64,000 nucleotides of DNA. Source: Bacteroidales bacterium. Its GTDB lineage: Bacteria; Planctomycetota; Planctomycetia; Gemmatales; Gemmataceae. Positions 1-64,000 of this stretch are shown here, one piece after another; within the stretch, counting starts at the first letter, position 1, and each line of letters begins with the position of its first letter. Both the position numbers and the translations under genes were made by a program. The notes beneath the pieces were generated by a model. That model had not been told where the DNA came from. It worked only from the letters and a program-made list of their open reading frames with translations, and ran no database searches. The stretch is taken from assembly GCA_026931725.1 (NCBI GenBank), contig JAIXLE010000218.1:1-64000 (forward strand), in the 5' to 3' direction.

Positions 1-1
1 C

Positions 2-568
2 ATTCTCCTGACGTATGAAGGTGAACCGCTCAGTTTCTTGCAGATGGAAGGGGCGAAGGAAGTCGGTGTCGAGGTTCACTCGATGAGCAAAGGGTTCAAC
101 ATGATCGGTTGGCGGATGGGCTTTGTCGCGGGCCATCCGAAAATCGTGCAAGCCTATGCGGACGTGAAAGATAATTCGGATAGTGGCCAGTTCATGGCGA
201 TTCAACACGCCGCCGCCGCGGCTCTGCGAAACGCGGAGATTCCGGTGCAGGTGCGGGCGAAATACCGCCGGCGACTGGAAAAACTGGTCGCGGCCCTCAA
301 GCAAGTCGGGTTTGACTGCTCCATGCCGGGAGGAACCTATTTCCTCTACGCCAAGTCTCCCGTGGCCGCCGGGGACAAAACCTTCGCCACGGCCGAGGAT
401 GCGTCTCAGTTTCTCATCGTCGATCAATCTGTCTGCTGTGTGCCCTGGGACGATGCCGGGGCGTATCTGCGTTTCTCCGTGACCTATCAAGCCGCCGATG
501 CGGCCGCTGAGGATGCCCTCATGGCGGAAACTGTCCAACGGCTAAAAGGGCTGAACCTCCGCTTCTAA
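2..568 (+). CDS. Class I/II PLP aminotransferase, C-terminal part (LL-diaminopimelate aminotransferase-like)
   Basis: Only the last 188 residues are here; the frame is open to the left edge, so the gene starts outside the window. The segment SMSKGFNMIGWRMGF carries the lysine that would hold pyridoxal phosphate, followed by the fold-type I small domain with an RFSVTY stretch near the end that fits the conserved carboxylate-binding arginine. This motif order is typical of DapL and related aspartate/alanine aminotransferases. DapL converts tetrahydrodipicolinate to LL-diaminopimelate in lysine and cell-wall synthesis. The class is clear, but the substrate cannot be settled without the missing half. 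No terminator is obvious after the stop. Confidence 0.8.
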   Translation: MLLTYEGEPLSFLQMEGAKEVGVEVHSMSKGFNMIGWRMGFVAGHPKIVQAYADVKDNSDSGQFMAIQHAAAAALRNAEIPVQVRAKYRRRLEKLVAALKQVGFDCSMPGGTYFLYAKSPVAAGDKTFATAEDASQFLIVDQSVCCVPWDDAGAYLRFSVTYQAADAAAEDALMAETVQRLKGLNLRF

Positions 569-595
569 TCCGCCTCAAATGCGAGGTCGGTCACA

Positions 596-1015
596 TTACG
601 ACAACCCCACCCATGACTCATCGGTCGTGGGTGGGAAGCGTTTTGGGGGAGTCTCCAGCGGAGAGGAACGGGATTGGTCTAACCATTGTTCGATTTCTTC
701 GGTCACATCGACACCACCGCATAGGTTGATCCAACAAGCACGCAGTACCTGTGTTGGTCCCCACGGCAGCCCCCACCAACCCAAGAGCAACGCGATCAAC
801 GAGTAGGGAACCCCCCGCAGCACCCGCAATTCCCACGCATCGGAAAGGTGAACCCGCGATTGATACCGAATCGTGGCGACGACGAACGAGATGCAATACT
901 CATAACGAACGCAAGTGACTCCGTCGTCTAATCTTCGAGCGAGTTCTGCTGAGGAGATGCCCAGGCAGGACAGCGAATGAGGGTATCGGTGCGGGGTTTG
1001 GTGTGAGAGTTGCAT
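596..1015 (-). CDS. Hypothetical membrane-associated protein with WGxPWGP motif
   Basis: A 139-residue protein of unknown function. The N-terminal half holds the segment VRYEYCISFVVATIR, followed by a hydrophobic stretch (about residues 74-95) that ends in LLLGWWGLPWGPTQVL. This looks like one membrane segment or re-entrant hairpin with a tryptophan-rich turn. The C-terminus is polar and proline-rich. The composition is protein-like, and I recall similar short proteins in planctomycetes, but I assign no function. No clear ribosome binding site precedes the ATG. It is divergent from the small BON-like gene at 1137 and convergent with the aminotransferase. Confidence 0.6.
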   Translation of the reverse strand: MQLSHQTPHRYPHSLSCLGISSAELARRLDDGVTCVRYEYCISFVVATIRYQSRVHLSDAWELRVLRGVPYSLIALLLGWWGLPWGPTQVLRACWINLCGGVDVTEEIEQWLDQSRSSPLETPPKRFPPTTDESWVGLS

Positions 1016-1136
1016 AGTGTTTAGGCATGAGACGATTTCAGAAATTTTTGGATTCCCCAGGACGCATCGGTTGATAATCTAGATGAAGATGCACAGCCGA
1101 TCGTCTGATTTTTAACATGAGGAGAATACTGTAACC

Positions 1137-1370
1137 ATGACCGTGACCGCGCCGAGTTTGGAAGAACGACTCACGACACAAATTCACCGCCGTACCAGTC
1201 GTCGTGTTCGTGACTTGGCTGTTGAAGTTTTGAATGAAACCGTGGTTGTTAGCGGAGTCGCTCCGTCGTTCCATGTGAAGCAACTGGCTTTGCACGCTGT
1301 GCGTGAACTGCTTCCAAACTCGTCTTTCCGCAACCGGATTGAGGTTGCCGAACCGTCGATCGCATCCTGA
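1137..1370 (+). CDS. Small BON-domain-like protein
   Basis: A 77-residue protein. Residues about 20-70 (RRVRDLAVEVLNETVVVSGVA, then an HVKQLALHAVRELLP helix) follow the alpha-beta-beta-alpha-beta pattern of BON domains, in which a short strand reading VVVSGVAPS is followed by a helix and a last strand. There is no signal peptide or membrane segment, so it is probably cytoplasmic. An AGGAG lies 12 bases before the ATG. BON domains are often linked to phospholipid or envelope binding, but a free-standing 77-residue copy could have another role. A GC-rich hairpin follows at 1398. Confidence 0.6.
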   Translation: MTVTAPSLEERLTTQIHRRTSRRVRDLAVEVLNETVVVSGVAPSFHVKQLALHAVRELLPNSSFRNRIEVAEPSIAS

Positions 1371-1397
1371 TTCCGAATGCGATGACGCAACACTCCG

Positions 1398-1429
1398 CCC
1401 GCGACTTCTGGAATCGGAGACGCGGGTTT
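1398..1429. terminator. Hairpin between convergent genes
   Basis: CCCGCG (1398-1403) pairs with CGCGGG (1421-1426) around a 17-base loop and is followed by TTTCTC on the plus strand. It sits between the stop of the BON-like gene and the stop of queF, so it could end transcription from the left. The stem is short. Confidence 0.45.
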
Positions 1430-1430
1430 C

Positions 1431-1838
1431 TCATTTCTGGGATTCGTAATTACACGTCACAATTGTGCTGATACCACCCCGTGGAGTCCAGGACGAAACA
1501 ACTTGGCAGCGTCGGGGTTGTGCCGCTGCGACGAAATCATCCAACAAGCGATTGGTCACGGCTTCGTAAAAGATTCCCTGATTCCGAAATTGTTGCAAAT
1601 ACAGCTTGAGAGATTTCAATTCCACGCACATCGCTTCTGGTGTATAGGTGAATGTGATGGTGCCGAAGTCCGGTTGTCCGGTCACGGGGCAAACGCTGGT
1701 AAATTCCGGGCAGACAATCTCAATCGTGTAATCACGCCCCGGACTGGGGTTGGGGAACAGTTCCAGCTGGTTCGCGGAAGGTGTTTCAGTCGCTTGCATT
1801 GGTCGGATTCCCAGGCTCATAATCAGTATTCCGGTCAT
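1431..1838 (-). CDS. queF: NADPH-dependent 7-cyano-7-deazaguanine reductase QueF
   Basis: The protein reduces preQ0 to preQ1 in queuosine biosynthesis, in the cytoplasm. It is the short single-domain form of the T-fold family. The segment [19 protein letters not shown] contains the catalytic cysteine, and [20 protein letters not shown] contains the glutamate and the NADPH-binding QueF motif. RRCQVV and RGGIST close the fold. Full frame is 135 residues; starts at 1820 or 1799 (MQATETP) are equally plausible, because family members usually begin close to the LELFPNP stretch. It is divergent from queC, so the two queuosine genes share an upstream region of about 100 bases with no recognisable preQ1 riboswitch. 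Confidence 0.92.
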
Positions 1839-1935
1839 TCTACAAGCCGATCAAGTCTGCGGAATGCTGGCGACAGATGCCGATGGTTCGTAGCGTAAAC
1901 CGGGGTGACTGATTCCTCCATTTCTCAGGTTTGAG

Positions 1936-2628
1936 ATGATTCCTCGTGCCGTCGTACTTCTTAGTGGTGGACTGGATAGTGCAACGACAGCGGCGGTGGC
2001 ACGTTCTCAGGGGTTCGCGGTCTTTGCCCTGAGCGTCGATTATGGGCAACGGCACCAAGTGGAACTCGAACGCGCCGCGGCGGTGGCGCATCAGCTCACA
2101 GTGGCCGAGCATCGCACGGTACGCATGGATTTGCGTGCGGTGGGCGGATCCGCTCTCACGGCGGACATTCCCGTGCCCAAAGATGTCACAAACAACGATC
2201 AGACCGTGCCGATTACATATGTTCCAGCACGGAATACGATCTTGCTCGGATTGGCGCTGGGTTATGCCGAAATCGTGGGGGCATTCGATCTTTTTATCGG
2301 GGCGAACGTCTTGGATTATTCCGGCTACCCCGATTGCCGCCCCGCATTTCTGACCGCGTTCGAGAATCTGGCGAACCTGGCAACCAAAGCCGCGATCGAA
2401 GGGCAGGGGAGGTATCGCATTCATGCCCCGTTATTGCAGATGACCAAAGCCGAGATTATCCGAGAAGCGGTGCGACTCGGTGTCGATTTGGGCTTGACGT
2501 TGAGCTGCTATGATCCTGATGCTGCCGGGCGGTCGTGTGGTCACTGTGATTCGTGCCGACTGCGTCGGAAGGGGTTCGCGGAAGCCGCGATACCCGATCC
2601 GACCGTGTATCAGACTGGGGTCGTGTAA
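1936..2628 (+). CDS. queC: 7-cyano-7-deazaguanine synthase QueC
   Basis: A 230-residue ATP-dependent enzyme that makes preQ0 from 7-carboxy-7-deazaguanine and ammonia. The PP-loop SGGLDS is at residues 10-15. The conserved [18 protein letters not shown] and [15 protein letters not shown] segments follow. The zinc site near the C-terminus is a cysteine cluster (one Cys, then CGHCDSC). Length is normal. A CAGG-type ribosome binding site precedes the ATG. Its stop is only 7 bases from the stop of the convergent PfpI-type gene, with no terminator between them. queD and queE are not in the window. Confidence 0.95.
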
Positions 2629-2635
2629 TGGCGGG

Positions 2636-3160
2636 TTATTTCCCGACGAGTGCTTGTAACACGGCCACGACGAACGCGGGCAAATCATCCGGCTTTCGGC
2701 TCGTGATGATGTGGCCATCCACGCACACTTCCTGATCGACCCAGGTGGCCCCAGCGTTGACCACATCATCGCGGATGGAATGAAACCCAGTGGCTTTTCG
2801 GCCTTTCAGTGCGGGCGTGGAGCAGAGAACCCATGGTCCGTGGCAAATCGCGGCGACGGGTTTTTGAGCTGTATGCAGTTCCCGCACGAGTTTCAGCATG
2901 GCTTCGTGTCGACGGATGTAGTCGGGGGCAAAGCCGCCGGGGATCACCACGGCATCGAAATCCGCTGCGGAAACATCGTGCGCGGAGACATCCGCTTTGG
3001 CGGGATAGCCCAATTTGCTGAGATAGGTTTTTCCGGCTTCCGGCCCCACCAAAGATACCAGACAACCAGCCTCCCGCAGGCGGTAGACGGGATACCACAC
3101 TTCCAATTCCTGATATTGCTGTTCCAGCAGCACCGCGACCCGCTTTCCTGCCGTATTCAT
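2636..3160 (-). CDS. DJ-1/PfpI family protein
   Basis: A 174-residue cytoplasmic class I glutamine-amidotransferase-fold protein. The nucleophile elbow AICHGP holds Cys106 and His107, and a glutamate near residue 18-20 (YQELE) fits the third active-site position. VVIPGGFAPD and HIITSRKPDDLPAF are typical of the PfpI/YhbO branch, which has been linked to protein or nucleotide deglycation and stress. Start choice is firm: AGGAG lies 8 bases before the ATG. It is a single gene, convergent with queC. The exact substrate is not known from sequence. Confidence 0.88.
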   Translation of the reverse strand: MNTAGKRVAVLLEQQYQELEVWYPVYRLREAGCLVSLVGPEAGKTYLSKLGYPAKADVSAHDVSAADFDAVVIPGGFAPDYIRRHEAMLKLVRELHTAQKPVAAICHGPWVLCSTPALKGRKATGFHSIRDDVVNAGATWVDQEVCVDGHIITSRKPDDLPAFVVAVLQALVGK

Positions 3161-3182
3161 GTTAAAACTCCTGAATTTTGGT

Positions 3183-3260
3183 CTGAAACTCTGAAACTCT
3201 TGGCTTGATACCCTGAAGCCTGAAACCTCAAACTCCCCTCTCCGCTTGAAACCCTGAAAC
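3183..3260. repeat. Degenerate CTGAAAC heptamer repeats
   Basis: The gap between the PfpI-type gene and the L31 gene holds five copies of YTGAAAC, at 3183, 3191, 3220, 3246 and 3254, with weaker versions at 3213 and 3227. Two pairs are spaced by exactly 8 bases. The copies lie just upstream of the promoter-like sequence at 3276. They could be a cluster of binding sites or simple drift; the rest of the gap shows nothing else. Confidence 0.5.
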
Positions 3261-3275
3261 CGATCCGTTTCTGGG

Positions 3276-3304
3276 TTGTCGGCTGTTCCGAGTCACTCTA
3301 TAGT
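3276..3304 (+). promoter_or_regulatory. Sigma-70-type promoter for the L31 gene
   Basis: TTGTCG (3276-3281), a 17-base spacer and TATAGT (3299-3304) fit a housekeeping promoter well. The element lies 34 bases before the start of rpmE2. Confidence 0.5.
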
Positions 3305-3337
3305 TACAGTTCTGAACGTATATCCTAGTTAGGAATT

Positions 3338-3607
3338 ATGGTTATGAAGAAGGGGATTCACCCAAACTATCGTCCAGTTGTCTTTATGGACGCAGCGGCA
3401 AAATTCAGTTTCCTGACGCGCTCCTGCGTCCAAACGGACCAGACGATTACCTGGGAAGATGGGAACGAGTATCCGTTGTACCGTGTTGAGATTTCGGCTG
3501 CGAGCCATCCGTTCTTCACCGGCAAGATGTCATTCGTGGATGCCGCGGGTCGGGTGGAGAAGTTCCAGAAGAAGTACCAAAACGCTGCGTACAAGAAGAA
3601 GTCGTAA
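3338..3607 (+). CDS. rpmE2: 50S ribosomal protein L31 type B
   Basis: An 89-residue ribosomal protein. The start [16 protein letters not shown], the central SHPFFTGK and the C-terminal VEKFQKKY are typical of bL31. There is only one cysteine, so the zinc CxxC pairs of type A L31 are missing; this is the zinc-independent (type B) form. Such paralogs often replace the zinc form during zinc shortage, but no zinc-regulator site can be named here. ATG at 3338 has AGGA about 5 bases upstream; the second ATG at 3344 is possible. A strong hairpin follows. Confidence 0.93.
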
Positions 3608-3616
3608 CCAGAAATG

Positions 3617-3649
3617 CCAAGAGCCAGAAACGACGTTTCTGGCTCTTGG
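3617..3649. terminator. Perfect 16-bp hairpin after L31
   Basis: Bases 3617-3632 are the exact reverse complement of 3634-3649, with one base in between (the real loop would take in the last few pairs). It lies between the L31 stop and the stop of the convergent lipoprotein gene, so it probably ends both transcripts. No T-run follows. Confidence 0.7.
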
Positions 3650-3676
3650 GTTATGATAAAAGCGTATTTGCGGTCA

Positions 3677-4105
3677 TCAATCTTTCAGTTCCAGTGTCAC
3701 GTTATTTTCCCCTTCCGTGACGGTCACACTCAGGTCGGTCGTACTCGTCTGTTGGTATTTCTTCGGAATCTTGGGGAAGGCATTCTTTTTGGGTGTTGTT
3801 CCGGGTTCGGGTGGTGCATCAATGGCTGGGCCAATGGCGGCTTTGTATGTTCCCACCCGAACTGGGCCTTCGATAACAAACTTCCCTTCGATATTTGTCA
3901 CGGCTAATACGCCGATCCCTTGACCGGGCATTTCCAATTCCACTTGCGCATTGGAGAGCGGTTGTCCATTGTGGGTGACTACACCTTGTAAGTTGCCTTG
4001 CGTTGGACCACCAGAACCGCAACCGAATGTGCCGAGCAATAGCGTACAAATGATCGATCCGGGAATGGAATATCGACGATTGATTATAGATGGTTGCAAA
4101 TGCAT
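3677..4105 (-). CDS. Lipoprotein with carboxypeptidase-regulatory-like domain
   Basis: A 142-residue exported lipoprotein. The N-terminus has a hydrophobic signal ending in LLLGTFGC, a good lipobox with the acylated cysteine near residue 29. The rest (GVVTHNGQPLSNAQVELE, then VTNIEGKFVIEG and GTYKAAI) is a beta-sandwich of the transthyretin/CarboxypepD_reg type. AGGA lies 7 bases before the ATG. It follows the DUF1559 gene on the same strand, a pairing I know as common in planctomycetes; a hairpin at 4175-4218 separates the two. Function is unknown. Confidence 0.8.
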   Translation of the reverse strand: MHLQPSIINRRYSIPGSIICTLLLGTFGCGSGGPTQGNLQGVVTHNGQPLSNAQVELEMPGQGIGVLAVTNIEGKFVIEGPVRVGTYKAAIGPAIDAPPEPGTTPKKNAFPKIPKKYQQTSTTDLSVTVTEGENNVTLELKD

Positions 4106-4174
4106 AATCAGTCCTGCTTTGATTGAAGATGGTGATGGATTAATGTATTAAAGTGTGCAGAATAGTGATTTAGG

Positions 4175-4218
4175 CGACAATCACGATGAATCTCGGCTGA
4201 TGCCCATCGTGATTGTCG
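4175..4218 (-). terminator. 14-bp hairpin between DUF1559 gene and lipoprotein gene
   Basis: CGACAATCACGATG (4175-4188) is the exact reverse complement of 4205-4218, with a 16-base loop. It lies just after the DUF1559 stop and before the lipoprotein gene. It lacks a T-run, so partial termination or mRNA 3'-end protection is as likely as full termination. Confidence 0.6.
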
Positions 4219-4236
4219 TGGTAAAATCTCGTGAGA

Positions 4237-5325
<1,089 letters not shown>

Positions 5326-5456
5326 ATAGCTTTGCTTCCGTAAAATACGAGCTCATAAAACCTCCAAAACGGGAATGTAGGTGGGATGAAACTGATCGCA
5401 AAAATGAGGAGAGCGTATTGCGAGGGTACACATCCACATTGCGATAGGGCAGTATT

Positions 5457-5462
5457 ATTATA
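5457..5462 (-). promoter_or_regulatory. Possible -10 element upstream of the DUF1559 gene
   Basis: A perfect TATAAT on the minus strand in an AT-rich island of the 266-base gap 5326-5591, about 100 bases before the good ATG at 5356. No convincing -35 is seen at 17 bases. The rest of the gap shows nothing recognisable. Confidence 0.35.
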
Positions 5463-5591
5463 ATCTTATTGCTTCAGGCGTAATGAACAAGCGAGAACTT
5501 TTAACATTTAGACGGTGGGATGCATTGGTGGAGCAGTTTCTGGCCGATTCCACCAACACCGCGATATGTTTTGGCATGAAACAGGGGGGAA

Positions 5592-6914
5592 TCACTTCTT
5601 GTAGCGTTTGCCGGATAGATCCGCGTGAACTTCCGCGGGGGCACGCACAATCACGGACATAGACGGGTAGTGGAACACGACAATGCCGGGTCCGCCGCGA
5701 TCCTTCCAGATCATCGGGTCCACCGATTGCTTGATCGAATCCACAACGACTTGGGCATTCGACATCGTCTGTTGATAGTCGATTTGCGGTCCCCAGGTGA
5801 CAGCTCCGCCGAAAGGACCGGCCATCTGAATCAGGTCGCCCATGTAGTAGGCACGCGTGACTTGCAGATCCCGTGCTTTCTCGATGGTCACAACTTGAAT
5901 AATTTTGTCTTTGATGACGAACGTGAGTCCCTGCGATTGCAGAACCGTGCGAAGTGCAGTGCGAGCGGTCACGTTGCCAGGCATGTTGACGGCCCGCTGG
6001 AGATCAAGCCCCGCATCTTCGAGGGAACGCTTGTCGAGATAGATTTCCTTGCCCACGAGGTTGGAGAGGGATTGTACGGTTTCGAGGAATGGTGCGTTGT
6101 TGAGCGGTTGCTTGACGGGTTGTTCGAGTGCCCGCAGGATGGCTTCTTCCTCGGGGCCGATCAGCGATTTTTCCTCGCGGGCTTTCGTCAATTCGGCCCA
6201 ATTCTTCGGGAACTCGACGTTGCCGCGTGCGGGGATTGCGGATTCCTGCACATCGTTCATGGCGAACCGCACGGCCTCGCCGGTCCTTTTGGCAAGCTGG
6301 CGGGCTTCGGAGATGCTGGTGCCGAAATCATTCTGAGACATCAACGCAATCACGGATGGATTGTTCGGATATGTGTTTGCGAGACGGGCCACCCGCGACC
6401 GGGCCGCGGTGAGCTTGCCAATATCGACAAGTTTTTCAATCTCAGTGATCGCCTCCGCGACTTCGCGGGCCTCTTTTCCATAGGCTTGCGTGATAGCGGT
6501 GGATTGTTGACGCAGTTTTTCCAGCCGCGGGTGGATACCGGTGGTCCCGGTTCCCGGATTGGTAGGGACGCGGCCTTCCAGAATGTCGATGCGACCCTGC
6601 ACGAGACGCACCAACTCGGCTCGCTTCGGCGAGGAAATCTGAGCGGAGAGATCGAGCGTGACGATGGCTTCCCGCAAACGCCGAATGGCTTGTTTCTTGT
6701 CGATTTTGGCGAGGCGATCCACTTCGGAGAGCGTGCCGCGAATGTCCGCTTCCGCTTTTTGATCGAGGATGCTGGTATAGGCTTTAGCTCGGTCGATGGG
6801 GCTGAGTGTCCCTGGCGGAGTTTGGCTGATACCGACGCTCCCGGTCACGCCGAGTGCCATCATGGCCAATGCCCATCGGCGGAATTGATACCGTCGCAGC
6901 TGATTCCTGGTCAT
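5592..6914 (-). CDS. Secreted protein with secretin STN-like C-terminal domain
   Basis: A 440-residue protein of unknown function. Residues 1-30 are a signal peptide (arginine-rich start, then WALAMMALGVTGSVGIS). Residues 35-230 are charged and helical, with TPR-like or coiled-coil character. Residues 270-350 (FLETVQSLSNLVGKEIYLD, then NVTARTALRTVLQSQGLTF and VIKDKIIQVVT) follow the pattern of the STN/secretin N-terminal fold. No secretin pore domain follows, so it is probably a periplasmic partner or an independent use of this fold. GGGG lies about 8 bases before the ATG. It stands alone between divergent and co-directional neighbours. Confidence 0.65.
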   Translation of the reverse strand: MTRNQLRRYQFRRWALAMMALGVTGSVGISQTPPGTLSPIDRAKAYTSILDQKAEADIRGTLSEVDRLAKIDKKQAIRRLREAIVTLDLSAQISSPKRAELVRLVQGRIDILEGRVPTNPGTGTTGIHPRLEKLRQQSTAITQAYGKEAREVAEAITEIEKLVDIGKLTAARSRVARLANTYPNNPSVIALMSQNDFGTSISEARQLAKRTGEAVRFAMNDVQESAIPARGNVEFPKNWAELTKAREEKSLIGPEEEAILRALEQPVKQPLNNAPFLETVQSLSNLVGKEIYLDKRSLEDAGLDLQRAVNMPGNVTARTALRTVLQSQGLTFVIKDKIIQVVTIEKARDLQVTRAYYMGDLIQMAGPFGGAVTWGPQIDYQQTMSNAQVVVDSIKQSVDPMIWKDRGGPGIVVFHYPSMSVIVRAPAEVHADLSGKRYKK

Positions 6915-7170
6915 GGCATGGCCCCTTTCCTGGCGGACCTCGGAAATTCACATCACATGAACAACGTACCCCGTGGTGGCGGCGTTTGCCAGCATCCCCG
7001 AACCGCGCGGAGCCTGATAGCCCCGGAAGGTTCCGCATGATTCCCCCAATCGGTTCATCATCGCAGAATCTCCCGCTGGCACAAGAACCGCGATTGACCG
7101 GGCGGGTGAATGCGGGTAAATGCGGAAACCTTTGCCCGTAGTAACAACTGTGCGGGTGGGAGAGCCACAC

Positions 7171-7875
7171 ATGCGGCGACGGAATGCGATTCTGACAATC
7201 CTACTTCTGCTCATCACTACCGGCGCGGTGCTGGGTTCATTGACGGCATTGCTGAAGTCGGACCCAGAATTTTACACGGCCACGAACGGCACGGTCGACG
7301 ATGACACCATCACAGCGACTGCCGTCGTCACACGCTTTGGAGATCTCAAAAACGATATTCGCTCGAAGCCAGAATGGGGAGCCACCTTCACGGCCGAAGA
7401 ATTGAACGCTTTCCTGCGGGAACATCTCTGTACCGATGGCGGGCTGGAATCGTTCTTGCCGCAAGGTTTGCACTCACCACGGGTGGCGATCACGGGCGAT
7501 CAAATCCAGATTGCGGCCCGGTACGGGGAAGGGTTTTGGAGTACGGTCCTTTCGGTGGAAGCCCGTGTCTGGCTGGTGAAAGGTGAGGCCAACGTGGTGG
7601 CGTTGGAACTGCTGGGCGTGCGGGCCGGGTGGCTACCGCTGGGGTCACAGTCGATTCTCGATCGCATCACCGAAGCGGCCCGTGACTCCAACATTGCCGT
7701 ATCCTGGTATCGACACGAAGGTAACCCCGTTGGGATGTGCCGATTCTATGCGGATCAAACGCATCCGACGACGCAGATTGCGTTGTTCCGTGCGGCTGAC
7801 GGGAAACTGACGGTCAAAGGCCGTTCCTTGCTGGATCAAGCCAATAATTCTCTCTTGAACAACGGGAAGAACTAA
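7171..7875 (+). CDS. Membrane-anchored hypothetical protein
   Basis: A 234-residue protein of unknown function. Residues 1-30 (MRRRNAILTILLLLITTG) form a signal anchor; the remainder is soluble and would lie outside the membrane. It contains FTAEELNAFLREHL and an alternating-strand region with SVEARVWLVKGEANVVALELLG, which resembles planctomycete proteins with a lipid-binding-like beta fold, but I cannot name the family. The start is chosen because GGGAG lies 8 bases before this ATG, whereas ATG at 7120 has no such site. A short 10-base tandem repeat (GCGGGTRAAT twice, 7102-7121) lies upstream. Its stop codon overlaps the stop of the convergent gene by 4 bases. Confidence 0.65.
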   Translation: MRRRNAILTILLLLITTGAVLGSLTALLKSDPEFYTATNGTVDDDTITATAVVTRFGDLKNDIRSKPEWGATFTAEELNAFLREHLCTDGGLESFLPQGLHSPRVAITGDQIQIAARYGEGFWSTVLSVEARVWLVKGEANVVALELLGVRAGWLPLGSQSILDRITEAARDSNIAVSWYRHEGNPVGMCRFYADQTHPTTQIALFRAADGKLTVKGRSLLDQANNSLLNNGKN

Positions 7876-8198
7876 TTCTCCGGCCAGAATATCCAGACCT
7901 TTTCTTCCGGTTGCCAGTCCGCGATTCCGTTCAGTTTGCCGCCTCGGAGAATGATTCCGGTTGTTGTTTGTTCATATTCCCCGGTGTCCCAGCGTGTTAC
8001 CGAGCCCCGATCGCCGCTAATTGGTCCTTCGTAGTCCAGGTATAACCGGCGGTGATCGTGGTTCGGTTCCGCTGGGATGCGGCGACCGCATTGCGGTTCT
8101 TCTCGCAATCGCCAGGCTTTGAGGATCGTGTCTACTTCCAACAGAAGATCCCAGTGCCGCTCGGGCCAGTCGTGTTCGAGAATCACAAACCGCGGCAC
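7872..8198 (-). CDS. Stand-alone LigD-type 3'-phosphoesterase domain protein
   Basis: A 108-residue protein that begins with RFVILEHDWPERHWDLLLE, the signature of the 3'-phosphoesterase (PE) domain of bacterial NHEJ ligase D; the histidines and aspartate in HDW and HWDLLLE fit the metal site. GSVTRWDTGEYE and GGKLNGIADW match later parts. Start is GTG at 8198, with GGAG 9 bases upstream; no in-frame ATG fits. No ligase or polymerase domain is attached. The gene starts 23 bases after the MATE exporter, so the two are probably co-transcribed. PE domains trim 3' ends of DNA or RNA; the role of this free copy is unknown. Confidence 0.8.
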   Translation of the reverse strand: MPRFVILEHDWPERHWDLLLEVDTILKAWRLREEPQCGRRIPAEPNHDHRRLYLDYEGPISGDRGSVTRWDTGEYEQTTTGIILRGGKLNGIADWQPEEKVWIFWPEN

Positions 8199-8221
8199 GG
8201 GAACGCTCCATTTTGCATGGT

Positions 8222-9742
8222 TCAAGCGACGGTAGTGGACTCCATCGCTTCCGAGTGGGCCGGGCCGATGACTTCTGCCGGGCCGGGTTCGATTTCGGGT
8301 GTCCCTTGTTCGATGACCCGCATCGCCTTCCATTTCCCGCCTCGGAACCGCAGCCAGCAACACCCGGCCAGGAGCATGATATACAGGCTGGCCGCTCCCC
8401 AAGCGTAGTAGAGGTTTCCACCCGTGTTCACAATATAAATGGTGGGCAGCACCATCACGGGCCAAGCGAGCGTGAAGGAAACCACTGTCACGAACCGGGT
8501 ATCGCCCGCGCCTCGCAGGGCGAAGGCGTAGACCAGATTCGCGGCATCCGCCAGGGAGTAGACCGCGATGAAGATGAGTAACTTCGGCACCACGGCGGCT
8601 ACTGCGGCGAAGGAGACATCGGCTTTGGTGGAGGAACCCGCGCCAGCGCCATCGTTGGCAAAGAGGGAAACCAGTGTGTCAGGGAACACCACAAACACTG
8701 TGGCCACAATCGTCATAATGCCGAACGCCCAGCAAAACCCGGTGTTGGTGCTACTCTGGGCCAGTTCCGGGCGATCTTCTCCGAGCCGTTGCCCCACGAG
8801 AATGGACACGGCCATGGCGATCCCGAAGATCGGCATGAATGTGAACATATTCAACGTGATGGCGATACTGGTGGCCGCCGCCTCGGCTGCGCCGAGACGT
8901 GCCACGAAGATGGTGAAGACCGTGAACGCCAGCACGTCCAGCATGAATTGCAACCCAGCTGGCCCGCCGAACCGGAGGAGCCGAATCGTCAAATCGCGCT
9001 CCGGTCGCCAACCAGAGAGTGTCGAGAATTCGATGCGGAACTTTTTGCGGAAGAACAGCCCCAAAGCGACCAGAGCGGAGGCCCAGGAACCGGCCACCGT
9101 GGCCCAACCTGCTCCGGCGATACCCATTTCTGGGAACCCGTACAGGCCAGGGATCATCACAATGTCCAGTACGACATTGACCAGCGTTCCCACGACGTTG
9201 ATCCAGAGGACCACCCAGGATTGCCCACGGCCAGAGAAGAACCCACTCACGGTGATTACAATCAACATTGGCAAGGCGGAGAAGCAGAGGCAACGGAAAT
9301 AGGTGATTTCCAGATTGGTCATGTGTGGATCGTGCCCGCCGAGGCCGACGTACCACGGAGCCAGCACCCACAGACCCAGGAACCCAATTCCCGTAACGAG
9401 GCTGAAGTGCAACCCATGCCAGATCGCCGGGCCGACTCGATGGGGCCGATGGGCTCCGGTATACTGGGCCACGAAGGTCGTGGCGTACCCTGCTATTCCT
9501 TGCAGCAGGGCGAACGGCAACCAGAACAGCAGTACGGCAGGTAAAGCCGCCGCGACTTCCAGTGTGCCATAATGGCTGAGCAAAACGCGGTCGACCGTCA
9601 CTTGGATGGTCATGAAAGCGTTGCTGAGAACTAGTGGCAGAGCCAGGGCGATCAGTTCCCGGCTTCCGCCAGGAACGGCATGGGAATGGTGTTTTCGTGT
9701 GGTGGGCTGTTCAGACGTTGTCGGGTAATCAGGATCGGTCAT
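8222..9742 (-). CDS. MATE family multidrug/Na+ efflux transporter
   Basis: A 506-residue inner-membrane exporter with about 12 hydrophobic segments and the two-fold MATE repeat. Residues 26-60 (ELIALALPLVLSNAFMTIQ, VDRVLLSHYG) match the first MatE domain, and the ISGFFSG-like VSGFFSGRGQSW and GIAGAGWATVAG are typical of the family. It exchanges Na+ or H+ for organic cations. A GAGGA site lies 4-5 bases before the ATG. Residues 1-25 are a polar extension. The substrate cannot be told from sequence. The phosphoesterase gene follows directly. Confidence 0.9.
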   Translation of the reverse strand: MTDPDYPTTSEQPTTRKHHSHAVPGGSRELIALALPLVLSNAFMTIQVTVDRVLLSHYGTLEVAAALPAVLLFWLPFALLQGIAGYATTFVAQYTGAHRPHRVGPAIWHGLHFSLVTGIGFLGLWVLAPWYVGLGGHDPHMTNLEITYFRCLCFSALPMLIVITVSGFFSGRGQSWVVLWINVVGTLVNVVLDIVMIPGLYGFPEMGIAGAGWATVAGSWASALVALGLFFRKKFRIEFSTLSGWRPERDLTIRLLRFGGPAGLQFMLDVLAFTVFTIFVARLGAAEAAATSIAITLNMFTFMPIFGIAMAVSILVGQRLGEDRPELAQSSTNTGFCWAFGIMTIVATVFVVFPDTLVSLFANDGAGAGSSTKADVSFAAVAAVVPKLLIFIAVYSLADAANLVYAFALRGAGDTRFVTVVSFTLAWPVMVLPTIYIVNTGGNLYYAWGAASLYIMLLAGCCWLRFRGGKWKAMRVIEQGTPEIEPGPAEVIGPAHSEAMESTTVA

Positions 9743-9784
9743 GCATTCCTCAATCTGTGTTCGCCCCCAGAATCCGTTCTGATT

Positions 9785-10504
9785 CTACTTTTGGGGTAGC
9801 ACCCAAATATTGCGATACTGCACCGGGTGACCGTGATCCTGTAGGAGAATCGGCCCCGGTTTGGCAGGGTCGCCGCCCATACCGGCTCGGGTGTTGTCCA
9901 CGGGAATCGGGGCGTTCTCGTGAACGAGCGTTCCATTATGATAGACGGTCATCCGGGCGGGTTCGGTTTTCTTGCCATTTTCATACCGAGGGGCCGTGAA
10001 CACAATGTCGTAGCTCTGCCAGACAGTCGGAGCTTTGCAGGCGTTGACTTTCGGTGGGTGAATGTCGTAAATCGCAGCACAGTCGTTCTTCCCGCTTTTC
10101 AGGCCGTAGCTATCGAGGATTTGGACTTCGTACCGTCCTTGCAGGTAGACACCGGAATTCCCACGCCCTTGGCCGCTCCCGGTGGGTTCATAGGGGATGC
10201 GGAATTCCAGATGCAGTTGGAATCGTCCATCAAATTTCTGCTTGCTGATGATGTCGCCGTGCCCTTTGAATCCTTCCATTGCACCATCGATCAGTTTCCA
10301 GGTAATCGCCGTTTTCCCGTCTTTCTTGGTCCAGGCATCCAGAGATTTGCCATCGAAGAGGACAATCGCCCCGGCGGGGGGTGGGGTGGTTGCCGCATCT
10401 TGCAAATCAGCGGGTTTGGCGGCCGTGAAGCTGGCATCGAGTTTCCACGGGTCCGCAGCGGTAACGAATCCCGAACAGAGAAATAGGCAGGCCAAGGCAC
10501 GCAT
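9785..10504 (-). CDS. Secreted DUF1080 (3-keto-disaccharide hydrolase-like) protein
   Basis: A 239-residue exported protein. The signal peptide is MRALACLFLCSGFVTAA; the start at 10504 is chosen because GGAG precedes it by 7 bases. The mature part is a concanavalin-like beta sandwich: VLFDGKSLDAWTKKDG, FQLHLEFRIPYEP, GNSGVYLQGRYEVQILDSYG and a final GPILLQDHGHPVQYRNIWV. These are the classic DUF1080 landmarks. The family is very abundant in planctomycetes and some members cleave 3-keto-glycosides. Its glycan target here is unknown. Confidence 0.9.
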   Translation of the reverse strand: MRALACLFLCSGFVTAADPWKLDASFTAAKPADLQDAATTPPPAGAIVLFDGKSLDAWTKKDGKTAITWKLIDGAMEGFKGHGDIISKQKFDGRFQLHLEFRIPYEPTGSGQGRGNSGVYLQGRYEVQILDSYGLKSGKNDCAAIYDIHPPKVNACKAPTVWQSYDIVFTAPRYENGKKTEPARMTVYHNGTLVHENAPIPVDNTRAGMGGDPAKPGPILLQDHGHPVQYRNIWVLPQK

Positions 10505-10612
10505 GGCATCACTCCGCGGGTGAAAGATAAAATGGCTGGTTGATCGGTGTGCAGCAGTGTAAACACGGGGTAGCTGGCGAGCCACGGAAATATCCGCGAG
10601 ATTCTGACACCA

Positions 10613-10993
10613 TCATGCCTCAGTGGGGGCATCCAGGGCGTAGCGTTTCAGGTCTTCCAGATCCACGAATTCCAAAGTGGTGATGTGGGTGGCTTCGAGA
10701 ATCACGGGTGGGGCCATATCGGCATCGAGTGCTTGTTTCCAACGCTCAGCGCAGAGACACCACTGGTCACCCGGTTTCAGGCCGGGGAACATATACAGCG
10801 GCATCGGTGTGGAGAGATCATTACCAACGGCTTTGGAGAAAGCCAGGAAATCTGCGGTGGCTCGAATACAAACGGTGTGCAATCCGGTGTCGTCCAAGCC
10901 CGTGTCGCAGCAACCGTTGCGGTAGAACCCGGTTAGGGGTTGGGTTGAACACGATTTGAGTGGTGTGCCGAGAACATTGCGAGCGGTGGACAT
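10613..10993 (-). CDS. DUF2237 family protein
   Basis: A 126-residue soluble protein. NVLGTPLKSCSTQPLTGFYRNGCCDTG, the later GLHTVCIRATADFLAFSKAVGNDLSTP and GDQWCLCAERWKQAL match DUF2237, a small cysteine-rich family of unknown function found widely in bacteria. Several conserved cysteines could bind metal, which is inference. The start is firm: GGAGG lies 7 bases before the ATG at 10993. A 273-base gap with inverted repeats separates it from mutL, so it may have its own promoter. Confidence 0.88.
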   Translation of the reverse strand: MSTARNVLGTPLKSCSTQPLTGFYRNGCCDTGLDDTGLHTVCIRATADFLAFSKAVGNDLSTPMPLYMFPGLKPGDQWCLCAERWKQALDADMAPPVILEATHITTLEFVDLEDLKRYALDAPTEA

Positions 10994-11028
10994 TGTGGGC
11001 CTCCCTAAGACATGAACCCAATGAGGTT

Positions 11029-11085
11029 GCCGCATCCGAGGTTTGTTTCCATCGTTCCATTCCGGTGTTGTGTTCGGATGCTGGC
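11029..11085. repeat. Inverted repeat upstream of the DUF2237 gene
   Basis: GCATCCGA (11032-11039) is the reverse complement of TCGGATGC (11074-11081), extended by GCC/GGC with one bulge. A second nested pair follows in the same gap: CGGAAA (11086-11091) with TTTCCG (11135-11140), enclosing ATACC/GGTAT. The 273-base gap 10994-11266 holds nothing else recognisable. Confidence 0.45.
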
Positions 11086-11266
11086 CGGAAAATCTGCACT
11101 CCGCAAGAAACGATACCCCCGAATCGGTATGCCATTTCCGACCGAAGGTCTGATGGAGTTCAGCCCAGTGTAACGCACCGAGATGAATGCGTATCGCATA
11201 CTGGGTTCGCGTATGGATACTATAGGTTAGCTGTTCGTTTCCGTCTGCCAACGGTGATTCACCCGC

Positions 11267-13180
11267 TCATATGCGTTTGAACTGCTTATCTAAGTCTTTC
11301 CGACTAAACAGGAGAGAAGTCGGGCGACCGTGAGGGCAGTGGTGGGAATCCTCGGCCAGTGTTCGCAGATGCAGGAGATAGGTAATTTCCTCTTGTGTGA
11401 GCGGGTCGCCAGCTTTCACGGCGGCTTTGCAGGCCATCGTGGCGAGAAGATGATCGAGCAACACTTCCTTCACTGGCGGGCGATCTTTCGTCACGAGATA
11501 ATCAATCACGCTTTGCAGAATCTCATACGGTGGACGACGGCTCAGTAGTGTAGGGTAACTCGATAGCAGAATCGTGTTCCCGCCGAATTCCGATACTTCT
11601 AAACCCAGTTCGGTGAGTTCCGCTTGTGCGGCGATGACCGCGGCCGCCTGCTCAGCGGGAAGTTCAATGGGTTCGGGAATCAGCAACCGTTGCACTTCCA
11701 GTTTGCCATCACGGATTCGGCGGCGGAGTTGTTCGTAGAGGATCCGCTCATGCAGAGCGTGTTGGTCGATGACCAGCATGCCGTCCGTATCTTCCAGCAC
11801 GATGTACGCATTGTGAACCTGCAAGGCTGCTCCCACCGGCAGAGGCGGAAGATCCCATTGCGGAAGTGGCACATCGGCACAATGAGGTTTGTTGACAGAA
11901 TCGGAAACTGATGCGGGAATCGTCGGCTCCACAGTGGGCGAAACCGTTGGAGTCACGGTCGTCGGAAGCGTGGCCGGTTGCGGAAGAATCGGCCGTTGTG
12001 AAATCGGCGGAGACGCTGGAACCGGGTATTCTCGGACTTCCCAAGGAGTCGTGGTTTCCTCCGCTTCTCCGCGTCGGGGTGAGAATAACGATTCGCGCGT
12101 TGGTCGCGGTGTGGTCCGCATCGTCCAGGCGGTTTCCCCTCCTTCTGGGATGTCCGATGGCGTGGCAGGAGCTTGCAACTTGGGAACCAGGTTCGCCTTC
12201 AGTAGTCGTGCCTTCACGACACCACGCACCAACGAATACACGCTGGAATTGTCGCGGAATCGCACTTCCGATTTGGTCGGATGTACGTTCACATCCACGG
12301 AATCGGGCGGCACTTCCAGAAACAGAAAACCGACCGCGTAACGTCCCGTCATCAATAACCCGCGATACGCTTCTTGAAAGGCATGACTCAGGTTGCGATC
12401 GCGGAACCAGCGACCATTCACGAACAGATACTGGAGCTTGGCGTTCCCCCGATCTTCGGCTGGGTCGGCGATAAAGCCGGATAGCCGCATGGGTCCGGGG
12501 CCGCTGTCGAGTTCCAAAAGTGCGTCGCGGATTTCACCGCCAAAAAAGAGTTGAATGCGATCCGCCAAGCCGGCCGTGGCGGGGATTTCGTAGACCAGTT
12601 TGCCATTATGCCGCAGGGTCAGATGCAGAGTCGGATTAGCCAAGGCCAATCGGGTGACCGTTTCGGAAACATGGCCGAGTTCGGTAGCGATGCTCTTGAG
12701 AAACTTCTTGCGAACCGGGACATTGTAAAACAGATGGCGAACCTCGATCCGGGTGCCCGGTGAACCGCCCCACGGTCGCAGTTCCGAAAAGTCGCCACCA
12801 TCACAACGGAGTTCCGCCCCGTTTTCCTGCTCCGGCGGTCGCGATTGCAACACGACCTGACCGATTCCCGCAATCGATGCGAGCGCCTCACCGCGAAAGC
12901 CCATCGTGTGAATGTTGAACAGATCATCCGCGGATTGGAGCTTACTGGTCGCATGACTGGAGAAGGCCAATCGCAGATCCTCGGCCGCGATCCCGCAACC
13001 ATCATCCACAATGCGGATGAGCTCGGTCCCGCCTTGTTCCAGTTCGATGTCGATGCGTGTACTCCCCGCGTCGACGGAGTTTTCCAACAGCTCCTTAACC
13101 ACGGATGCTGGGCGTTCAATAACTTCCCCAGCGGCGATCTTGGTAATGACATGGGAGGGTAACTGTTGAATCCGTGGCAT
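11267..13180 (-). CDS. mutL: DNA mismatch repair protein MutL (endonuclease type)
   Basis: A 637-residue GHKL ATPase that links MutS to strand incision. N-terminal motifs: [31 protein letters not shown] and GFRGEAL. The middle (about 340-440) is a proline/threonine-rich linker. The C-terminal domain has [12 protein letters not shown], which fits the metal-binding endonuclease motif DQHA(x)2E(x)4E, plus ACKAAVKAG and CPHGRP, which complete the metal site. So strand nicking is probably done by MutL itself, as in bacteria without MutH. No strong ribosome binding site is seen. mutS is not in the window. Confidence 0.95.
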
Positions 13181-13251
13181 CAGGCATCCGGTGCGTCAGA
13201 GTGTATCCGGGCGGCCAACTCGGCATGAATATAGGTAACCCAACATTGGTG

Positions 13252-13279
13252 CCATCACGCAATAGAGATCGCGTGATGG
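13252..13279 (-). terminator. 9-bp hairpin after the NtrC-type regulator
   Basis: CCATCACGC (13252-13260) pairs perfectly with GCGTGATGG (13271-13279) around a 10-base loop; an outer AACCC/GGGTT pair (13237-13241, 13292-13296) could extend it. It lies between the 3' end of the regulator gene and the 5' end of mutL. No T-run follows on the minus strand. Confidence 0.6.
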
Positions 13280-13302
13280 TGGGAACCATCGGGGTTATGT
13301 GG

Positions 13303-14751
13303 TTAATTCATGGCGGCGAGGCGGTCTTCATCTTCTTTTTTCCACTCTTGCAGCTTGCGATACAAGGTCCGTTCGCCGATTCCCAGCAGGCGGGCGGCTT
13401 CTTCCCGGTTGCCTTCGGTCTGGGCCAGTGCGCGTTCCATGTAGTAACGCTCCACCTCCGCGAGCGGCTTGCCGATGAGAGTATCTGGCCCAGAAGAGGT
13501 TGTGACACTGGACGCGTGCGCGCTTTCGAGCAGTTGCAACGGCCCAGCAGCTTCAGGGACATCATCAATGCCGAGTACGTTATCTGCATCGAGAACGGCC
13601 ATGCTTTCCAGAATGTTGCGGAGTTCGCGGACGTTGCCCGGCCAATTGTACCCCGCAAAGGCCTTGCGCACAGGTTCCGCCAGGGTCAACGGCCCCTTGG
13701 CGTACTTCTGACCCAACTCTTTGAGAAAGTGATTCAACAACAACGGCAAGTCTTCCTTGCGATCCCGCAACGCGGGCACCCGCACAACGCCCACCTTGAG
13801 CCGATGGTACAAGTCCCGCCGAAACTTGCCCTCTTCCACCATGGCTTCCAGGTTGCGGTTGGTCGCGGCGATCAGGCGGACATCGACTTTCACGGGGTCG
13901 TTGGCTCCGATTCGCACGACCTCGCCGTTTTCCAGCACACGCAACAATTTCGCTTGAAGAGACAATGGCATGTCCCCGATTTCGTCGAGGAATAGCGTCC
14001 CACCGTGGGCATGTTCAAAGCGGCCTTTGCGGGCTCCTTTCGCGCCGGTGAAGGCACCGTCCTCGTGGCCGAACATCTCATCATCGAGCAGGTTTTCATT
14101 CAAAGCCGCACAGTTCATGGCCACGAACGGTTTGTTCCGACGCGGGCCGTTCGTGTGCAGAGCCTTGGCCGCAAGTTCTTTGCCGGTGCCGTTCTCCCCG
14201 AGTACCAGCACCGGAGCCGCTGTGGGGGCATACGCCTTCAACAGTCGCAGCACCTGTTGCATTTTCGGACCATTGCCGACGACACCTTCGTAGCCGAACT
14301 TCTCGTCGAGTTGCTGCCGGAGTTCTCGATTTGACCGCGCTAGCCGCACTTTCTCGGCTGTCTTTTCCACGATGGCGCGGAGTTCGACCATGTCGATTGG
14401 CTTGAGCAGATAATGGGCGGCTCCGAGTCGCATCGCCTCGACTGCTGTTTTCACATCGCCGTATCCCGTGATGACATAAACTTCGGCCTCGGGCAGTTGC
14501 TCCCGTACCGCTTTGACCACGGCCAAGCCATCCACATCCACCATCTTCAGATCGGTCAGTACAACATCGAATTCCTCCGCACTGATGCGGGCGACTCCGG
14601 CTTTCCCGGTCGTCGCCATGCGGACGGCGTGTCCTTTGCGTTCCAGGCTTTCGACAATCGCTTCCGCCAGATTTTTATCATCGTCGATTACCAACACCCG
14701 AAGTCGATCTTCACCAGTTGATCCGTTGCCAGAAACAGAGGCCGTCGCCAT
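13303..14751 (-). CDS. Sigma-54-dependent response regulator (NtrC/ZraR type)
   Basis: A 482-residue transcription activator. Residues 15-130 are a receiver domain with acidic IDDD, the phospho-accepting aspartate in VLTDLKM (about 67) and a conserved lysine in LLKP. The AAA+ domain follows with Walker A GENGTGKE, the sigma-54 contact loop GAFTGA and Walker B LFLDEIGD. The C-terminus (EEAARLLGIGERTLYRKLQEW) is a Fis-type helix-turn-helix. No histidine kinase gene is next to it, so it is an orphan. ATG at 14751 is preferred; an in-frame GTG at 14778 overlaps its own GGAG. It is divergent from the DUF3500 gene. Confidence 0.93.
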   Translation of the reverse strand: MATASVSGNGSTGEDRLRVLVIDDDKNLAEAIVESLERKGHAVRMATTGKAGVARISAEEFDVVLTDLKMVDVDGLAVVKAVREQLPEAEVYVITGYGDVKTAVEAMRLGAAHYLLKPIDMVELRAIVEKTAEKVRLARSNRELRQQLDEKFGYEGVVGNGPKMQQVLRLLKAYAPTAAPVLVLGENGTGKELAAKALHTNGPRRNKPFVAMNCAALNENLLDDEMFGHEDGAFTGAKGARKGRFEHAHGGTLFLDEIGDMPLSLQAKLLRVLENGEVVRIGANDPVKVDVRLIAATNRNLEAMVEEGKFRRDLYHRLKVGVVRVPALRDRKEDLPLLLNHFLKELGQKYAKGPLTLAEPVRKAFAGYNWPGNVRELRNILESMAVLDADNVLGIDDVPEAAGPLQLLESAHASSVTTSSGPDTLIGKPLAEVERYYMERALAQTEGNREEAARLLGIGERTLYRKLQEWKKEDEDRLAAMN

Positions 14752-14915
14752 GATTGCGTCTCGTTCAGAGGGAGGCACTCCTGTATCTTACGAGTTCACC
14801 TGCCAGTTCGGCAGGCGGATTCCTCATGATACCGTGTTCACTTCTGTTCCCGCATCGCGTATCCTCGGTTTTGTCCCACCTCAACGCTCTTGAATTGTGT
14901 CTGGAGCCCGTATCC

Positions 14916-15968
14916 ATGAAACGTGTATTGCGTCCTGTGTTCCTGATTGCGACCGTAGTCGTCGTGGGTGGCGCAGCGCTCGTCGCTCAAACGACCCGGA
15001 CCCCCGGCAGTGAAATGGCCGCCGCGGCCAATGCCATGTTGAACAGCCTGACACCGGAACTGAAACAAAAAGCCTCCTTCGCCTACGATGACCCGCACCG
15101 CACCGCTTGGTTCTTCACCCCACAACAAGATGCGATGCGTCAGCCGACTCGGAAAGGGGTACGCATGGAGGAACTCTCCGCCGAGCAGCGAACCGCTGTT
15201 CTCGCATTGCTGAAAGCGGGACTGAGTGCCAGCGGGTACGATCAGGCCACTACGATCATGTCGCTGGAATCCGTATTGAACACCCTGGAAAAGAACGGCC
15301 GGAATGTACGAAACCCGAACTGGTACTTCGTCAGCATCTTCGGCACGCCTTCCACAACCGGCCAATGGGGTTGGCGGTTCGAGGGGCACCACATGTCGAT
15401 CAACTTCACACTGGATAAAGGGCAAGTGGTGACGGCCACACCCACACTGTTTGGGGCCAATCCAGCGGAGATTCGCTCTGGGCCGATGCAGGGCAAACGC
15501 ACGCTCTCCGCGATTGAAGATCATGCCAAGAAACTCATCGCATCCCTCAGCCCCCAGCAAAAGAAAAAGGCATTGCAGCCAAAACAGCTGCCGGAAATCC
15601 AGGAAAACAGCCCCACAGCGGACGTGGGACCAGCCGTGGGGCTGCCCGCCGCGCAACTCCAAGCCGATCAGCAGGCCATCTTGTGGAAGTTGCTCGAAGC
15701 CTATGCTGGCCGCCTCGAAAAGTCGGTCGCCCAAAACGAGTTGGCGGCTGTGAAGAAAGCCGGTTTTGAGAAGGTCACGTTCGCGTATCACATTGCGGAG
15801 TCCGCACCGGGCAAACCCTATACCTACCGCGTACAGGGGCCAACCTTCGTTGTGGAGTTCCTGAACGTCCAGAAAGATGCCGCGGGTAACCCGGCGAATC
15901 ACATCCATAGTGCCTGGCGACGCTTGCCGATCGACTTCGGCCTCTCAGTCGCGGCAGGCACAAAATAG
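14916..15968 (+). CDS. Secreted DUF3500 domain-containing protein
   Basis: A 350-residue exported protein. MKRVLRPVFLIATVVVVGGAA is a signal peptide; CTGGAG lies about 9 bases before this ATG. LNSLTPELKQKASFAYDDPHR, then GQWGWRFEGHHMSINFTL and HIHSAWRRLPIDFG match DUF3500, a histidine-rich family of unknown function. The GHH and HIH motifs could bind metal, which is inference. It is a single gene, convergent with the efflux adaptor. Confidence 0.88.
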   Translation: MKRVLRPVFLIATVVVVGGAALVAQTTRTPGSEMAAAANAMLNSLTPELKQKASFAYDDPHRTAWFFTPQQDAMRQPTRKGVRMEELSAEQRTAVLALLKAGLSASGYDQATTIMSLESVLNTLEKNGRNVRNPNWYFVSIFGTPSTTGQWGWRFEGHHMSINFTLDKGQVVTATPTLFGANPAEIRSGPMQGKRTLSAIEDHAKKLIASLSPQQKKKALQPKQLPEIQENSPTADVGPAVGLPAAQLQADQQAILWKLLEAYAGRLEKSVAQNELAAVKKAGFEKVTFAYHIAESAPGKPYTYRVQGPTFVVEFLNVQKDAAGNPANHIHSAWRRLPIDFGLSVAAGTK

Positions 15969-16033
15969 TGATGCGTAATGGCTTATGATCGCAACATCCG
16001 TTCTAGCGTTGTGTACCCTCCCGGTTCGCCACG

Positions 16034-17221
16034 TTAGTGAGGAATGCGGATCGTGCCGGGTTGCGGATCAACCGGTTGACCCGGTGTGACCCGCTGCAAA
16101 CCTCGAATGATGATACGGTCATCCGGTTGGAGTCCGCTTTCCACGACCCGCAAGCCTGCGGAACGGAAGCCCAACCGGACTTGCCGCATTTCCACCTTGT
16201 TCTCAGCGTTCACCACATACACGGCCTTGTTGGCTTGATCGGAAACAACCGCCTCATCGGGAATCAACAAAGCGTGTGTCGGTTGTTTGGCGGGAATCCG
16301 AGCTTTGACATACATACCCGGTACTAACTTCCGCACCGGGCCAGGATTGTCGAGGATGGCCCGCAGTTGCAGCGTGCCCGTGGACGGGTCAAGCCGGTTA
16401 CTGGCGAAGTCAAAAGTTCCATGATGGGGAAACCCTTCTTCACTGACCAACCCGATTTCCACATCAACCGGCTTCAAAAATTCCTGCGCCACAACGGGTA
16501 GGCATCCCACAACCGTTGCCGGATTCCATTTCACGGATTGTCGATTGAGATAGGCGAGCACCTGCTGTTCATCGACGGTCAGATAAGCATACACGGGTGT
16601 TTCACTGACAATCGTTGTCAGAATGGTTCCCTGTGAGAGTCCTCCAGTAGCGACGTTGCCAGCGGTCAGGTAAATGCGATCGACTCGCCCCGAGATGGGA
16701 GCCGTGACATCGGTCCACTGCACGTTCAATCGCGCGCGTTCCAGATCGGCTTCCGCAGCAAAAATCTTGGCTTTCGCCACATCGACTTGAGCTGAGGATT
16801 TGTCGAATTCTTCCTGAGAGATCGCCCCGGTTTTTCGCAGTTTGTCGAATCGGGTGTAGTCCGCGTCCGCAAGTTTGAGTTGGGCCTTCCAATTCCTCAA
16901 CTCCCCCTCCGCGCGCTTCATATCGGCGAGATACGAGGAAGGGTCAATCTTTACAAGCAGTTGACCAGCTTGAACATCGGCACCATCCGTGAAATAGACT
17001 TTTTCGATGTAACCACTGACCCGTGGCCGGACATCGACGGATTCCACAGCCGCCAGATTGCCGGTCAGGTCCGTGTATTGCGTGACGAGTTTCTGGATGG
17101 GCGTTGCGACCGTCACCGCCACAGGGCCAGAATCCGGCGGTGGAGGAGTCGGGCGATGACAGCCCACTGTCAGTATGACAGCCGACACCAAAAACGCCGC
17201 GGTGGATAGGATAGGACGCAT
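16034..17221 (-). CDS. RND-type efflux periplasmic adaptor (HlyD/AcrA family) lipoprotein
   Basis: A 395-residue membrane fusion protein. The signal ends at the lipobox ILTVGC, so it is lipid-anchored in the periplasm. The barrel-sandwich/lipoyl halves (DVRPRVSGYIEKVYFTDGA and VTAPISGRVDRIYL) flank a helical hairpin (about residues 90-165); the beta-barrel and membrane-proximal domain end in GLQPDDRIIIRGLQRV. AGAGG precedes the ATG at 17221 by 8 bases. AcrA-type adaptors normally sit beside an RND pump gene, but none is here; it follows the cytochrome/toroid gene by 51 bases. The pump may be elsewhere on the chromosome. Confidence 0.92.
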   Translation of the reverse strand: MRPILSTAAFLVSAVILTVGCHRPTPPPPDSGPVAVTVATPIQKLVTQYTDLTGNLAAVESVDVRPRVSGYIEKVYFTDGADVQAGQLLVKIDPSSYLADMKRAEGELRNWKAQLKLADADYTRFDKLRKTGAISQEEFDKSSAQVDVAKAKIFAAEADLERARLNVQWTDVTAPISGRVDRIYLTAGNVATGGLSQGTILTTIVSETPVYAYLTVDEQQVLAYLNRQSVKWNPATVVGCLPVVAQEFLKPVDVEIGLVSEEGFPHHGTFDFASNRLDPSTGTLQLRAILDNPGPVRKLVPGMYVKARIPAKQPTHALLIPDEAVVSDQANKAVYVVNAENKVEMRQVRLGFRSAGLRVVESGLQPDDRIIIRGLQRVTPGQPVDPQPGTIRIPH

Positions 17222-17272
17222 GCCGGATCCTCTAAACGATCCGGCCATCACATGATACCGGACAGCTTGAAT

Positions 17273-18301
17273 TTAGCGATCCTGGCGGCGGCTGTCCAAT
17301 ACTCTCGGATGATCCGGTGGAGATGCCAAAATCAACGCCGTCGCCGCCCAACCACTCGCCGCGGCAGAGATGAACTGATCTTTGCCATAGGGGAAACCAC
17401 TTTCGTAATACGGCTGGAACGGTTTGCTCCGCGAACGAACGAACCAGGTACCATCAGACCGCTGTTGCCGGACGAGGAAACCCACTCCGTACCGATAGGA
17501 TTTGGCCTCCACGGTCAGGCCGCCAGACCAGTTGAGGGCCACCAAGGCCGTTCCCGTGGCATAAGCATCGGGAGGTAGTGTCGGCAACTGCCCCCAACCG
17601 CCATTGGGGCGTTGTAGTTTCAGCAAGTCTTGAGCAGCTTTTTCGATCTCCGATGCGGCTGCACGGGCTTCTTTCAAAGCTAAAAGTCGAAAAGCATGGT
17701 CTTCCGTGTCAATGGCTGGTGTCCTCAGTAACCAACCATGCGCGGATTGTGTTCGGTGAGCAATGCGGGGTTGCTGTTCGGGTGTTCCCCACACGCGGAG
17801 CGCCCGCAGAGCCAACCACGTTGCGGTGAAATGGCTCGCCTCGGAAGGTGGCCGTGGCGAGCCAGAACGCCAATGATCACGCTGCGACTGTGTTTGCAGC
17901 AGGTAACTCACCACGGCTGCGGTGTTTTCGTCGGCTGGATGCCCGGATTGTTCCAATGACAGCAAGAGTGCCCCTGCCGTGTCGACTTGTCCGCCGGTGC
18001 CCCGCCCACTGCGGAACTTTTCACGGTTCTCGGCGATGAATCGGATGATATGGTCGGCCTGTTCCGCGCGTTGTTCGGGTGGAAACGTGAGAAAGTTTTT
18101 CTCACGCCCCGCTTGTAACGCAATCACGGGTGGCCCCTGATTGTGGCATCCGTAGCAGGACTTTTGTTCGATATGGCCGATGGCCGCCGCTCGGAGAGGC
18201 ACCAACGCCACCGCAACAGCTTTCTGAATAGCCTGATCGGAAACCGTTGCCGGAATCGCCAGATGGACGGCTAATGCGATGATAACAGGAACGCTCAACA
18301 T
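17273..18301 (-). CDS. Exported protein fusing a c-type haem motif to a squalene-cyclase-like toroid
   Basis: A 342-residue protein. Residues 1-20 are a signal peptide. C49-x-x-C52-H53 (KSCYGCHNQGPP) is a covalent haem c site. Residues 85-330 are alpha-toroid repeats of the prenyltransferase/squalene-cyclase type, with QRPNGGWGQLP and QQRSDGTWFVRS as QW-like motifs and ATWLALRALRVWG helices. I see no DxDD catalytic motif, so cyclase activity is unlikely. AGGAG lies 11 bases before the ATG. It sits between a kinase gene and the efflux adaptor on the same strand. A periplasmic electron-transfer or binding role is inference. Confidence 0.78.
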   Translation of the reverse strand: MLSVPVIIALAVHLAIPATVSDQAIQKAVAVALVPLRAAAIGHIEQKSCYGCHNQGPPVIALQAGREKNFLTFPPEQRAEQADHIIRFIAENREKFRSGRGTGGQVDTAGALLLSLEQSGHPADENTAAVVSYLLQTQSQRDHWRSGSPRPPSEASHFTATWLALRALRVWGTPEQQPRIAHRTQSAHGWLLRTPAIDTEDHAFRLLALKEARAAASEIEKAAQDLLKLQRPNGGWGQLPTLPPDAYATGTALVALNWSGGLTVEAKSYRYGVGFLVRQQRSDGTWFVRSRSKPFQPYYESGFPYGKDQFISAAASGWAATALILASPPDHPRVLDSRRQDR

Positions 18302-18412
18302 GGCCAGAGACTCCTTCCCGTAGGGAGGGGCACATACTCGGACACGCGAACGGCTTCAGTATAACCGACAGAAAGAGTTGTTGGGAAACGATAACTTTTC
18401 TGAAGACGGAAA

Positions 18413-19312
18413 TCAGTACGACTGGTTATCCAATCGTTCGAGCGATTCCTTGAATTGTTGGGCACTATTATACCGCAATGCCCGATCACGTTCGATGGAT
18501 TTCATCAACACCGCCACGACTTCATCGTCCAACTCGGGGTTCATGAGTTTGGCATCGCGGGGCAGTGTATTGAGTCGCCGCCGCAGGGTTTCCTCAGAAG
18601 ATACCGTGCGTTCCCAAGGCATTTGCCCGGTGAAAATCTCATAGGCTGTCACCCCGAGTGCAAACATGTCCACGCGATGGTCGGTCGCCATCCGTTTGAT
18701 GATTTCGGGGGCAAGGTAATCCACCGTCCCGGTGCGGTTGCCGGGTTGCGTGAACGACGGTGTGTACGGAATGGTCAAGCCAAAGTCAATCAGTTTGACG
18801 ACACCATCATTCGTCACCATGATATTGCGAGGGCATAGGTCACGGTGAATATATTTTTGTTGATGGAGATATTGAACGGCATCACACAATTGGGCAACAT
18901 AATTGATTCGATTGCCTTTCAATTGTACGTTATTCGTTTCAATCAGATAGTTGAGTCCTAATCCATCAATGTATTCCATGACGAGATAAGGCTCACCATC
19001 TGTGGTCACGCCATGTTCGTATGTGACCACGATATTTTTGTGTTTGAGTTCCAGACAGATTTGACCTTCCGTTGGCTTCTTGAGCTTTTGCGCAGAGAAT
19101 CGCTCCTCAAATTTCTTGGTCTTCTCCTTGTCCAGCAGTTTCAAGCAAATCACACGGCCCAACTCGCGGTCGTATGCCCGGTAAACTTTGGACATACTGC
19201 CTTGGCCGGTACGGTTCTGTAGGTCGAACCGTTTTTTGACGTTGGCGATATTCTTACCTTTACCGCCGCCGCCACTTTCACCACTGCCGAACAGACTGCT
19301 GAAAAAGCCCAC
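18413..19312 (-). CDS. Serine/threonine protein kinase
   Basis: A 299-residue Hanks-type kinase without membrane segment. After a glycine-rich N-terminal 20 residues come the P-loop GQGSMSKV (36-43), Lys58, the catalytic loop HRDLCPRN (156-163, with D158 and N163), DFG (176-178), APE (201-203) and HRVDMFALGVTAYEIFTG. All catalytic residues are present, but the usual lysine of HRDLKPxN is a cysteine, which is unusual. GTG start with GGAG 8 bases upstream. It lies 45 bases after accD, so it is probably co-transcribed with gap-pgk-accD. Confidence 0.92.
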   Translation of the reverse strand: MGFFSSLFGSGESGGGGKGKNIANVKKRFDLQNRTGQGSMSKVYRAYDRELGRVICLKLLDKEKTKKFEERFSAQKLKKPTEGQICLELKHKNIVVTYEHGVTTDGEPYLVMEYIDGLGLNYLIETNNVQLKGNRINYVAQLCDAVQYLHQQKYIHRDLCPRNIMVTNDGVVKLIDFGLTIPYTPSFTQPGNRTGTVDYLAPEIIKRMATDHRVDMFALGVTAYEIFTGQMPWERTVSSEETLRRRLNTLPRDAKLMNPELDDEVVAVLMKSIERDRALRYNSAQQFKESLERLDNQSY

Positions 19313-19357
19313 GATTCTGCTCCAGCAGGTGCAAAAAAAGCGAACCGAAACGGTAGT

Positions 19358-20188
19358 TTAACCCTTTAACTGGCAGTAGTCGATAATGCGAGCCACTTCG
19401 GTTCGCAAATCCTGTCGATGAACAATTCGATCAACAAACCCATGTTTCAATAAGAATTCACTGGTTTGGAACCCTTCGGGCAGTTCGAGTCGGATCGTGT
19501 TCTTAATCGTGCGGGCTCCGGCGAAGCCGATCATGGCTTTCGGTTCCGCCAAGGTCAAATCGCCTTGGAAAGCCCAGCTTGCCGCGACACCGCCCATGGT
19601 GGGGTTCGTGAGGATCGACAAATACAGCCCCCCAGCCTTCTGATACCGTGCCAGGGCAGCGGACACTTTGACCATCTGCATCAGCGAGAAGATCCCTTCC
19701 TGCATCCGCGCGCCGCCACCCGAGCCGCTGACCAAGATCAAAGGTAACCGATGCTCCGTGGCTCGTTCGACCGCGCGGGTCAACTTCTCACCGACCACGC
19801 TCCCCATACTCCCGGCCATGAAGGCGAAATCGGTAATGCCGAGAACAACTCCCCGACCCCGGATGAATCCTTTTCCGGTGACGGCTGCATCGAACATCCC
19901 GGTTTTGGCCTGTTCTTCGACGAGGCGTTTGGAATAGGGAATTCGGTCCACGAACCCGAGCGGGTCTAATGGGCGAACTTCCGCATCCCATTCCTCGAAG
20001 CTGGCATCATCGAGTAACTGGGCAATGCGATCGCGTGCGGAGGTATAGAAATGATGTCCACAATTAGGCTCCGGGCAGACATTCTGCCGAGCCTGGACAT
20101 CTTTCTTGAAGACGGTTACCTTACAGCCTGGGCAGCGGACCCAGAGCCCTTCTGGCACCCCACGTTTCGGCTGCTCGCCGACAGACAT
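19358..20188 (-). CDS. accD: Acetyl-CoA carboxylase carboxyltransferase subunit beta
   Basis: The enzyme moves the carboxyl group from biotin to acetyl-CoA, the first step of fatty acid synthesis. About 277 residues from ATG 20188, which has GGAG 8 bases upstream; ATG 20248 or TTG 20260 would add 20-24 residues. The N-terminal zinc ribbon is CPGC, 15 residues, then CPEPNC, two residues longer than the usual CxxC second half. The crotonase-like core has [37 protein letters not shown] and [16 protein letters not shown]. accA is not in the window. pgk lies 62+ bases upstream, the kinase gene 45 bases downstream. Confidence 0.94.
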
Positions 20189-20322
20189 ACTGGCCACTCC
20201 GTTCACCCCGCGAGTCGTGTCGCGTGAAGGTATCTGAATGCTTGTCATGAGTTCCGTCAAGACGGAAGATCGGAATGAACAGAAATCACCCCAGCCGTTA
20301 CGCCCGCTGGGGTCGTCGATTG

Positions 20323-21528
20323 TTATTGATCGTCAATCTGAGCGAGTGAGTGAAATTTCTTTCCCTCGACATAGGCCAGGAAGGCACCACCCCCGGTGGA
20401 AACGTGGGTCATGCCGTGATCGAAGCCGAACTGCTCCACAGCCTCGGCAGTTTCGCCCCCGCCGACAACGGTAACAGCGGGAGAATCCGCCATCGCTTGT
20501 GCAATCGACCGCGTGCCTTCACTGAAGGCCGTTTGCTCGAACCAACCGACGGGGCCGTTCCAGATCACGGTGCGTGCCGCCGCGATTTTTTCGCCGAACA
20601 GCGCGCATGTTTTCGGGCCGATGTCGACACCTTCATAGCCAGCATCAATCGGGCCTTCAAAGACTTGAGTCTGGCTCAGGTCATCGGATTTCGCGCAGAG
20701 GCAATCCACGGGCAGCGTGATTTTCGAGCCGACATACGGCACCAGTTTCTTGGCCGCTTCGACTTCCTCGGCCGCGACGCGGGTGCCGCCGGTATTCACA
20801 CCGATTGCCTGGAGGAAGGCATAGGCCATCTTGCCGCCGATGAGCAGATGATCGACCTTCGCAAGCAGAGTATTGATGAAGGCGATTTTGTCGGAAACTT
20901 TTGCCCCGCCCATGACGGACAGGAACGGTCGGCTAGCATGGCTCAGCAGCCCGTCAATGATTTCGAGTTCCTTGGCGACGAGCAATCCGACTCCACGCGG
21001 TTTCCCAGCGGCTTTGAGAGTCGCGGGGACCGCCACCATACTGGCATCTTTGTCGTTGTGGCAGGTGCCAAAGGCATCGTTGACGTAGGCATCGCCGAGA
21101 GCGGCGACCGCAGCGGCAAATTCTGGGTCGTTCTTTTGCTCTCGTGGATCAAAGCGAAGATTTTCGAGCAGGAGAACCTCGCCCGGTTGCAATGCGGCGA
21201 CCGCAGTTGCCACTTCCGGGCCAACGACGTTGTTCCCGGCTTTGCGTACAGGTTTGCCCAACAGTTCCCCAAAGCGGGCCGCGACGCGATCCATCGTCAG
21301 GTTGGCCCGTTCTTCCGGCGTGGCTTTTTCCGGTCGCCCGAGGTGGCTCATCGCAATGACGGCCGCCCCGGCATCCAGAAGTTTTTGGACCGTCGGGAGG
21401 GCGGCTCGGATGCGGCGATCGTTCTTAACCGCCCCGGTCTTCTTGTCGAGTGGGACGTTGAAGTCAACGCGAACGAGCACCTTTTTCCCGGTCAGATCGC
21501 CCAGGTCGGCGTGTGTCTTCTTCGGCAT
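20323..21528 (-). CDS. pgk: Phosphoglycerate kinase
   Basis: A 401-residue glycolytic enzyme (1,3-bisphosphoglycerate + ADP to 3-phosphoglycerate + ATP). [42 protein letters not shown] and the nucleotide-binding [14 protein letters not shown] are all present and length is normal. It begins 15 bases after a small unknown gene and follows gap on the same strand, the common gap-pgk order. Confidence 0.97.
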
Positions 21529-21543
21529 GGGGTGCGTCCAATT

Positions 21544-21792
21544 TTAAGGAATCGTATTCGATGTTTCAGATAGTGGTTGTAAATCCGTAATATGCAAGAC
21601 CGATACATGAGTGGCTTGGTCCGGCACATCGGGGTTCCTGGGTTGATCAATGCCAACGTAAAGCACACGCCGTGTTGCAAGTACGGAATCTGGATGCTGG
21701 ATTTCATACTTCTCACCCGACGAGGTCACGATCCGAAACGGCTGAAACGGAACCTCTTTCAGTCGTTTCCGAACATCATCGGTCGTGATCAT
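21544..21792 (-). CDS. Small hypothetical protein between gap and pgk
   Basis: An 82-residue soluble protein of unknown function. DVRKRLKEVPFQPFRIVTSSGEKYEIQHPD is a compact alpha/beta start with a PFQPF motif that I recall from many short planctomycete proteins; a strand-rich half follows (VLYVGIDQPRN, HVSVLHITDLQPL). Start is firm: GGAGG lies 5 bases before the ATG at 21792. With 15 bases to pgk and 162 to gap, it is probably on the same transcript. No function is assigned. Confidence 0.7.
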   Translation of the reverse strand: MITTDDVRKRLKEVPFQPFRIVTSSGEKYEIQHPDSVLATRRVLYVGIDQPRNPDVPDQATHVSVLHITDLQPLSETSNTIP

Positions 21793-21954
21793 GCTATCCT
21801 CCGATTCGTCTGGCATCAGGCGTTCATGTTGAAGTGGACTGAGCACGATCACAAGTCCAACGACACCCGCTCTCATCAGCATCCCGCGGATCGGTCCAAT
21901 CTTCAAGACCCGGCGGGAGCCAGGATGGCGGGTTCACAAGCCAAGATTAGAAGG

Positions 21955-23007
<1,053 letters not shown>

Positions 23008-23223
23008 TCAGTCTTTCCCAGCAGGCGACCCGCTTGGGACTTCGTGGTTAAGTTACGAACATGCGGAATGATTTTCAGCGCTGCCTGTGTGGATTGCCCG
23101 TGTCTCGCGATGTCGGAATGTGGGTCCGTGGGTCCGACTCGTTCCGCTTCCCTTGCATCCGGCGTGCGGGCGCATAAGCCATGAGTATCTGCCTTCCTTT
23201 CCGTTTCTCTCGGAGTTTCTGCT

Positions 23224-24213
23224 ATGCCTGCTCCCGTTCGTGTTGCTGTCACCGGGGCTGCCGGTCAGGTGGCGTATTCCATGCTGGCCCGGTTGGCATC
23301 GGGTGAAGTTTTTGGCCCCAACACACCCGTTGCGTTGCACTTGCTCGAAATCACCCCCGCACTTGGCGCGCTAGAAGGCGTGGCAATGGAACTCGAAGAC
23401 TGCGGGTTCCCGACCCTTGCGGAAATCAACATCACCGATGATGCCAACAAAGCCTTCGCCGGGGTCAATTGGGCGCTGCTAGTCGGAGCCGCCCCCCGAA
23501 AGCAGGGGATGGAACGCAAAGATTTGCTGGGCATGAATGGCAAAATCTTCGTCGGCCAGGGGCAAGCGATTGCCAAGAATGCCGCTTCTGATGTGCGGAT
23601 TCTCGTGGTCGGCAACCCGTGCAATACGAACTGCCTAGTCGCCTATCAGAACGGTAAGGATGTGCCAGCTGATCGCTGGACCGCGATGACCCGTTTGGAC
23701 CATAACCGGGCCGTCGGTGCTTTGGCCATCAAAGCGGGTGTGGCGAACGCGGATGTGACCAATGTCACGATCTGGGGCAACCACTCCTCCACGCAATACC
23801 CGGACTTCACCAACGCCAAGATTCAGGGTAAACCCGCTACCGAGGTCATCACGGATCGGAAATGGCTGGAAGAAACTTTTGTTCCTCAGTGTCAAACCCG
23901 TGGGGCCGCGGTCATCAAAGCGCGGGGCTTGTCTTCAGCGCTGTCCGCGGCGAACGGGGCCATCGACCATGTTAAGAGTCTGCTCAAGCCCACACCTGCT
24001 GGTGACTGGACCAGTGCTTCGCTCATTTCCCAGGGGGAATACGGTGTCCCCGCTGGGATGGTTTTTGGCTTCCCAGTAACATCAAAAGGTGACGGCTATT
24101 ACCACCCGGTGGAAGGGGTCAAGCTCGATGCCTACGGTCAAGCCATGTTCAACAAGACACTGAACGAGTTGCAGGAAGAACGGGAAGCCGTCAAGGATCT
24201 GCTACCGGGGTGA
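23224..24213 (+). CDS. mdh: Malate dehydrogenase
   Basis: A 329-residue NAD-dependent enzyme of the TCA cycle, of the cytosolic-type (group 2) branch. [13 protein letters not shown] binds [18 protein letters not shown] and the following arginines bind substrate, [10 protein letters not shown] is conserved and [13 protein letters not shown] holds the catalytic histidine. GGAG lies 8 bases before the ATG. The next gene begins 4 bases after the stop. Confidence 0.96.
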
Positions 24214-24217
24214 GTTC

Positions 24218-25636
24218 TTGAACGGCGACACCGCCAATGACCGTGAACATTACCACCGACGCGAGGGCAGGCTCATCATGGGTGCCCTCGCTCTGTTCAC
24301 GTTCGGGCTGTACTGGCCGACGCTGAATTATGAATTCGTGATGTACGATGATCCGCTGTACATCCTCAAAAATCCATTTGTGTGTTCTGGATGGACCGTG
24401 GAATCCGCCGTCTGGGCGGCGGTCAGCACCGAACACGCGAACTGGCACCCGCTCACATGGTGGTCCCTGCAACTGGATGTGACCCTTTGGGGCTTGAACC
24501 CGCGCGGGTTTCATCTCACGAATATCCTGTTTCATGCAGCGAATGTGGCCCTTTTATTCGTTGTTCTGCGGCAGATGACCAAAAATGTTGGCCGCAGCGT
24601 GGTTGTGGCTCTTCTGTTCGCTGCCCATCCATTGCATGTGGAATCGGTCGCCTGGGTCACGGAACGGAAAGATGTTCTCAGTACATTTTTCGGTCTGCTG
24701 TCACTTGGGACTTACACACGCTACGTCCAAAGCCAGCATCGGGGTTGGTTACGACTGACCACGATCACATTAGCGATAGGGTTGATGGCCAAACCCATGC
24801 TCGTCACGCTCCCGTGCGTATTGTTGCTGCTGGATGCATGGCCGTTCGGACGGTTGCGGTCGATCCGCGATTGCCTGCCATTGGCATGGGAAAAATTACC
24901 ATTGTTCCTCCTGAGCCTTCTGGACGCAACACTGACGGTATATGCGCAGTCCACAGGCGGTGCCGTGCAGCATTTGGAGCAAGTTCCATTGCTGCTGCGA
25001 GTCGCCAACGCGGCAACTGCCTACATGGTCTATTTGAGCATGACAGGGTGGCCATCGGGTTTGTCCATTCTGTATCCGTTGCCGTTTGAACGATCATTCT
25101 GGCCGTCCGCAGTCGCGGGGATCGGCCTTGTGATCATCACGCTTCTCACCTGGAAATTGCGACGAACGTCGCTTTACCTGATCATCGGATGGCTTTGGTT
25201 TCTGGGGACTCTGGTTCCCGTGATTGGACTCATTCAAGTGGGCGATCAGGCATACGCCGATCGTTACACCTACTTTCCCCACATCGGATTGTTTCTCGCT
25301 ATCGTCTGGGGAATGGCGGATCTGTCGATCGTCATGCGTGTGCCAATGAGGATTCGGCTAGTCAGTGCATGTCTGATCATTCTAGTATTGAGTCTTCTCA
25401 CACGCCAGCAGATGACATTCTGGCGCGATAGTCACCACCTCTGGGGACGGGCCGTAGCGATCAATCCTGCAAACGTCACGGCTTGGCACCAATTGGGTGC
25501 GGACTACCTCGAACGGAAAGAATGGTCCGCAGCCGCTCAATGTTTTGCCACGGCTTTACAACTGAATCCCCAAGCGTTGGATTCCCAAATCCTGCTCAAA
25601 CGCGCCCAGCGAAAACAGTCGGAGTCAACCCCATGA
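24218..25636 (+). CDS. TMTC-like GT-C glycosyltransferase with C-terminal TPR
   Basis: A 472-residue multi-pass membrane protein. After LYWPTLNYEFVMYDDPLYI (an acidic pair typical of GT-C enzymes) come NWHPLTWWSLQLD, HLTNILFHAANVALLF and AAHPLHVESVAWVTERKDVLS, all typical of the PMT/TMTC-like family that moves sugars from polyprenyl phosphate donors to proteins. About nine further hydrophobic segments follow, then one or two TPR units (WHQLGADYLERKEWSAAAQCF). TTG at 24218 is 4 bases after mdh with GGGGTGA upstream; ATG at 24278 is the alternative. The acceptor is unknown. Confidence 0.82.
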   Translation: MNGDTANDREHYHRREGRLIMGALALFTFGLYWPTLNYEFVMYDDPLYILKNPFVCSGWTVESAVWAAVSTEHANWHPLTWWSLQLDVTLWGLNPRGFHLTNILFHAANVALLFVVLRQMTKNVGRSVVVALLFAAHPLHVESVAWVTERKDVLSTFFGLLSLGTYTRYVQSQHRGWLRLTTITLAIGLMAKPMLVTLPCVLLLLDAWPFGRLRSIRDCLPLAWEKLPLFLLSLLDATLTVYAQSTGGAVQHLEQVPLLLRVANAATAYMVYLSMTGWPSGLSILYPLPFERSFWPSAVAGIGLVIITLLTWKLRRTSLYLIIGWLWFLGTLVPVIGLIQVGDQAYADRYTYFPHIGLFLAIVWGMADLSIVMRVPMRIRLVSACLIILVLSLLTRQQMTFWRDSHHLWGRAVAINPANVTAWHQLGADYLERKEWSAAAQCFATALQLNPQALDSQILLKRAQRKQSESTP

Positions 25637-25746
25637 TAAACTGGTGAAGTTGAATTATTCCGTAGTTTCCTCATGCTCCCTACTCGCAGAAGTCGATTGC
25701 TCCTCTGGACACCGCCAGAATTGGCGAAACCCAGTGGAATCGACCG

Positions 25747-26604
25747 ATGTCACCTATTCAACCCACTGCGGTCGTCAAACCTCGTCCGGCCATACTGCGG
25801 GCACTTGGGCGACACGAGCCACCAACCACGATCACCGTGGATGGGCGAACCTACCATCGGGTGGAAGTGCTGAAACACGATTCCTGGGCGGCGACGGCGA
25901 TCTACACGGATGACGGTGAGCCCGTCATCTGCAAGTTTAACCGCACGCAATCTATCTGCGGTATCCCGATGCGTTGGCTGGGTCGGCGACTCGCCGCACG
26001 GGAGAAACGGTTTCTCCGTCGTTTGGCCGATTTGCCGCATGTTCCCGCCGTGTTGGGGGCGGTATTCGTGGATGGGAAGCCACTTCTCCATGCCGCGGCC
26101 CGGCGTTACTTGCCTGGCCATCCGCTCACCTCGGGAGAACGGGTCGCGGAGACATTCTTCCCCGAACTGCGGCACCTGCTGGAAACCATGCACCATCGAG
26201 GGATGGCCTATGTGGACCTGCACAAACGCGAAAACATCCTTGTCGGTGAGGATGGCCGCCCCTATTTGATTGATTTCCAAATCAGCTGCGATGCCACCCG
26301 ACCGTGGTTCCGCTGGTTGCCCGGTCGGCGGCGACTGCTTGGCATCCTCTGCGATTCGGACCTGTACCATCTGGAAAAGCACATTCTCCGTCATCGACCA
26401 GACCAAAGCGCAACGGAAACCGCCATCGCGCAACGGCGGCCCTGGTGGATTCGAGCCCATCGGCTGATCGCTCGCCCATTCCGAGAACTGCGGCGACGCG
26501 GGCTTGTGCTGGTGGGTGTCCGAACAGGACGCGGATATGCCATGACCGAACATTTTGCCGAAGATGCGATTCGTCGAGAAGCCGCACGGAAACGCACGGC
26601 TTGA
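25747..26604 (+). CDS. Lipopolysaccharide (Kdo/WaaP-like) kinase family protein
   Basis: A 285-residue protein-kinase-fold enzyme. Lys63 (VICKF) fits the ATP lysine, RGMAYVDLHKREN (catalytic Asp157, Asn163) the catalytic loop and LIDFQIS (Asp176) the metal site. The short fold, the HHRG start of the loop and DFQ instead of DFG are like Kdo kinase/WaaP proteins that phosphorylate lipid A core sugars. It follows the glycosyltransferase by 110 bases, which supports an envelope-glycan role. Whether it acts on a lipid or a protein cannot be told. Confidence 0.75.
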   Translation: MSPIQPTAVVKPRPAILRALGRHEPPTTITVDGRTYHRVEVLKHDSWAATAIYTDDGEPVICKFNRTQSICGIPMRWLGRRLAAREKRFLRRLADLPHVPAVLGAVFVDGKPLLHAAARRYLPGHPLTSGERVAETFFPELRHLLETMHHRGMAYVDLHKRENILVGEDGRPYLIDFQISCDATRPWFRWLPGRRRLLGILCDSDLYHLEKHILRHRPDQSATETAIAQRRPWWIRAHRLIARPFRELRRRGLVLVGVRTGRGYAMTEHFAEDAIRREAARKRTA

Positions 26605-26782
26605 TGAGGATGCTTCAATCATCCTGGAATGCTGGGAATATCGGATTCCGCCCGATTTCTTAGGTGGAAGGCCGGACAGAATTTGGGCGATTGCAACACG
26701 CCAAGTCAAGGACAATGGGCGGTTCGATGGGGGTGGCAAACGGTCTATTCCCGAGAGATGACCGCTTGCGCAGGCTTGTTCT

Positions 26783-29095
26783 TTATGCGAAGAACAGCCT
26801 CCACAAATCGAGTCCGATGACGAACAGCATCAGGCTACCGATGAGTGCCAAGCCCGCATAAGTGAGGATCGCCTGCACCGCAATCGGGGCGGGTTTGCCA
26901 CGAACCCATTCGTAAATCAGGAAGACCATGTGCCCGCCGTCGAGTACGGGGATCGGCAAGAAGTTCACGACCGCCAGGTTTACGCTAATCAACCCGATCC
27001 AGAGCAACAGGTGCCAGACATCCTCACCCGCGATGAAGTAACTGGCTCGGGCCAGAGTGATCGGGCCGCTCACCAGCTTGTACGAAATGCGGCCAAAAAC
27101 CATCGAGTACAAACCGAGATACACCATCTTGATGGAACGCAGCGTGCGGTACGCTCCCATTTCCAGGGCTTCTAACACACTGTCCGCTTTTTGGGTCCGG
27201 GTTTCGTAACTCAGGAACAGTCCGCGTTCAACGATGGGCCAGTTCAGGTCCGCGATGGCGGCAAGTTTCACCTCAACGGGTTGCCCATTCCGTTTCAGTT
27301 TCGCCTCGATCGTATGGGGATAACTCCGCTGAATGAGCGTGTCGATGTACCCCCACTGGTGCGGTTGGATTTCCTCGAATTTGCCGGATAAGTCTTCATC
27401 CTTTGGGCCGCGGGCCAGGATGCGCACTTCGGTGAACTGGTCGTTCGGTTGAATACCCGCTTCCGCAGCCGGGGAACCGGGTTCGACTGCATCGACAACA
27501 TGATCGACCTGATAACCGATCCCGAGGCCGGACAGCGGCACCGGGGCACCGGGTACGCTGGGGTCGGTCGTTTCATAGCGGTACTGCGGTTCCCAGGTGA
27601 GTTCTTCCACGGGAACGAGTTTTTCCGTGTGATCGGTGGCCCCTTGCCGTAAGACTTTTACCCGGATTTTACGGTCTTTTTCGGCCCAATCCGCCGCGGA
27701 ACGATTCTTCAACCAACGATCCGACCACCAGTTCAACTCATCCGGTAGGCGTAAGGGATCGAGTGGCTTGATTGTGACTTTCTCTCCGGGATTGGTGGGC
27801 GCTTGCCCGGCCACGAAGCGGGTTACTTCGCCGCTTGGTTCGGCGCATTCGACTTCTACGATGCGATCGCCGAGCAGGATGACCTTTGCGGCGGAAGAAC
27901 TGGTCCGAATGGCCGTGACCGGCCCCATCCGCATCCGCATTCCCATAGACATGCGGAAAGCCGGTGGAACCACGATGGAAACGGGTTCCCCTTCTGCTTG
28001 AGCGGCATGTGAGGCTCGACGCACTTGGATCGTGACGGGTTGACCCGCGAGTTGGGTCATCCGACGATGGAAATCGAAATAGGCACCCGGCAAACCGTCC
28101 AAGTCCGGTTGGAATGGCGTGACCTTGGTGGGGTCTGCGGTGTCGGTCATGGCCAGGAGGGTGTCGCCCGAGCGGAAACCGGGTTCGCCAGTGGTGGTTT
28201 TGGCTTCCGCAGCCGCACTACCGATGGAGTAAGGCGGTGTGTCATCGTTTCGACGCGCGCGTTGGAGTTGAAGTTGGCGCGGTGGCGCGATGCCGAGAAC
28301 CGGGAACAGCGTACCTTCCGGGCGGGTGGGTTGGCCAGGCGGGTTTGCCCAGAATGCACCAATGCTGACCGTTTCCCCCGCATTGGTGCTGGAAACAATG
28401 GGCCGTAAGTCATCGAACCACGGTTTGTTGCGGCCGTCGATCCGGGTAATCTCCGAACCGCTGGCAATCCCAGCGGTCCAGGCGGCGGAACCCGGTTCCA
28501 CCATTGAAGCGACGGCGGGTTTCTCCTGGACACCGTTCATGTAAGTGGCCACGAAACAAGCACAACCGAGGATCAAATTCATGATAACCCCGGCCGAGAT
28601 AATCAACATCCTCTGGCCGACGGACTTATTGCGAAAGCTACGCGGATCGTTGTCTTCCTCGTCATGGTCGATTTCGGGTTCGCCATCCTCTTCACTCTCA
28701 CCCGCCATCGCCACATAGCCGCCGAGTGGGATCATGGCGACCTTGTAGGTCGTTTCCCCGTAGCGGAACTGACAGAAGGGCAGCGCCGGGCCGAAGCCGA
28801 TACTGAACGTCCGCACATGGACATCGCACCATTTCGCGGCGAGGAAGTGGCCGAGTTCATGCAGGAAGATAATCAAACTCAGCCCGAACCCGGCGAGTAA
28901 GACATCAAACGGGTGCAAATAACGGCAAATGACCGCGAATGAGGCGATCATAATCGCGAGCTTGGACCAGTTCTGCTGGAACCAGCTACCCAGTGTCTCC
29001 GGTTGCGGGGCAGGGTGTGGAGCATTGGGGTGCGCCGGTGGGAGTTTGGCCGGGTTCACCGGGCGGTTGTCATCTGGCTGCGCGTGCGGGTCCAA
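26783..29095 (-). CDS. rseP: RseP-like site-2 zinc metalloprotease with PDZ domains
   Basis: A membrane protease of about 770 residues that cuts transmembrane anti-sigma factors or signal peptides. The zinc motif HELGH lies in the first membrane helix (residue ~80), and the matching C-terminal motif is NFLPIPVLDGGHMVF. Between them are two PDZ-like regions (VASMVEPGSAAWTAGIASG and VDAVEPGSPAAEAGIQPND) and long inserts, which make it much longer than E. coli RseP (about 450). The N-terminus is proline-rich. Start TTG 29095 is preferred: AGGAGG lies 7 bases upstream; TTG 29119 and GTG 29059 (overlapping the dxr stop) are alternatives. It overlaps dxr by 40 bases. Confidence 0.92.
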   Translation of the reverse strand: MDPHAQPDDNRPVNPAKLPPAHPNAPHPAPQPETLGSWFQQNWSKLAIMIASFAVICRYLHPFDVLLAGFGLSLIIFLHELGHFLAAKWCDVHVRTFSIGFGPALPFCQFRYGETTYKVAMIPLGGYVAMAGESEEDGEPEIDHDEEDNDPRSFRNKSVGQRMLIISAGVIMNLILGCACFVATYMNGVQEKPAVASMVEPGSAAWTAGIASGSEITRIDGRNKPWFDDLRPIVSSTNAGETVSIGAFWANPPGQPTRPEGTLFPVLGIAPPRQLQLQRARRNDDTPPYSIGSAAAEAKTTTGEPGFRSGDTLLAMTDTADPTKVTPFQPDLDGLPGAYFDFHRRMTQLAGQPVTIQVRRASHAAQAEGEPVSIVVPPAFRMSMGMRMRMGPVTAIRTSSSAAKVILLGDRIVEVECAEPSGEVTRFVAGQAPTNPGEKVTIKPLDPLRLPDELNWWSDRWLKNRSAADWAEKDRKIRVKVLRQGATDHTEKLVPVEELTWEPQYRYETTDPSVPGAPVPLSGLGIGYQVDHVVDAVEPGSPAAEAGIQPNDQFTEVRILARGPKDEDLSGKFEEIQPHQWGYIDTLIQRSYPHTIEAKLKRNGQPVEVKLAAIADLNWPIVERGLFLSYETRTQKADSVLEALEMGAYRTLRSIKMVYLGLYSMVFGRISYKLVSGPITLARASYFIAGEDVWHLLLWIGLISVNLAVVNFLPIPVLDGGHMVFLIYEWVRGKPAPIAVQAILTYAGLALIGSLMLFVIGLDLWRLFFA

Positions 29096-30288
29096 CGGGC
29101 CACCTCCTGTCGCGCCCAACCATCGGCGGCCAGCAGGCCGGCGAGTGTGGGAGCGGGGTCATAATCGTGAGAATCCAAGACGGCCCGGCAGCACCGGGCA
29201 ATATCGAGAAAGCCGATTTCTTCGTTCAGAAATCGGGTGATCGCAGCTTCATTCGCCGCGTTCAGCACGGCTCCGGTCGTTCCTTTGCGGCGGACCACTT
29301 CAAATCCGAGGTGCAAAGCCTGGAAAGTCTCGTGATCGGCAGGTTCAAACCGTAACGCAGCCAAGGATCGCCAGTCCAACCGTGTGGCGGGTCCAGGGAG
29401 CCGCTCTGGGTAAGTCAGGGCATATTGAATGGGCAGGCGCATATCCGGCGGTGAGAGCTGGGCCAGAATTGAGCCGTCTCGAAATTCGACGAACGAATGC
29501 ACGATGGATTCCGGGTGAACGATCACGGCGATTTGCTCAGCCGTCAGATCGAACAGCCAATGAGCCTCGATAACTTCCAGTGCTTTATTCATCAACGTGG
29601 CGGAATCGATGGTGATCTTCGGACCCATACGCCAAGTCGGGTGCTGGAGCGCTTCCGTGGGGGTTGCCGATTCCAGTTCGGGTGCGGAACGGCCCCGGAA
29701 TGGCCCACCGCTCGCGGTCAGTACCACCCGATCCACATCCGCGGCGGTGTGCCCACAGAGTGCCTGGAAAATGGCGGAATGCTCACTATCGACCGGAAGA
29801 ATGGTCGTACCTCGGCGTTTGGCGAGGTCGGTAATCAGCTGACCGCCAACCACGAGCGATTCTTTGTTTGCCAGCGCGACCGTCTTCCCGGCTTCCAGGG
29901 CCGCCCAGGTGCCGTGCAAACCAGCCGCTCCTACCACGGCAGCCAAAACGATGTCGACCGATGGAGAGGCGGCTAGGTCACAAGCACGCTCATCACCCAG
30001 TAGCAATTCCGTGCCAGCGGGGAACCGAGAGCGATCGGCTTCCGTGAAAGCAGCGGGATCGGTGAGAATGGCCACCCGCGGTTGAAAGCGTTGACACTGC
30101 TCGGCCAGCAATTGCCAACGGGAATGGCAACAGAGTCCATCGACAACCAGACGTTCCGGGAACGCGGCGATGACATCCAGGGTATTTTGACCGATGGAGC
30201 CAGTACAACCCAACACCGCAACCCGTTTGGGAGGGCGTGAGATGGAATCGGTCTTTACAGTGGTCAATTCCGACAAGCGGCACCGCAA
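29056..30288 (-). CDS. dxr: 1-deoxy-D-xylulose 5-phosphate reductoisomerase
   Basis: A 410-residue NADPH-dependent enzyme of the MEP isoprenoid pathway. VLGCTGSIGQNTLDVI binds NADPH, ALANKESLVVGG and PVDSEHSAIFQ form the substrate/metal site, and TASGGPFR, KITIDSATLMNKALEVIEAHWLF are hallmark blocks. The first codon in the open frame is TTG, directly after an in-frame TGA, and no ATG lies before the Rossmann motif, so a non-ATG start (TTG 30288 or 30267) must be used. The rseP gene overlaps its end. Confidence 0.96.
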   Translation of the reverse strand: MRCRLSELTTVKTDSISRPPKRVAVLGCTGSIGQNTLDVIAAFPERLVVDGLCCHSRWQLLAEQCQRFQPRVAILTDPAAFTEADRSRFPAGTELLLGDERACDLAASPSVDIVLAAVVGAAGLHGTWAALEAGKTVALANKESLVVGGQLITDLAKRRGTTILPVDSEHSAIFQALCGHTAADVDRVVLTASGGPFRGRSAPELESATPTEALQHPTWRMGPKITIDSATLMNKALEVIEAHWLFDLTAEQIAVIVHPESIVHSFVEFRDGSILAQLSPPDMRLPIQYALTYPERLPGPATRLDWRSLAALRFEPADHETFQALHLGFEVVRRKGTTGAVLNAANEAAITRFLNEEIGFLDIARCCRAVLDSHDYDPAPTLAGLLAADGWARQEVARWTRTRSQMTTAR

Positions 30289-30436
30289 TCACGCACGAAA
30301 CCGGAATCACAACGTGTTCAGATTGTACGCCTGACCCCAGCCCCCCTGCAAGTCAGGCTAAGAATGGTTTCTCGTCCCAATGGGTACGTCAACCAATATC
30401 TTTGTAGCGTAAGAATGACAAGACGAGATAGATCTA

Positions 30437-30456
30437 CCCCCAGAATTGACTGGGGG
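30437..30456. terminator. Short hairpin between pseudokinase gene and dxr
   Basis: CCCCCAG (30437-30443) pairs with CTGGGGG (30450-30456) around six bases. It follows the stop of the pseudokinase gene on the minus strand and could end that transcript before dxr. The rest of this 200-base gap shows nothing else. Confidence 0.45.
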
Positions 30457-30488
30457 ATGTACAGGAAACAGGCAAGGGTACGGGTGGC

Positions 30489-32048
30489 TTATTTGTTCAT
30501 TGTGAGTAACAAATAGGCTCCGATGAACACCAACGCGGTCAGCAGCACGGCCACAACGACCGTACCCAGGGTATTCGACCCGCCGCGTCGCGGATCTTCG
30601 GGTGCGTTGATCCAGGCGGTGGAGGAGCGCATCGCGGGATCGGCTGGAAAAGGAGCTTGTTCGGGATTTGCAGGCGCGAGCGGAACTTCGGTTGGTTCTG
30701 CTGGCAACTTGAAGGAGGCTCGCGTCGGCAATGTCGCGGGGGGTGCCTGACCCGAAGAGTGTGGCATCCCCGCTGGCGGAAATGGGGTTCGGCTTCCGAT
30801 CGGTGGTGGTGTGCCCGTCTGACCAAAGCCAGCGCTAGGCTGCGTTGGGGTCGGGGCTTGAGGGAAGGGGTTGTTCCGTGTTGGAGTGGGGAGGTGGGCT
30901 GGCGAACCAGGATTGGACGCGCCACCCAGTCCTAAGCCAGGGCGTTGACCCAGACGATTGCCCATCGTGCCTACAGGGGCGGGTGTGTAGGTCATTGGGG
31001 CGGACGGTTGCACCAGATCCCCTGCGTAGGTTTCGAGTGCCTCGGCGATTTCATCAGCACTACGGAAGCGGCTTTCTGGTGTTTTCGCCATCAGTTGCGA
31101 GACGATCGCGGCTAGCCCTTCTGGGCAATCGGGTGCAAGCGTGCGAATCGGTTCGGGCTCTTTTGCCTGGTGTGCCATCATCTTTTCGACCGCGCTGCCC
31201 TCGGGGAAGGGGAATTGCCCGGTCAGGCAATAATACAAAATGCAACCGAGGCTATATTGATCTCCCTCCGCAGTCCGATTGGTGGGATCCATGATGGATT
31301 CGGGAGCCGCACAATCCAGTCCACTGGTCAGAGTGTTGGCCGTGGACATGGTATCGACCAGTGATTCTCCTTCGTTTTCCACCAGAAGTGAGCCGATGCC
31401 ATAATCCAGCACCCGCGTGACATTGTCGGTGCCGATCATGATGTTGGAGGGTTTCAACAGTCCGTGAAAGATGGAATTTTGCTGGCAGATGGCTAACCCT
31501 TGCGCAATTTGCATGCCAATGAGTGCAGACTGTTGCGCGGTGAGACGGCCGGTTTGCTGGACCATCTGTTCCAGCGTTGTGCCTTCCGCGAATGGCCAAG
31601 CTAAGTAATGCATTCCGCCCGCCGTTCCGACATCGACAAACGGCACGACTGTGGGATGAGAGAACTGGCTGAACGAACGCACTTGCCGCTTCGCTAGGCG
31701 GACGTTCCACATACTGCGGCGGGGTAGCACTTTGACCGCATAAATATTGGTGTCGTTCTTGGACGTGGCTTTATAGACCTGGCCCATGCTGCCCTGGCCG
31801 ATGGTGTCTTGTAGCACATAGGGGCCGAGTACCAAGCCTTGCGACTTACTGGCGAGAATACGTTCCGCTTGGAAAGATGTGAGAGCATTTTGTTGAACGA
31901 GGAAGCCAGCGAGTGCGGGGGCATCGGCTCGGGGATTGCGTTTGAGAAACTCACTGACCAACTGGTCCAATTGACCGCGTTCGATCAAGCCACTCCGGCG
32001 GAGATCCCAAACAAACCATTCACACGCGCCGAGATCGTTAGTCACCAT
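30489..32048 (-). CDS. Membrane-anchored Ser/Thr kinase homolog, predicted pseudokinase
   Basis: A 519-residue protein. Residues 15-70 are a helical region like those preceding planctomycete kinases. The kinase domain (77-340) keeps the P-loop GQGSMG (84-89), Lys106, D215-Y-G and an APE-like CAAPES. The catalytic loop reads HGLLKPSN (195-202): the catalytic aspartate of HRD is leucine. Phosphotransfer is therefore unlikely, so a scaffold or sensor role is more probable. Residues 350-490 are a proline/glycine/threonine-rich linker and 495-515 a membrane helix, leaving the C-terminus outside. It is divergent from the SEC-C/TPR gene. Confidence 0.85.
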   Translation of the reverse strand: MVTNDLGACEWFVWDLRRSGLIERGQLDQLVSEFLKRNPRADAPALAGFLVQQNALTSFQAERILASKSQGLVLGPYVLQDTIGQGSMGQVYKATSKNDTNIYAVKVLPRRSMWNVRLAKRQVRSFSQFSHPTVVPFVDVGTAGGMHYLAWPFAEGTTLEQMVQQTGRLTAQQSALIGMQIAQGLAICQQNSIFHGLLKPSNIMIGTDNVTRVLDYGIGSLLVENEGESLVDTMSTANTLTSGLDCAAPESIMDPTNRTAEGDQYSLGCILYYCLTGQFPFPEGSAVEKMMAHQAKEPEPIRTLAPDCPEGLAAIVSQLMAKTPESRFRSADEIAEALETYAGDLVQPSAPMTYTPAPVGTMGNRLGQRPGLGLGGASNPGSPAHLPTPTRNNPFPQAPTPTQPSAGFGQTGTPPPIGSRTPFPPAGMPHSSGQAPPATLPTRASFKLPAEPTEVPLAPANPEQAPFPADPAMRSSTAWINAPEDPRRGGSNTLGTVVVAVLLTALVFIGAYLLLTMNK

Positions 32049-32188
32049 CTCACGATTTCCTGGGTCAAAGGTCGAATCGTCGACGCTGTGGGGGTTATTA
32101 CAGCACGACGGGAAAACGATCGCCGGAAGTTCCCTACGGAAAAATTAGTGCAGGCTTTCAGGCTGTCAAACTGAGCCCGCTGTTTTCA

Positions 32189-32279
32189 CCCGCGTTCGGA
32201 TACCGTATTCTGACCGAACACCGCGGGCAGTGGGGATGTTTGCCACGTTGGCAATACACTATGCCGACGGGCATCCCAC
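32189..32279 (+). promoter_or_regulatory. Structured leader candidate (hairpin plus three-way junction)
   Basis: Hairpin 1: CCCGCGTTCGG (32189-32199) with CCGAA (32214-32218) and CGCGGG (32222-32227), three bases bulged. Then GTGGG (32230-32234) can pair with CCCAC (32275-32279), enclosing TTGCCA/TGGCAA (32240-32245, 32249-32254) and ATGCC/GGCAT (32261-32265, 32270-32274). It ends 30 bases before the ATG of the SEC-C/TPR gene. This is pairing seen by eye; no folding energy was computed. Confidence 0.45.
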
Positions 32280-32309
32280 GCGACCGATCAACTATTCTGG
32301 ATAGCACAC

Positions 32310-34478
32310 ATGGCTCCGAACCCCTACGATACCTGCCCCTGCGGAAGTGGCAAGAAATTTAAGTTTTGTTGTGAGAAGTACTTCGACAAAATCGATCGGG
32401 CGATGAATTTGAGTAAAGCCGGACAACATGAAACGGCACTCCGCGTGATGGAAGCTCTGACTCAGGAACTCCCCCAATATGCCCCGATTTGGGGGTATTA
32501 TGCGGAACTCTTGTACTCGGAAGGACAGGTCGAAAAGGCGGATGAGGCGATCGAAAAAGGGTTCGCCATCGACAAAAATTTCGCGATGGGCTATTTCCTC
32601 CGCGGGGTATTTCGGTACTCGGAGGGGGAAATCATTGGTGCGCTGTTGCTGTTCCGCAAAGCGGTGGAAGTTTACGGGGATGGTGCAGTCGATCAGCTCG
32701 TTCACACTTATGATATTATCTCGCAACTTGAGCATCGACTTGGGCACCCCGTTGCGAGTCGGGCGGCTCTGGAACGGATCGTGCATCTTCTCCCTCATGC
32801 GCGAGAAGCTACGGAAAACTTGGAAAACGTGTTCGGTGTTCAGTCTCTGTTGCCGGAAGCCGCTCGGAAACCGTATCGTTTACGCTCGACCGTTCAGCCG
32901 CTATCTGCTGAAACCGTAACAGGCCGATTCTCGGAAGTTCGCAAAATTTACGACGATATGGTGGTGGCAGTTCCCGACGACCCGGCGGCTTGGTTCAATC
33001 TTGGCCTCGTCCGGGCTTGGCTGGGCGAACAATCATCCGCGATTGACGCTCTCCTCCGGTCGATCGAACTCGAATGGGATGATGCCAAGGCCGAAGAAGC
33101 GAGTGCGTTGGTCGAGGTGTTGCGGTGTGGTGTCGGGATGGAAAACGACTCCGATTACATCTCTCACCGGGCGTTTCTGCAGATCCGCGATACCGATGCG
33201 ATGTTGAATGTCCTCAAATTCTGGGACCAGGATCACAGACTCCGCGGTGTCCGAGTCGATGAACAGAACGGACTCATGGTTGCGACGATGGTGGAAACCA
33301 TCCCTACACTGATTGAGACTGGCAATCAGTTTGCGAAATTCGTAGCGAATCTTGTGATTGGGAACGGCTTCGTTCGCATTTGGGGGGCCGATGCCGATAA
33401 GGTGGCCCGTGTGGGACAAGAGATCCGCGATCGGGCTGGGCTCGGGGTATCAGAAGTGTCGATGAGTACTGGTGCTTGTAGTCTGATGGAGATCCTCCAA
33501 CCTGCGTTGATTTTCCCCTCCGCTTCGACGAATCCCCAAGAAGCCAAAGCCAAACTCCAGGATTCCTTCCGAAACTATCTGGAAGAAGTTTGGGCACATC
33601 GTTCGCTGCGAAGTTTGAATGGCGCGACCCCGATTGATGCGATGGGCAGTAAGAATCTGCGAAAGCGGGTTCTGGGTATTATTAAGTTTCTATCAGACTG
33701 CATGATCGCATTGAAACCGAATGGCCCGGCATCAGAAGCCGAATCGGCAGATTCCGCGATGTATGATTTCCACCGTCTACGCCACAAACTGGGTGCGGAA
33801 GTCCAACCACCGGGCGAGGCTCCGACAATCAAGGTCGCCGCAGCGGGGGCGACATCAGATGCATCACCCACTGTGACACCCGCATCGACATCCGCGAAAC
33901 CTACCACCAAGCGGGATTTTGGAGCGATGAATGTCGCGGAACTCGCCGCGGTGGATCCCACAACATTGACTGTTGCGGAACTGGACGAAGCGATGCGGGC
34001 TTCTGTGAAACTCGATGCCCGTGAACTGGCGGTACGCTTTGCGGCGGCCGGTGTGGACAAACCGGCTGACCCGGCCAAACCAGATCGCTATACCTTGTAT
34101 GCGTGCCTCATTACGGGTGCGATATCCAACGGAGATTGGAACGCTGCGTTGGCCGCCGCGGAGGCCGGGCAGAAATACGACACGGAACACAATGAGGCGC
34201 GCCGAACGAATGAGTTCTCCTTGCAAAAGGCAAAACTGTTTGGCAAACGGGGCGACATCACCGCCGCCGTGTCCGAGTTTGAATCGTTGATTGCGCGCAA
34301 CCCGGATGAAGGCAAGTATTACATCGCGGCGACTGAAGCGATGTTGAGTGTGCGAAACGGCAGTCAGGCATTGCGATTCGCGGAGCAAGGCCTGGCGAAA
34401 GCGCGATCGTCCAACAACCGGGATTTGGAAGGGGCGTGCCTGGAACTGTCGGAGGCGGCACGCCGGTCTGCCCCGTAA
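32310..34478 (+). CDS. SEC-C zinc-motif protein with TPR repeats
   Basis: A 722-residue soluble protein of unknown function. Residues 9-21 (CPCGSGKKFKFCC) are a SEC-C zinc-binding motif, as at the end of SecA, here at the N-terminus. Residues 28-130 and 205-265 hold TPR-like helices (MNLSKAGQHETALRVMEAL, WFNLGLVRAWLGEQSSAIDAL). A middle alpha/beta region with MVETIPTLIETGNQFAKFVAN has no family I can name. Residues 500-540 are an alanine/threonine-rich linker, and TPRs return to the C-terminus. It lies behind a structured leader and is followed by a terminator. Confidence 0.8.
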   Translation: MAPNPYDTCPCGSGKKFKFCCEKYFDKIDRAMNLSKAGQHETALRVMEALTQELPQYAPIWGYYAELLYSEGQVEKADEAIEKGFAIDKNFAMGYFLRGVFRYSEGEIIGALLLFRKAVEVYGDGAVDQLVHTYDIISQLEHRLGHPVASRAALERIVHLLPHAREATENLENVFGVQSLLPEAARKPYRLRSTVQPLSAETVTGRFSEVRKIYDDMVVAVPDDPAAWFNLGLVRAWLGEQSSAIDALLRSIELEWDDAKAEEASALVEVLRCGVGMENDSDYISHRAFLQIRDTDAMLNVLKFWDQDHRLRGVRVDEQNGLMVATMVETIPTLIETGNQFAKFVANLVIGNGFVRIWGADADKVARVGQEIRDRAGLGVSEVSMSTGACSLMEILQPALIFPSASTNPQEAKAKLQDSFRNYLEEVWAHRSLRSLNGATPIDAMGSKNLRKRVLGIIKFLSDCMIALKPNGPASEAESADSAMYDFHRLRHKLGAEVQPPGEAPTIKVAAAGATSDASPTVTPASTSAKPTTKRDFGAMNVAELAAVDPTTLTVAELDEAMRASVKLDARELAVRFAAAGVDKPADPAKPDRYTLYACLITGAISNGDWNAALAAAEAGQKYDTEHNEARRTNEFSLQKAKLFGKRGDITAAVSEFESLIARNPDEGKYYIAATEAMLSVRNGSQALRFAEQGLAKARSSNNRDLEGACLELSEAARRSAP

Positions 34479-34498
34479 TGCGGGTGTTCGCGGTTCCT

Positions 34499-34540
34499 TC
34501 CCTTCTCCCGGTTGGTTCTCCCGGTTGGGGAGAGGGGTTT
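34499..34540 (+). terminator. Terminator-like hairpin with 13-bp tandem repeat
   Basis: CCTTCTCCC (34501-34509) can pair with GGGGAGAGGGG (34527-34537), followed by TTTG. The loop contains two exact copies of TTCTCCCGGTTGG (34503-34515, 34516-34528). It follows the stop of the SEC-C/TPR gene by about 20 bases. Confidence 0.45.
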
Positions 34541-34626
34541 GTGATCCCGTTGTGTCGGTGTCATGACACGTCGCGGTTATCGCGCATCCGCGATTGTTCT
34601 GTCTGTTCGACCCAAGAGTATCTGGA

Positions 34627-35760
34627 ATGTGTGCAGAACCGTCTCGAACTGCTCGAAAACCGCGCGAATGGGCTCCGCGTGTCTGGGAAGGTGCCGATTT
34701 CTTTGGCTACCTACGCCTGTTGGCACGGGGACGATTCGCGGTAGGGTTTTGGCAAATTTATATTGCGATCATCTGTTTATTTTCGTCGCTGTGTCATACG
34801 ATTCTTCGCTGGTTTGGGATGCGTCACCTGCAAGAGGAAATCGCGCACACGCCGGTTACGCCGCCGATCTTTGTCCTGGGGCACTGGCGAACCGGGACGA
34901 CATTGCTCCATGAATTGCTGATTCAAGACCCCGCTCATGCCTCACCGACGACGTTGCACTGCTTTATTCCCAATCATTTTTTGATTTCGGAATCCTTCTT
35001 CAAGAAATATCTCTGGTTCCTGATCGCTGAAAAGCGACCCATGGACAATATGGCCCTCGGCTGGGATATGCCCCAGGAAGACGAATTCGCGCTGGCCCTT
35101 CTTGGTGAACCGAGCCCGTATACCGACATCGCATTTCCCAATCGCGTGCCGATTGATCCGGGTTCTCTCGATTTGAGTGGGTTAAGCCCGCAACAACTCC
35201 GACGGTGGAAACGGACATTCTTCCGCTTTCTGCAAGCTGTACAAATGCGGTTCCGGGGTCAACGGTTAGTTCTGAAATCGCCACCGCACACCGCTCGGAT
35301 TCGGGTACTGTTAGAATTATTTCCTGACGCTCAGTTTGTTCATATTCGTCGAAATCCGTATGAATTGTTCGCATCCACGAACAATCTTTGGTTGTCACTC
35401 GCTCGGAAACATGGCTTGCAAACCCCTCAACACGAAGACCAGATTCGGGAAAAAGTGTTTCAGGAATTCCGAGTTTTGTACGATCGCTATTTTTCCGATT
35501 GTGACCAGATTCCGAAACAGAATCTGGTCGAAATCCGCTACGAAGATTTGGCGGCCGATCTGGTTGGCGAAACGGAACGGGTATACGACGCGCTCCAACT
35601 TCCTGATTTTGAAGCCGTTCGGCCGCAATTGGAAGCATTTGCCGCCGCCCGCAAGGGGTATGAGCGGAATAAATGGTCTTTGAGCGCCGCCGATCACGCG
35701 GAAATCCAGTCGCACTGGGGGGATCTGATCGAGAAACTGGGCTACCCCGTCGAGCGGTGA
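34627..35760 (+). CDS. Sulfotransferase family protein
   Basis: A 377-residue PAPS-dependent sulfotransferase homolog. GHWRTGTTLLHELL (about 85-98) is the 5'-phosphosulfate loop and FVHIRRNPYELFASTNNLW the 3'-phosphate site. A hydrophobic stretch at residues 38-58 (FAVGFWQIYIAIICLFSSLC) suggests membrane attachment. Proteins of this branch in planctomycetes are numerous; the acceptor (sugar, lipid or protein) is unknown. Start ATG 34627 is chosen for its AAGAG 9 bases upstream; the frame is open to TTG 34594. A hairpin follows. Confidence 0.88.
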   Translation: MCAEPSRTARKPREWAPRVWEGADFFGYLRLLARGRFAVGFWQIYIAIICLFSSLCHTILRWFGMRHLQEEIAHTPVTPPIFVLGHWRTGTTLLHELLIQDPAHASPTTLHCFIPNHFLISESFFKKYLWFLIAEKRPMDNMALGWDMPQEDEFALALLGEPSPYTDIAFPNRVPIDPGSLDLSGLSPQQLRRWKRTFFRFLQAVQMRFRGQRLVLKSPPHTARIRVLLELFPDAQFVHIRRNPYELFASTNNLWLSLARKHGLQTPQHEDQIREKVFQEFRVLYDRYFSDCDQIPKQNLVEIRYEDLAADLVGETERVYDALQLPDFEAVRPQLEAFAAARKGYERNKWSLSAADHAEIQSHWGDLIEKLGYPVER

Positions 35761-35821
35761 TGGGGCGAATCTGCTGTGGGATTGGGGAATGGCTTTCACC
35801 GAGCGTGATGATCCGTTAGCA

Positions 35822-35846
35822 TGGGGATTACGTCCTTAATCCCCCA
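35822..35846 (+). terminator. Hairpin between sulfotransferase and NHLRC2-like genes
   Basis: GGGGATTA (35823-35830) pairs perfectly with TAATCCCC (35837-35844) around six bases, extended by T/A at the ends. It could end the sulfotransferase transcript or sit in the leader of the next gene, whose ATG is 20 bases away. Confidence 0.5.
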
Positions 35847-35866
35847 CCGACGGAGTACCCCCATCC

Positions 35867-37570
35867 ATGACCCCGCCGGACAATCGTCCTGTTTCGCGTG
35901 TATCGCGGTTCCGTAGCGTGATTTTCCCGCTGTTTCTGAGCGCTGTGGCTTTGGGCTTGGTGATCGGCTGGCTCCAATCGCCCGTGCCGCCTGCCGCGTT
36001 GCCCTTGGCTCAGGCAGCGGCGAGTACCGCGGTTGCCACACAGGATAAAGACAATGATAATCCGAACGCCCCGGAATTGGATGGTGGAAAAGCCTGGCTC
36101 AACACCGCCGGGCCGGTGAAACTCAAAGACCTGAAAGGGAAGATTGTCCTGCTCGACTTCTGGACGCTTTGCTGCATCAACTGCATTCACATTATGCCGG
36201 ACTTGGCCAAACTCGAAAAGAAATACCCGAACGAACTTGTGGTCATTGGCGTTCATTCGGCGAAATTCGAGAACGAAAAAGACACCAATAGCATCCGCAA
36301 AGCGATCCTTCGGTACGAAATCGCGCACCCGGTGGTAAACGATGCCGACCACGCGATCTGGAATGCTTATGGTGTCAATTCCTGGCCAACGCTCGTGCTG
36401 ATCGACCCGGAAGGAAAAGTGGTCGGTGCGACTACGGGAGAAGGGAATTATGAGATTCTCGATAAAGTGATCGGTCGACTGGTTGACATTCACACCAAGA
36501 AAAAGACCCTCGATAAGAAACCGATTCGGTTCGACCTCGTCCGTTACCGGGAAAAAGGGGATACCCCGTTATTCTTCCCCGGAAAAATCCTTGCCGATGA
36601 AGCCAGCAACCGGCTATTCATCGCGGATAGTACCCATCACCGGATCGTGATTACCGACTTGAAAGGGAAGAAAATCGCCATCGTGGGCACGGGGACTCCC
36701 GGCTACAAGAACGGCACATTTGACGAAGTGCAATTTGACGATCCTCAAGGATTGGCGTTAGATGGCGATATTCTGTATGTGGCCGACCGGAAGAATCATT
36801 CGATTCGTGCAATAAACCTCAAAGAAAACTCGGTTTCCACGGTTGCGGGCACGGGTGTTCAAACGCAGGAAACCCGCTATTTGAACGCACCCCAAATCGC
36901 CTCACGCACGGGACTGAACAGCCCCTGGGCGCTCCTCCGAGAGGGGCGGAAACTCTATATCGCCATGGCCGGGCATCATCAAATCTGGTTGATGGACTTG
37001 GCCACGAACCGGATCGGCCCGTTTGCAGGGGATGGCCGAGAAAATATCAAAGATGGACCACCATTCGCCGCACGGTTTGCCCAACCGAGCGGGCTTGCAT
37101 CGGATGGAGAAAACCTGTACATCGCCGATAGTGAAGTCAGTGCCCTTCGCAAAATGCCCTTGTCTGGCGAAGGGCGTGTGGAAACTCTGATCGGTTCAGG
37201 GTTGTTCGATTTCGGCGACAAGGACGGGGCATTGGCTGGTGCCAAACTGCAACACGCCTTGGGGGTGGTGGCCCACGCTGGGAAATTGTATGTGGCGGAT
37301 ACCTACAATAGCAAAATCAAGGTGGTCGACCCGAAAGCCGGAACAATTACGACCCTTGTGGGTGGGAACGATCCCGCTACCCAGAAACCAATACTGGTCG
37401 AACCGGCTGGCCTGAGTTATGCCGCGGGTAAACTGTTCGTTGCCGATACGAACGCACATCGCATTCGGGTCGTCGATCTGGCAACCCAAGCGGTTTCGAC
37501 CCTGGAATTGACGGGTGTAGAACCACCGCCACCCCAAAAGGAATGGCTACCTCCAACCTCGAAACCTTAA
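35867..37570 (+). CDS. Thioredoxin-like/NHL-repeat protein (NHLRC2-like), membrane-anchored
   Basis: A 567-residue protein. Residues 15-36 form a signal anchor. Residues 70-205 are a TlpA-like thioredoxin domain with the active site DFWTLCCINCIHIMPDL (Cys103 and Cys106) and the cis-proline context NSWPTLVLID. Residues 225-545 are an NHL beta-propeller with repeated FIADSTHHRIVI, YVADRKNHSIRAI, YVADTYNSKIKVV and FVADTNAHRIRVV blades. The CCINC motif and domain order match NHLRC2. GGAG lies 10 bases before the ATG. Its neighbours are an nDsbD-like protein and DsbD, so an exported thiol-redox role is likely. Confidence 0.88.
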   Translation: MTPPDNRPVSRVSRFRSVIFPLFLSAVALGLVIGWLQSPVPPAALPLAQAAASTAVATQDKDNDNPNAPELDGGKAWLNTAGPVKLKDLKGKIVLLDFWTLCCINCIHIMPDLAKLEKKYPNELVVIGVHSAKFENEKDTNSIRKAILRYEIAHPVVNDADHAIWNAYGVNSWPTLVLIDPEGKVVGATTGEGNYEILDKVIGRLVDIHTKKKTLDKKPIRFDLVRYREKGDTPLFFPGKILADEASNRLFIADSTHHRIVITDLKGKKIAIVGTGTPGYKNGTFDEVQFDDPQGLALDGDILYVADRKNHSIRAINLKENSVSTVAGTGVQTQETRYLNAPQIASRTGLNSPWALLREGRKLYIAMAGHHQIWLMDLATNRIGPFAGDGRENIKDGPPFAARFAQPSGLASDGENLYIADSEVSALRKMPLSGEGRVETLIGSGLFDFGDKDGALAGAKLQHALGVVAHAGKLYVADTYNSKIKVVDPKAGTITTLVGGNDPATQKPILVEPAGLSYAAGKLFVADTNAHRIRVVDLATQAVSTLELTGVEPPPPQKEWLPPTSKP

Positions 37571-37609
37571 CGAGGTCACCATCGCCAGGCTGACCGGGAG
37601 ATCCATACG

Positions 37610-38200
37610 ATGCTGGGACTATCGAAATCGGGCGGATTGTTGTCCGCTGTCGCCCTGACCCTATTGGCGGTGCCTCCCGCGTGGGGGCAGAAGAAACCCA
37701 GCCCCGTTGACAAGGCCGTTGTCAAACTGCAAGCGGCCTGTACTCCCGCGGAAGCCAAACCGGGGCAAACGGTGACGCTCCAGGTGCAAGTGCATCTCGC
37801 CAATGGGTTCTATACCTACCCGCTGCTGCAAAATGATAAAGCTGCCGAAGAGATGGTTAACAAATTGACCATTTTGGGTGGAAATCATCTGATCCCTGTG
37901 AGTTCCCCCGTGGCGGCATCCCCGGTCAAATCGAAACCCGAACCGTTGTTGGGTATTCGTGATATGCGTTATCTGACCGGGGTGGTGGTGTATGAACAGA
38001 AGTTCGTCGTCTCCCCCAAAGCGGCACCCGGTAATCAGACGTTCGTTCCCGAGCTGCGACTGAGCGTCTGTAGCGATAACAATTGCTACCCGCCCAAAAC
38101 GGTAAAACCCGAGGCCACGTTGAAAATCCTGGATGGCCCCGCCATGGCCATCGAACCGGCTTTTCGCGCCATAGTCGAAAAATCGCTGGGTGGCCTGTAA
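37610..38200 (+). CDS. Secreted stand-alone DsbD N-terminal-like domain protein
   Basis: A 196-residue exported protein with a signal peptide ending near residue 26. The mature part follows the immunoglobulin-like N-terminal domain of DsbD: KPGQTVTLQVQVHLANGFYTYPL, GVVVYEQKFVV and LRLSVCSDNNCYPPKTVK, where Cys154 and Cys159 would be the reactive pair. It has no membrane or thioredoxin domain. GGGAG lies 9 bases before the ATG. It lies 39 bases after the NHLRC2-like gene and just before full-length dsbD, which has its own copy of this domain. Confidence 0.82.
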   Translation: MLGLSKSGGLLSAVALTLLAVPPAWGQKKPSPVDKAVVKLQAACTPAEAKPGQTVTLQVQVHLANGFYTYPLLQNDKAAEEMVNKLTILGGNHLIPVSSPVAASPVKSKPEPLLGIRDMRYLTGVVVYEQKFVVSPKAAPGNQTFVPELRLSVCSDNNCYPPKTVKPEATLKILDGPAMAIEPAFRAIVEKSLGGL

Positions 38201-38208
38201 GATTGGCA

Positions 38209-38260
38209 ACCCGAAACGGGTCTAATTTCCAGAACAGGCCCGCGGCTGGTTCCGTGGGCC
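38209..38260 (+). terminator. Two hairpins before dsbD
   Basis: ACCCG/CGGGT (38209-38213, 38217-38221) and GGCCCGCG/CGTGGGCC (38237-38244, 38253-38260, one G-U pair). The second ends two bases before an in-frame ATG at 38262, which argues that the real start is ATG 38301. Confidence 0.4.
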
Positions 38261-38300
38261 GATGCCATTCCCGTTATTCATACTCCACCTGATTATTCTC

Positions 38301-40412
38301 ATGCGATCATTCTTCTCACTTGGTGTGCTGCTCCTTCTCGCACTGCCAGCAGTGGCGGACACTTTTTCCGATGTGGCCACACTGACGGCCACATTCGACC
38401 CCCCCCGCGCGAAACCGGGCGAAGTCATTACGCTCACACTGACGGTCAAGCCGAACCGCGAGCGGAATGCTTACACTTATCCCGCCACCAAGCACGACCA
38501 TGGGGGGAAAAGTGAAATCGGTTTTGGTTTACGCGGTGACGTGGTGCTTGTGGGGGAATTGGTCAATCCTCCTGGAACCGTGGAGAAAGCGCCTGAGCAA
38601 GGGGAACTCGATGATGTGTACAAATCACCTGTCCAATGGAAGATTTCCGCCATCGTCTTGCCGACGGCCAAGCCCGGCAAACGCGAAATCGTTCTGACCG
38701 AAACGCGGATCCAAGCCTGCACGATGGGAACGCGAGAAAACTGCTACAACCAACGCGACCCGAAAGCTACGCTCGAAATCCTGGAAGCCGCGCCCGTGGC
38801 GATTCCGAGCCAATTCCAAAATGAAGTCACGCAAGCGACGGCTCCCGTACCGACCGTGGCCACGGTTCTCCCGAGTCCACCCACAGTCACGCCGCCTGTG
38901 GCATCGGGTTTAATCCAGAAACCACCCATTCCAACTTCCGAATATGTGGCAGCGTTGGAAAGCGTGCAGACCAAAATTGTTTTGGCGGATGGTGTCTCCG
39001 CAACAGGTTCTGGGAGTGGAAGCAGTTTAGCGACCTTGTTGCTCGCCGCCGCGTTTTGGGGGATCGTCTCGCTTGTGACACCGTGTGTCTTTCCGATGAT
39101 TCCGATTACGGTGAGTTTGTTTCTGAAACAGAGCCACCAATCCACGGCAACCGTTCTGAAGTTGGCGATGGTCTACTGCCTGACGATTATTATTGTTTTA
39201 GGCGCTTCTGCAATCTTCTTGCTGTCAGTGTTTCGTGAACTCAGTATTGATCCTTACATGAATCTGTTTCTTGGAGGATTGTTTGTCTTCTTCGCACTGA
39301 GTTTGTTTGGAATGTACGATATTGCGTTGCCCGGATTCTTGCTCCGTTTTACGGAAAAACGTCGTGGTTCGGGTGGCATGATCGGGACGGTATTTGGCGC
39401 TCTGGCGTTTAGTATCGTGAGTTTTACCTGTGTTGCACCGTTTCTGGGTGGTTTTGCGGGGATGACAGCGAGTGGGAACTTTACACGCGGGGAACTCATT
39501 CTGGCAGGGATCGTGTTCGCGGCAGCTTTTGCGTCCCCGTTCTTTGTGCTGGCTTTGTTTCCCAGCCTCATCAAAAAACTTCCCAAGTCTGGCGGTTGGT
39601 TGGATTCCGTTAAGGCCGTGATGGGGTTTTTGGAGCTCGCAGCTGCGTTCAAATTCTTCCGAACAGCGGAACTGCGTTTGCTCGATCATTCTGAGTATTT
39701 CACCTATGATTTCTCCTTGGCGGCTTGGGTGGCCATTGCTGGGGTCACAGGGGTCTATCTCCTCAACCTGTTCCGCCTGCCACACGATGAGGAACAGCAG
39801 GCCAATGTGGGTGTCCTTCGCCTCTTGTTCGGATTGATGTTTCTGACACTCGCGGTGTACCTGGCCCCCGGTTTGTTCAAGTCGGAGGGAGAATCACAGC
39901 GACCGAAAGGGGCGGTCTTCGCCTGGGTCGATGCGTTCTTGTTGCCGGAACCGGTTGAAGCGGGCGATCGGGAATTGCCGTGGAGTACGAATTTACCCGG
40001 AGCGATCGAGTCGATTCGTCAAGAGAAACTCAATGGAACGGCTCGGAAACCGTACATCTTCGTGGATTTTACTGGGGTCACTTGTACGAACTGCAAATTG
40101 AACGAAAAGAATGTCTTCCCACAAGCGAATATTCGTCAATTGCTCAGCCGATATACTCTCGTGCAGATGTACACGGATGAAGTCCCCGTGGCGTTCTACA
40201 CTTCCTTGCCGGAAAGCCGTTTACGGAAGGCGGAAGCAACCGCGAATCTGAATTTCCAACGTCAGATTTTCGGCACCGAGCAACTGCCACTGTACGCGAT
40301 CCTGGAACCCCTAACCACGGGGCAAGTGCGTGTCGTTTCCGTCTACGACGAAGGAAAAATCAACGAAGTGGAACGCTTTGAAATGTTCCTTCGCAAACCG
40401 CTCGGCGAATGA
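38301..40412 (+). CDS. dsbD: Thiol:disulfide interchange protein DsbD
   Basis: A 703-residue protein that carries electrons from cytoplasmic thioredoxin to the periplasm. MRSFFSLGVLLLLALPAVAD is a signal peptide, the reason for choosing this start over ATG 38262. Residues 25-160 are the N-terminal domain with RIQACTMGTRENCYN (two cysteines, spaced by seven). Residues 235-510 contain about eight membrane segments with LVTPCVFPMIP and SFTCVAPFLGG, the redox pair. Residues 565-700 are a thioredoxin domain with GVTCTNCKLNE (CTNC near 594). An eight-C run lies in the code near 38399, in frame. It forms a redox trio with the two upstream genes. Confidence 0.93.
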   Translation: MRSFFSLGVLLLLALPAVADTFSDVATLTATFDPPRAKPGEVITLTLTVKPNRERNAYTYPATKHDHGGKSEIGFGLRGDVVLVGELVNPPGTVEKAPEQGELDDVYKSPVQWKISAIVLPTAKPGKREIVLTETRIQACTMGTRENCYNQRDPKATLEILEAAPVAIPSQFQNEVTQATAPVPTVATVLPSPPTVTPPVASGLIQKPPIPTSEYVAALESVQTKIVLADGVSATGSGSGSSLATLLLAAAFWGIVSLVTPCVFPMIPITVSLFLKQSHQSTATVLKLAMVYCLTIIIVLGASAIFLLSVFRELSIDPYMNLFLGGLFVFFALSLFGMYDIALPGFLLRFTEKRRGSGGMIGTVFGALAFSIVSFTCVAPFLGGFAGMTASGNFTRGELILAGIVFAAAFASPFFVLALFPSLIKKLPKSGGWLDSVKAVMGFLELAAAFKFFRTAELRLLDHSEYFTYDFSLAAWVAIAGVTGVYLLNLFRLPHDEEQQANVGVLRLLFGLMFLTLAVYLAPGLFKSEGESQRPKGAVFAWVDAFLLPEPVEAGDRELPWSTNLPGAIESIRQEKLNGTARKPYIFVDFTGVTCTNCKLNEKNVFPQANIRQLLSRYTLVQMYTDEVPVAFYTSLPESRLRKAEATANLNFQRQIFGTEQLPLYAILEPLTTGQVRVVSVYDEGKINEVERFEMFLRKPLGE

Positions 40413-40473
40413 GGTGGGAAGTTCCGGCGTTTTCTCCTCATCGTGCCTCTTGTGAGATAGCCAGAGAACCCCC

Positions 40474-41838
40474 ATGAGCTTGTTCCGCGTCAAGACGACG
40501 GAGTGCCGTGTCGGCGTGGTTGGTCACTCTAATGCCGGGAAAACGGTGTTACTGACCTCGCTGATTAACCATTTGGAACACCATGACCCGGATCGCTTTC
40601 GCCTGGGTGATGGGTCCGTGCGCATCCGCAAATTTACCGCACTCAAACCCGATGCGGGGTGGTCCGCTTTCCACTATCCCGGCTTCCGCGATGCCTTGGT
40701 TCACCGCGGGAAATGGCCTGAAAAAACGCGGGATCGCTCGCAATATGCCTGTCAGTTTGAGCGATCCGATTGGACGTTTAGCGATGCGCTTCTCAAGATG
40801 TACGATCTTCCCGGAGAACGATTCGCCGATGCGGCAATGGTTGGGCGATCCTTCGCGGAATGGTCTGATCATATTCTTGCTTTTATTGCCAACGATACAC
40901 CGTATCGAACGTGTTGCCAGCCATTTCTGAATACTCTGTCTGAGAAACCCGAAGAAACGACTCTGCTCACCGCCTATAAACTTGCGCTGGCGAATCTGAT
41001 TCTGGCTTACAAGCCTTTCATCTCACCATCGACGTTTTTACTCGATACATCCGGGTCGGTTGCCAAATCGTCTGATGCGTCCGTGATGGCGGCCACGCGG
41101 TTAGCGGGCTTGGAACTCGGGGCCGAGTTCACGCCGTTATCAGCGGAATTGCGTCAGAAGTACCCGGAACTCACCGCCGTTTTTGCCGCCCGGTTTGAGC
41201 GATACCGCATTGAGGTGGTGCTTCCGTTTTTGGAAGCCTTATGGTCTTGCCATTCCTTGATTGTTCTAGTTGATATTCAGATGGTGCTGGCAGCCGGTGT
41301 TGGGATGTATGATGATAATCGACAAATCCTGCGTGATCTGTTTCAGGTGCTGGATCCTGGGGAATCGCGGTTTGGGTATCTTCGGCGCAACCTGGGGAAA
41401 GTATTCCTGCCTCATGCCTGGCGACCGGGGTGGATCACGCGGATCGCCTTCGTCGCGCCGAAGATGGATCTTGTGCATCCGATGGATCGGGACCATTTGG
41501 AATCGCTGTTGAAACGCCTGATTGGCAAGCTCGCCGAGGATCGAGATGGCTTGCAGGCACGCTATTTCAACTGTGCAGCGGTTGTTTCTGCACGAAAACT
41601 TCCTGTTGGGGAGGAACGGGTTCTGGTAGGAATTCCGTACCGTGATGCGGAAGGCCGACGCATTGCACCGGGGGCCGAACAGCGGTTTCTGGTTTCGGCA
41701 CTACCGGCGGATTGGCCGCATGACTGGAAGCCCGGAGATTATATTTTCCCCGAAGTGTATCCGGCGGTTCCCAATCGGAAAGATTGTCCGCCGGATCAGA
41801 TTAACCTCGATCGCATCTTGGACTTCGTGCTAGATTGA
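40474..41838 (+). CDS. YcjX-like P-loop NTPase
   Basis: A 454-residue cytoplasmic GTPase-like protein. GVVGHSNAGKTVLLTSL (residues about 14-30) is the Walker A loop of the YcjX/DUF463 family; MYDLPGERF is a plausible switch/Walker B region, and IAFVAPKMDLVHP sits where the base-recognition motif would be. The family is stress-induced next to phage-shock genes in enterobacteria, but no psp genes are here. The ribosome binding site is weak. Its stop lies in a hairpin shared with the convergent gene. Confidence 0.82.
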   Translation: MSLFRVKTTECRVGVVGHSNAGKTVLLTSLINHLEHHDPDRFRLGDGSVRIRKFTALKPDAGWSAFHYPGFRDALVHRGKWPEKTRDRSQYACQFERSDWTFSDALLKMYDLPGERFADAAMVGRSFAEWSDHILAFIANDTPYRTCCQPFLNTLSEKPEETTLLTAYKLALANLILAYKPFISPSTFLLDTSGSVAKSSDASVMAATRLAGLELGAEFTPLSAELRQKYPELTAVFAARFERYRIEVVLPFLEALWSCHSLIVLVDIQMVLAAGVGMYDDNRQILRDLFQVLDPGESRFGYLRRNLGKVFLPHAWRPGWITRIAFVAPKMDLVHPMDRDHLESLLKRLIGKLAEDRDGLQARYFNCAAVVSARKLPVGEERVLVGIPYRDAEGRRIAPGAEQRFLVSALPADWPHDWKPGDYIFPEVYPAVPNRKDCPPDQINLDRILDFVLD

Positions 41839-41856
41839 GAGTCTTCCTACTCAATC
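41833..41856. terminator. Hairpin spanning two convergent stop codons
   Basis: GATTGAG (41833-41839) pairs with CTCAATC (41850-41856) around ten bases. The left arm holds the TGA of the YcjX-like gene and the right arm the TGA of the DUF1549/1553 gene read on the other strand. Confidence 0.55.
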
Positions 41857-44151
41857 AATGTAGGCGAACTCATTCGTATTGAAGATCGCCAAACACAAAT
41901 CCGCGAAGGCGCTGGCGTGGGCAGGATCGGTGGTGGCAGAGAGCCCAACTGGGATACCAGCAGGTTTTCGTGCCGCGATACGATCCCGACAGGCGGCGGC
42001 TTGCGTTTTCAAGAACTCTTGCGCGGTGGCCAGTTCTTCCGCACGCGGGGCACGCCCGAAAGCACGCCAATACAGGGCATCAATCGCTCGGGCTTCGTCA
42101 GTCCCAAACTGATTGAGGAGGTTCACCGCGAACCGTTGCGATTGCGTTCGAGTGAATGGTCCATTCATCAGAATCAGAGCCTGAGGGGCAAAGGTACTGA
42201 CGGCTCGGCCCGCGCAGGAACTCAGGGTATCCGGTTGGTCAAACGCTTCCATGAGTGGTAGGCGAACATTCCGTTTGCGGAGGAGATAAAGGCTTCGCCG
42301 GGTGTGCTGCCGTTCATCGGGTGTCACCGGCCACAGGTTATCGGGTTCTCCTTCCGTGAAGATGAGGTCATACACTTCCGGTTCGAGCGGGACTTTGACA
42401 CTCCGCCCGCCGACTGTCGGGTTCAGCGTCCCCGACACCGCTAAAATGGCATCCCGTAGCGATTCCGCATCCAAGCGAGTTCGGTTCATTTTCCAGAGCC
42501 AATGATTATCGGGGTCTTTGGCCATCGCATCGGGGTTCCGCACATGGGATGCCTGGCGATAGGTCGCGGACATCACCATCAGTTTGTGCATGCGTTTGAG
42601 CGACCACGGCGTGTTGTTGGTGCCAGCAACTGCGATCGAAGGTTTCATCAATTCGACCGCCAACCAGTCCAGCAAGGCCGGGTGTGTCGGTGGGCTGCCG
42701 CGTGTGCCGAAATCGTTTGTCGTTTCGACGATGCCATGACCAAAATGGTGTTGCCAGAGGCGATTGACGTACACCCGAGCCGTCAACGGATGCCGGGGAT
42801 CGGTCAGCCAGTCCGCGAGATCGACTCGGGATCGCGGTTTGTTGCCGATTTCGGCTACCACACGCAGGTAGGCAGGATTGGCTTCACCGGCTTTTCGGTG
42901 AACGTCGCCCCGTTTGAGAACATATGTGACGGCTTTTTCTTCCAGGTTCTCAATTGCCCAGGCTTGTGAGAGCGGCGGGGGCAATTCTGCCTTGATTTGG
43001 CGTTGTTGCTCTTTGAGGGCATCCCGTTCTGCTCGCACATCCGGTGGTAATACGGCTAGAACTTCATCCCAATAGACACGAATCAACAGTGCGGATTCTG
43101 CCGCCAGTTGCTTTTGTTCGTTGGTGCGTTTCGCCGCAGGGGTGTCGACTGCTGCTCGCGCTTCTGGGCTGAGCTTGGCTTTCTTTTCCGCCAGAACTTG
43201 CGCATGATAAGGCGCTTCCAATGCGGACAGCCGGCTGTTGAGCGGTGCCAACTTTTTACTGACCGCTGCGGATTGCGTCTTATAGGCCTGCCGTTCGGCA
43301 TCCGTGGCGATGGCGTGATCTTTGTACTTCGCTTCCTCGAAGAACGCTTGCAGGCGGTAGTAATCGCCCAGAGAAATCGGGTCAAACTTATGGTCGTGGC
43401 AACGGGCACAGGCAATGGTTAGGCCGAGAACAGCGGAACCGAGTCCGTTCACCATTTCCGTGAGGGTTTCTTGCCGGAGCTCTGCTGGGTCCGTGTTTCC
43501 ACCGACCATGTGTGCAGGCCCGCAGCGATGCATCCCGGTCGCAATGCGTAGGCGAGTCGCATCAGCTTCGTTCTGGCCCGCCGCGAGTAAGTCGCCCGCA
43601 ACTTGTTCGCGCACGAAGACATCGTAGGGAGTATCCGCATTCATGTGCGAGACAACATAGTCTCGATAACGCCAAGCGTGTGGTCGTTCGCCATCTGCTT
43701 CGTAGCCGTTGGATTCGGCGAAACGCACCACATCCAGCCAATGTTGCGCCCAGCGTTCCCCGTAATGAGGGGAAGCCAGCAGGCGATCCACGAGCTGTTC
43801 GTAAGCCTGGGGTGATGTATCTTTGACAAACTGTTCAACTTCTTTTGCAGTCGGCGGAAGCCCGGTCAGATCGAATGTGAGCCGACGAATCAGCGTTCGG
43901 CGATCAGCTTCCGGGGCTGGGGTGAGCTTGTGTTTGGCGAGTTCCGCTTGAATGAACGCATCAATCGGGTTCGCAGTGGCTGCGGCATTCGACTGCGGGA
44001 TGGGCGCACGCTGCGGCGGAACGAAGGACCAGTGCCCCCGTTCCTCCGCGGTGAGTGTTGGATCAGAATATTGCTCCTGTGCCGGAACGATCCTGGGGTT
44101 CCATAAGAGGAACAGCGTGGATATGGCAAGCAAACGCCCTGTTATGGTCAT
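41851..44151 (-). CDS. Secreted DUF1549/DUF1553 (PSCyt2-PSD1) protein
   Basis: A 766-residue exported protein typical of planctomycetes. The signal peptide is MTITGRLLAISTLFLLW; ATG 44151 has AGGA 11 bases upstream. Residues about 60-270 are DUF1549 (RRLTFDLTGLPPTAKEVEQF, HYGERWAQHWLDVVRFAES), including CARCH in the segment TIACARCHDHKFDPIS, a CxxCH that could bind haem c. The C-terminal DUF1553 has DLADWLTDPRHPLTARVYVNRLWQ and RMHKLMVMSATYRQAS. There is no N-terminal PSCyt1 haem domain, and the usual DUF1501 partner gene is absent. Function is unknown, probably surface carbohydrate or redox related. Confidence 0.9.
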   Translation of the reverse strand: MTITGRLLAISTLFLLWNPRIVPAQEQYSDPTLTAEERGHWSFVPPQRAPIPQSNAAATANPIDAFIQAELAKHKLTPAPEADRRTLIRRLTFDLTGLPPTAKEVEQFVKDTSPQAYEQLVDRLLASPHYGERWAQHWLDVVRFAESNGYEADGERPHAWRYRDYVVSHMNADTPYDVFVREQVAGDLLAAGQNEADATRLRIATGMHRCGPAHMVGGNTDPAELRQETLTEMVNGLGSAVLGLTIACARCHDHKFDPISLGDYYRLQAFFEEAKYKDHAIATDAERQAYKTQSAAVSKKLAPLNSRLSALEAPYHAQVLAEKKAKLSPEARAAVDTPAAKRTNEQKQLAAESALLIRVYWDEVLAVLPPDVRAERDALKEQQRQIKAELPPPLSQAWAIENLEEKAVTYVLKRGDVHRKAGEANPAYLRVVAEIGNKPRSRVDLADWLTDPRHPLTARVYVNRLWQHHFGHGIVETTNDFGTRGSPPTHPALLDWLAVELMKPSIAVAGTNNTPWSLKRMHKLMVMSATYRQASHVRNPDAMAKDPDNHWLWKMNRTRLDAESLRDAILAVSGTLNPTVGGRSVKVPLEPEVYDLIFTEGEPDNLWPVTPDERQHTRRSLYLLRKRNVRLPLMEAFDQPDTLSSCAGRAVSTFAPQALILMNGPFTRTQSQRFAVNLLNQFGTDEARAIDALYWRAFGRAPRAEELATAQEFLKTQAAACRDRIAARKPAGIPVGLSATTDPAHASAFADLCLAIFNTNEFAYID

Positions 44152-44407
44152 GGGAAAGTGATCCTGTCGAGGAGACGTTCGTCTTAGGAGTGCAGAGATA
44201 TAATATACGGCGTGCCCGCTTTTCGCAACCGATCGGGGTTTCACAGTTTCCCCTTCTGAGGCAGCATCCAGTAGGCCCGACAGGCAATTCCCGGTGTTGC
44301 TCGGACATTCGGCTGCCGGAAACGCCCCGGTTTGCTATATTTGAACGAATTCCCTCGGATTCGAGAATATCTCTCCAATCCGATTTTTGCATGGAAAGGG
44401 TCGACCG

Positions 44408-44512
44408 ATGGGTTTCCAGTTCAGCCGTAAGGAACTCCGTACCGCCGCCAAACGTCGCCGGAAGAAGACCAAACATAAATTGCGGAGTACGAAGAAGCAC
44501 AAGCGCGTATAA
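44408..44512 (+). CDS. 34-residue AURKAIP1/Cox24 (mS38)-like basic protein
   Basis: A tiny, strongly basic protein: it starts MGFQFSRKELRTAAKRR, continues with a KKTKHKLR core and ends TKKHKRV. The KRRRKKTKHK block matches the C-terminal motif of mitochondrial ribosomal protein mS38 (AURKAIP1, yeast Cox24) and the short bacterial proteins annotated with that domain. A ribosome-binding role is likely by homology. AAAGG lies about 9 bases before the ATG. The 256 bases before it (44152-44407) show no other gene; a TATATT near 44335 could be a -10 element. A hairpin follows. Confidence 0.8.
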   Translation: MGFQFSRKELRTAAKRRRKKTKHKLRSTKKHKRV

Positions 44513-44548
44513 GTTCACTGTGCGTGGCGTGGGTCATCATCGTTTCGT

Positions 44549-44575
44549 GGGGGAGAGGTTGGAAACCGATCCCCC
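44549..44575 (+). terminator. Hairpin with tandem G-A mismatches after the mS38-like gene
   Basis: GGGGGA (44549-44554) pairs with TCCCCC (44570-44575) and GGTT (44557-44560) with AACC (44564-44567); the two stems are separated by GA opposite GA. It follows the small gene by 36 bases. The rest of the 296-base gap to 44809 shows nothing else. Confidence 0.5.
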
Positions 44576-44808
44576 AGTTCGTTTACTGGCGTTGGTTGGA
44601 GAGATTGGGACGCACTTTGACATCCCACGACTAGGCAAAGGGTCGTGTTGGATAGATGGGCATGAATCGTCATTTCTTGAGTTGTTGCTCCGTCCCGCGT
44701 TTTCGCACAATCCGGTAGTTGGGTTCCGCGTTTTACTCTTGAGACGTGAAGATCGAGCCGGGACAATCAACACCGAAGAATATTCCGGTCAGACGAGGAT
44801 CGACCAGC

Positions 44809-47800
44809 ATGCGACACATCCGCCGACTTCTGGAGTCCTGTCTCGCTTTGGGTGGTTGTTTGGTCGTGGCCGGTTTTCTCGGCTGGTGGCCCGCGTTTGG
44901 TCAGAACCTCATCAAACAAGCCCCGATTGCGCCGAAACCTGCCGATGATTCCTCCGATCAGGAGATGAACGACGGTTTTGAGTCGCTGGCGTTGCCGAAA
45001 GACCGCGATTCCTCGCAACGCTATCAGGCGGTCCTCGATTACCTGGCCCGCGAAAAGAACATTCCGTGGGACATTGTGTGTGGGACTGCCCAACAATTGC
45101 TGGATAGTGGGAGTGATTCCTTCTACGAAATCGAAGAACCAAGCGAGGCAGGGCAGACCCGGAAACGCTATGTGAGCATCAAAGATCAAACCAATCGCCT
45201 GATTGGTGCCTTCCCCGCAGAAGGTCGGCAATTTTATCAGCTGACATTCGGCCCACCTGCTGATGCGGCCCTCAAAGCAGCCATCAAAGCGGGTTACGAT
45301 CCCGGAATGCTGGCGGCTGTTTCGCAACGCTATTTCCATACTGATGCCGGTGGTCAGGCTGCGTTGCTGATTGCGACGTTGAACCTGCATAAAGGGAACT
45401 ATGTCGAAGCCGCTTATGGGTTCGCCCGCCTGCTCGCTCGGCCGGGTTCTGAGGATCTGCTCACTCCGCTGACGTTGTTCAAAGCGGCCGTGGCGTTCAA
45501 ACGGGCTCCCGAAGGTGTTTCCCCTCGGTTACTGGGGCAAGTCTGGGAACGACTCGAACGACAGTTCCCCCGCGATGGTCTGTTACTGGGCGGCAAAACG
45601 TACTCACTAGAAGAATTGCGTCAGGAGCGAGATTTTCCGGTTGAAATGCTCTTTGGCCGTGTCGGGGATCAGTATGTCACCACTCGCTATGGAAATGCCG
45701 CCCATACGGGGGTTGGGGAAGGGGGGACACCGTTTCTCTCGCCATCGTTTGTGAGTCGAGTGCTGCAACTTTCCGATGACACGGCACCGCAGGATGGCCG
45801 GGATTGGATCAAAGAAGCGATCAGTAAAGCGATCAGTTTTCTCAACCAGACCAAATCGAAAGGGCAGGTAGCCTTACCGGGGTTCTTCCCCGTGACGGCT
45901 CCGAATCTGATTCTGTATCGTACCTACGATGGAGTGTACGCACGGGTGACGAAGAATGGGTTCGTCTCCCGCGGGCGGACGCTGAACGCTGGTGATCTCT
46001 TCTGGATGACCCCAACCAAGGGCGGTCTATACTCACTGATTACGAACTCCAGCGGAGCAGTGAAAAACGAGGTGGAACAATGGTGGCGGCCATTCTGGGA
46101 ACAACGCACGCCCACGCTGGTCTTTGAAAATGCACAAGTGGGCTCGCTCAGCCATGATGGGAAGCTCGTGTATTTCATCGATGATGTCGCCGTGCCACCG
46201 CCTGCGCAATTGTTCAATCCGCAATTCGGTGGGTTTCCCAATCCCGCGGGAATGGCTCCTGGAACGACCGGCTTACGCGGGATGACGGAATATAGCCGTC
46301 TGGTTGCGGTAGACATGATGACCGGAAAGCTCGTCTGGTCCCTGGGTGGATTGGCGACCACGAAAATGACCGAAGAAGAAGAACGGAAGTCAACTAACAC
46401 TGCCGAATTGACGGATAACGCGATTTTCCTGGGGCCGCCTGTCCCCATCAATGGCAAGTTGTACGTCTTGTACGAACGCGACAGCTACCTCCGACTCGCC
46501 TGTATCGACCCGCATAAACTCGTGGGAGGCCAGGTTGAGAACAGCAAGCGGGCCGACAAGTACCCCGAACTCATCTGGACACAAAATCTCGGTCGACCCA
46601 ATACCCCGCTGCATCAAGATTCCCTGCGGCGGATTCAACCCGTGTATCTAACCTATGCGGATGGTGTGCTGGTGTGCCCGACCAACTGCGGGGCCGTCAT
46701 TGCGGTGGATATTAACGCACGCAGCCTCCTTTGGGCACGCGGGTATGGCACGGCGGACCCGCAACCGAAGCCGATCAACGGTCGTATTCGTCGTGTGCCG
46801 GTCAATCCCCAACAGACATTGCCACAGGATCGTTGGCGCGCATCCGCGCCGATTATCGCGGATGGCAAAGTCATCGTCACGGCTTATGACTCTGATCAGA
46901 TTCAATGCCTGGACCTACGAACCGGGAATATCCTCTGGGCAGATGCACGCGAGAAAGATGACCTGATGGTCGGCGGCGTGGTGTCCGGCACGGTGGTTGT
47001 GGTCGGCAAAAATACGGCTCGTGGCTACGCTCTGAACGGGAATGGCAAACCCATCTGGAAACAACTGAAGATTGGCACCCCCGCTGGGCACGGCGTGGCG
47101 ACCAAAGATGGCCTCTATTACATTCCCATGCTCGGTGACCCGGATCGCCCCGATTCGACCCAACCGCAAGTCTGGGCCATTGATGCCGCTTCGGGTCAAG
47201 TCCGCTCGAAGACGGCATTCCGCGAGAAGACCATCGACTATGTGGACCGATACGAACCCAAAGATAGCCGGATTGTGTTGGGCAATCTCGTGTTCCATGA
47301 AGGGCAACTCTTCTCACAATCGGCCACCCGCATTTCCGCGTTCCCGTTGATCGAACTGAAGAAGCGAGAAATGGATCGACTCCTCGCCCAAAACCCGAAC
47401 GACCCGAAGGGACTCACGTTCCGGGGGGAGTTGCTGTTGGATGATGGCAAACTCCAAGCGGCGGTTGCGGACTTCAAGGCTGCGGAAAAGCACAACCCAC
47501 CAGAAGAAATTCGCCGGACCATCCGCGAGAAACTGTATCAGGCTTACACGGAGTTGCTTCGTAATAACTTTGATGCGGCCGAAGGAATTCTCAACGAGTA
47601 TCAAGCACTCTGCGAAATTCCCATCGACACCGAAAATGAACTGAAACGCCAAGAGTTGCTGGACGAACAGATTCGCCGGAAAGGTTTGTATCTTTCGCTC
47701 GTGGCGCGTGGCCGTGAGAAGCAGGGTCGGCTCGTGGAGGCGTTCGACCATTATCGCGCCTTCGCCTCACTCGGTGATAATTCGCAACTCTTCTCCATCT

Positions 47801-49794
47801 TCGATGAACCGAACGGTATGACACGCCCCGATGTCTGGGCGCGGGGTCGCATTGATGCGATGATTCGCAACGCCAAAGACCCAGCAACCCGTAAACCGCT
47901 CGAAGATCGCGTGACGAGCGATTGGGAAGCGGTACGCGGTGCAAATGATCTGAAACGACTCCGAGAGTTCGTACAAGTGTTCGGGCCGTATTTCCCCTCG
48001 GGCCGAGAAGCGCAACTCTTACTCGCCGAAAAACTGTTGTTGACGAACAACGACGACGATATGCGGGATGCACAAATCCAGTTGATGCAATTGTGGGCCA
48101 CGGCAGAAGATGACCAGACCATCGCCCGTGCCATTGAGGCGTTGGCCCGCGTCATGACCCGGCGCGGGATGCTCGAAGACGCGGTGGGGTTGTACGCCCA
48201 ACTCGGGACGCGGTATGCCGAGGTTGTCGTCCGTGATGGGAAAACCGGAGCGGAATTGTACGGAGAACTGATTACCGATAAACGGTTGCTACCGTACCTC
48301 GAACCGGCACGCGGTTCCACATTCTCCAGTTACAACGTGGAATTCCAGTTAGGGAATACGGGCCGACCGTTCCAACAACAGACCTTCACCGTGCGGCCGG
48401 ATGGGGATTTATTGCCCTTCTTTGCTCGCTATCGGCTCACGATGGAAATGAACCCGAACGGCGGCACCGAACCGTGGGTGTTGCGGGTGACCGATCATGT
48501 GACGGGGGAGGATCGGTGCAAATTTCCCGGTTTGTCCATGATTCTGGGCCGCAATGGCTTCAACCAGGGGCCGCCGTCTTACCGTGTCGCTCAAGCGAGC
48601 GGGCATCTCTTGCTGATGAACATCGGGCAGTTTGCCTATTGCTTCGACTTGGCCGAGAAACGCGAACTCTGGCGGTACAACCTGTTCGGCAACAATTTCC
48701 AGGATCCGAACCAGCAACCCCAGGTGCAACCCCCGCAACCCGGCGAAGACCCGAATGAACTCGTGGTGTCCTACCCGGATGGCTGGACTCTCCGGTTGGG
48801 CCGCTCGGCCGTCATTCAACCGAACTATGTGTGTCTGGTCACACGCGATGGCCTTGTAGCACTCGATCCGTACACCAAGGAACTCCTATGGCAACGGACG
48901 AACGTATCGACCAAGGCGCAGGTCTTCGGTGATGCGCGCCATCTCTTTTTGATCGAAACATCGGCTGCGGGCACCACGGCAAAAGTGTTGCGGGCGGTGG
49001 ATGGCTCGATCGTGGAGAACGTCCCCGATTTCGCCGCGATGTATGCTAGTTCGGCGCGAGTCGGTGTCTGGGGTCGCCACATCCTCCTCAGCGAAGGCGG
49101 CGACGAAAAACCACGCGTGCTGCGTCTCTATGATCCGCTCACGGGGCAGGATGCATGGTCGAAACAGTACCCGCCCCAGGCGGTTATCATCACCACAGAC
49201 GATCGCGATTGGACGGGCAGTCTGGCTCCCGATGGATCGTTTGAGGTTCTGCATGTCAACACAGGCAAATTGATTTTCCAGGGGCAAATCGATGCGGCCA
49301 ATCTGGCCGAACACACCTGTAACTCGGAAGGGAAGTTCGACATTACCGAACCCTATCTCCTGATGGATGCGGAGCGCGTGTATCTGTTTCTAAATCGAAA
49401 ATTGGACCGCAACCGCCGAAACTTGCAGGGGAACGGTTTCTCGATGGTGAAGTCGCACCCCGTGAATGGGGCCGCTTATGGTTTTGATCGCACGACCGGC
49501 AAGCGGCTCTGGTTCTATGATGGACCGTTTGAGAATCAACTGCTGATTCTGGAACGATTTGATGAACTTCCGGTCCTCATCGCGGCAGCGCCCGGTGTTG
49601 ATGAAGAGGATCATGTCATGAAGTACAACGTCATCGTTCTCGATAAACGGGGTCGGCTTGATAAACGGCAAGGATTCCCCCAGAATGGTGCCTTCGTGTC
49701 GATGTACGCGGATCCCAAAACGCGAGCCATCGAACTCTGGCGCTACGATTTGCGGCTCCGCATCGAGCCGAAAGATTCCGCATCATCCCGATAA
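44809..49794 (+). CDS. Giant secreted PQQ-type beta-propeller protein with TPR-like centre
   Basis: A 1661-residue exported protein. The N-terminal 35 residues are a signal peptide or anchor (LLESCLALGGCLVVAGFLGWW). Residues 60-320 are helical. Residues about 370-850 carry PQQ-like propeller blades, recognised by MTGKLVWS, ARSLLWARG, LRTGNILWAD and GNGKPIWKQ. Residues 860-1150 are helical and TPR-like (DDGKLQAAVADFKAAEKHNP). Residues 1200-1660 form a second propeller with YTKELLWQR, LTGQDAWSK and TTGKRLWFY. Start ATG 44809 has GAGG 9 bases upstream. Two hairpins follow its stop. Substrate and partners are unknown; the PQQ-like blades may not bind PQQ. Confidence 0.85.
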   Translation: MRHIRRLLESCLALGGCLVVAGFLGWWPAFGQNLIKQAPIAPKPADDSSDQEMNDGFESLALPKDRDSSQRYQAVLDYLAREKNIPWDIVCGTAQQLLDSGSDSFYEIEEPSEAGQTRKRYVSIKDQTNRLIGAFPAEGRQFYQLTFGPPADAALKAAIKAGYDPGMLAAVSQRYFHTDAGGQAALLIATLNLHKGNYVEAAYGFARLLARPGSEDLLTPLTLFKAAVAFKRAPEGVSPRLLGQVWERLERQFPRDGLLLGGKTYSLEELRQERDFPVEMLFGRVGDQYVTTRYGNAAHTGVGEGGTPFLSPSFVSRVLQLSDDTAPQDGRDWIKEAISKAISFLNQTKSKGQVALPGFFPVTAPNLILYRTYDGVYARVTKNGFVSRGRTLNAGDLFWMTPTKGGLYSLITNSSGAVKNEVEQWWRPFWEQRTPTLVFENAQVGSLSHDGKLVYFIDDVAVPPPAQLFNPQFGGFPNPAGMAPGTTGLRGMTEYSRLVAVDMMTGKLVWSLGGLATTKMTEEEERKSTNTAELTDNAIFLGPPVPINGKLYVLYERDSYLRLACIDPHKLVGGQVENSKRADKYPELIWTQNLGRPNTPLHQDSLRRIQPVYLTYADGVLVCPTNCGAVIAVDINARSLLWARGYGTADPQPKPINGRIRRVPVNPQQTLPQDRWRASAPIIADGKVIVTAYDSDQIQCLDLRTGNILWADAREKDDLMVGGVVSGTVVVVGKNTARGYALNGNGKPIWKQLKIGTPAGHGVATKDGLYYIPMLGDPDRPDSTQPQVWAIDAASGQVRSKTAFREKTIDYVDRYEPKDSRIVLGNLVFHEGQLFSQSATRISAFPLIELKKREMDRLLAQNPNDPKGLTFRGELLLDDGKLQAAVADFKAAEKHNPPEEIRRTIREKLYQAYTELLRNNFDAAEGILNEYQALCEIPIDTENELKRQELLDEQIRRKGLYLSLVARGREKQGRLVEAFDHYRAFASLGDNSQLFSIFDEPNGMTRPDVWARGRIDAMIRNAKDPATRKPLEDRVTSDWEAVRGANDLKRLREFVQVFGPYFPSGREAQLLLAEKLLLTNNDDDMRDAQIQLMQLWATAEDDQTIARAIEALARVMTRRGMLEDAVGLYAQLGTRYAEVVVRDGKTGAELYGELITDKRLLPYLEPARGSTFSSYNVEFQLGNTGRPFQQQTFTVRPDGDLLPFFARYRLTMEMNPNGGTEPWVLRVTDHVTGEDRCKFPGLSMILGRNGFNQGPPSYRVAQASGHLLLMNIGQFAYCFDLAEKRELWRYNLFGNNFQDPNQQPQVQPPQPGEDPNELVVSYPDGWTLRLGRSAVIQPNYVCLVTRDGLVALDPYTKELLWQRTNVSTKAQVFGDARHLFLIETSAAGTTAKVLRAVDGSIVENVPDFAAMYASSARVGVWGRHILLSEGGDEKPRVLRLYDPLTGQDAWSKQYPPQAVIITTDDRDWTGSLAPDGSFEVLHVNTGKLIFQGQIDAANLAEHTCNSEGKFDITEPYLLMDAERVYLFLNRKLDRNRRNLQGNGFSMVKSHPVNGAAYGFDRTTGKRLWFYDGPFENQLLILERFDELPVLIAAAPGVDEEDHVMKYNVIVLDKRGRLDKRQGFPQNGAFVSMYADPKTRAIELWRYDLRLRIEPKDSASSR

Positions 49795-49799
49795 CCGCG

Positions 49800-49827
49800 A
49801 TCGCCCGAACCTCTGTACTCGGGCGAT
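49800..49827 (+). terminator. Hairpin after the PQQ-propeller gene
   Basis: ATCGCCCGA (49800-49808) pairs perfectly with TCGGGCGAT (49819-49827) around ten bases, six bases after the stop codon. Confidence 0.6.
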
Positions 49828-49839
49828 GTTCTGCAATTT

Positions 49840-49886
49840 CCCGCCGATTCGTTCCTCCACCACAATTCCTCTCGGCGGGGGTTTTT
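49840..49886 (+). terminator. Rho-independent terminator before the toroid/MoxR cluster
   Basis: CCCGCCGA (49840-49847) pairs with TCGGCGGG (49872-49879), followed by GG and five T. It is the best intrinsic terminator in the window and separates the PQQ gene from the next cluster. Confidence 0.7.
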
Positions 49887-49959
49887 GCGTGTGAGGTTTT
49901 CCCTGCCAACTCGTCATCCTTTCATGAGTCGAAATCTGTTCGGCTAGGGAGTATCGCTC

Positions 49960-51066
49960 ATGAGTTTGTCCTTCCGCCTGATTATCGCCGGGCTTGCCTT
50001 ACTCACCATGAGTGTGAACTTCTCGACCTCCGCTCCTGAAGTGGCCCAGAAAAAAGACCTGGATGCCGTCATAGACAAGGGACTCGACTGGCTCAAGCGC
50101 ACGCAAGCGCCCGATGGTCACTGGGAAGCCCAAGGCGGACAGTACCCCACATCGATGACCGCACTGGCCGGAATGGCAATGCTCATGGAGGGCAGCACGC
50201 TCCGGGAAGGCAAATACAGCGACAACATTCAAAAAGCCGTCAACTGGTTCGTGGCCCGTGCCCAGCCGAACGGCTTGCTCGGTAATCCAAACAATCCCAC
50301 GGAATCCTCACGCTATACCTTTGGTCATGGGTTCGGTCTTCTGTTTCTGGCAAGTGCCTATGGCGAGGAAGAAGACGCGGAACGGCGCAAGAAACTGGAA
50401 AAAATCATCAAGAAAGCTGTAGAGTTTACTGGCAAAGCTCAAACGAACAAAGGCGGTTGGGGTTACGTTTCCGCAGCGGATGGGAATAACTTCGACGAAG
50501 GTTCAACGACGATTACACAGTTGCAGGCACTGCGGGCCGCTCGCAACGCGGGTATCCCGGTTCCCAAGGAAATCATCGACAAAGCCGTGAAGTATCTTCG
50601 GAACGCCACCACGGCACGCGGCGGGATTATTTATAGCCTCTATCAAAGTGGTGGGGCGGCACCCGTGGGGCAGGAACGCCCGCCGTTGACCGCCGCCGCC
50701 GTGGCCTGCGCCTTCGCTGCTGGCCAATATGAAGATGAATACGCGAAGAAATGGATCAAATTCTGCAAAGAAAACATCCCGATCGCTAAAGGTCGGGTCG
50801 CTCACGATGAATACCAGAGCTACTATTTTGCCCAAGCACTCTACATTTTAGGCGATGATCGGTACGGCAAACTCTTCCCGAATGATGTGAAAACGAGTTG
50901 GCTCACTTGGAGTCACTATAAAGAGGCGATGTTCGATCACCTGAAATCGCAACAAAACGCTGATGGAAGCTGGACGAGTGGCTACATTGGCCCTGTGTTC
51001 TCCACCGCGATCAACCTGACGATTTTGCAACTCGATAAAGGGTTGCTGCCGATTTATTACCGCTAA
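49960..51066 (+). CDS. Secreted prenyltransferase/squalene-cyclase-like toroid protein
   Basis: A 368-residue exported alpha-toroid protein. Residues 1-25 are a signal peptide; GGGAG lies 9 bases before the ATG. Repeats with aromatic turns follow: [36 protein letters not shown] and [14 protein letters not shown], plus [17 protein letters not shown] helices. This is the squalene-cyclase/prenyltransferase fold without a DxDD active site or a haem motif. It heads the MoxR cluster, 110 bases before it. A binding or scaffold role is more likely than catalysis, which is inference. Confidence 0.85.
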
Positions 51067-51087
51067 CCGGATTGTTCCCAAGCCGTG

Positions 51088-51125
51088 CCCCACCGGGGAA
51101 ACGGTTGGAGTGGGGATGCCTCCCC
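51088..51125 (+). promoter_or_regulatory. Two mutually exclusive hairpins before the MoxR gene
   Basis: CCCCAC (51088-51093) can pair with GTGGGG (51110-51115), or GGGGA (51112-51116) with TCCCC (51121-51125). The two share bases, so only one can form at a time, which is attenuator-like. No energies were computed. Confidence 0.35.
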
Positions 51126-51176
51126 TGGTCGCGGTTCGTATCGACTGATTTTTATCTTTTGGAGCCCGGCTCACTC

Positions 51177-52244
51177 ATGAACGATCACGCAGCGGCTAAT
51201 ACGTTTGGAGAATCTGACATCGCGGCGATGCAGAGGCTCAAGAAATCGTTCGATGACATTAAACAACAACTCACCCGCGTCATCGTCGGCCAGGATCAGG
51301 TGATTGAAGAACTCCTCATCGCAATGTTCAGTCGGGGGCACTGTATTCTCGAAGGGGTGCCCGGCCTGGCGAAAACATTGATGATCTCCACCCTGGCTCG
51401 CACGCTTTCGCTGGATTTTAGCCGTATCCAGTTCACGCCGGACCTCATGCCCGCTGACATCACGGGTACGGAAATTATCGAGGAAAATCGGTCAACCGGG
51501 CAGCGCGAGTTCAAATTCCTCGCCGGACCGCTGTTCGCCAATGTCATTCTGGCAGACGAAATCAACCGAACCCCACCGAAAACGCAAGCGGCTCTGCTCG
51601 AAGCGATGCAGGAACGGCAAGTCACCGTGGGTCGGATGCGGCACAAATTGTCGAATCCGTTCTTCGTGCTGGCGACGCAGAACCCCATCGAGCAGGAAGG
51701 AACCTATCCGCTGCCCGAAGCGCAGCAAGACCGATTCATGTTCAAAGTCTTCGTCAAATACCCTTCCTTCGATGAAGAGTTTGAGATCGCCCGGCGGACC
51801 ACGGCTATCCAAAGCGAAGAGATTTCACCTGTATTGTCTGGTGAACAGATTCTCGAACTGCAAACGCTGGTGCGCAAAGTACCTGTCTCGGACCATTGTA
51901 TCAAGTATTGTTTGGCATTAGTGCGTCAAACCCGCATCGGGGAACCGGGGGTGCCGAAATTCGTGAAAGAATGGCTGAGTTGGGGAGCCGGCCCGCGAGC
52001 GGTTCAGAACCTGATTCTGGGCGCGAAAGCCCGTGCATTGTTGTACGGTCGGCCGCACGTCACGACGGAAGATGTACAAGCCCTGGCGTTCCCCGTTCTT
52101 CGCCATCGGATTCTGACGAACTTTACCGCCGCCTCGGAAGGGGTCACAACCGAAACCGTGATCCAGAAATTGCTGGACGAAACCCCCGCGAAAGAAGGGG
52201 ATCTCGAACGCGATGAGCGATTCAAGAAGATTTTCACGGCGTGA
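51177..52244 (+). CDS. MoxR family AAA+ ATPase
   Basis: A 355-residue cytoplasmic chaperone-like ATPase. Walker A is EGVPGLAKT (59-67), Walker [23 protein letters not shown], sensor [25 protein letters not shown]. These are MoxR signature blocks. MoxR ATPases act with VWA-domain proteins in metal insertion, complex maturation or stress; three such partners follow here. Start ATG 51177 is preferred; GGAG lies 13 bases upstream, rather far. Confidence 0.94.
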
Positions 52245-52261
52245 TGCTCGGATTTTGGTCA

Positions 52262-52312
52262 GAATTTAGAATCGGGAATCGGAAGCTCTCCTGTCCTCAA
52301 CAGGAAATTCTT
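52262..52312 (+). promoter_or_regulatory. Nested hairpin between MoxR and DUF58 genes
   Basis: TCCTGT (52290-52295) pairs with ACAGGA (52301-52306); an outer pair AGAATT (52262-52267) with AATTCT (52307-52312) encloses it. It sits 31 bases before the DUF58 start and could tune expression of the downstream genes. Confidence 0.4.
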
Positions 52313-52342
52313 CGACCTCAAACGGATAAGTAAGTGGTTCTT

Positions 52343-53260
52343 ATGGATTCTGACGACCCCCGCCGATTCCTGCACCCCTCGACCATTGCGCAGATTGCCC
52401 GGCTCGATTTGCGGGCACGCCAAGTGGTCGAAGGGTTTATTTCCGGTGCGCATAAGAGTCCGTTCTTCGGTCAATCGGTCGAATTCGTCCAACACCGCGA
52501 TTACGTTCCGGGTGACGACATTCGACACCTCGACTGGAAAGTTTGGTCTAAAACTGACAAGTTTTACATCAAACAGTTTGAGGCCGAAACCAACCTGCGG
52601 GCCAGTCTGGTTGTCGATACCAGTGAGTCGATGCTCTATGGCCGTGGCCCGATGAACAAGTACGAATATGCCTGCACGGCGGCGGCGTGTCTGGCTTATC
52701 TCATCATCAAGCAACAGGACTCCGCAGGGTTGTACAGCTTTGGCTGGGAGGTGAAGCAGGCCATTCCCCCCCGCAGCAACCAACGCCAACTGGATGCCAT
52801 TACGAAGTCTCTCGATCTGAGTCGACCTTCGCAACAAACGGCGATTCGCAAAGTCATGCGGCAAGTGGCCGAATCCTCACCGATCCGCGGGATGGTTATC
52901 GTCTTTTCCGATCTGCTCACCGATCGGGAGGATCTCTTCAAAGCACTCGAAATGCTGCGTCATCGCCGTCATGATGTCGTGGTCTTCCACATTCTTGACG
53001 ATGATGAACTGACGTTCCCCTTCAGCGGGATGACGAAATTCGAGGGTTTGGAAGAGATGCCGCACCTGTTCTGCGATCCCAAAGCGTTGCGGCAGGGGTA
53101 TCTGGAAGCGTTGGAAGAATATCTTGTTGAAGTCCGCCGCGGTTTGACCCGGTTGGGGGTGGACTACACGTTGATTCGCACCAGCGATTACTTGGATGCG
53201 GTCTTGTCGCGGTTCCTCCATATGCGCATGTCGGATCGGGCGAGCCCGGTGCGACGCTGA
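52343..53260 (+). CDS. DUF58 domain-containing (VWA-like) protein
   Basis: A 305-residue soluble protein. HRDYVPGDDIRHLDWKVWSKTDKFYIKQFEAET is the DUF58 core, here split by the usual conserved aspartate/tryptophan. VVDTSESM provides a DxSxS metal-dependent adhesion (MIDAS) motif, and VIVFSDLLTDREDL and VVVFHILDDDELTFP follow the VWA fold. DUF58 proteins are regular partners of MoxR ATPases. The start at ATG 52343 has no strong ribosome binding site; an in-frame GTG lies at 52334. The next gene begins 26 bases after the stop. Confidence 0.93.
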   Translation: MDSDDPRRFLHPSTIAQIARLDLRARQVVEGFISGAHKSPFFGQSVEFVQHRDYVPGDDIRHLDWKVWSKTDKFYIKQFEAETNLRASLVVDTSESMLYGRGPMNKYEYACTAAACLAYLIIKQQDSAGLYSFGWEVKQAIPPRSNQRQLDAITKSLDLSRPSQQTAIRKVMRQVAESSPIRGMVIVFSDLLTDREDLFKALEMLRHRRHDVVVFHILDDDELTFPFSGMTKFEGLEEMPHLFCDPKALRQGYLEALEEYLVEVRRGLTRLGVDYTLIRTSDYLDAVLSRFLHMRMSDRASPVRR

Positions 53261-53286
53261 GAAATTATCCCCTATCGGCAGAGTCT

Positions 53287-56121
53287 ATGTTTGACTTGTT
53301 CGTCAATCCGTGGTCCCTGATAGCTGGCTTGGTGCTGGTGTCTGTGCCGGTCATCATCCACCTCATCAACCGGATGCGTTATAAGCGTATTCGCTGGGCG
53401 GCGATGGAGTTTCTCCTCAAAGCGCAGAAGCGCATGCGCCGCAAAATGATCCTGGAGCAACTGCTGTTGTTGCTCTTGCGGATGCTCCTTGTCGCGCTGA
53501 TGGGGTTGCTCGTTGGCCGCTTCATGGGTTGCAACGATTCTCTGCTGGGCACCGATAAACGCAGTACCTCCCACATCGTCATCATCGACGACACACCCAG
53601 CATGACGGATGGGTTCCGCTCGGAAAGTGGAGCCACGAGCCACGCGTTTGAACAAGCGAAAAAAGTCCTGGTTGAACAGATCGTTCCGGCCGCGGCTCAG
53701 GCGACGACCCCGCAATCTCTGGAATTGACCGTACTGTCCGATCTGAAAACGACCCGATCATTTGAGCGGCTCAACCCGACCACGAATGAAGAGATTCGGA
53801 GCTATCTCGGCGCGTTTCAAGCGAATCCGATTCGCGTGAGCCCCGTAGCCGGGTTGCGACGGGCACAGGAACTCATTGCAACGCAAGGGGCACGCGATGT
53901 GGGCCGAGTCGTTCACTTTTTGAGCGATTTCCGGGCAGTCGATTGGTCCGAGGATGGAGAAGCGATCAAGCAGGCCGTCGCGGAATTGACGGCAGAAGGG
54001 GTGCAGGTGCATTTCGTCGATGTGGCTCATCCGTTCCGCAAGGATGAAAAACGGGCACCGTTGCACAACGACAACGTCGGTATCCTCGAACTGCGCCCCG
54101 CGAAACTGACCGTGGCCCGGTACGAACCGTTAGAATTCGTGCTGCGAGTCAAGAATTTTGGTGCCCAGGAACTCAAAGATGTTCGATTCGCCATCAAGGT
54201 CAACGGCGACGAAAACAAGGGCCGCTCCGTGATTATCCCCACGCTCAGTGGGAATGCTGAGCAAACGGCCCGCTTTGAGTTGACGTTCGATCAAGTCGGT
54301 ACGGAGGAAGCCCCGCTGGATCGTTTCAGTCTGGTATCCGCGACACTGGAAACGGGCGAGAACGGCGGAATCGGTGCGGACAATGTGCGTCATGCGGTGG
54401 TGGAAGTCCGCGAGCGTCTGCCGATCCTGATTGTCGAAGGACGACCTGCATTACGCGATCAGAAAGATGGCGATGCGTTCTATCTCAAACGGATTTTTAC
54501 GAACGTCCTCGGTGGCTTCTCCTGGGTCGATGGGACACCGCGGGATTTGGAACAACTCGATTTGACGAATTTCTCGTTCATCCTGTTGGTGAATGTGCCC
54601 GGCCTCTCGGAAACCGCGGTGCAGAACCTCGAACGCTACGTCCGCGATGGGGGTGGAACTGGGTTCTTCCTGGGGCCGGATGTCAACCCGCGTGACTACA
54701 CGAAACTGCTGTACCGCAATGGAGAAGGGGTGTTCCCTGTTCCCTTGCCGGATCAACCCAGCCCGGAACTCTCGGCCGAGGAACTGTTGGCCCGCAAGTT
54801 CCGCATCCTCGAAAAGAAACTCGTGTTACGTGACCCGGATGTCCGCAAGCATCCGGCACTGAACACACTCTACACGGATGAACGCGGCAATCTGTCCGTG
54901 AAAGACGCGGAACAATTTGAGAAATACTTCGGCTTCGTGGCCATCAAACGCTACTGGCCGGTGCAGCGGTTGGGGAAATGGCGAGATGATCCCACTATCA
55001 CCGAACTGTATTGTCTGCCGAACGATCAGCCGATGTCGGCTTATGAAGCGGAGATTCGTCGTATCACGGATGGCTTGCCGGTGGAAGATCCTGAGTTTAG
55101 TCGGGCAAAGGAAGTCTTGACGCAACTCCGGGATCAACTGCGGCGAACGGCGTTGTCTTCTGAACCGCTGTCCACGCTGGCGGATCAACTCGATCGCCTG
55201 CTGGCCGATCAACGCAATGAAGGCGATGCGGCTGAAGCGTTACTCCGCGAAGTATGGTCCCATGCGAAAATGGCTGATCTCCGCACGGAAGCGACCCGAC
55301 TCCGCGATCGCGTGAAGTTTGGCAACCCGCTTTACCTCGCCAAGGAGTTTGGCCGGGGCCGCGTGACCGCTTTTCTGAGTACAGCCGGGGAAACCTGGAC
55401 CGACTGGCCCTCCGAACCGCCGGGCAATGCCTCGTATAGCCCGGTGATTTCCGCGATGGGCAACTACCTTTCCGGTGGTGGAGCGGATGAAAACCGCTCG
55501 GTCGGTGATACGCTCACCTGGTCTTTCGATCCCACGCAATACACGGCGACAGTAGGGCGAACTTTCCTCACGCATGTTCCGGCAAAGAATGGCGGGCGAG
55601 GCACGGACCCGAACCCCGCGCCGCGTGTCGATCTCAAAGAGCAAACGATGGTTGCCCAGGGCGGGAAACTCCAACTCGTGTTCGGGGAGACAACCCAACC
55701 CGGCGCGTATCTGTTCCGGCTCACGGCCTTGCGCGCATCACCGGCAGGTGGTCAGTCGAGCGAAATCCCCGAGTATCGCGCTGCGGTGTTCAACACCGAC
55801 ACCGTGCGGGAAGGCGACCTTCGGCGTGTCAGTCGAGATGACGTGCAGTTGTTGGCCCCCGGAGCGCAGTTGCATTCACCCGAAGAGACAGATTGGCTTG
55901 AAAAATTGAAGAATAAAAAGACAGATTGGTCTGAAACAGGATGGATTTTCCTGCTTCTGTTCCTGGTCTTGCTAGCGGAACAGGCGTTGGCCGTGCGGTT
56001 CAGTCATCATTCCCGCGCCAGCGATGTGGATGCAGCGGCTCCATCCGCGGCAGCGGTGATGCACCGTCTTTCTCGCACCGCGATGGTGCCTGATGCGGAA
56101 ACAGTGGCGAAATCGGTTTGA
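53287..56121 (+). CDS. BatA/aerotolerance-type membrane protein with VWA domain
   Basis: A 944-residue membrane protein. Residues 1-80 match the aerotolerance-regulator N-terminal domain: two membrane segments around VIIHLINRMRYKRIRWAAMEFLLKA. A VWA domain follows with IDDTPSM (DxTxS MIDAS variant, near residue 98). Residues 250-400 look like an immunoglobulin-like stretch, and 390-480 (RLPILIVEGRP, FSFILLVNVPGLSETAVQNLERYVRDGGG) like a glutamine-amidotransferase-like fold. The last membrane helix is near 890-905. The family pairs with MoxR. Its C-terminal part is acidic and alanine-rich. Confidence 0.9.
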   Translation: MFDLFVNPWSLIAGLVLVSVPVIIHLINRMRYKRIRWAAMEFLLKAQKRMRRKMILEQLLLLLLRMLLVALMGLLVGRFMGCNDSLLGTDKRSTSHIVIIDDTPSMTDGFRSESGATSHAFEQAKKVLVEQIVPAAAQATTPQSLELTVLSDLKTTRSFERLNPTTNEEIRSYLGAFQANPIRVSPVAGLRRAQELIATQGARDVGRVVHFLSDFRAVDWSEDGEAIKQAVAELTAEGVQVHFVDVAHPFRKDEKRAPLHNDNVGILELRPAKLTVARYEPLEFVLRVKNFGAQELKDVRFAIKVNGDENKGRSVIIPTLSGNAEQTARFELTFDQVGTEEAPLDRFSLVSATLETGENGGIGADNVRHAVVEVRERLPILIVEGRPALRDQKDGDAFYLKRIFTNVLGGFSWVDGTPRDLEQLDLTNFSFILLVNVPGLSETAVQNLERYVRDGGGTGFFLGPDVNPRDYTKLLYRNGEGVFPVPLPDQPSPELSAEELLARKFRILEKKLVLRDPDVRKHPALNTLYTDERGNLSVKDAEQFEKYFGFVAIKRYWPVQRLGKWRDDPTITELYCLPNDQPMSAYEAEIRRITDGLPVEDPEFSRAKEVLTQLRDQLRRTALSSEPLSTLADQLDRLLADQRNEGDAAEALLREVWSHAKMADLRTEATRLRDRVKFGNPLYLAKEFGRGRVTAFLSTAGETWTDWPSEPPGNASYSPVISAMGNYLSGGGADENRSVGDTLTWSFDPTQYTATVGRTFLTHVPAKNGGRGTDPNPAPRVDLKEQTMVAQGGKLQLVFGETTQPGAYLFRLTALRASPAGGQSSEIPEYRAAVFNTDTVREGDLRRVSRDDVQLLAPGAQLHSPEETDWLEKLKNKKTDWSETGWIFLLLFLVLLAEQALAVRFSHHSRASDVDAAAPSAAAVMHRLSRTAMVPDAETVAKSV

Positions 56122-56161
56122 TTCACTCACGGCGTGATTGCCGCCATTACTGAGACGGCGA

Positions 56162-59100
56162 ATGAACGAGCAAGGTGTCACACAAGAATCGGAATTCATT
56201 CTCCGCCGGTTGGGAGAAGCGTTCCCATTGAACCCAGGTACGCTTGCCGATGGCCTCTTACGGCGCATCGGTGAGGTGGCCGGGGTCGAATTGCTGGCAT
56301 TGACCGGCGTGATTCAGGTGTTGTTGGTTTTGCTGTTCGTGGCCGCCAGCCTGGGCTGTGTGGCGTGGTTGTATCGTACAGATACCCGATTCTCGCCACA
56401 TGGGGCTTTCCCTCTGGCGGTCTTACGGCTGATCGCGTTTCTGCTCGTGGGTATTGCGATCGGTTTTCCGCAGATGAGCACCGAAGCGGTGACACTGCAT
56501 CTGTTCGGTTCACAAGCCGAGATCGGCCCGGTGGAACATGCAGCTTGGCTGTTCTTCGTCAGCGGTGTCTTGTTATTCGGCCTCTGTTTTGTCGTGGGTG
56601 GCTACCTGCGGGATACGCAAACGATCCGCTGGTTTTGGGCGGTGCCGCTCGCCGGGTTGCGGGCGAGTGTGTATGTGCTGCTCGCCGGGGCGTTCTTGCT
56701 ACCTGCTGTTCAAACCTGGGAGAAGACGGAAAAGCGTTCCCGTGTGGTTGTGATTCTGGACATCTCACCGAGCGTGACCCGGATCAGCGACGATCTGAGT
56801 CGGGATTCCACGATCAAACCGAAAACGCGGATCGAGAAACTGCTCGATTATTTGATGGATGACAAGATCGACTTCCTCCAACGGATACTCGAAAAGAACC
56901 CCGTGACGGTCTATCGTTTTGGAACGCGATTGGATGAGGAATCGCAAGTTTTCTCGGCTGAGCAACCGCTGTGGTCACGGGAGGAATGGCTCTCCTGGGT
57001 GCAGTACGATTTTAAGCCGTGGATTCTGCAAGGGCTTTCGCCAGCTGGACGGGAAGCGGTCCAGGCTTCTCCGCACTGGAAACCCGATCAACCGGGTACG
57101 ACAGATTGGGCAGTGACCTGGGCCAAACTCCCAGGAGAAGAAGCGATTCCGCAGTCTCTCTCTCCGGCGGATGCGACCGTGTTGCAGGCGAATCGCGGCC
57201 GACTGGAGAAGCGGATCGATGTGGCCCGTTCCATCATCCTGGGCACCAACGTCGCGGATGCGATGATCTCGGCAATCAACCGCGAAGCCGCCAACATGGT
57301 GCAGGGGATCATCATTTTTACGGACGGCCGCAGCAACTTAGGTGGGTCAGCCTCTCTGAACGAACTGGAAGAACGCGCCGTGCGTGAGAAAATCCCGCTG
57401 TTTACCGTGGCACTCGGTCAACCGCGGGAGAACATCGGCATCCAGATCACGGATTTACAAGTCCCCGATCGAGCTGGGCCAGATGAGCAATTCAAGGTGG
57501 TTGTGGAAGCGGACGGTGTCGGCTTATCGAATCAAGAAGTGGAAGTGCAACTCGATTTGTTTTTACCTTCGCGTGATCCCAAGAAAGACCAGGCTGATCA
57601 TACCGTGGTTCAGAAACTGGTCTTCCAACCCGGCGAACCGCCACACGGTCAGGCCGAGTTCGTGATCGACCCAGAAGCGGTTCCCGAGTTATTGACCGAA
57701 GCATCCAAAAAGATCGGAAAGAATCGGCAACTCAAACAGGGGGAATGGCACCTCGTTGCCCGCATCGCCCGTGACCGGCGGGAAATCTTTTCAGAACCGT
57801 TCCACGCCAGCCCGCCGCGGGCATTGCAGGTGATTGATAAACCGATCCGCGTTTTGTTGTTCGCAGGTGGGCCTAGCCGAGAGTATCTGACGTTGTTGCC
57901 GTTGTTCGTCCGCGAGGTCGATGCCAAGCGGGCGGAACTTAGCGTCTGTCTGCAAACCGAAGGCGGCCGAGAAGGAACCGCCGTGCAGAGCGTGCCCCCA
58001 GAACGGCTACTCAACAAGTTCCCGACTCGATTGGACACTACCAACAAGGCGACGGATCGGCCCGAAGATAAGTATTACAACTTGAACGAGTATGATTTGA
58101 TTGTGGCGTTTGACCCCGATTGGTCCGAGTTGTCTGAAGATCAGATCAAGAATTTGCAATCTTGGGTGGACAATCTCGGCGGCGGGTTCGTGTTCGTGGC
58201 GGGGCCAATCTACAGCTTCCAACTGGCCCGAGCTGCCGAAGATGGCCGACTGAAACCGTTGCTGGATATTCTGCCGGTTTTGCCGGACGACATCATCCTA
58301 CTCAAGACTCGCCCTGTACCCCGGACACCACGCCGGTTGCTGCTCAAACCGAACCCCGATTTTGATGTGCTGAAACTGACCGAGGGTGCGACCGACGATC
58401 CGGCAGCGGGTTGGGAATCGTATTTCACCGGCCGTGAAAAGCTACCACCCGGTTCGGATCTGCGATCCCTGATCGCACCCAAAGAAGGAATATTTAGCTA
58501 CTATCCAGTCAAACTGACCAAGCCGGGTTCGATTACGCTCGCGGAATTTTTGGATGTGAATGATCGCGGCGACCCGGACCCGAAACCGTGGCTCGTCACG
58601 ACGCAACCCGTGCGGGGCCGTACCGCCTTCATGGGATCGGGTGAGATTTATCGACTCCGGGCCGAGGATCCCGAATACTACGAACGGTTCTGGATCAAAC
58701 TGGCACGCTACATCTCGACGAACCGAGATGTGAAAGCCTCGCGCGGGCGTGTCCTGATGGGGAAAGAGTTCATCTCCGGCGCGCCGATTCGGGTACAGGC
58801 CCGGCTATTGAACCCCAGCGGTCGGCCTTACGGTGAGAATGAACTGGACCCGAAGTTCAAGATTGTGGCTTATAACAGCATCGGCGAACCGCTCAACAAG
58901 CAGTTCGGGCCGTTCCCGCTCAAAGCCAAGAAGAGTGCCAGTGGCTTCGATGGTTACTACACCGGGCAGGTTTTGGCCGATCCGCGTCAACTCCCACCGG
59001 GTGACTTCCGCTATCAGGTGGTTGTTGATGTTCCCGATAGCCCTGGCGATACGATTTCTTCGGAATTCATCGTGCGGCGATCGGATCCCGAACTGGATGA

Positions 59101-59677
59101 GACGCGACCCGATTTTGCCTTGCTCGAAGCGATTGCCAGTCCGGTAAATGCTGTGGAATCGCGCATCAAGAATGCGGATACGGTCACGGCCTTGCGGGGT
59201 GCGGTCAACGATTCCGCTCAAGCGAAACTGGCGTTTCGACTTTCCGAACCGGAACGGTTGGGTTGGATTCCCGAGTGCTTGGAAACGAAGTTCCAAAACT
59301 CGCGCAACCGTGGCCCCGTGGAGGATCTATGGGATAAACCGCTGGCTCTCCACGGCCTGGGAATCGAGGCCTCTCTGCTGGATATGCCACTCACTCCGCG
59401 AACGGGATTCGTGGCCGCACTGATCGTGACGATCCTGGCCGGGGTGTTGGCCCTATTGGTGTTGGTGTCGATCCTGACAGGCCACAGTGAATGGGGTCGT
59501 TCGCAGATTCCTCTCGCTTCGGTTATTCTGGTGATCGGCTTGTTGGGTGTGGCTGGGATCGTGAGCAGCTATCTCTGGGAATTTGATTATCACGTTCAGA
59601 TTGGTGCGCTCCTGCTGATTGTGGTGGGCTTGCTCTCCGCTGAATGGGCGACTCGGAAACTGTTGCGGTTGGCGTGA
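56162..59677 (+). CDS. Large membrane protein with VWA and GATase-like regions
   Basis: A 1171-residue membrane protein. Four membrane segments lie in residues 45-190, then a VWA domain begins with VVVILDISPSVT (DxSxS MIDAS, near 196) and includes IIIFTDGRSNLGG. Residues about 560-700 (VLLFAGGPSREYLTLLPLFVRE, then YDLIVAFDPDWSELSEDQI) resemble a class I glutamine amidotransferase-like fold. Beta-rich regions follow and three membrane helices close the protein. Start ATG 56162 is preferred over TTG 56138. It sits directly after the BatA-like gene, 40 bases on. The role within the MoxR cluster is unknown. Confidence 0.85.
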   Translation: MNEQGVTQESEFILRRLGEAFPLNPGTLADGLLRRIGEVAGVELLALTGVIQVLLVLLFVAASLGCVAWLYRTDTRFSPHGAFPLAVLRLIAFLLVGIAIGFPQMSTEAVTLHLFGSQAEIGPVEHAAWLFFVSGVLLFGLCFVVGGYLRDTQTIRWFWAVPLAGLRASVYVLLAGAFLLPAVQTWEKTEKRSRVVVILDISPSVTRISDDLSRDSTIKPKTRIEKLLDYLMDDKIDFLQRILEKNPVTVYRFGTRLDEESQVFSAEQPLWSREEWLSWVQYDFKPWILQGLSPAGREAVQASPHWKPDQPGTTDWAVTWAKLPGEEAIPQSLSPADATVLQANRGRLEKRIDVARSIILGTNVADAMISAINREAANMVQGIIIFTDGRSNLGGSASLNELEERAVREKIPLFTVALGQPRENIGIQITDLQVPDRAGPDEQFKVVVEADGVGLSNQEVEVQLDLFLPSRDPKKDQADHTVVQKLVFQPGEPPHGQAEFVIDPEAVPELLTEASKKIGKNRQLKQGEWHLVARIARDRREIFSEPFHASPPRALQVIDKPIRVLLFAGGPSREYLTLLPLFVREVDAKRAELSVCLQTEGGREGTAVQSVPPERLLNKFPTRLDTTNKATDRPEDKYYNLNEYDLIVAFDPDWSELSEDQIKNLQSWVDNLGGGFVFVAGPIYSFQLARAAEDGRLKPLLDILPVLPDDIILLKTRPVPRTPRRLLLKPNPDFDVLKLTEGATDDPAAGWESYFTGREKLPPGSDLRSLIAPKEGIFSYYPVKLTKPGSITLAEFLDVNDRGDPDPKPWLVTTQPVRGRTAFMGSGEIYRLRAEDPEYYERFWIKLARYISTNRDVKASRGRVLMGKEFISGAPIRVQARLLNPSGRPYGENELDPKFKIVAYNSIGEPLNKQFGPFPLKAKKSASGFDGYYTGQVLADPRQLPPGDFRYQVVVDVPDSPGDTISSEFIVRRSDPELDETRPDFALLEAIASPVNAVESRIKNADTVTALRGAVNDSAQAKLAFRLSEPERLGWIPECLETKFQNSRNRGPVEDLWDKPLALHGLGIEASLLDMPLTPRTGFVAALIVTILAGVLALLVLVSILTGHSEWGRSQIPLASVILVIGLLGVAGIVSSYLWEFDYHVQIGALLLIVVGLLSAEWATRKLLRLA

Positions 59678-59723
59678 TTCTACTATCTGACATCCGATAT
59701 ACTTGAACGGGCGACGTTCTGCT

Positions 59724-62700
59724 ATGTCTACCACGGCTTCGACGCAACAATCTGATCGTCCCATTTATCATCCACTGGATCGACTCCGTGGGACGATTCG
59801 GCGATTCGTCGTGATGGATGGGTTGCTTGTCGCGGGATTGCTGGCTGTGATCGCGTTCTGGTGCGGGCTGATTCTGGATTATGGAGCCTTCCGGTTGGCT
59901 CAAATCGACTGGGTTCAAGATGCTCCGTGGGGGTTGCGGCTCATCATACTGTTGATCGGTTTGCTGATCCTCATCGGGTTGCTGGTGGCGCGGGTGGTTT
60001 TGCGGATGAACCGGGAATTCTCTTACCCTGCTTTGGCCTTGGTGCTGGAAAAGCGGTTCCCGCAGGTACTCGGTGATCGGCTGATTACGGCGGTCGAACT
60101 AGCGGATGTCCAGCAGATGTCCCAATACGGCTATTCGGAACAGATGATCCGACAAACGATCGACGAAGCCCGCGAGCGGGTTGATCAAGTGCCGATGGAA
60201 ACGGTCTTCAACTGGCATCGGTTGTGGTGGCAGGGGTTCGCCCTCGTGGGGGTAATCATCGGCGGGGTGATTGTGGCCTTTGTCGGGCACTCTGCCTATG
60301 CGCGTTCCGCTTCTCCGGGAACATTCGCTTGGCAGTTCGGCGATGTCGTGACGATCTGGGGAGAACGGAACCTCCTCTTGCTCAACACGCCCTGGCCGCG
60401 CCATGCGCATCTGGAACTGGTCGGATTCGATGGTGAAGAACTCCGTATCGGCAAAGATGCGCCCGCCCCGACCATCCGTGTCCGAGCGGTGGAATGGGTG
60501 ATTGCGGATCGTGAAACCCGTGAAGGTTGGCGACCGCTCCGATATTCCGATCTGACGATCCTGGGAATCTCATCGCATACCGCGACTGAGAATCAACCGA
60601 CAGGCGATACGCTGGTGGATGCTCTGTTCCCCAGTGCATCCACGACGGCTTGGGGTGAAGAACTCCTGCAACGGGCTCGCTCGGCCGCGATGAGTCGGAC
60701 GGTGCGAAAACTGGAGATTCCCACCAATGTCATCCTCAGCTATCGCGGTGAGAAGACCGGCGGTACCGTCAGCCTGACCCGCGATCCTTCCGGCATCTTC
60801 AGTGGTGACATCACGGATTTGAAAGAGTCGATCCGTTTTGTGGTGCGTGGTGCGGATTTTGCCACGGCTCCCCGTCGCGTGACCCTGCTGCCGCCGCCGA
60901 TGCTGCCCCAACTGACCCGTACCGAATACCAACCCGCCTACCTGTACCACCCCGCGCCGTATGTCGGCGAGGATGTGAGCGCCTTGCGGCCGGATTGGGA
61001 ACGTCTGAAGGGGCTTCGCCAAGTTTTCGCGGATCGGCCCCTGTCCTTGACGGGTGATCGGTCGGTGTTCTCTATCCCAGCTGGGAGTGGTGTTGTCCTC
61101 ACGGGTAGCGCGGACAAGCCGTTGAAAGCCGTACGTCTGCGATACAAGGCGGGTAAGCCCGAAGGGGCACCGGATGAGGAAGATGTGCCCGTTTCGGGTG
61201 ATACATTCACCATCGCATTCCAGGGGCAACGCACACCGACGCAGACATTGGAATTTGAACTCACACTGTTTGATGAGGATCAGGTCACCGCGAAGCGGGC
61301 CATCTTGATTCAAGTGGCGGAAGATCAACCACCACAAGTCGAAATGACCGTGGAAGTGTTACGCCGACAGGGGAATGTTTACCTCTGTACGCCCATGGCG
61401 CGGGTGCCGTTCATCCGCGAGAGCGTGGTCCGCGATGATAACGGTCTGAGCCAAGTCGAGTTTGAATACACCGTGACTCCCGTAGAGTCTCCGGCCGTGT
61501 TTGCTTTGCAACGGCAATCCGCGGCTGGACTTTGGGCGATGGCACCAGTGTGGCCGAACCTCGGTGTCGCCATCGGGCCGGCCGTCAGTGCGACCAGCGT
61601 GGGGCAACTGGGCTCGGGAGCGAAAAAGCAGTTCGGACGGGCCAACGTCTTGCGCTTTACCGATGAATTTGCTCGACTGCCGAAATCGACACCCGAAACC
61701 CTGGTCGCACGCCTCACCGCGACCGTGGATCGTGAACGGCCGGATGTGGTGCGACAAATCAAGTTTGAAGATCCCGACTTGGACGGTTTTGATTTTGAAC
61801 AGGTTTTGCCCAATTTGCGTAGCCGATTGGCGGGGGAGATTCAACCGCGCTACCGGGTGGAACTCAATGTCGTGGCCACGGATACCAATGTGGAGACGGG
61901 GCCGAAAACGGGCCGCAATGTCGAAATCGTGCGGTTACTCGTGATCTCGGAGCAGGATCTTCTGGCCGAAATCTCCAAGGATGAAGAATCGCAAATCGCT
62001 CGGCTCGATGAACTGATTCAAAAACTGGAAGCCGCCCGCTCAAAACTGAATCAGGTGTCCGAACGGATGGCGAATCCTGCACCGGCCCCCGACATCATCG
62101 TCTCCTCGGCTGTGCGGACACTAGACGTGCTGCAAGATGTGGGTAAGGCCCGCGATGCCACGAATGCAGTTGTTACGGAGTACACACGCATTCGCCGAGA
62201 AGCAGAAGTGAATCGGTGTAATCGTTCGGTTATCACGAAATGGGATGAAGAAGTCCTGGGGCCGCTGCCGCAAATCCTGCAAACCGAGTTCCCCACAACA
62301 GAACAGACAATCTCAGCGGTACAATCGCCACTGGCGGCAGGCCAGCGTCCAGAGACTGTCCTCATTCAAAATGCACAATCGGCCATAAGTGCCCTGATTC
62401 AACGATTGAAAGCGGTGCGAGAAAAGCTCGGCGATGTCGTGAGCATCAACAAACTCCGCGATGAACTGCGCCGGATCATCGAAGATCAAAAATCCGTCTC
62501 ACAAGCTCTCGATCGGTCCAAACGCCGTATCGTGGACAATCTGTTCAATCCGCAACTTTTACCTGTTCCACCGATTACATTGGCGAAAGGGGAGAAGAAG
62601 ACACTCACGCAGCCGGTCGATTGGAAGATTTTTGCTGATGATTCCCTGCAAGTGAAAGTGGAAGCCTCGGCCGGAAGTGATCTGAAAGTCCCAGCGGTTC

Positions 62701-62828
62701 TCAAGGTATCCGCGGATAACGATTCGTTTACCTATGACGTGACCGCAGGCCAGAAGACCGGCGAATTTACCATGACCTTGACCCCGTCCGTGGGCGCACC
62801 TCTCACGGTGAAAGTCACAGTCAAGTAA
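59724..62828 (+). CDS. DUF4175-like membrane protein
   Basis: A 1034-residue protein of unknown function. Three membrane segments lie in the first 190 residues (VVMDGLLVAGLLAVIAFWCG, LRLIILLIGLLILIGLLVA, FALVGVIIGGVIVAFVG). ALVLEKRFPQVLGDRLITAVELAD is a conserved block of DUF4175-like planctomycete proteins. The middle is beta-rich; residues 750-930 are long coiled-coil-like helices (LDELIQKLEAARSKLNQVSE). The C-terminus (about 950-1034) is a small beta domain. Start ATG 59724 is preferred over TTG 59703. It follows the VWA gene by 46 bases. Confidence 0.8.
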   Translation: MSTTASTQQSDRPIYHPLDRLRGTIRRFVVMDGLLVAGLLAVIAFWCGLILDYGAFRLAQIDWVQDAPWGLRLIILLIGLLILIGLLVARVVLRMNREFSYPALALVLEKRFPQVLGDRLITAVELADVQQMSQYGYSEQMIRQTIDEARERVDQVPMETVFNWHRLWWQGFALVGVIIGGVIVAFVGHSAYARSASPGTFAWQFGDVVTIWGERNLLLLNTPWPRHAHLELVGFDGEELRIGKDAPAPTIRVRAVEWVIADRETREGWRPLRYSDLTILGISSHTATENQPTGDTLVDALFPSASTTAWGEELLQRARSAAMSRTVRKLEIPTNVILSYRGEKTGGTVSLTRDPSGIFSGDITDLKESIRFVVRGADFATAPRRVTLLPPPMLPQLTRTEYQPAYLYHPAPYVGEDVSALRPDWERLKGLRQVFADRPLSLTGDRSVFSIPAGSGVVLTGSADKPLKAVRLRYKAGKPEGAPDEEDVPVSGDTFTIAFQGQRTPTQTLEFELTLFDEDQVTAKRAILIQVAEDQPPQVEMTVEVLRRQGNVYLCTPMARVPFIRESVVRDDNGLSQVEFEYTVTPVESPAVFALQRQSAAGLWAMAPVWPNLGVAIGPAVSATSVGQLGSGAKKQFGRANVLRFTDEFARLPKSTPETLVARLTATVDRERPDVVRQIKFEDPDLDGFDFEQVLPNLRSRLAGEIQPRYRVELNVVATDTNVETGPKTGRNVEIVRLLVISEQDLLAEISKDEESQIARLDELIQKLEAARSKLNQVSERMANPAPAPDIIVSSAVRTLDVLQDVGKARDATNAVVTEYTRIRREAEVNRCNRSVITKWDEEVLGPLPQILQTEFPTTEQTISAVQSPLAAGQRPETVLIQNAQSAISALIQRLKAVREKLGDVVSINKLRDELRRIIEDQKSVSQALDRSKRRIVDNLFNPQLLPVPPITLAKGEKKTLTQPVDWKIFADDSLQVKVEASAGSDLKVPAVLKVSADNDSFTYDVTAGQKTGEFTMTLTPSVGAPLTVKVTVK

Positions 62829-62842
62829 CAATCGCAAGACAA

Positions 62843-62918
62843 CCCGCCTTCTGTCTGTTGGAAAGCGGGAACTGATTCGTCTAAGAGGGTAACGATCGCG
62901 GAGAGTGTTTGGCTCTCC
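62843..62918 (+). terminator. Two hairpins after the DUF4175-like gene
   Basis: CCCGC..TTC (62843-62851) pairs with GAA..GCGGG (62861-62869), one mismatch. GGAGAG (62900-62905) pairs perfectly with CTCTCC (62913-62918). They lie between the stop of the DUF4175-like gene and the GGAGG of the last gene, so they may limit read-through. Confidence 0.4.
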
Positions 62919-62939
62919 CTATTCTCGGAGGGTTGCCCC

Positions 62940-64000
62940 GTGTCCAGCCCGCAGTTTACACGCTCGACGGTCGTAGCGACCGCCATGCTGGCTTTCCTGG
63001 TATCGGTCCTCGTGGCGCAACCGCCCACCACACCCTTCGGGAATGGTACGAACGCACAGCCTGATATCCGGTTGCAGCAACAGAAGAACGCGCAATTATT
63101 CTACACATTCAAGACCGGGTTACTGCGTTTGGCGCAGAAACTCCAGCGGAGCGACCGTGCCGAGGATCAGGAACGGGCCAAGGTGATCCTTGCTGCCCTG
63201 GAACTGGCTGCCAAAGAGAATGTCGACAACCAGTTTCAGAAACTGGTGCAAGGAATGTCCAAGGGAACCGGCAACCTCCAGGATGTCGAACGGATGATGC
63301 GTGAGGATGAGCAACTCACCAAAGTTCTACAAGACATTCTCACGATTCTGATGACCGATGATGAAACCGCACGTTTGAAAGCGGAAATCGCCAAACTAAC
63401 CGAACTCTTGAACGAAGCCAAATCAATCAAGCGGGCTCAAGAGATGGTCCGGGCGATGACCGATGCGCGGCGTGGCGATCCCGATAAACTGACCAAGAAT
63501 CAGCGTGATCTTGCCGATCGCACTCGGGATCTTGCGGAACGCCTCGGCGGTAAGGTCAAGGATGCGGGCCAAAATGGCAATGCCGGTGAAAAGCAGATTG
63601 CCAAGGCCGACCCGAAAGCCGACCCCAAGGGCGGGGAATCAGCCGGGGAAGGGAAGTCGGATACCGACGAGAACAAGGCCGAAAGTAAGGAGAACGGGAA
63701 CGCTCAGGAAAGCGCAGAAGGGAAGGGCCAAGGGAAAGAGGGTCAACCTGCCGATGCGGGGTCCGCTAAGGGTAAGCCCGGTCAGGAAAAAAACGAGCAA
63801 GCCGGCGCATCCCGCGGTTCGGGAGAGAACCCGCAATCATCCGGTAAGGAAGGTTCGGGCAAAGAGGGTGCTGGCAAGGAAGGCTCCGGTAAGGAAGGTT
63901 CGGGCAAAGAGGGTTCGGGCAAAGAAGGTTCGGGCAAAGAAGGTTCGGGCAAAGAAGGTTCGGGCAAAGAAGGTTCCTCCGCGCAGGCCGGGAAACCGGG
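62940..64000 (+). CDS. Secreted repetitive Lys/Glu/Gly-rich protein, partial
   Basis: The gene starts at GTG 62940 with GGAGG about 8 bases upstream and runs off the right edge; 353 residues are visible. Residues 12-30 are a signal peptide (VVATAMLAFLVSVLVAQ). Residues 40-205 are helical and coiled-coil-like (LLRLAQKLQRSDRAEDQERAK, LTKNQRDLADRTRDLAERL). From residue 210 the protein is low-complexity, rich in K, E, G and A, and from 301 to 345 it consists of nine SGKEG-type pentapeptides. It is the last visible gene of the MoxR cluster. Its function is unknown; a surface or spacing role is inference. Confidence 0.8.
   Translation, partial: MSSPQFTRSTVVATAMLAFLVSVLVAQPPTTPFGNGTNAQPDIRLQQQKNAQLFYTFKTGLLRLAQKLQRSDRAEDQERAKVILAALELAAKENVDNQFQKLVQGMSKGTGNLQDVERMMREDEQLTKVLQDILTILMTDDETARLKAEIAKLTELLNEAKSIKRAQEMVRAMTDARRGDPDKLTKNQRDLADRTRDLAERLGGKVKDAGQNGNAGEKQIAKADPKADPKGGESAGEGKSDTDENKAESKENGNAQESAEGKGQGKEGQPADAGSAKGKPGQEKNEQAGASRGSGENPQSSGKEGSGKEGAGKEGSGKEGSGKEGSGKEGSGKEGSGKEGSGKEGSSAQAGKP
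63840..63974 (+). repeat. Nine tandem 15-base repeats coding for SGKEG
   Basis: Nine units of 15 bases, each coding [S/A]-G-K-E-G. Units 6-9 are identical in DNA (TCGGGCAAAGAAGGT), units 1-5 vary at third positions. The recent identical copies point to slippage expansion. The array stays in frame with the GTG start. Confidence 0.9.

Follow-up and report, generated by a model that had tools for sequence, protein, structure and literature searches.

A conserved 34-codon gene of the Gemmataceae encodes a strongly basic protein that may serve as an extra, bS22/mS38-like ribosomal protein

Locus and expression signals

The window, i.e., the whole 64,000-nucleotide stretch of DNA that was analysed, contains a 34-codon gene that lies alone in the interval separating a PQQ-propeller gene from a divergent DUF1549/DUF1553 gene (Table 1). 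Its coordinates, strand and translation had been given correctly in the original prediction. Sixteen of the 34 residues of the product are lysine or arginine (47%), and single-sequence AlphaFold2 modelling predicts a six-residue loop followed by one helix (mean pLDDT 90). Residues 15-30 are the stretch that aligns with bacterial bS22 and mitochondrial mS38. This version of the protein is referred to here as form A. A YcjX-like GTPase gene (DUF463, 40474-41838) is found close by, beside a DsbD-like gene (38262-40412), and is unrelated to the 34-codon gene.

Table 1. Features at and around the 34-codon gene
Feature	Position	Strand	Details
Upstream neighbour, divergent, DUF1549/DUF1553 protein; outside the system	41851..44154	-	scanned 41854-44151
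Extended -10-like box TGcTATATT (TATATT)	44336..44341	+	66 nt before start
Partial Shine-Dalgarno AAGG	44396..44399	+	8 nt spacing to start
34-codon gene, form A	44408..44512	+	product MGFQFSRKELRTAAKRRRKKTKHKLRSTKKHKRV, then stop at 44510-44512
Predicted single basic helix, residues 7-33	44426..44506	+	AlphaFold2, single sequence
Downstream hairpin	44547..44577	+	no T-run; weak as terminator
Downstream neighbour, large PQQ/BamB-like beta-propeller protein; outside the system	44746..49794	+	

The gene had been credited with its own ribosome binding site and hairpin. Both exist, but the first is partial in the window, and the second is weak: the 100-nt stretch tested folds no better than shuffles (z -0.19). 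At least four bases of AAGGAGG were found upstream in 44 of 51 extracted rows, a count that has no shuffle control and includes three misassigned starts. The 70 nt downstream of form-A genes folded, on average, better than mononucleotide shuffles (mean z -2.07), and a hairpin with a T-rich tail follows 9 of 38 of them. The -10-like box had been missed by the original prediction. A TATAAT-like hexamer (five or six positions matching) is present upstream of 29 of the 38 form-A genes, compared with 6.2% of shuffled upstream sequences; in homologues it reads TAGAAT, TACAAT or TATAAT and mostly lies 30-46 nt before the start (e.g., loci L003, L022 and L033). This recurrent box could help to define Gemmataceae promoters.

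The genes on either side vary from genus to genus; even the commonest neighbour cluster occurs in just 5 of 24 loci, and synteny provided neither a functional hint nor an operon link to ribosomal genes. With its changing neighbours, recurrent -10 box and drift at synonymous positions, the gene is a stand-alone unit. Its arginine codons were compared with those of uS8 and of neighbouring genes, using the uS8 frame and a GC3 filter: AGA and AGG account for none of 140 arginine codons in the gene (23 genomes), 1 of 277 in uS8 and approximately 4% of 1151 in the neighbours. The window's own assembly (G000) was left out of this comparison because it yielded no uS8 match. Although its completeness is put at 94%, it probably lacks the ribosomal operon, and absence calls in this assembly consequently need care.

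Conservation of the reading frame

Frames of this length are common by chance (122 frames of at least 25 aa were counted within 9 kb), and conservation is therefore the criterion that counts for a frame of 34 codons. Full-length homologues that share the M-G start and the stop region occur in many genera, and the body of the protein aligns without gaps save for two-residue inserts close to the N-terminus in a few. Form-A homologues from other genera of the family align gaplessly over 33 columns, and M1, G2, K8, R11, K15, R26, K29 and K30 are invariant in all 27 distinct form-A rows. Codon differences among 171 pairs from one genus (g17) comprised 1289 synonymous and 849 non-synonymous changes; in 15 pairs the compared codons encode identical residues yet differ by 2-13 synonymous changes. 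It is practically certain that the 34-codon frame is a genuine gene. That it is a chance frame can be given next to no credence: short frames are indeed plentiful, but the conservation of the homologues refutes this explanation, and the synonymous drift and the -10 box also speak against it. In two genomes of genus g32 (loci L002/L036 and L027) the gene starts with GTG, which would make it still easier to miss.

Distribution within the Gemmataceae

The family was delimited as Gemmataceae by record titles, and 95 of its genomes were sampled. A form-A profile matched 38 of these at E<=1.8e-9, the window genome included, with one full-length copy in each; G060 and G061 also carry form A, with a start further upstream (in-frame ATGGGT), bringing the total to 40 genomes. 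A second form, B (M(R/K/L)xRKxLRTAAKRRRKAxNHPTPK..., 24-47 aa), is frequent in genera without form A. A joint profile of the two forms matched 62 of the 95 genomes at E<1e-6 (form A in 40, form B in 22). The original view of a genuine, easily missed and very basic gene, with expression signals of its own and a conserved frame, was right. Clear copies of both forms were found together in none of the 95 genomes, although G024 and G035 each have two form-B-like copies, and G009 gave a weaker match to the joint profile (E 0.003) beyond the 62. When a profile of ten form-B sequences, built without form A, was used to search the window's own genome, the window gene was the sole match at E<=0.05 (E 1.1e-4). 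The form-B loci (L006, L014, L058-L062 and L089-L111) merit a family model of their own jointly with form A.

The conserved half of the family is LRTAAKRRRK, and form B has other residues in place of KHK, the latter half of the core. Conservation of the KRRRKKTKHK core in planctomycetes had been proposed as a check; a planctomycete-wide reading is too broad. A clear copy was absent by the joint profile from 33 of the 95 family genomes, and the gene is not universal even in the Gemmataceae, unless more divergent forms exist. In the order outside the family none of seven genomes matched the joint profile, and profile searches of 294 evenly sampled genomes of the phylum returned noise only, the weak phylum matches at L063-L065 and L119-L123 included. 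A scan of named species produced 23 loci, all in planctomycete records, with titles naming Gemmata, Limnoglobus, Fimbriiglobus or Gemmataceae, or that are broader or likely misnamed. The gene is therefore specific to one family and is not a general planctomycete trait.

Comparison with bS22, mS38 and other small basic proteins

The protein had been said to match the mS38/Cox24 core. Searches of Pfam, NCBIfam and the PDB, with a single sequence and with a profile, matched the family to nothing. At the cut-offs of PF08213 (COX24_C) and NF047430 (ribo_bS22), neither the window protein nor any of the 27 form-A members was recognised, and PF08213 found no match in 59 relatives, while a control organism did match. 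The bS22 of Mycobacterium smegmatis passes these models; the structurally proven bS22 proteins of Flavobacterium johnsoniae and Borrelia burgdorferi are missed by both. The silence of Pfam and NCBIfam on form A is therefore not decisive, and the curated models are seen to miss proven bS22 proteins. Form A resembles the Flavobacterium and Borrelia proteins in being overlooked by Pfam and NCBIfam and in being weakly similar to mS38; those two have been seen in structures, whereas form A is known from sequence.

Other profile tests also failed. An hhalign comparison of the form-A family with bS22/mS38 gave a probability of 0.5%. A profile of seven bS22/mS38 references, run over the 59 relatives, did not recover the window gene, even in its own genome, and returned scattered weak matches that differed from genome to genome. 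In the shared register, form A does not keep two lysines that every reference sequence has (K16 and K19 in M. smegmatis bS22): 3 of 27 rows carry E or D at the first, and all 27 carry S or G at the second.

The alignment register is suggestive. MAFFT, unprompted, places KRRRKxxKHK on the bS22/mS38 core, and 31 of 32 form-A sequences, taken singly, fall into one common mS38/bS22 register; this part of the claimed core match stands, but no family model recognises it. A composition-controlled shuffle test compared the best gapless match of the form-A profile to reference profiles with the matches obtained after permuting its columns. The broad references were PDB sequences from mammal, yeast, plant, 8a22 and actinobacteria; chains 9evs and 5mrc, whose records name only mS38 or COX24, were presumed to be the plant and fungal ones. 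Several reference sets were tried, and the results for all are given. The form-A score was reached by 15 of 3000 shuffles for mS38 with actinobacterial bS22, by 9 of 3000 for mS38 alone and by 115 of 3000 for all references together; with narrow references the test failed, at 1262 of 2000 for the actinobacterial set, 802 of 2000 for Bacteroidota/Borrelia and 171 of 2000 for mammalian mS38. The window protein alone gave 67 of 2000 with mammalian mS38. For form B, the broad references gave 329-429 of 3000, which is not significant; the count was 24 of 2000 with mammalian mS38 alone and 4 of 2000 for a post hoc selection of five long form-B sequences, and neither was used as evidence.

Among the positive controls, the actinobacterial, plant, yeast and 8a22 sequences each gave 0 of 3000, Flavobacterium 66 of 3000 and Borrelia 90 of 3000. 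By this sequence measure, form A is at least as good a match to the mS38 plus bS22 reference as the proven bS22 of Flavobacterium and Borrelia. Of 1389 other K/R-rich six-frame segments from related DNA (19 that were copies of the gene having been excluded), none reached the raw score of the query (41.5) and ten had z of at least 3.4. Fourteen negative-control proteins (12 ribosomal proteins of Escherichia coli, THX and eL41) were also scored; none surpassed the mS38/bS22 reference, and 13 were unremarkable.

THX, bL34, bL35 and further ribosomal proteins of this small, basic kind share the size class and charge of form A. The nearest control was E. coli bL35 (22 of 2000 shuffles). Identity with bL35 (PF01632) was rejected, as 1000 of 2000 shuffles reached the score when bL35 from the same organisms was used, and a normal bL35 is encoded elsewhere in 10 of 10 genomes. 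THX (PF17070) had no match in the window's genome (E<=1) and gave 1729 of 2000 in the shuffle test. eL41, represented by the human protein, gave 401 of 2000.

A possible place at the ribosome

In the published descriptions, bS22 of Mycobacterium, Cutibacterium, Flavobacterium and Borrelia occupies a pocket of 16S helices h27, h44 and h45, contacts 23S rRNA, and is termed analogous to mS38 and eL41 (PMC10618245, PMC10085706, PMC7005279, PMC6582356); the Borrelia pocket also includes h2 (PMC10618245). The Borrelia gene is described as having been unannotated before cryo-EM, and further unannotated bS22-type cases were predicted in that study (PMC10618245). A length of 28-37 residues, strong basicity and a helix would be expected of a bS22/mS38-type protein; the window protein has 34 residues with a helix predicted at 7-33, traits common to many basic peptides. 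Its K+R content of 47% compares with the 55-65% given for bS22 (PMC10085706).

Compared with bS22 of Mycobacterium and Cutibacterium, the protein is alike in length (33 versus 34 aa), M-G start, K/R-rich helix and stand-alone tiny gene, and the cores align gaplessly along 16 positions. It differs in that its core is preceded by ten additional residues and followed by a shorter tail, in its lack of HMM recognition, in not keeping the invariant lysines, and in a score at shuffle level with the actinobacterial reference. Mitochondrial mS38 (Cox24/AURKAIP1) is the best-scoring reference, and KHKLR of the yeast protein coincides in register with KHKLR of the query; mS38 is, however, a domain of a longer protein whose long C-terminal part is missing from form A, and the conserved hydrophobic M of its core is variable in form A. 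Archaeal eL41, described as a 37-aa protein with an N-terminal extension before a basic helix in the pocket of bS22 (PMC7005279), is alike in size and in that extension; the sequence comparison was made with human eL41.

The charge, size, isolation and conservation of the protein make it likely to be ribosomal or bound to rRNA. On this reading, a small and strongly basic helical protein specific to the lineage would bind rRNA as a supernumerary ribosomal protein. Its likeliest site would be the pocket near the decoding centre that lies between h27, h44 and h45 of the 16S rRNA in the small subunit; bS22 takes this place in Actinobacteria, Bacteroidota and Borrelia, mS38/Cox24/AURKAIP1 in mitochondria, and eL41 in eukaryotes and archaea. 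Seated in this pocket, the helix would clamp h44 at its top and make an inter-subunit contact, with the N-terminal MGIQH extension reaching deeper into the pocket. That the protein is an extra, bS22/mS38-like ribosomal protein in this pocket has a little less than an even chance, the site being suggested by a weak likeness in sequence. For a bS22/mS38-like site as such the chances are about even: the register, and a score comparable to that of proven non-actinobacterial bS22, argue for it and the failed profile tests against it. Because these observations leave the matter so balanced, the protein is not filed as a member of the bS22/mS38 family, although it probably works like one.

It is possible, if somewhat doubtful, that the protein is instead a small lineage-specific ribosomal or rRNA-binding protein that sits elsewhere on one of the two subunits and has no kinship with bS22/mS38, its KRRRK...KHK likeness then being due to convergence of basic helices. 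The lack of profile-level homology would fit this, as would a conserved half, LRTAAKRRRK, that is not the mS38 signature, and mS38-invariant lysines that are not kept; the lineage-specific short ribosomal proteins bL37 and bL38 are described precedents (PMC10618245). The ribosomal controls weigh against it, none of the 14 beating the mS38/bS22 reference and the bL35 likeness vanishing with the bL35 of the same organisms. A small basic nucleic-acid-binding protein away from the ribosome (in the nucleoid, on mRNA or as an RNA chaperone) is unlikely. Composition alone would permit it, and the gene has no operon link to ribosomal genes; conserved stand-alone peptides of 24-47 aa without an acidic or dimerisation part would, however, typify ribosomal extras and not nucleoid proteins. 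An antimicrobial or toxin-like cationic peptide is very improbable: the helix is cationic, and free bS22 of Cutibacterium acnes is described as inhibiting bacterial growth and cell-free translation (PMC10085706), but the protein has no hydrophobic signal or membrane stretch, no conserved immunity or export partner lies nearby, and purifying selection is steady across genera.

A stronger version of the proposed pocket assignment can be offered only tentatively, and is doubtful: in Gemmataceae ribosomes the universal eL41/mS38/bS22 pocket would be filled by a protein of the family's own. This filler would come in two versions (A and B) that exclude each other, would extend its N-terminus toward the P site in the manner of archaeal eL41, and would be absent or unrecognisable in other planctomycetes. 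If so, small basic helices would have been repeatedly gained, swapped and lost at this pocket. Occupancy of the pocket would also bear on shared descent versus convergence of eL41, mS38 and bS22, and on the effect of the pocket on initiation at mRNAs with a weak Shine-Dalgarno sequence or none. A literature search, mostly open-access, returned nothing combining bS22 and Planctomycet and, judged by titles, no planctomycete ribosome structure. The gene represents a family without any matching Pfam or NCBIfam entry, in a bacterial family with unusual cell biology.
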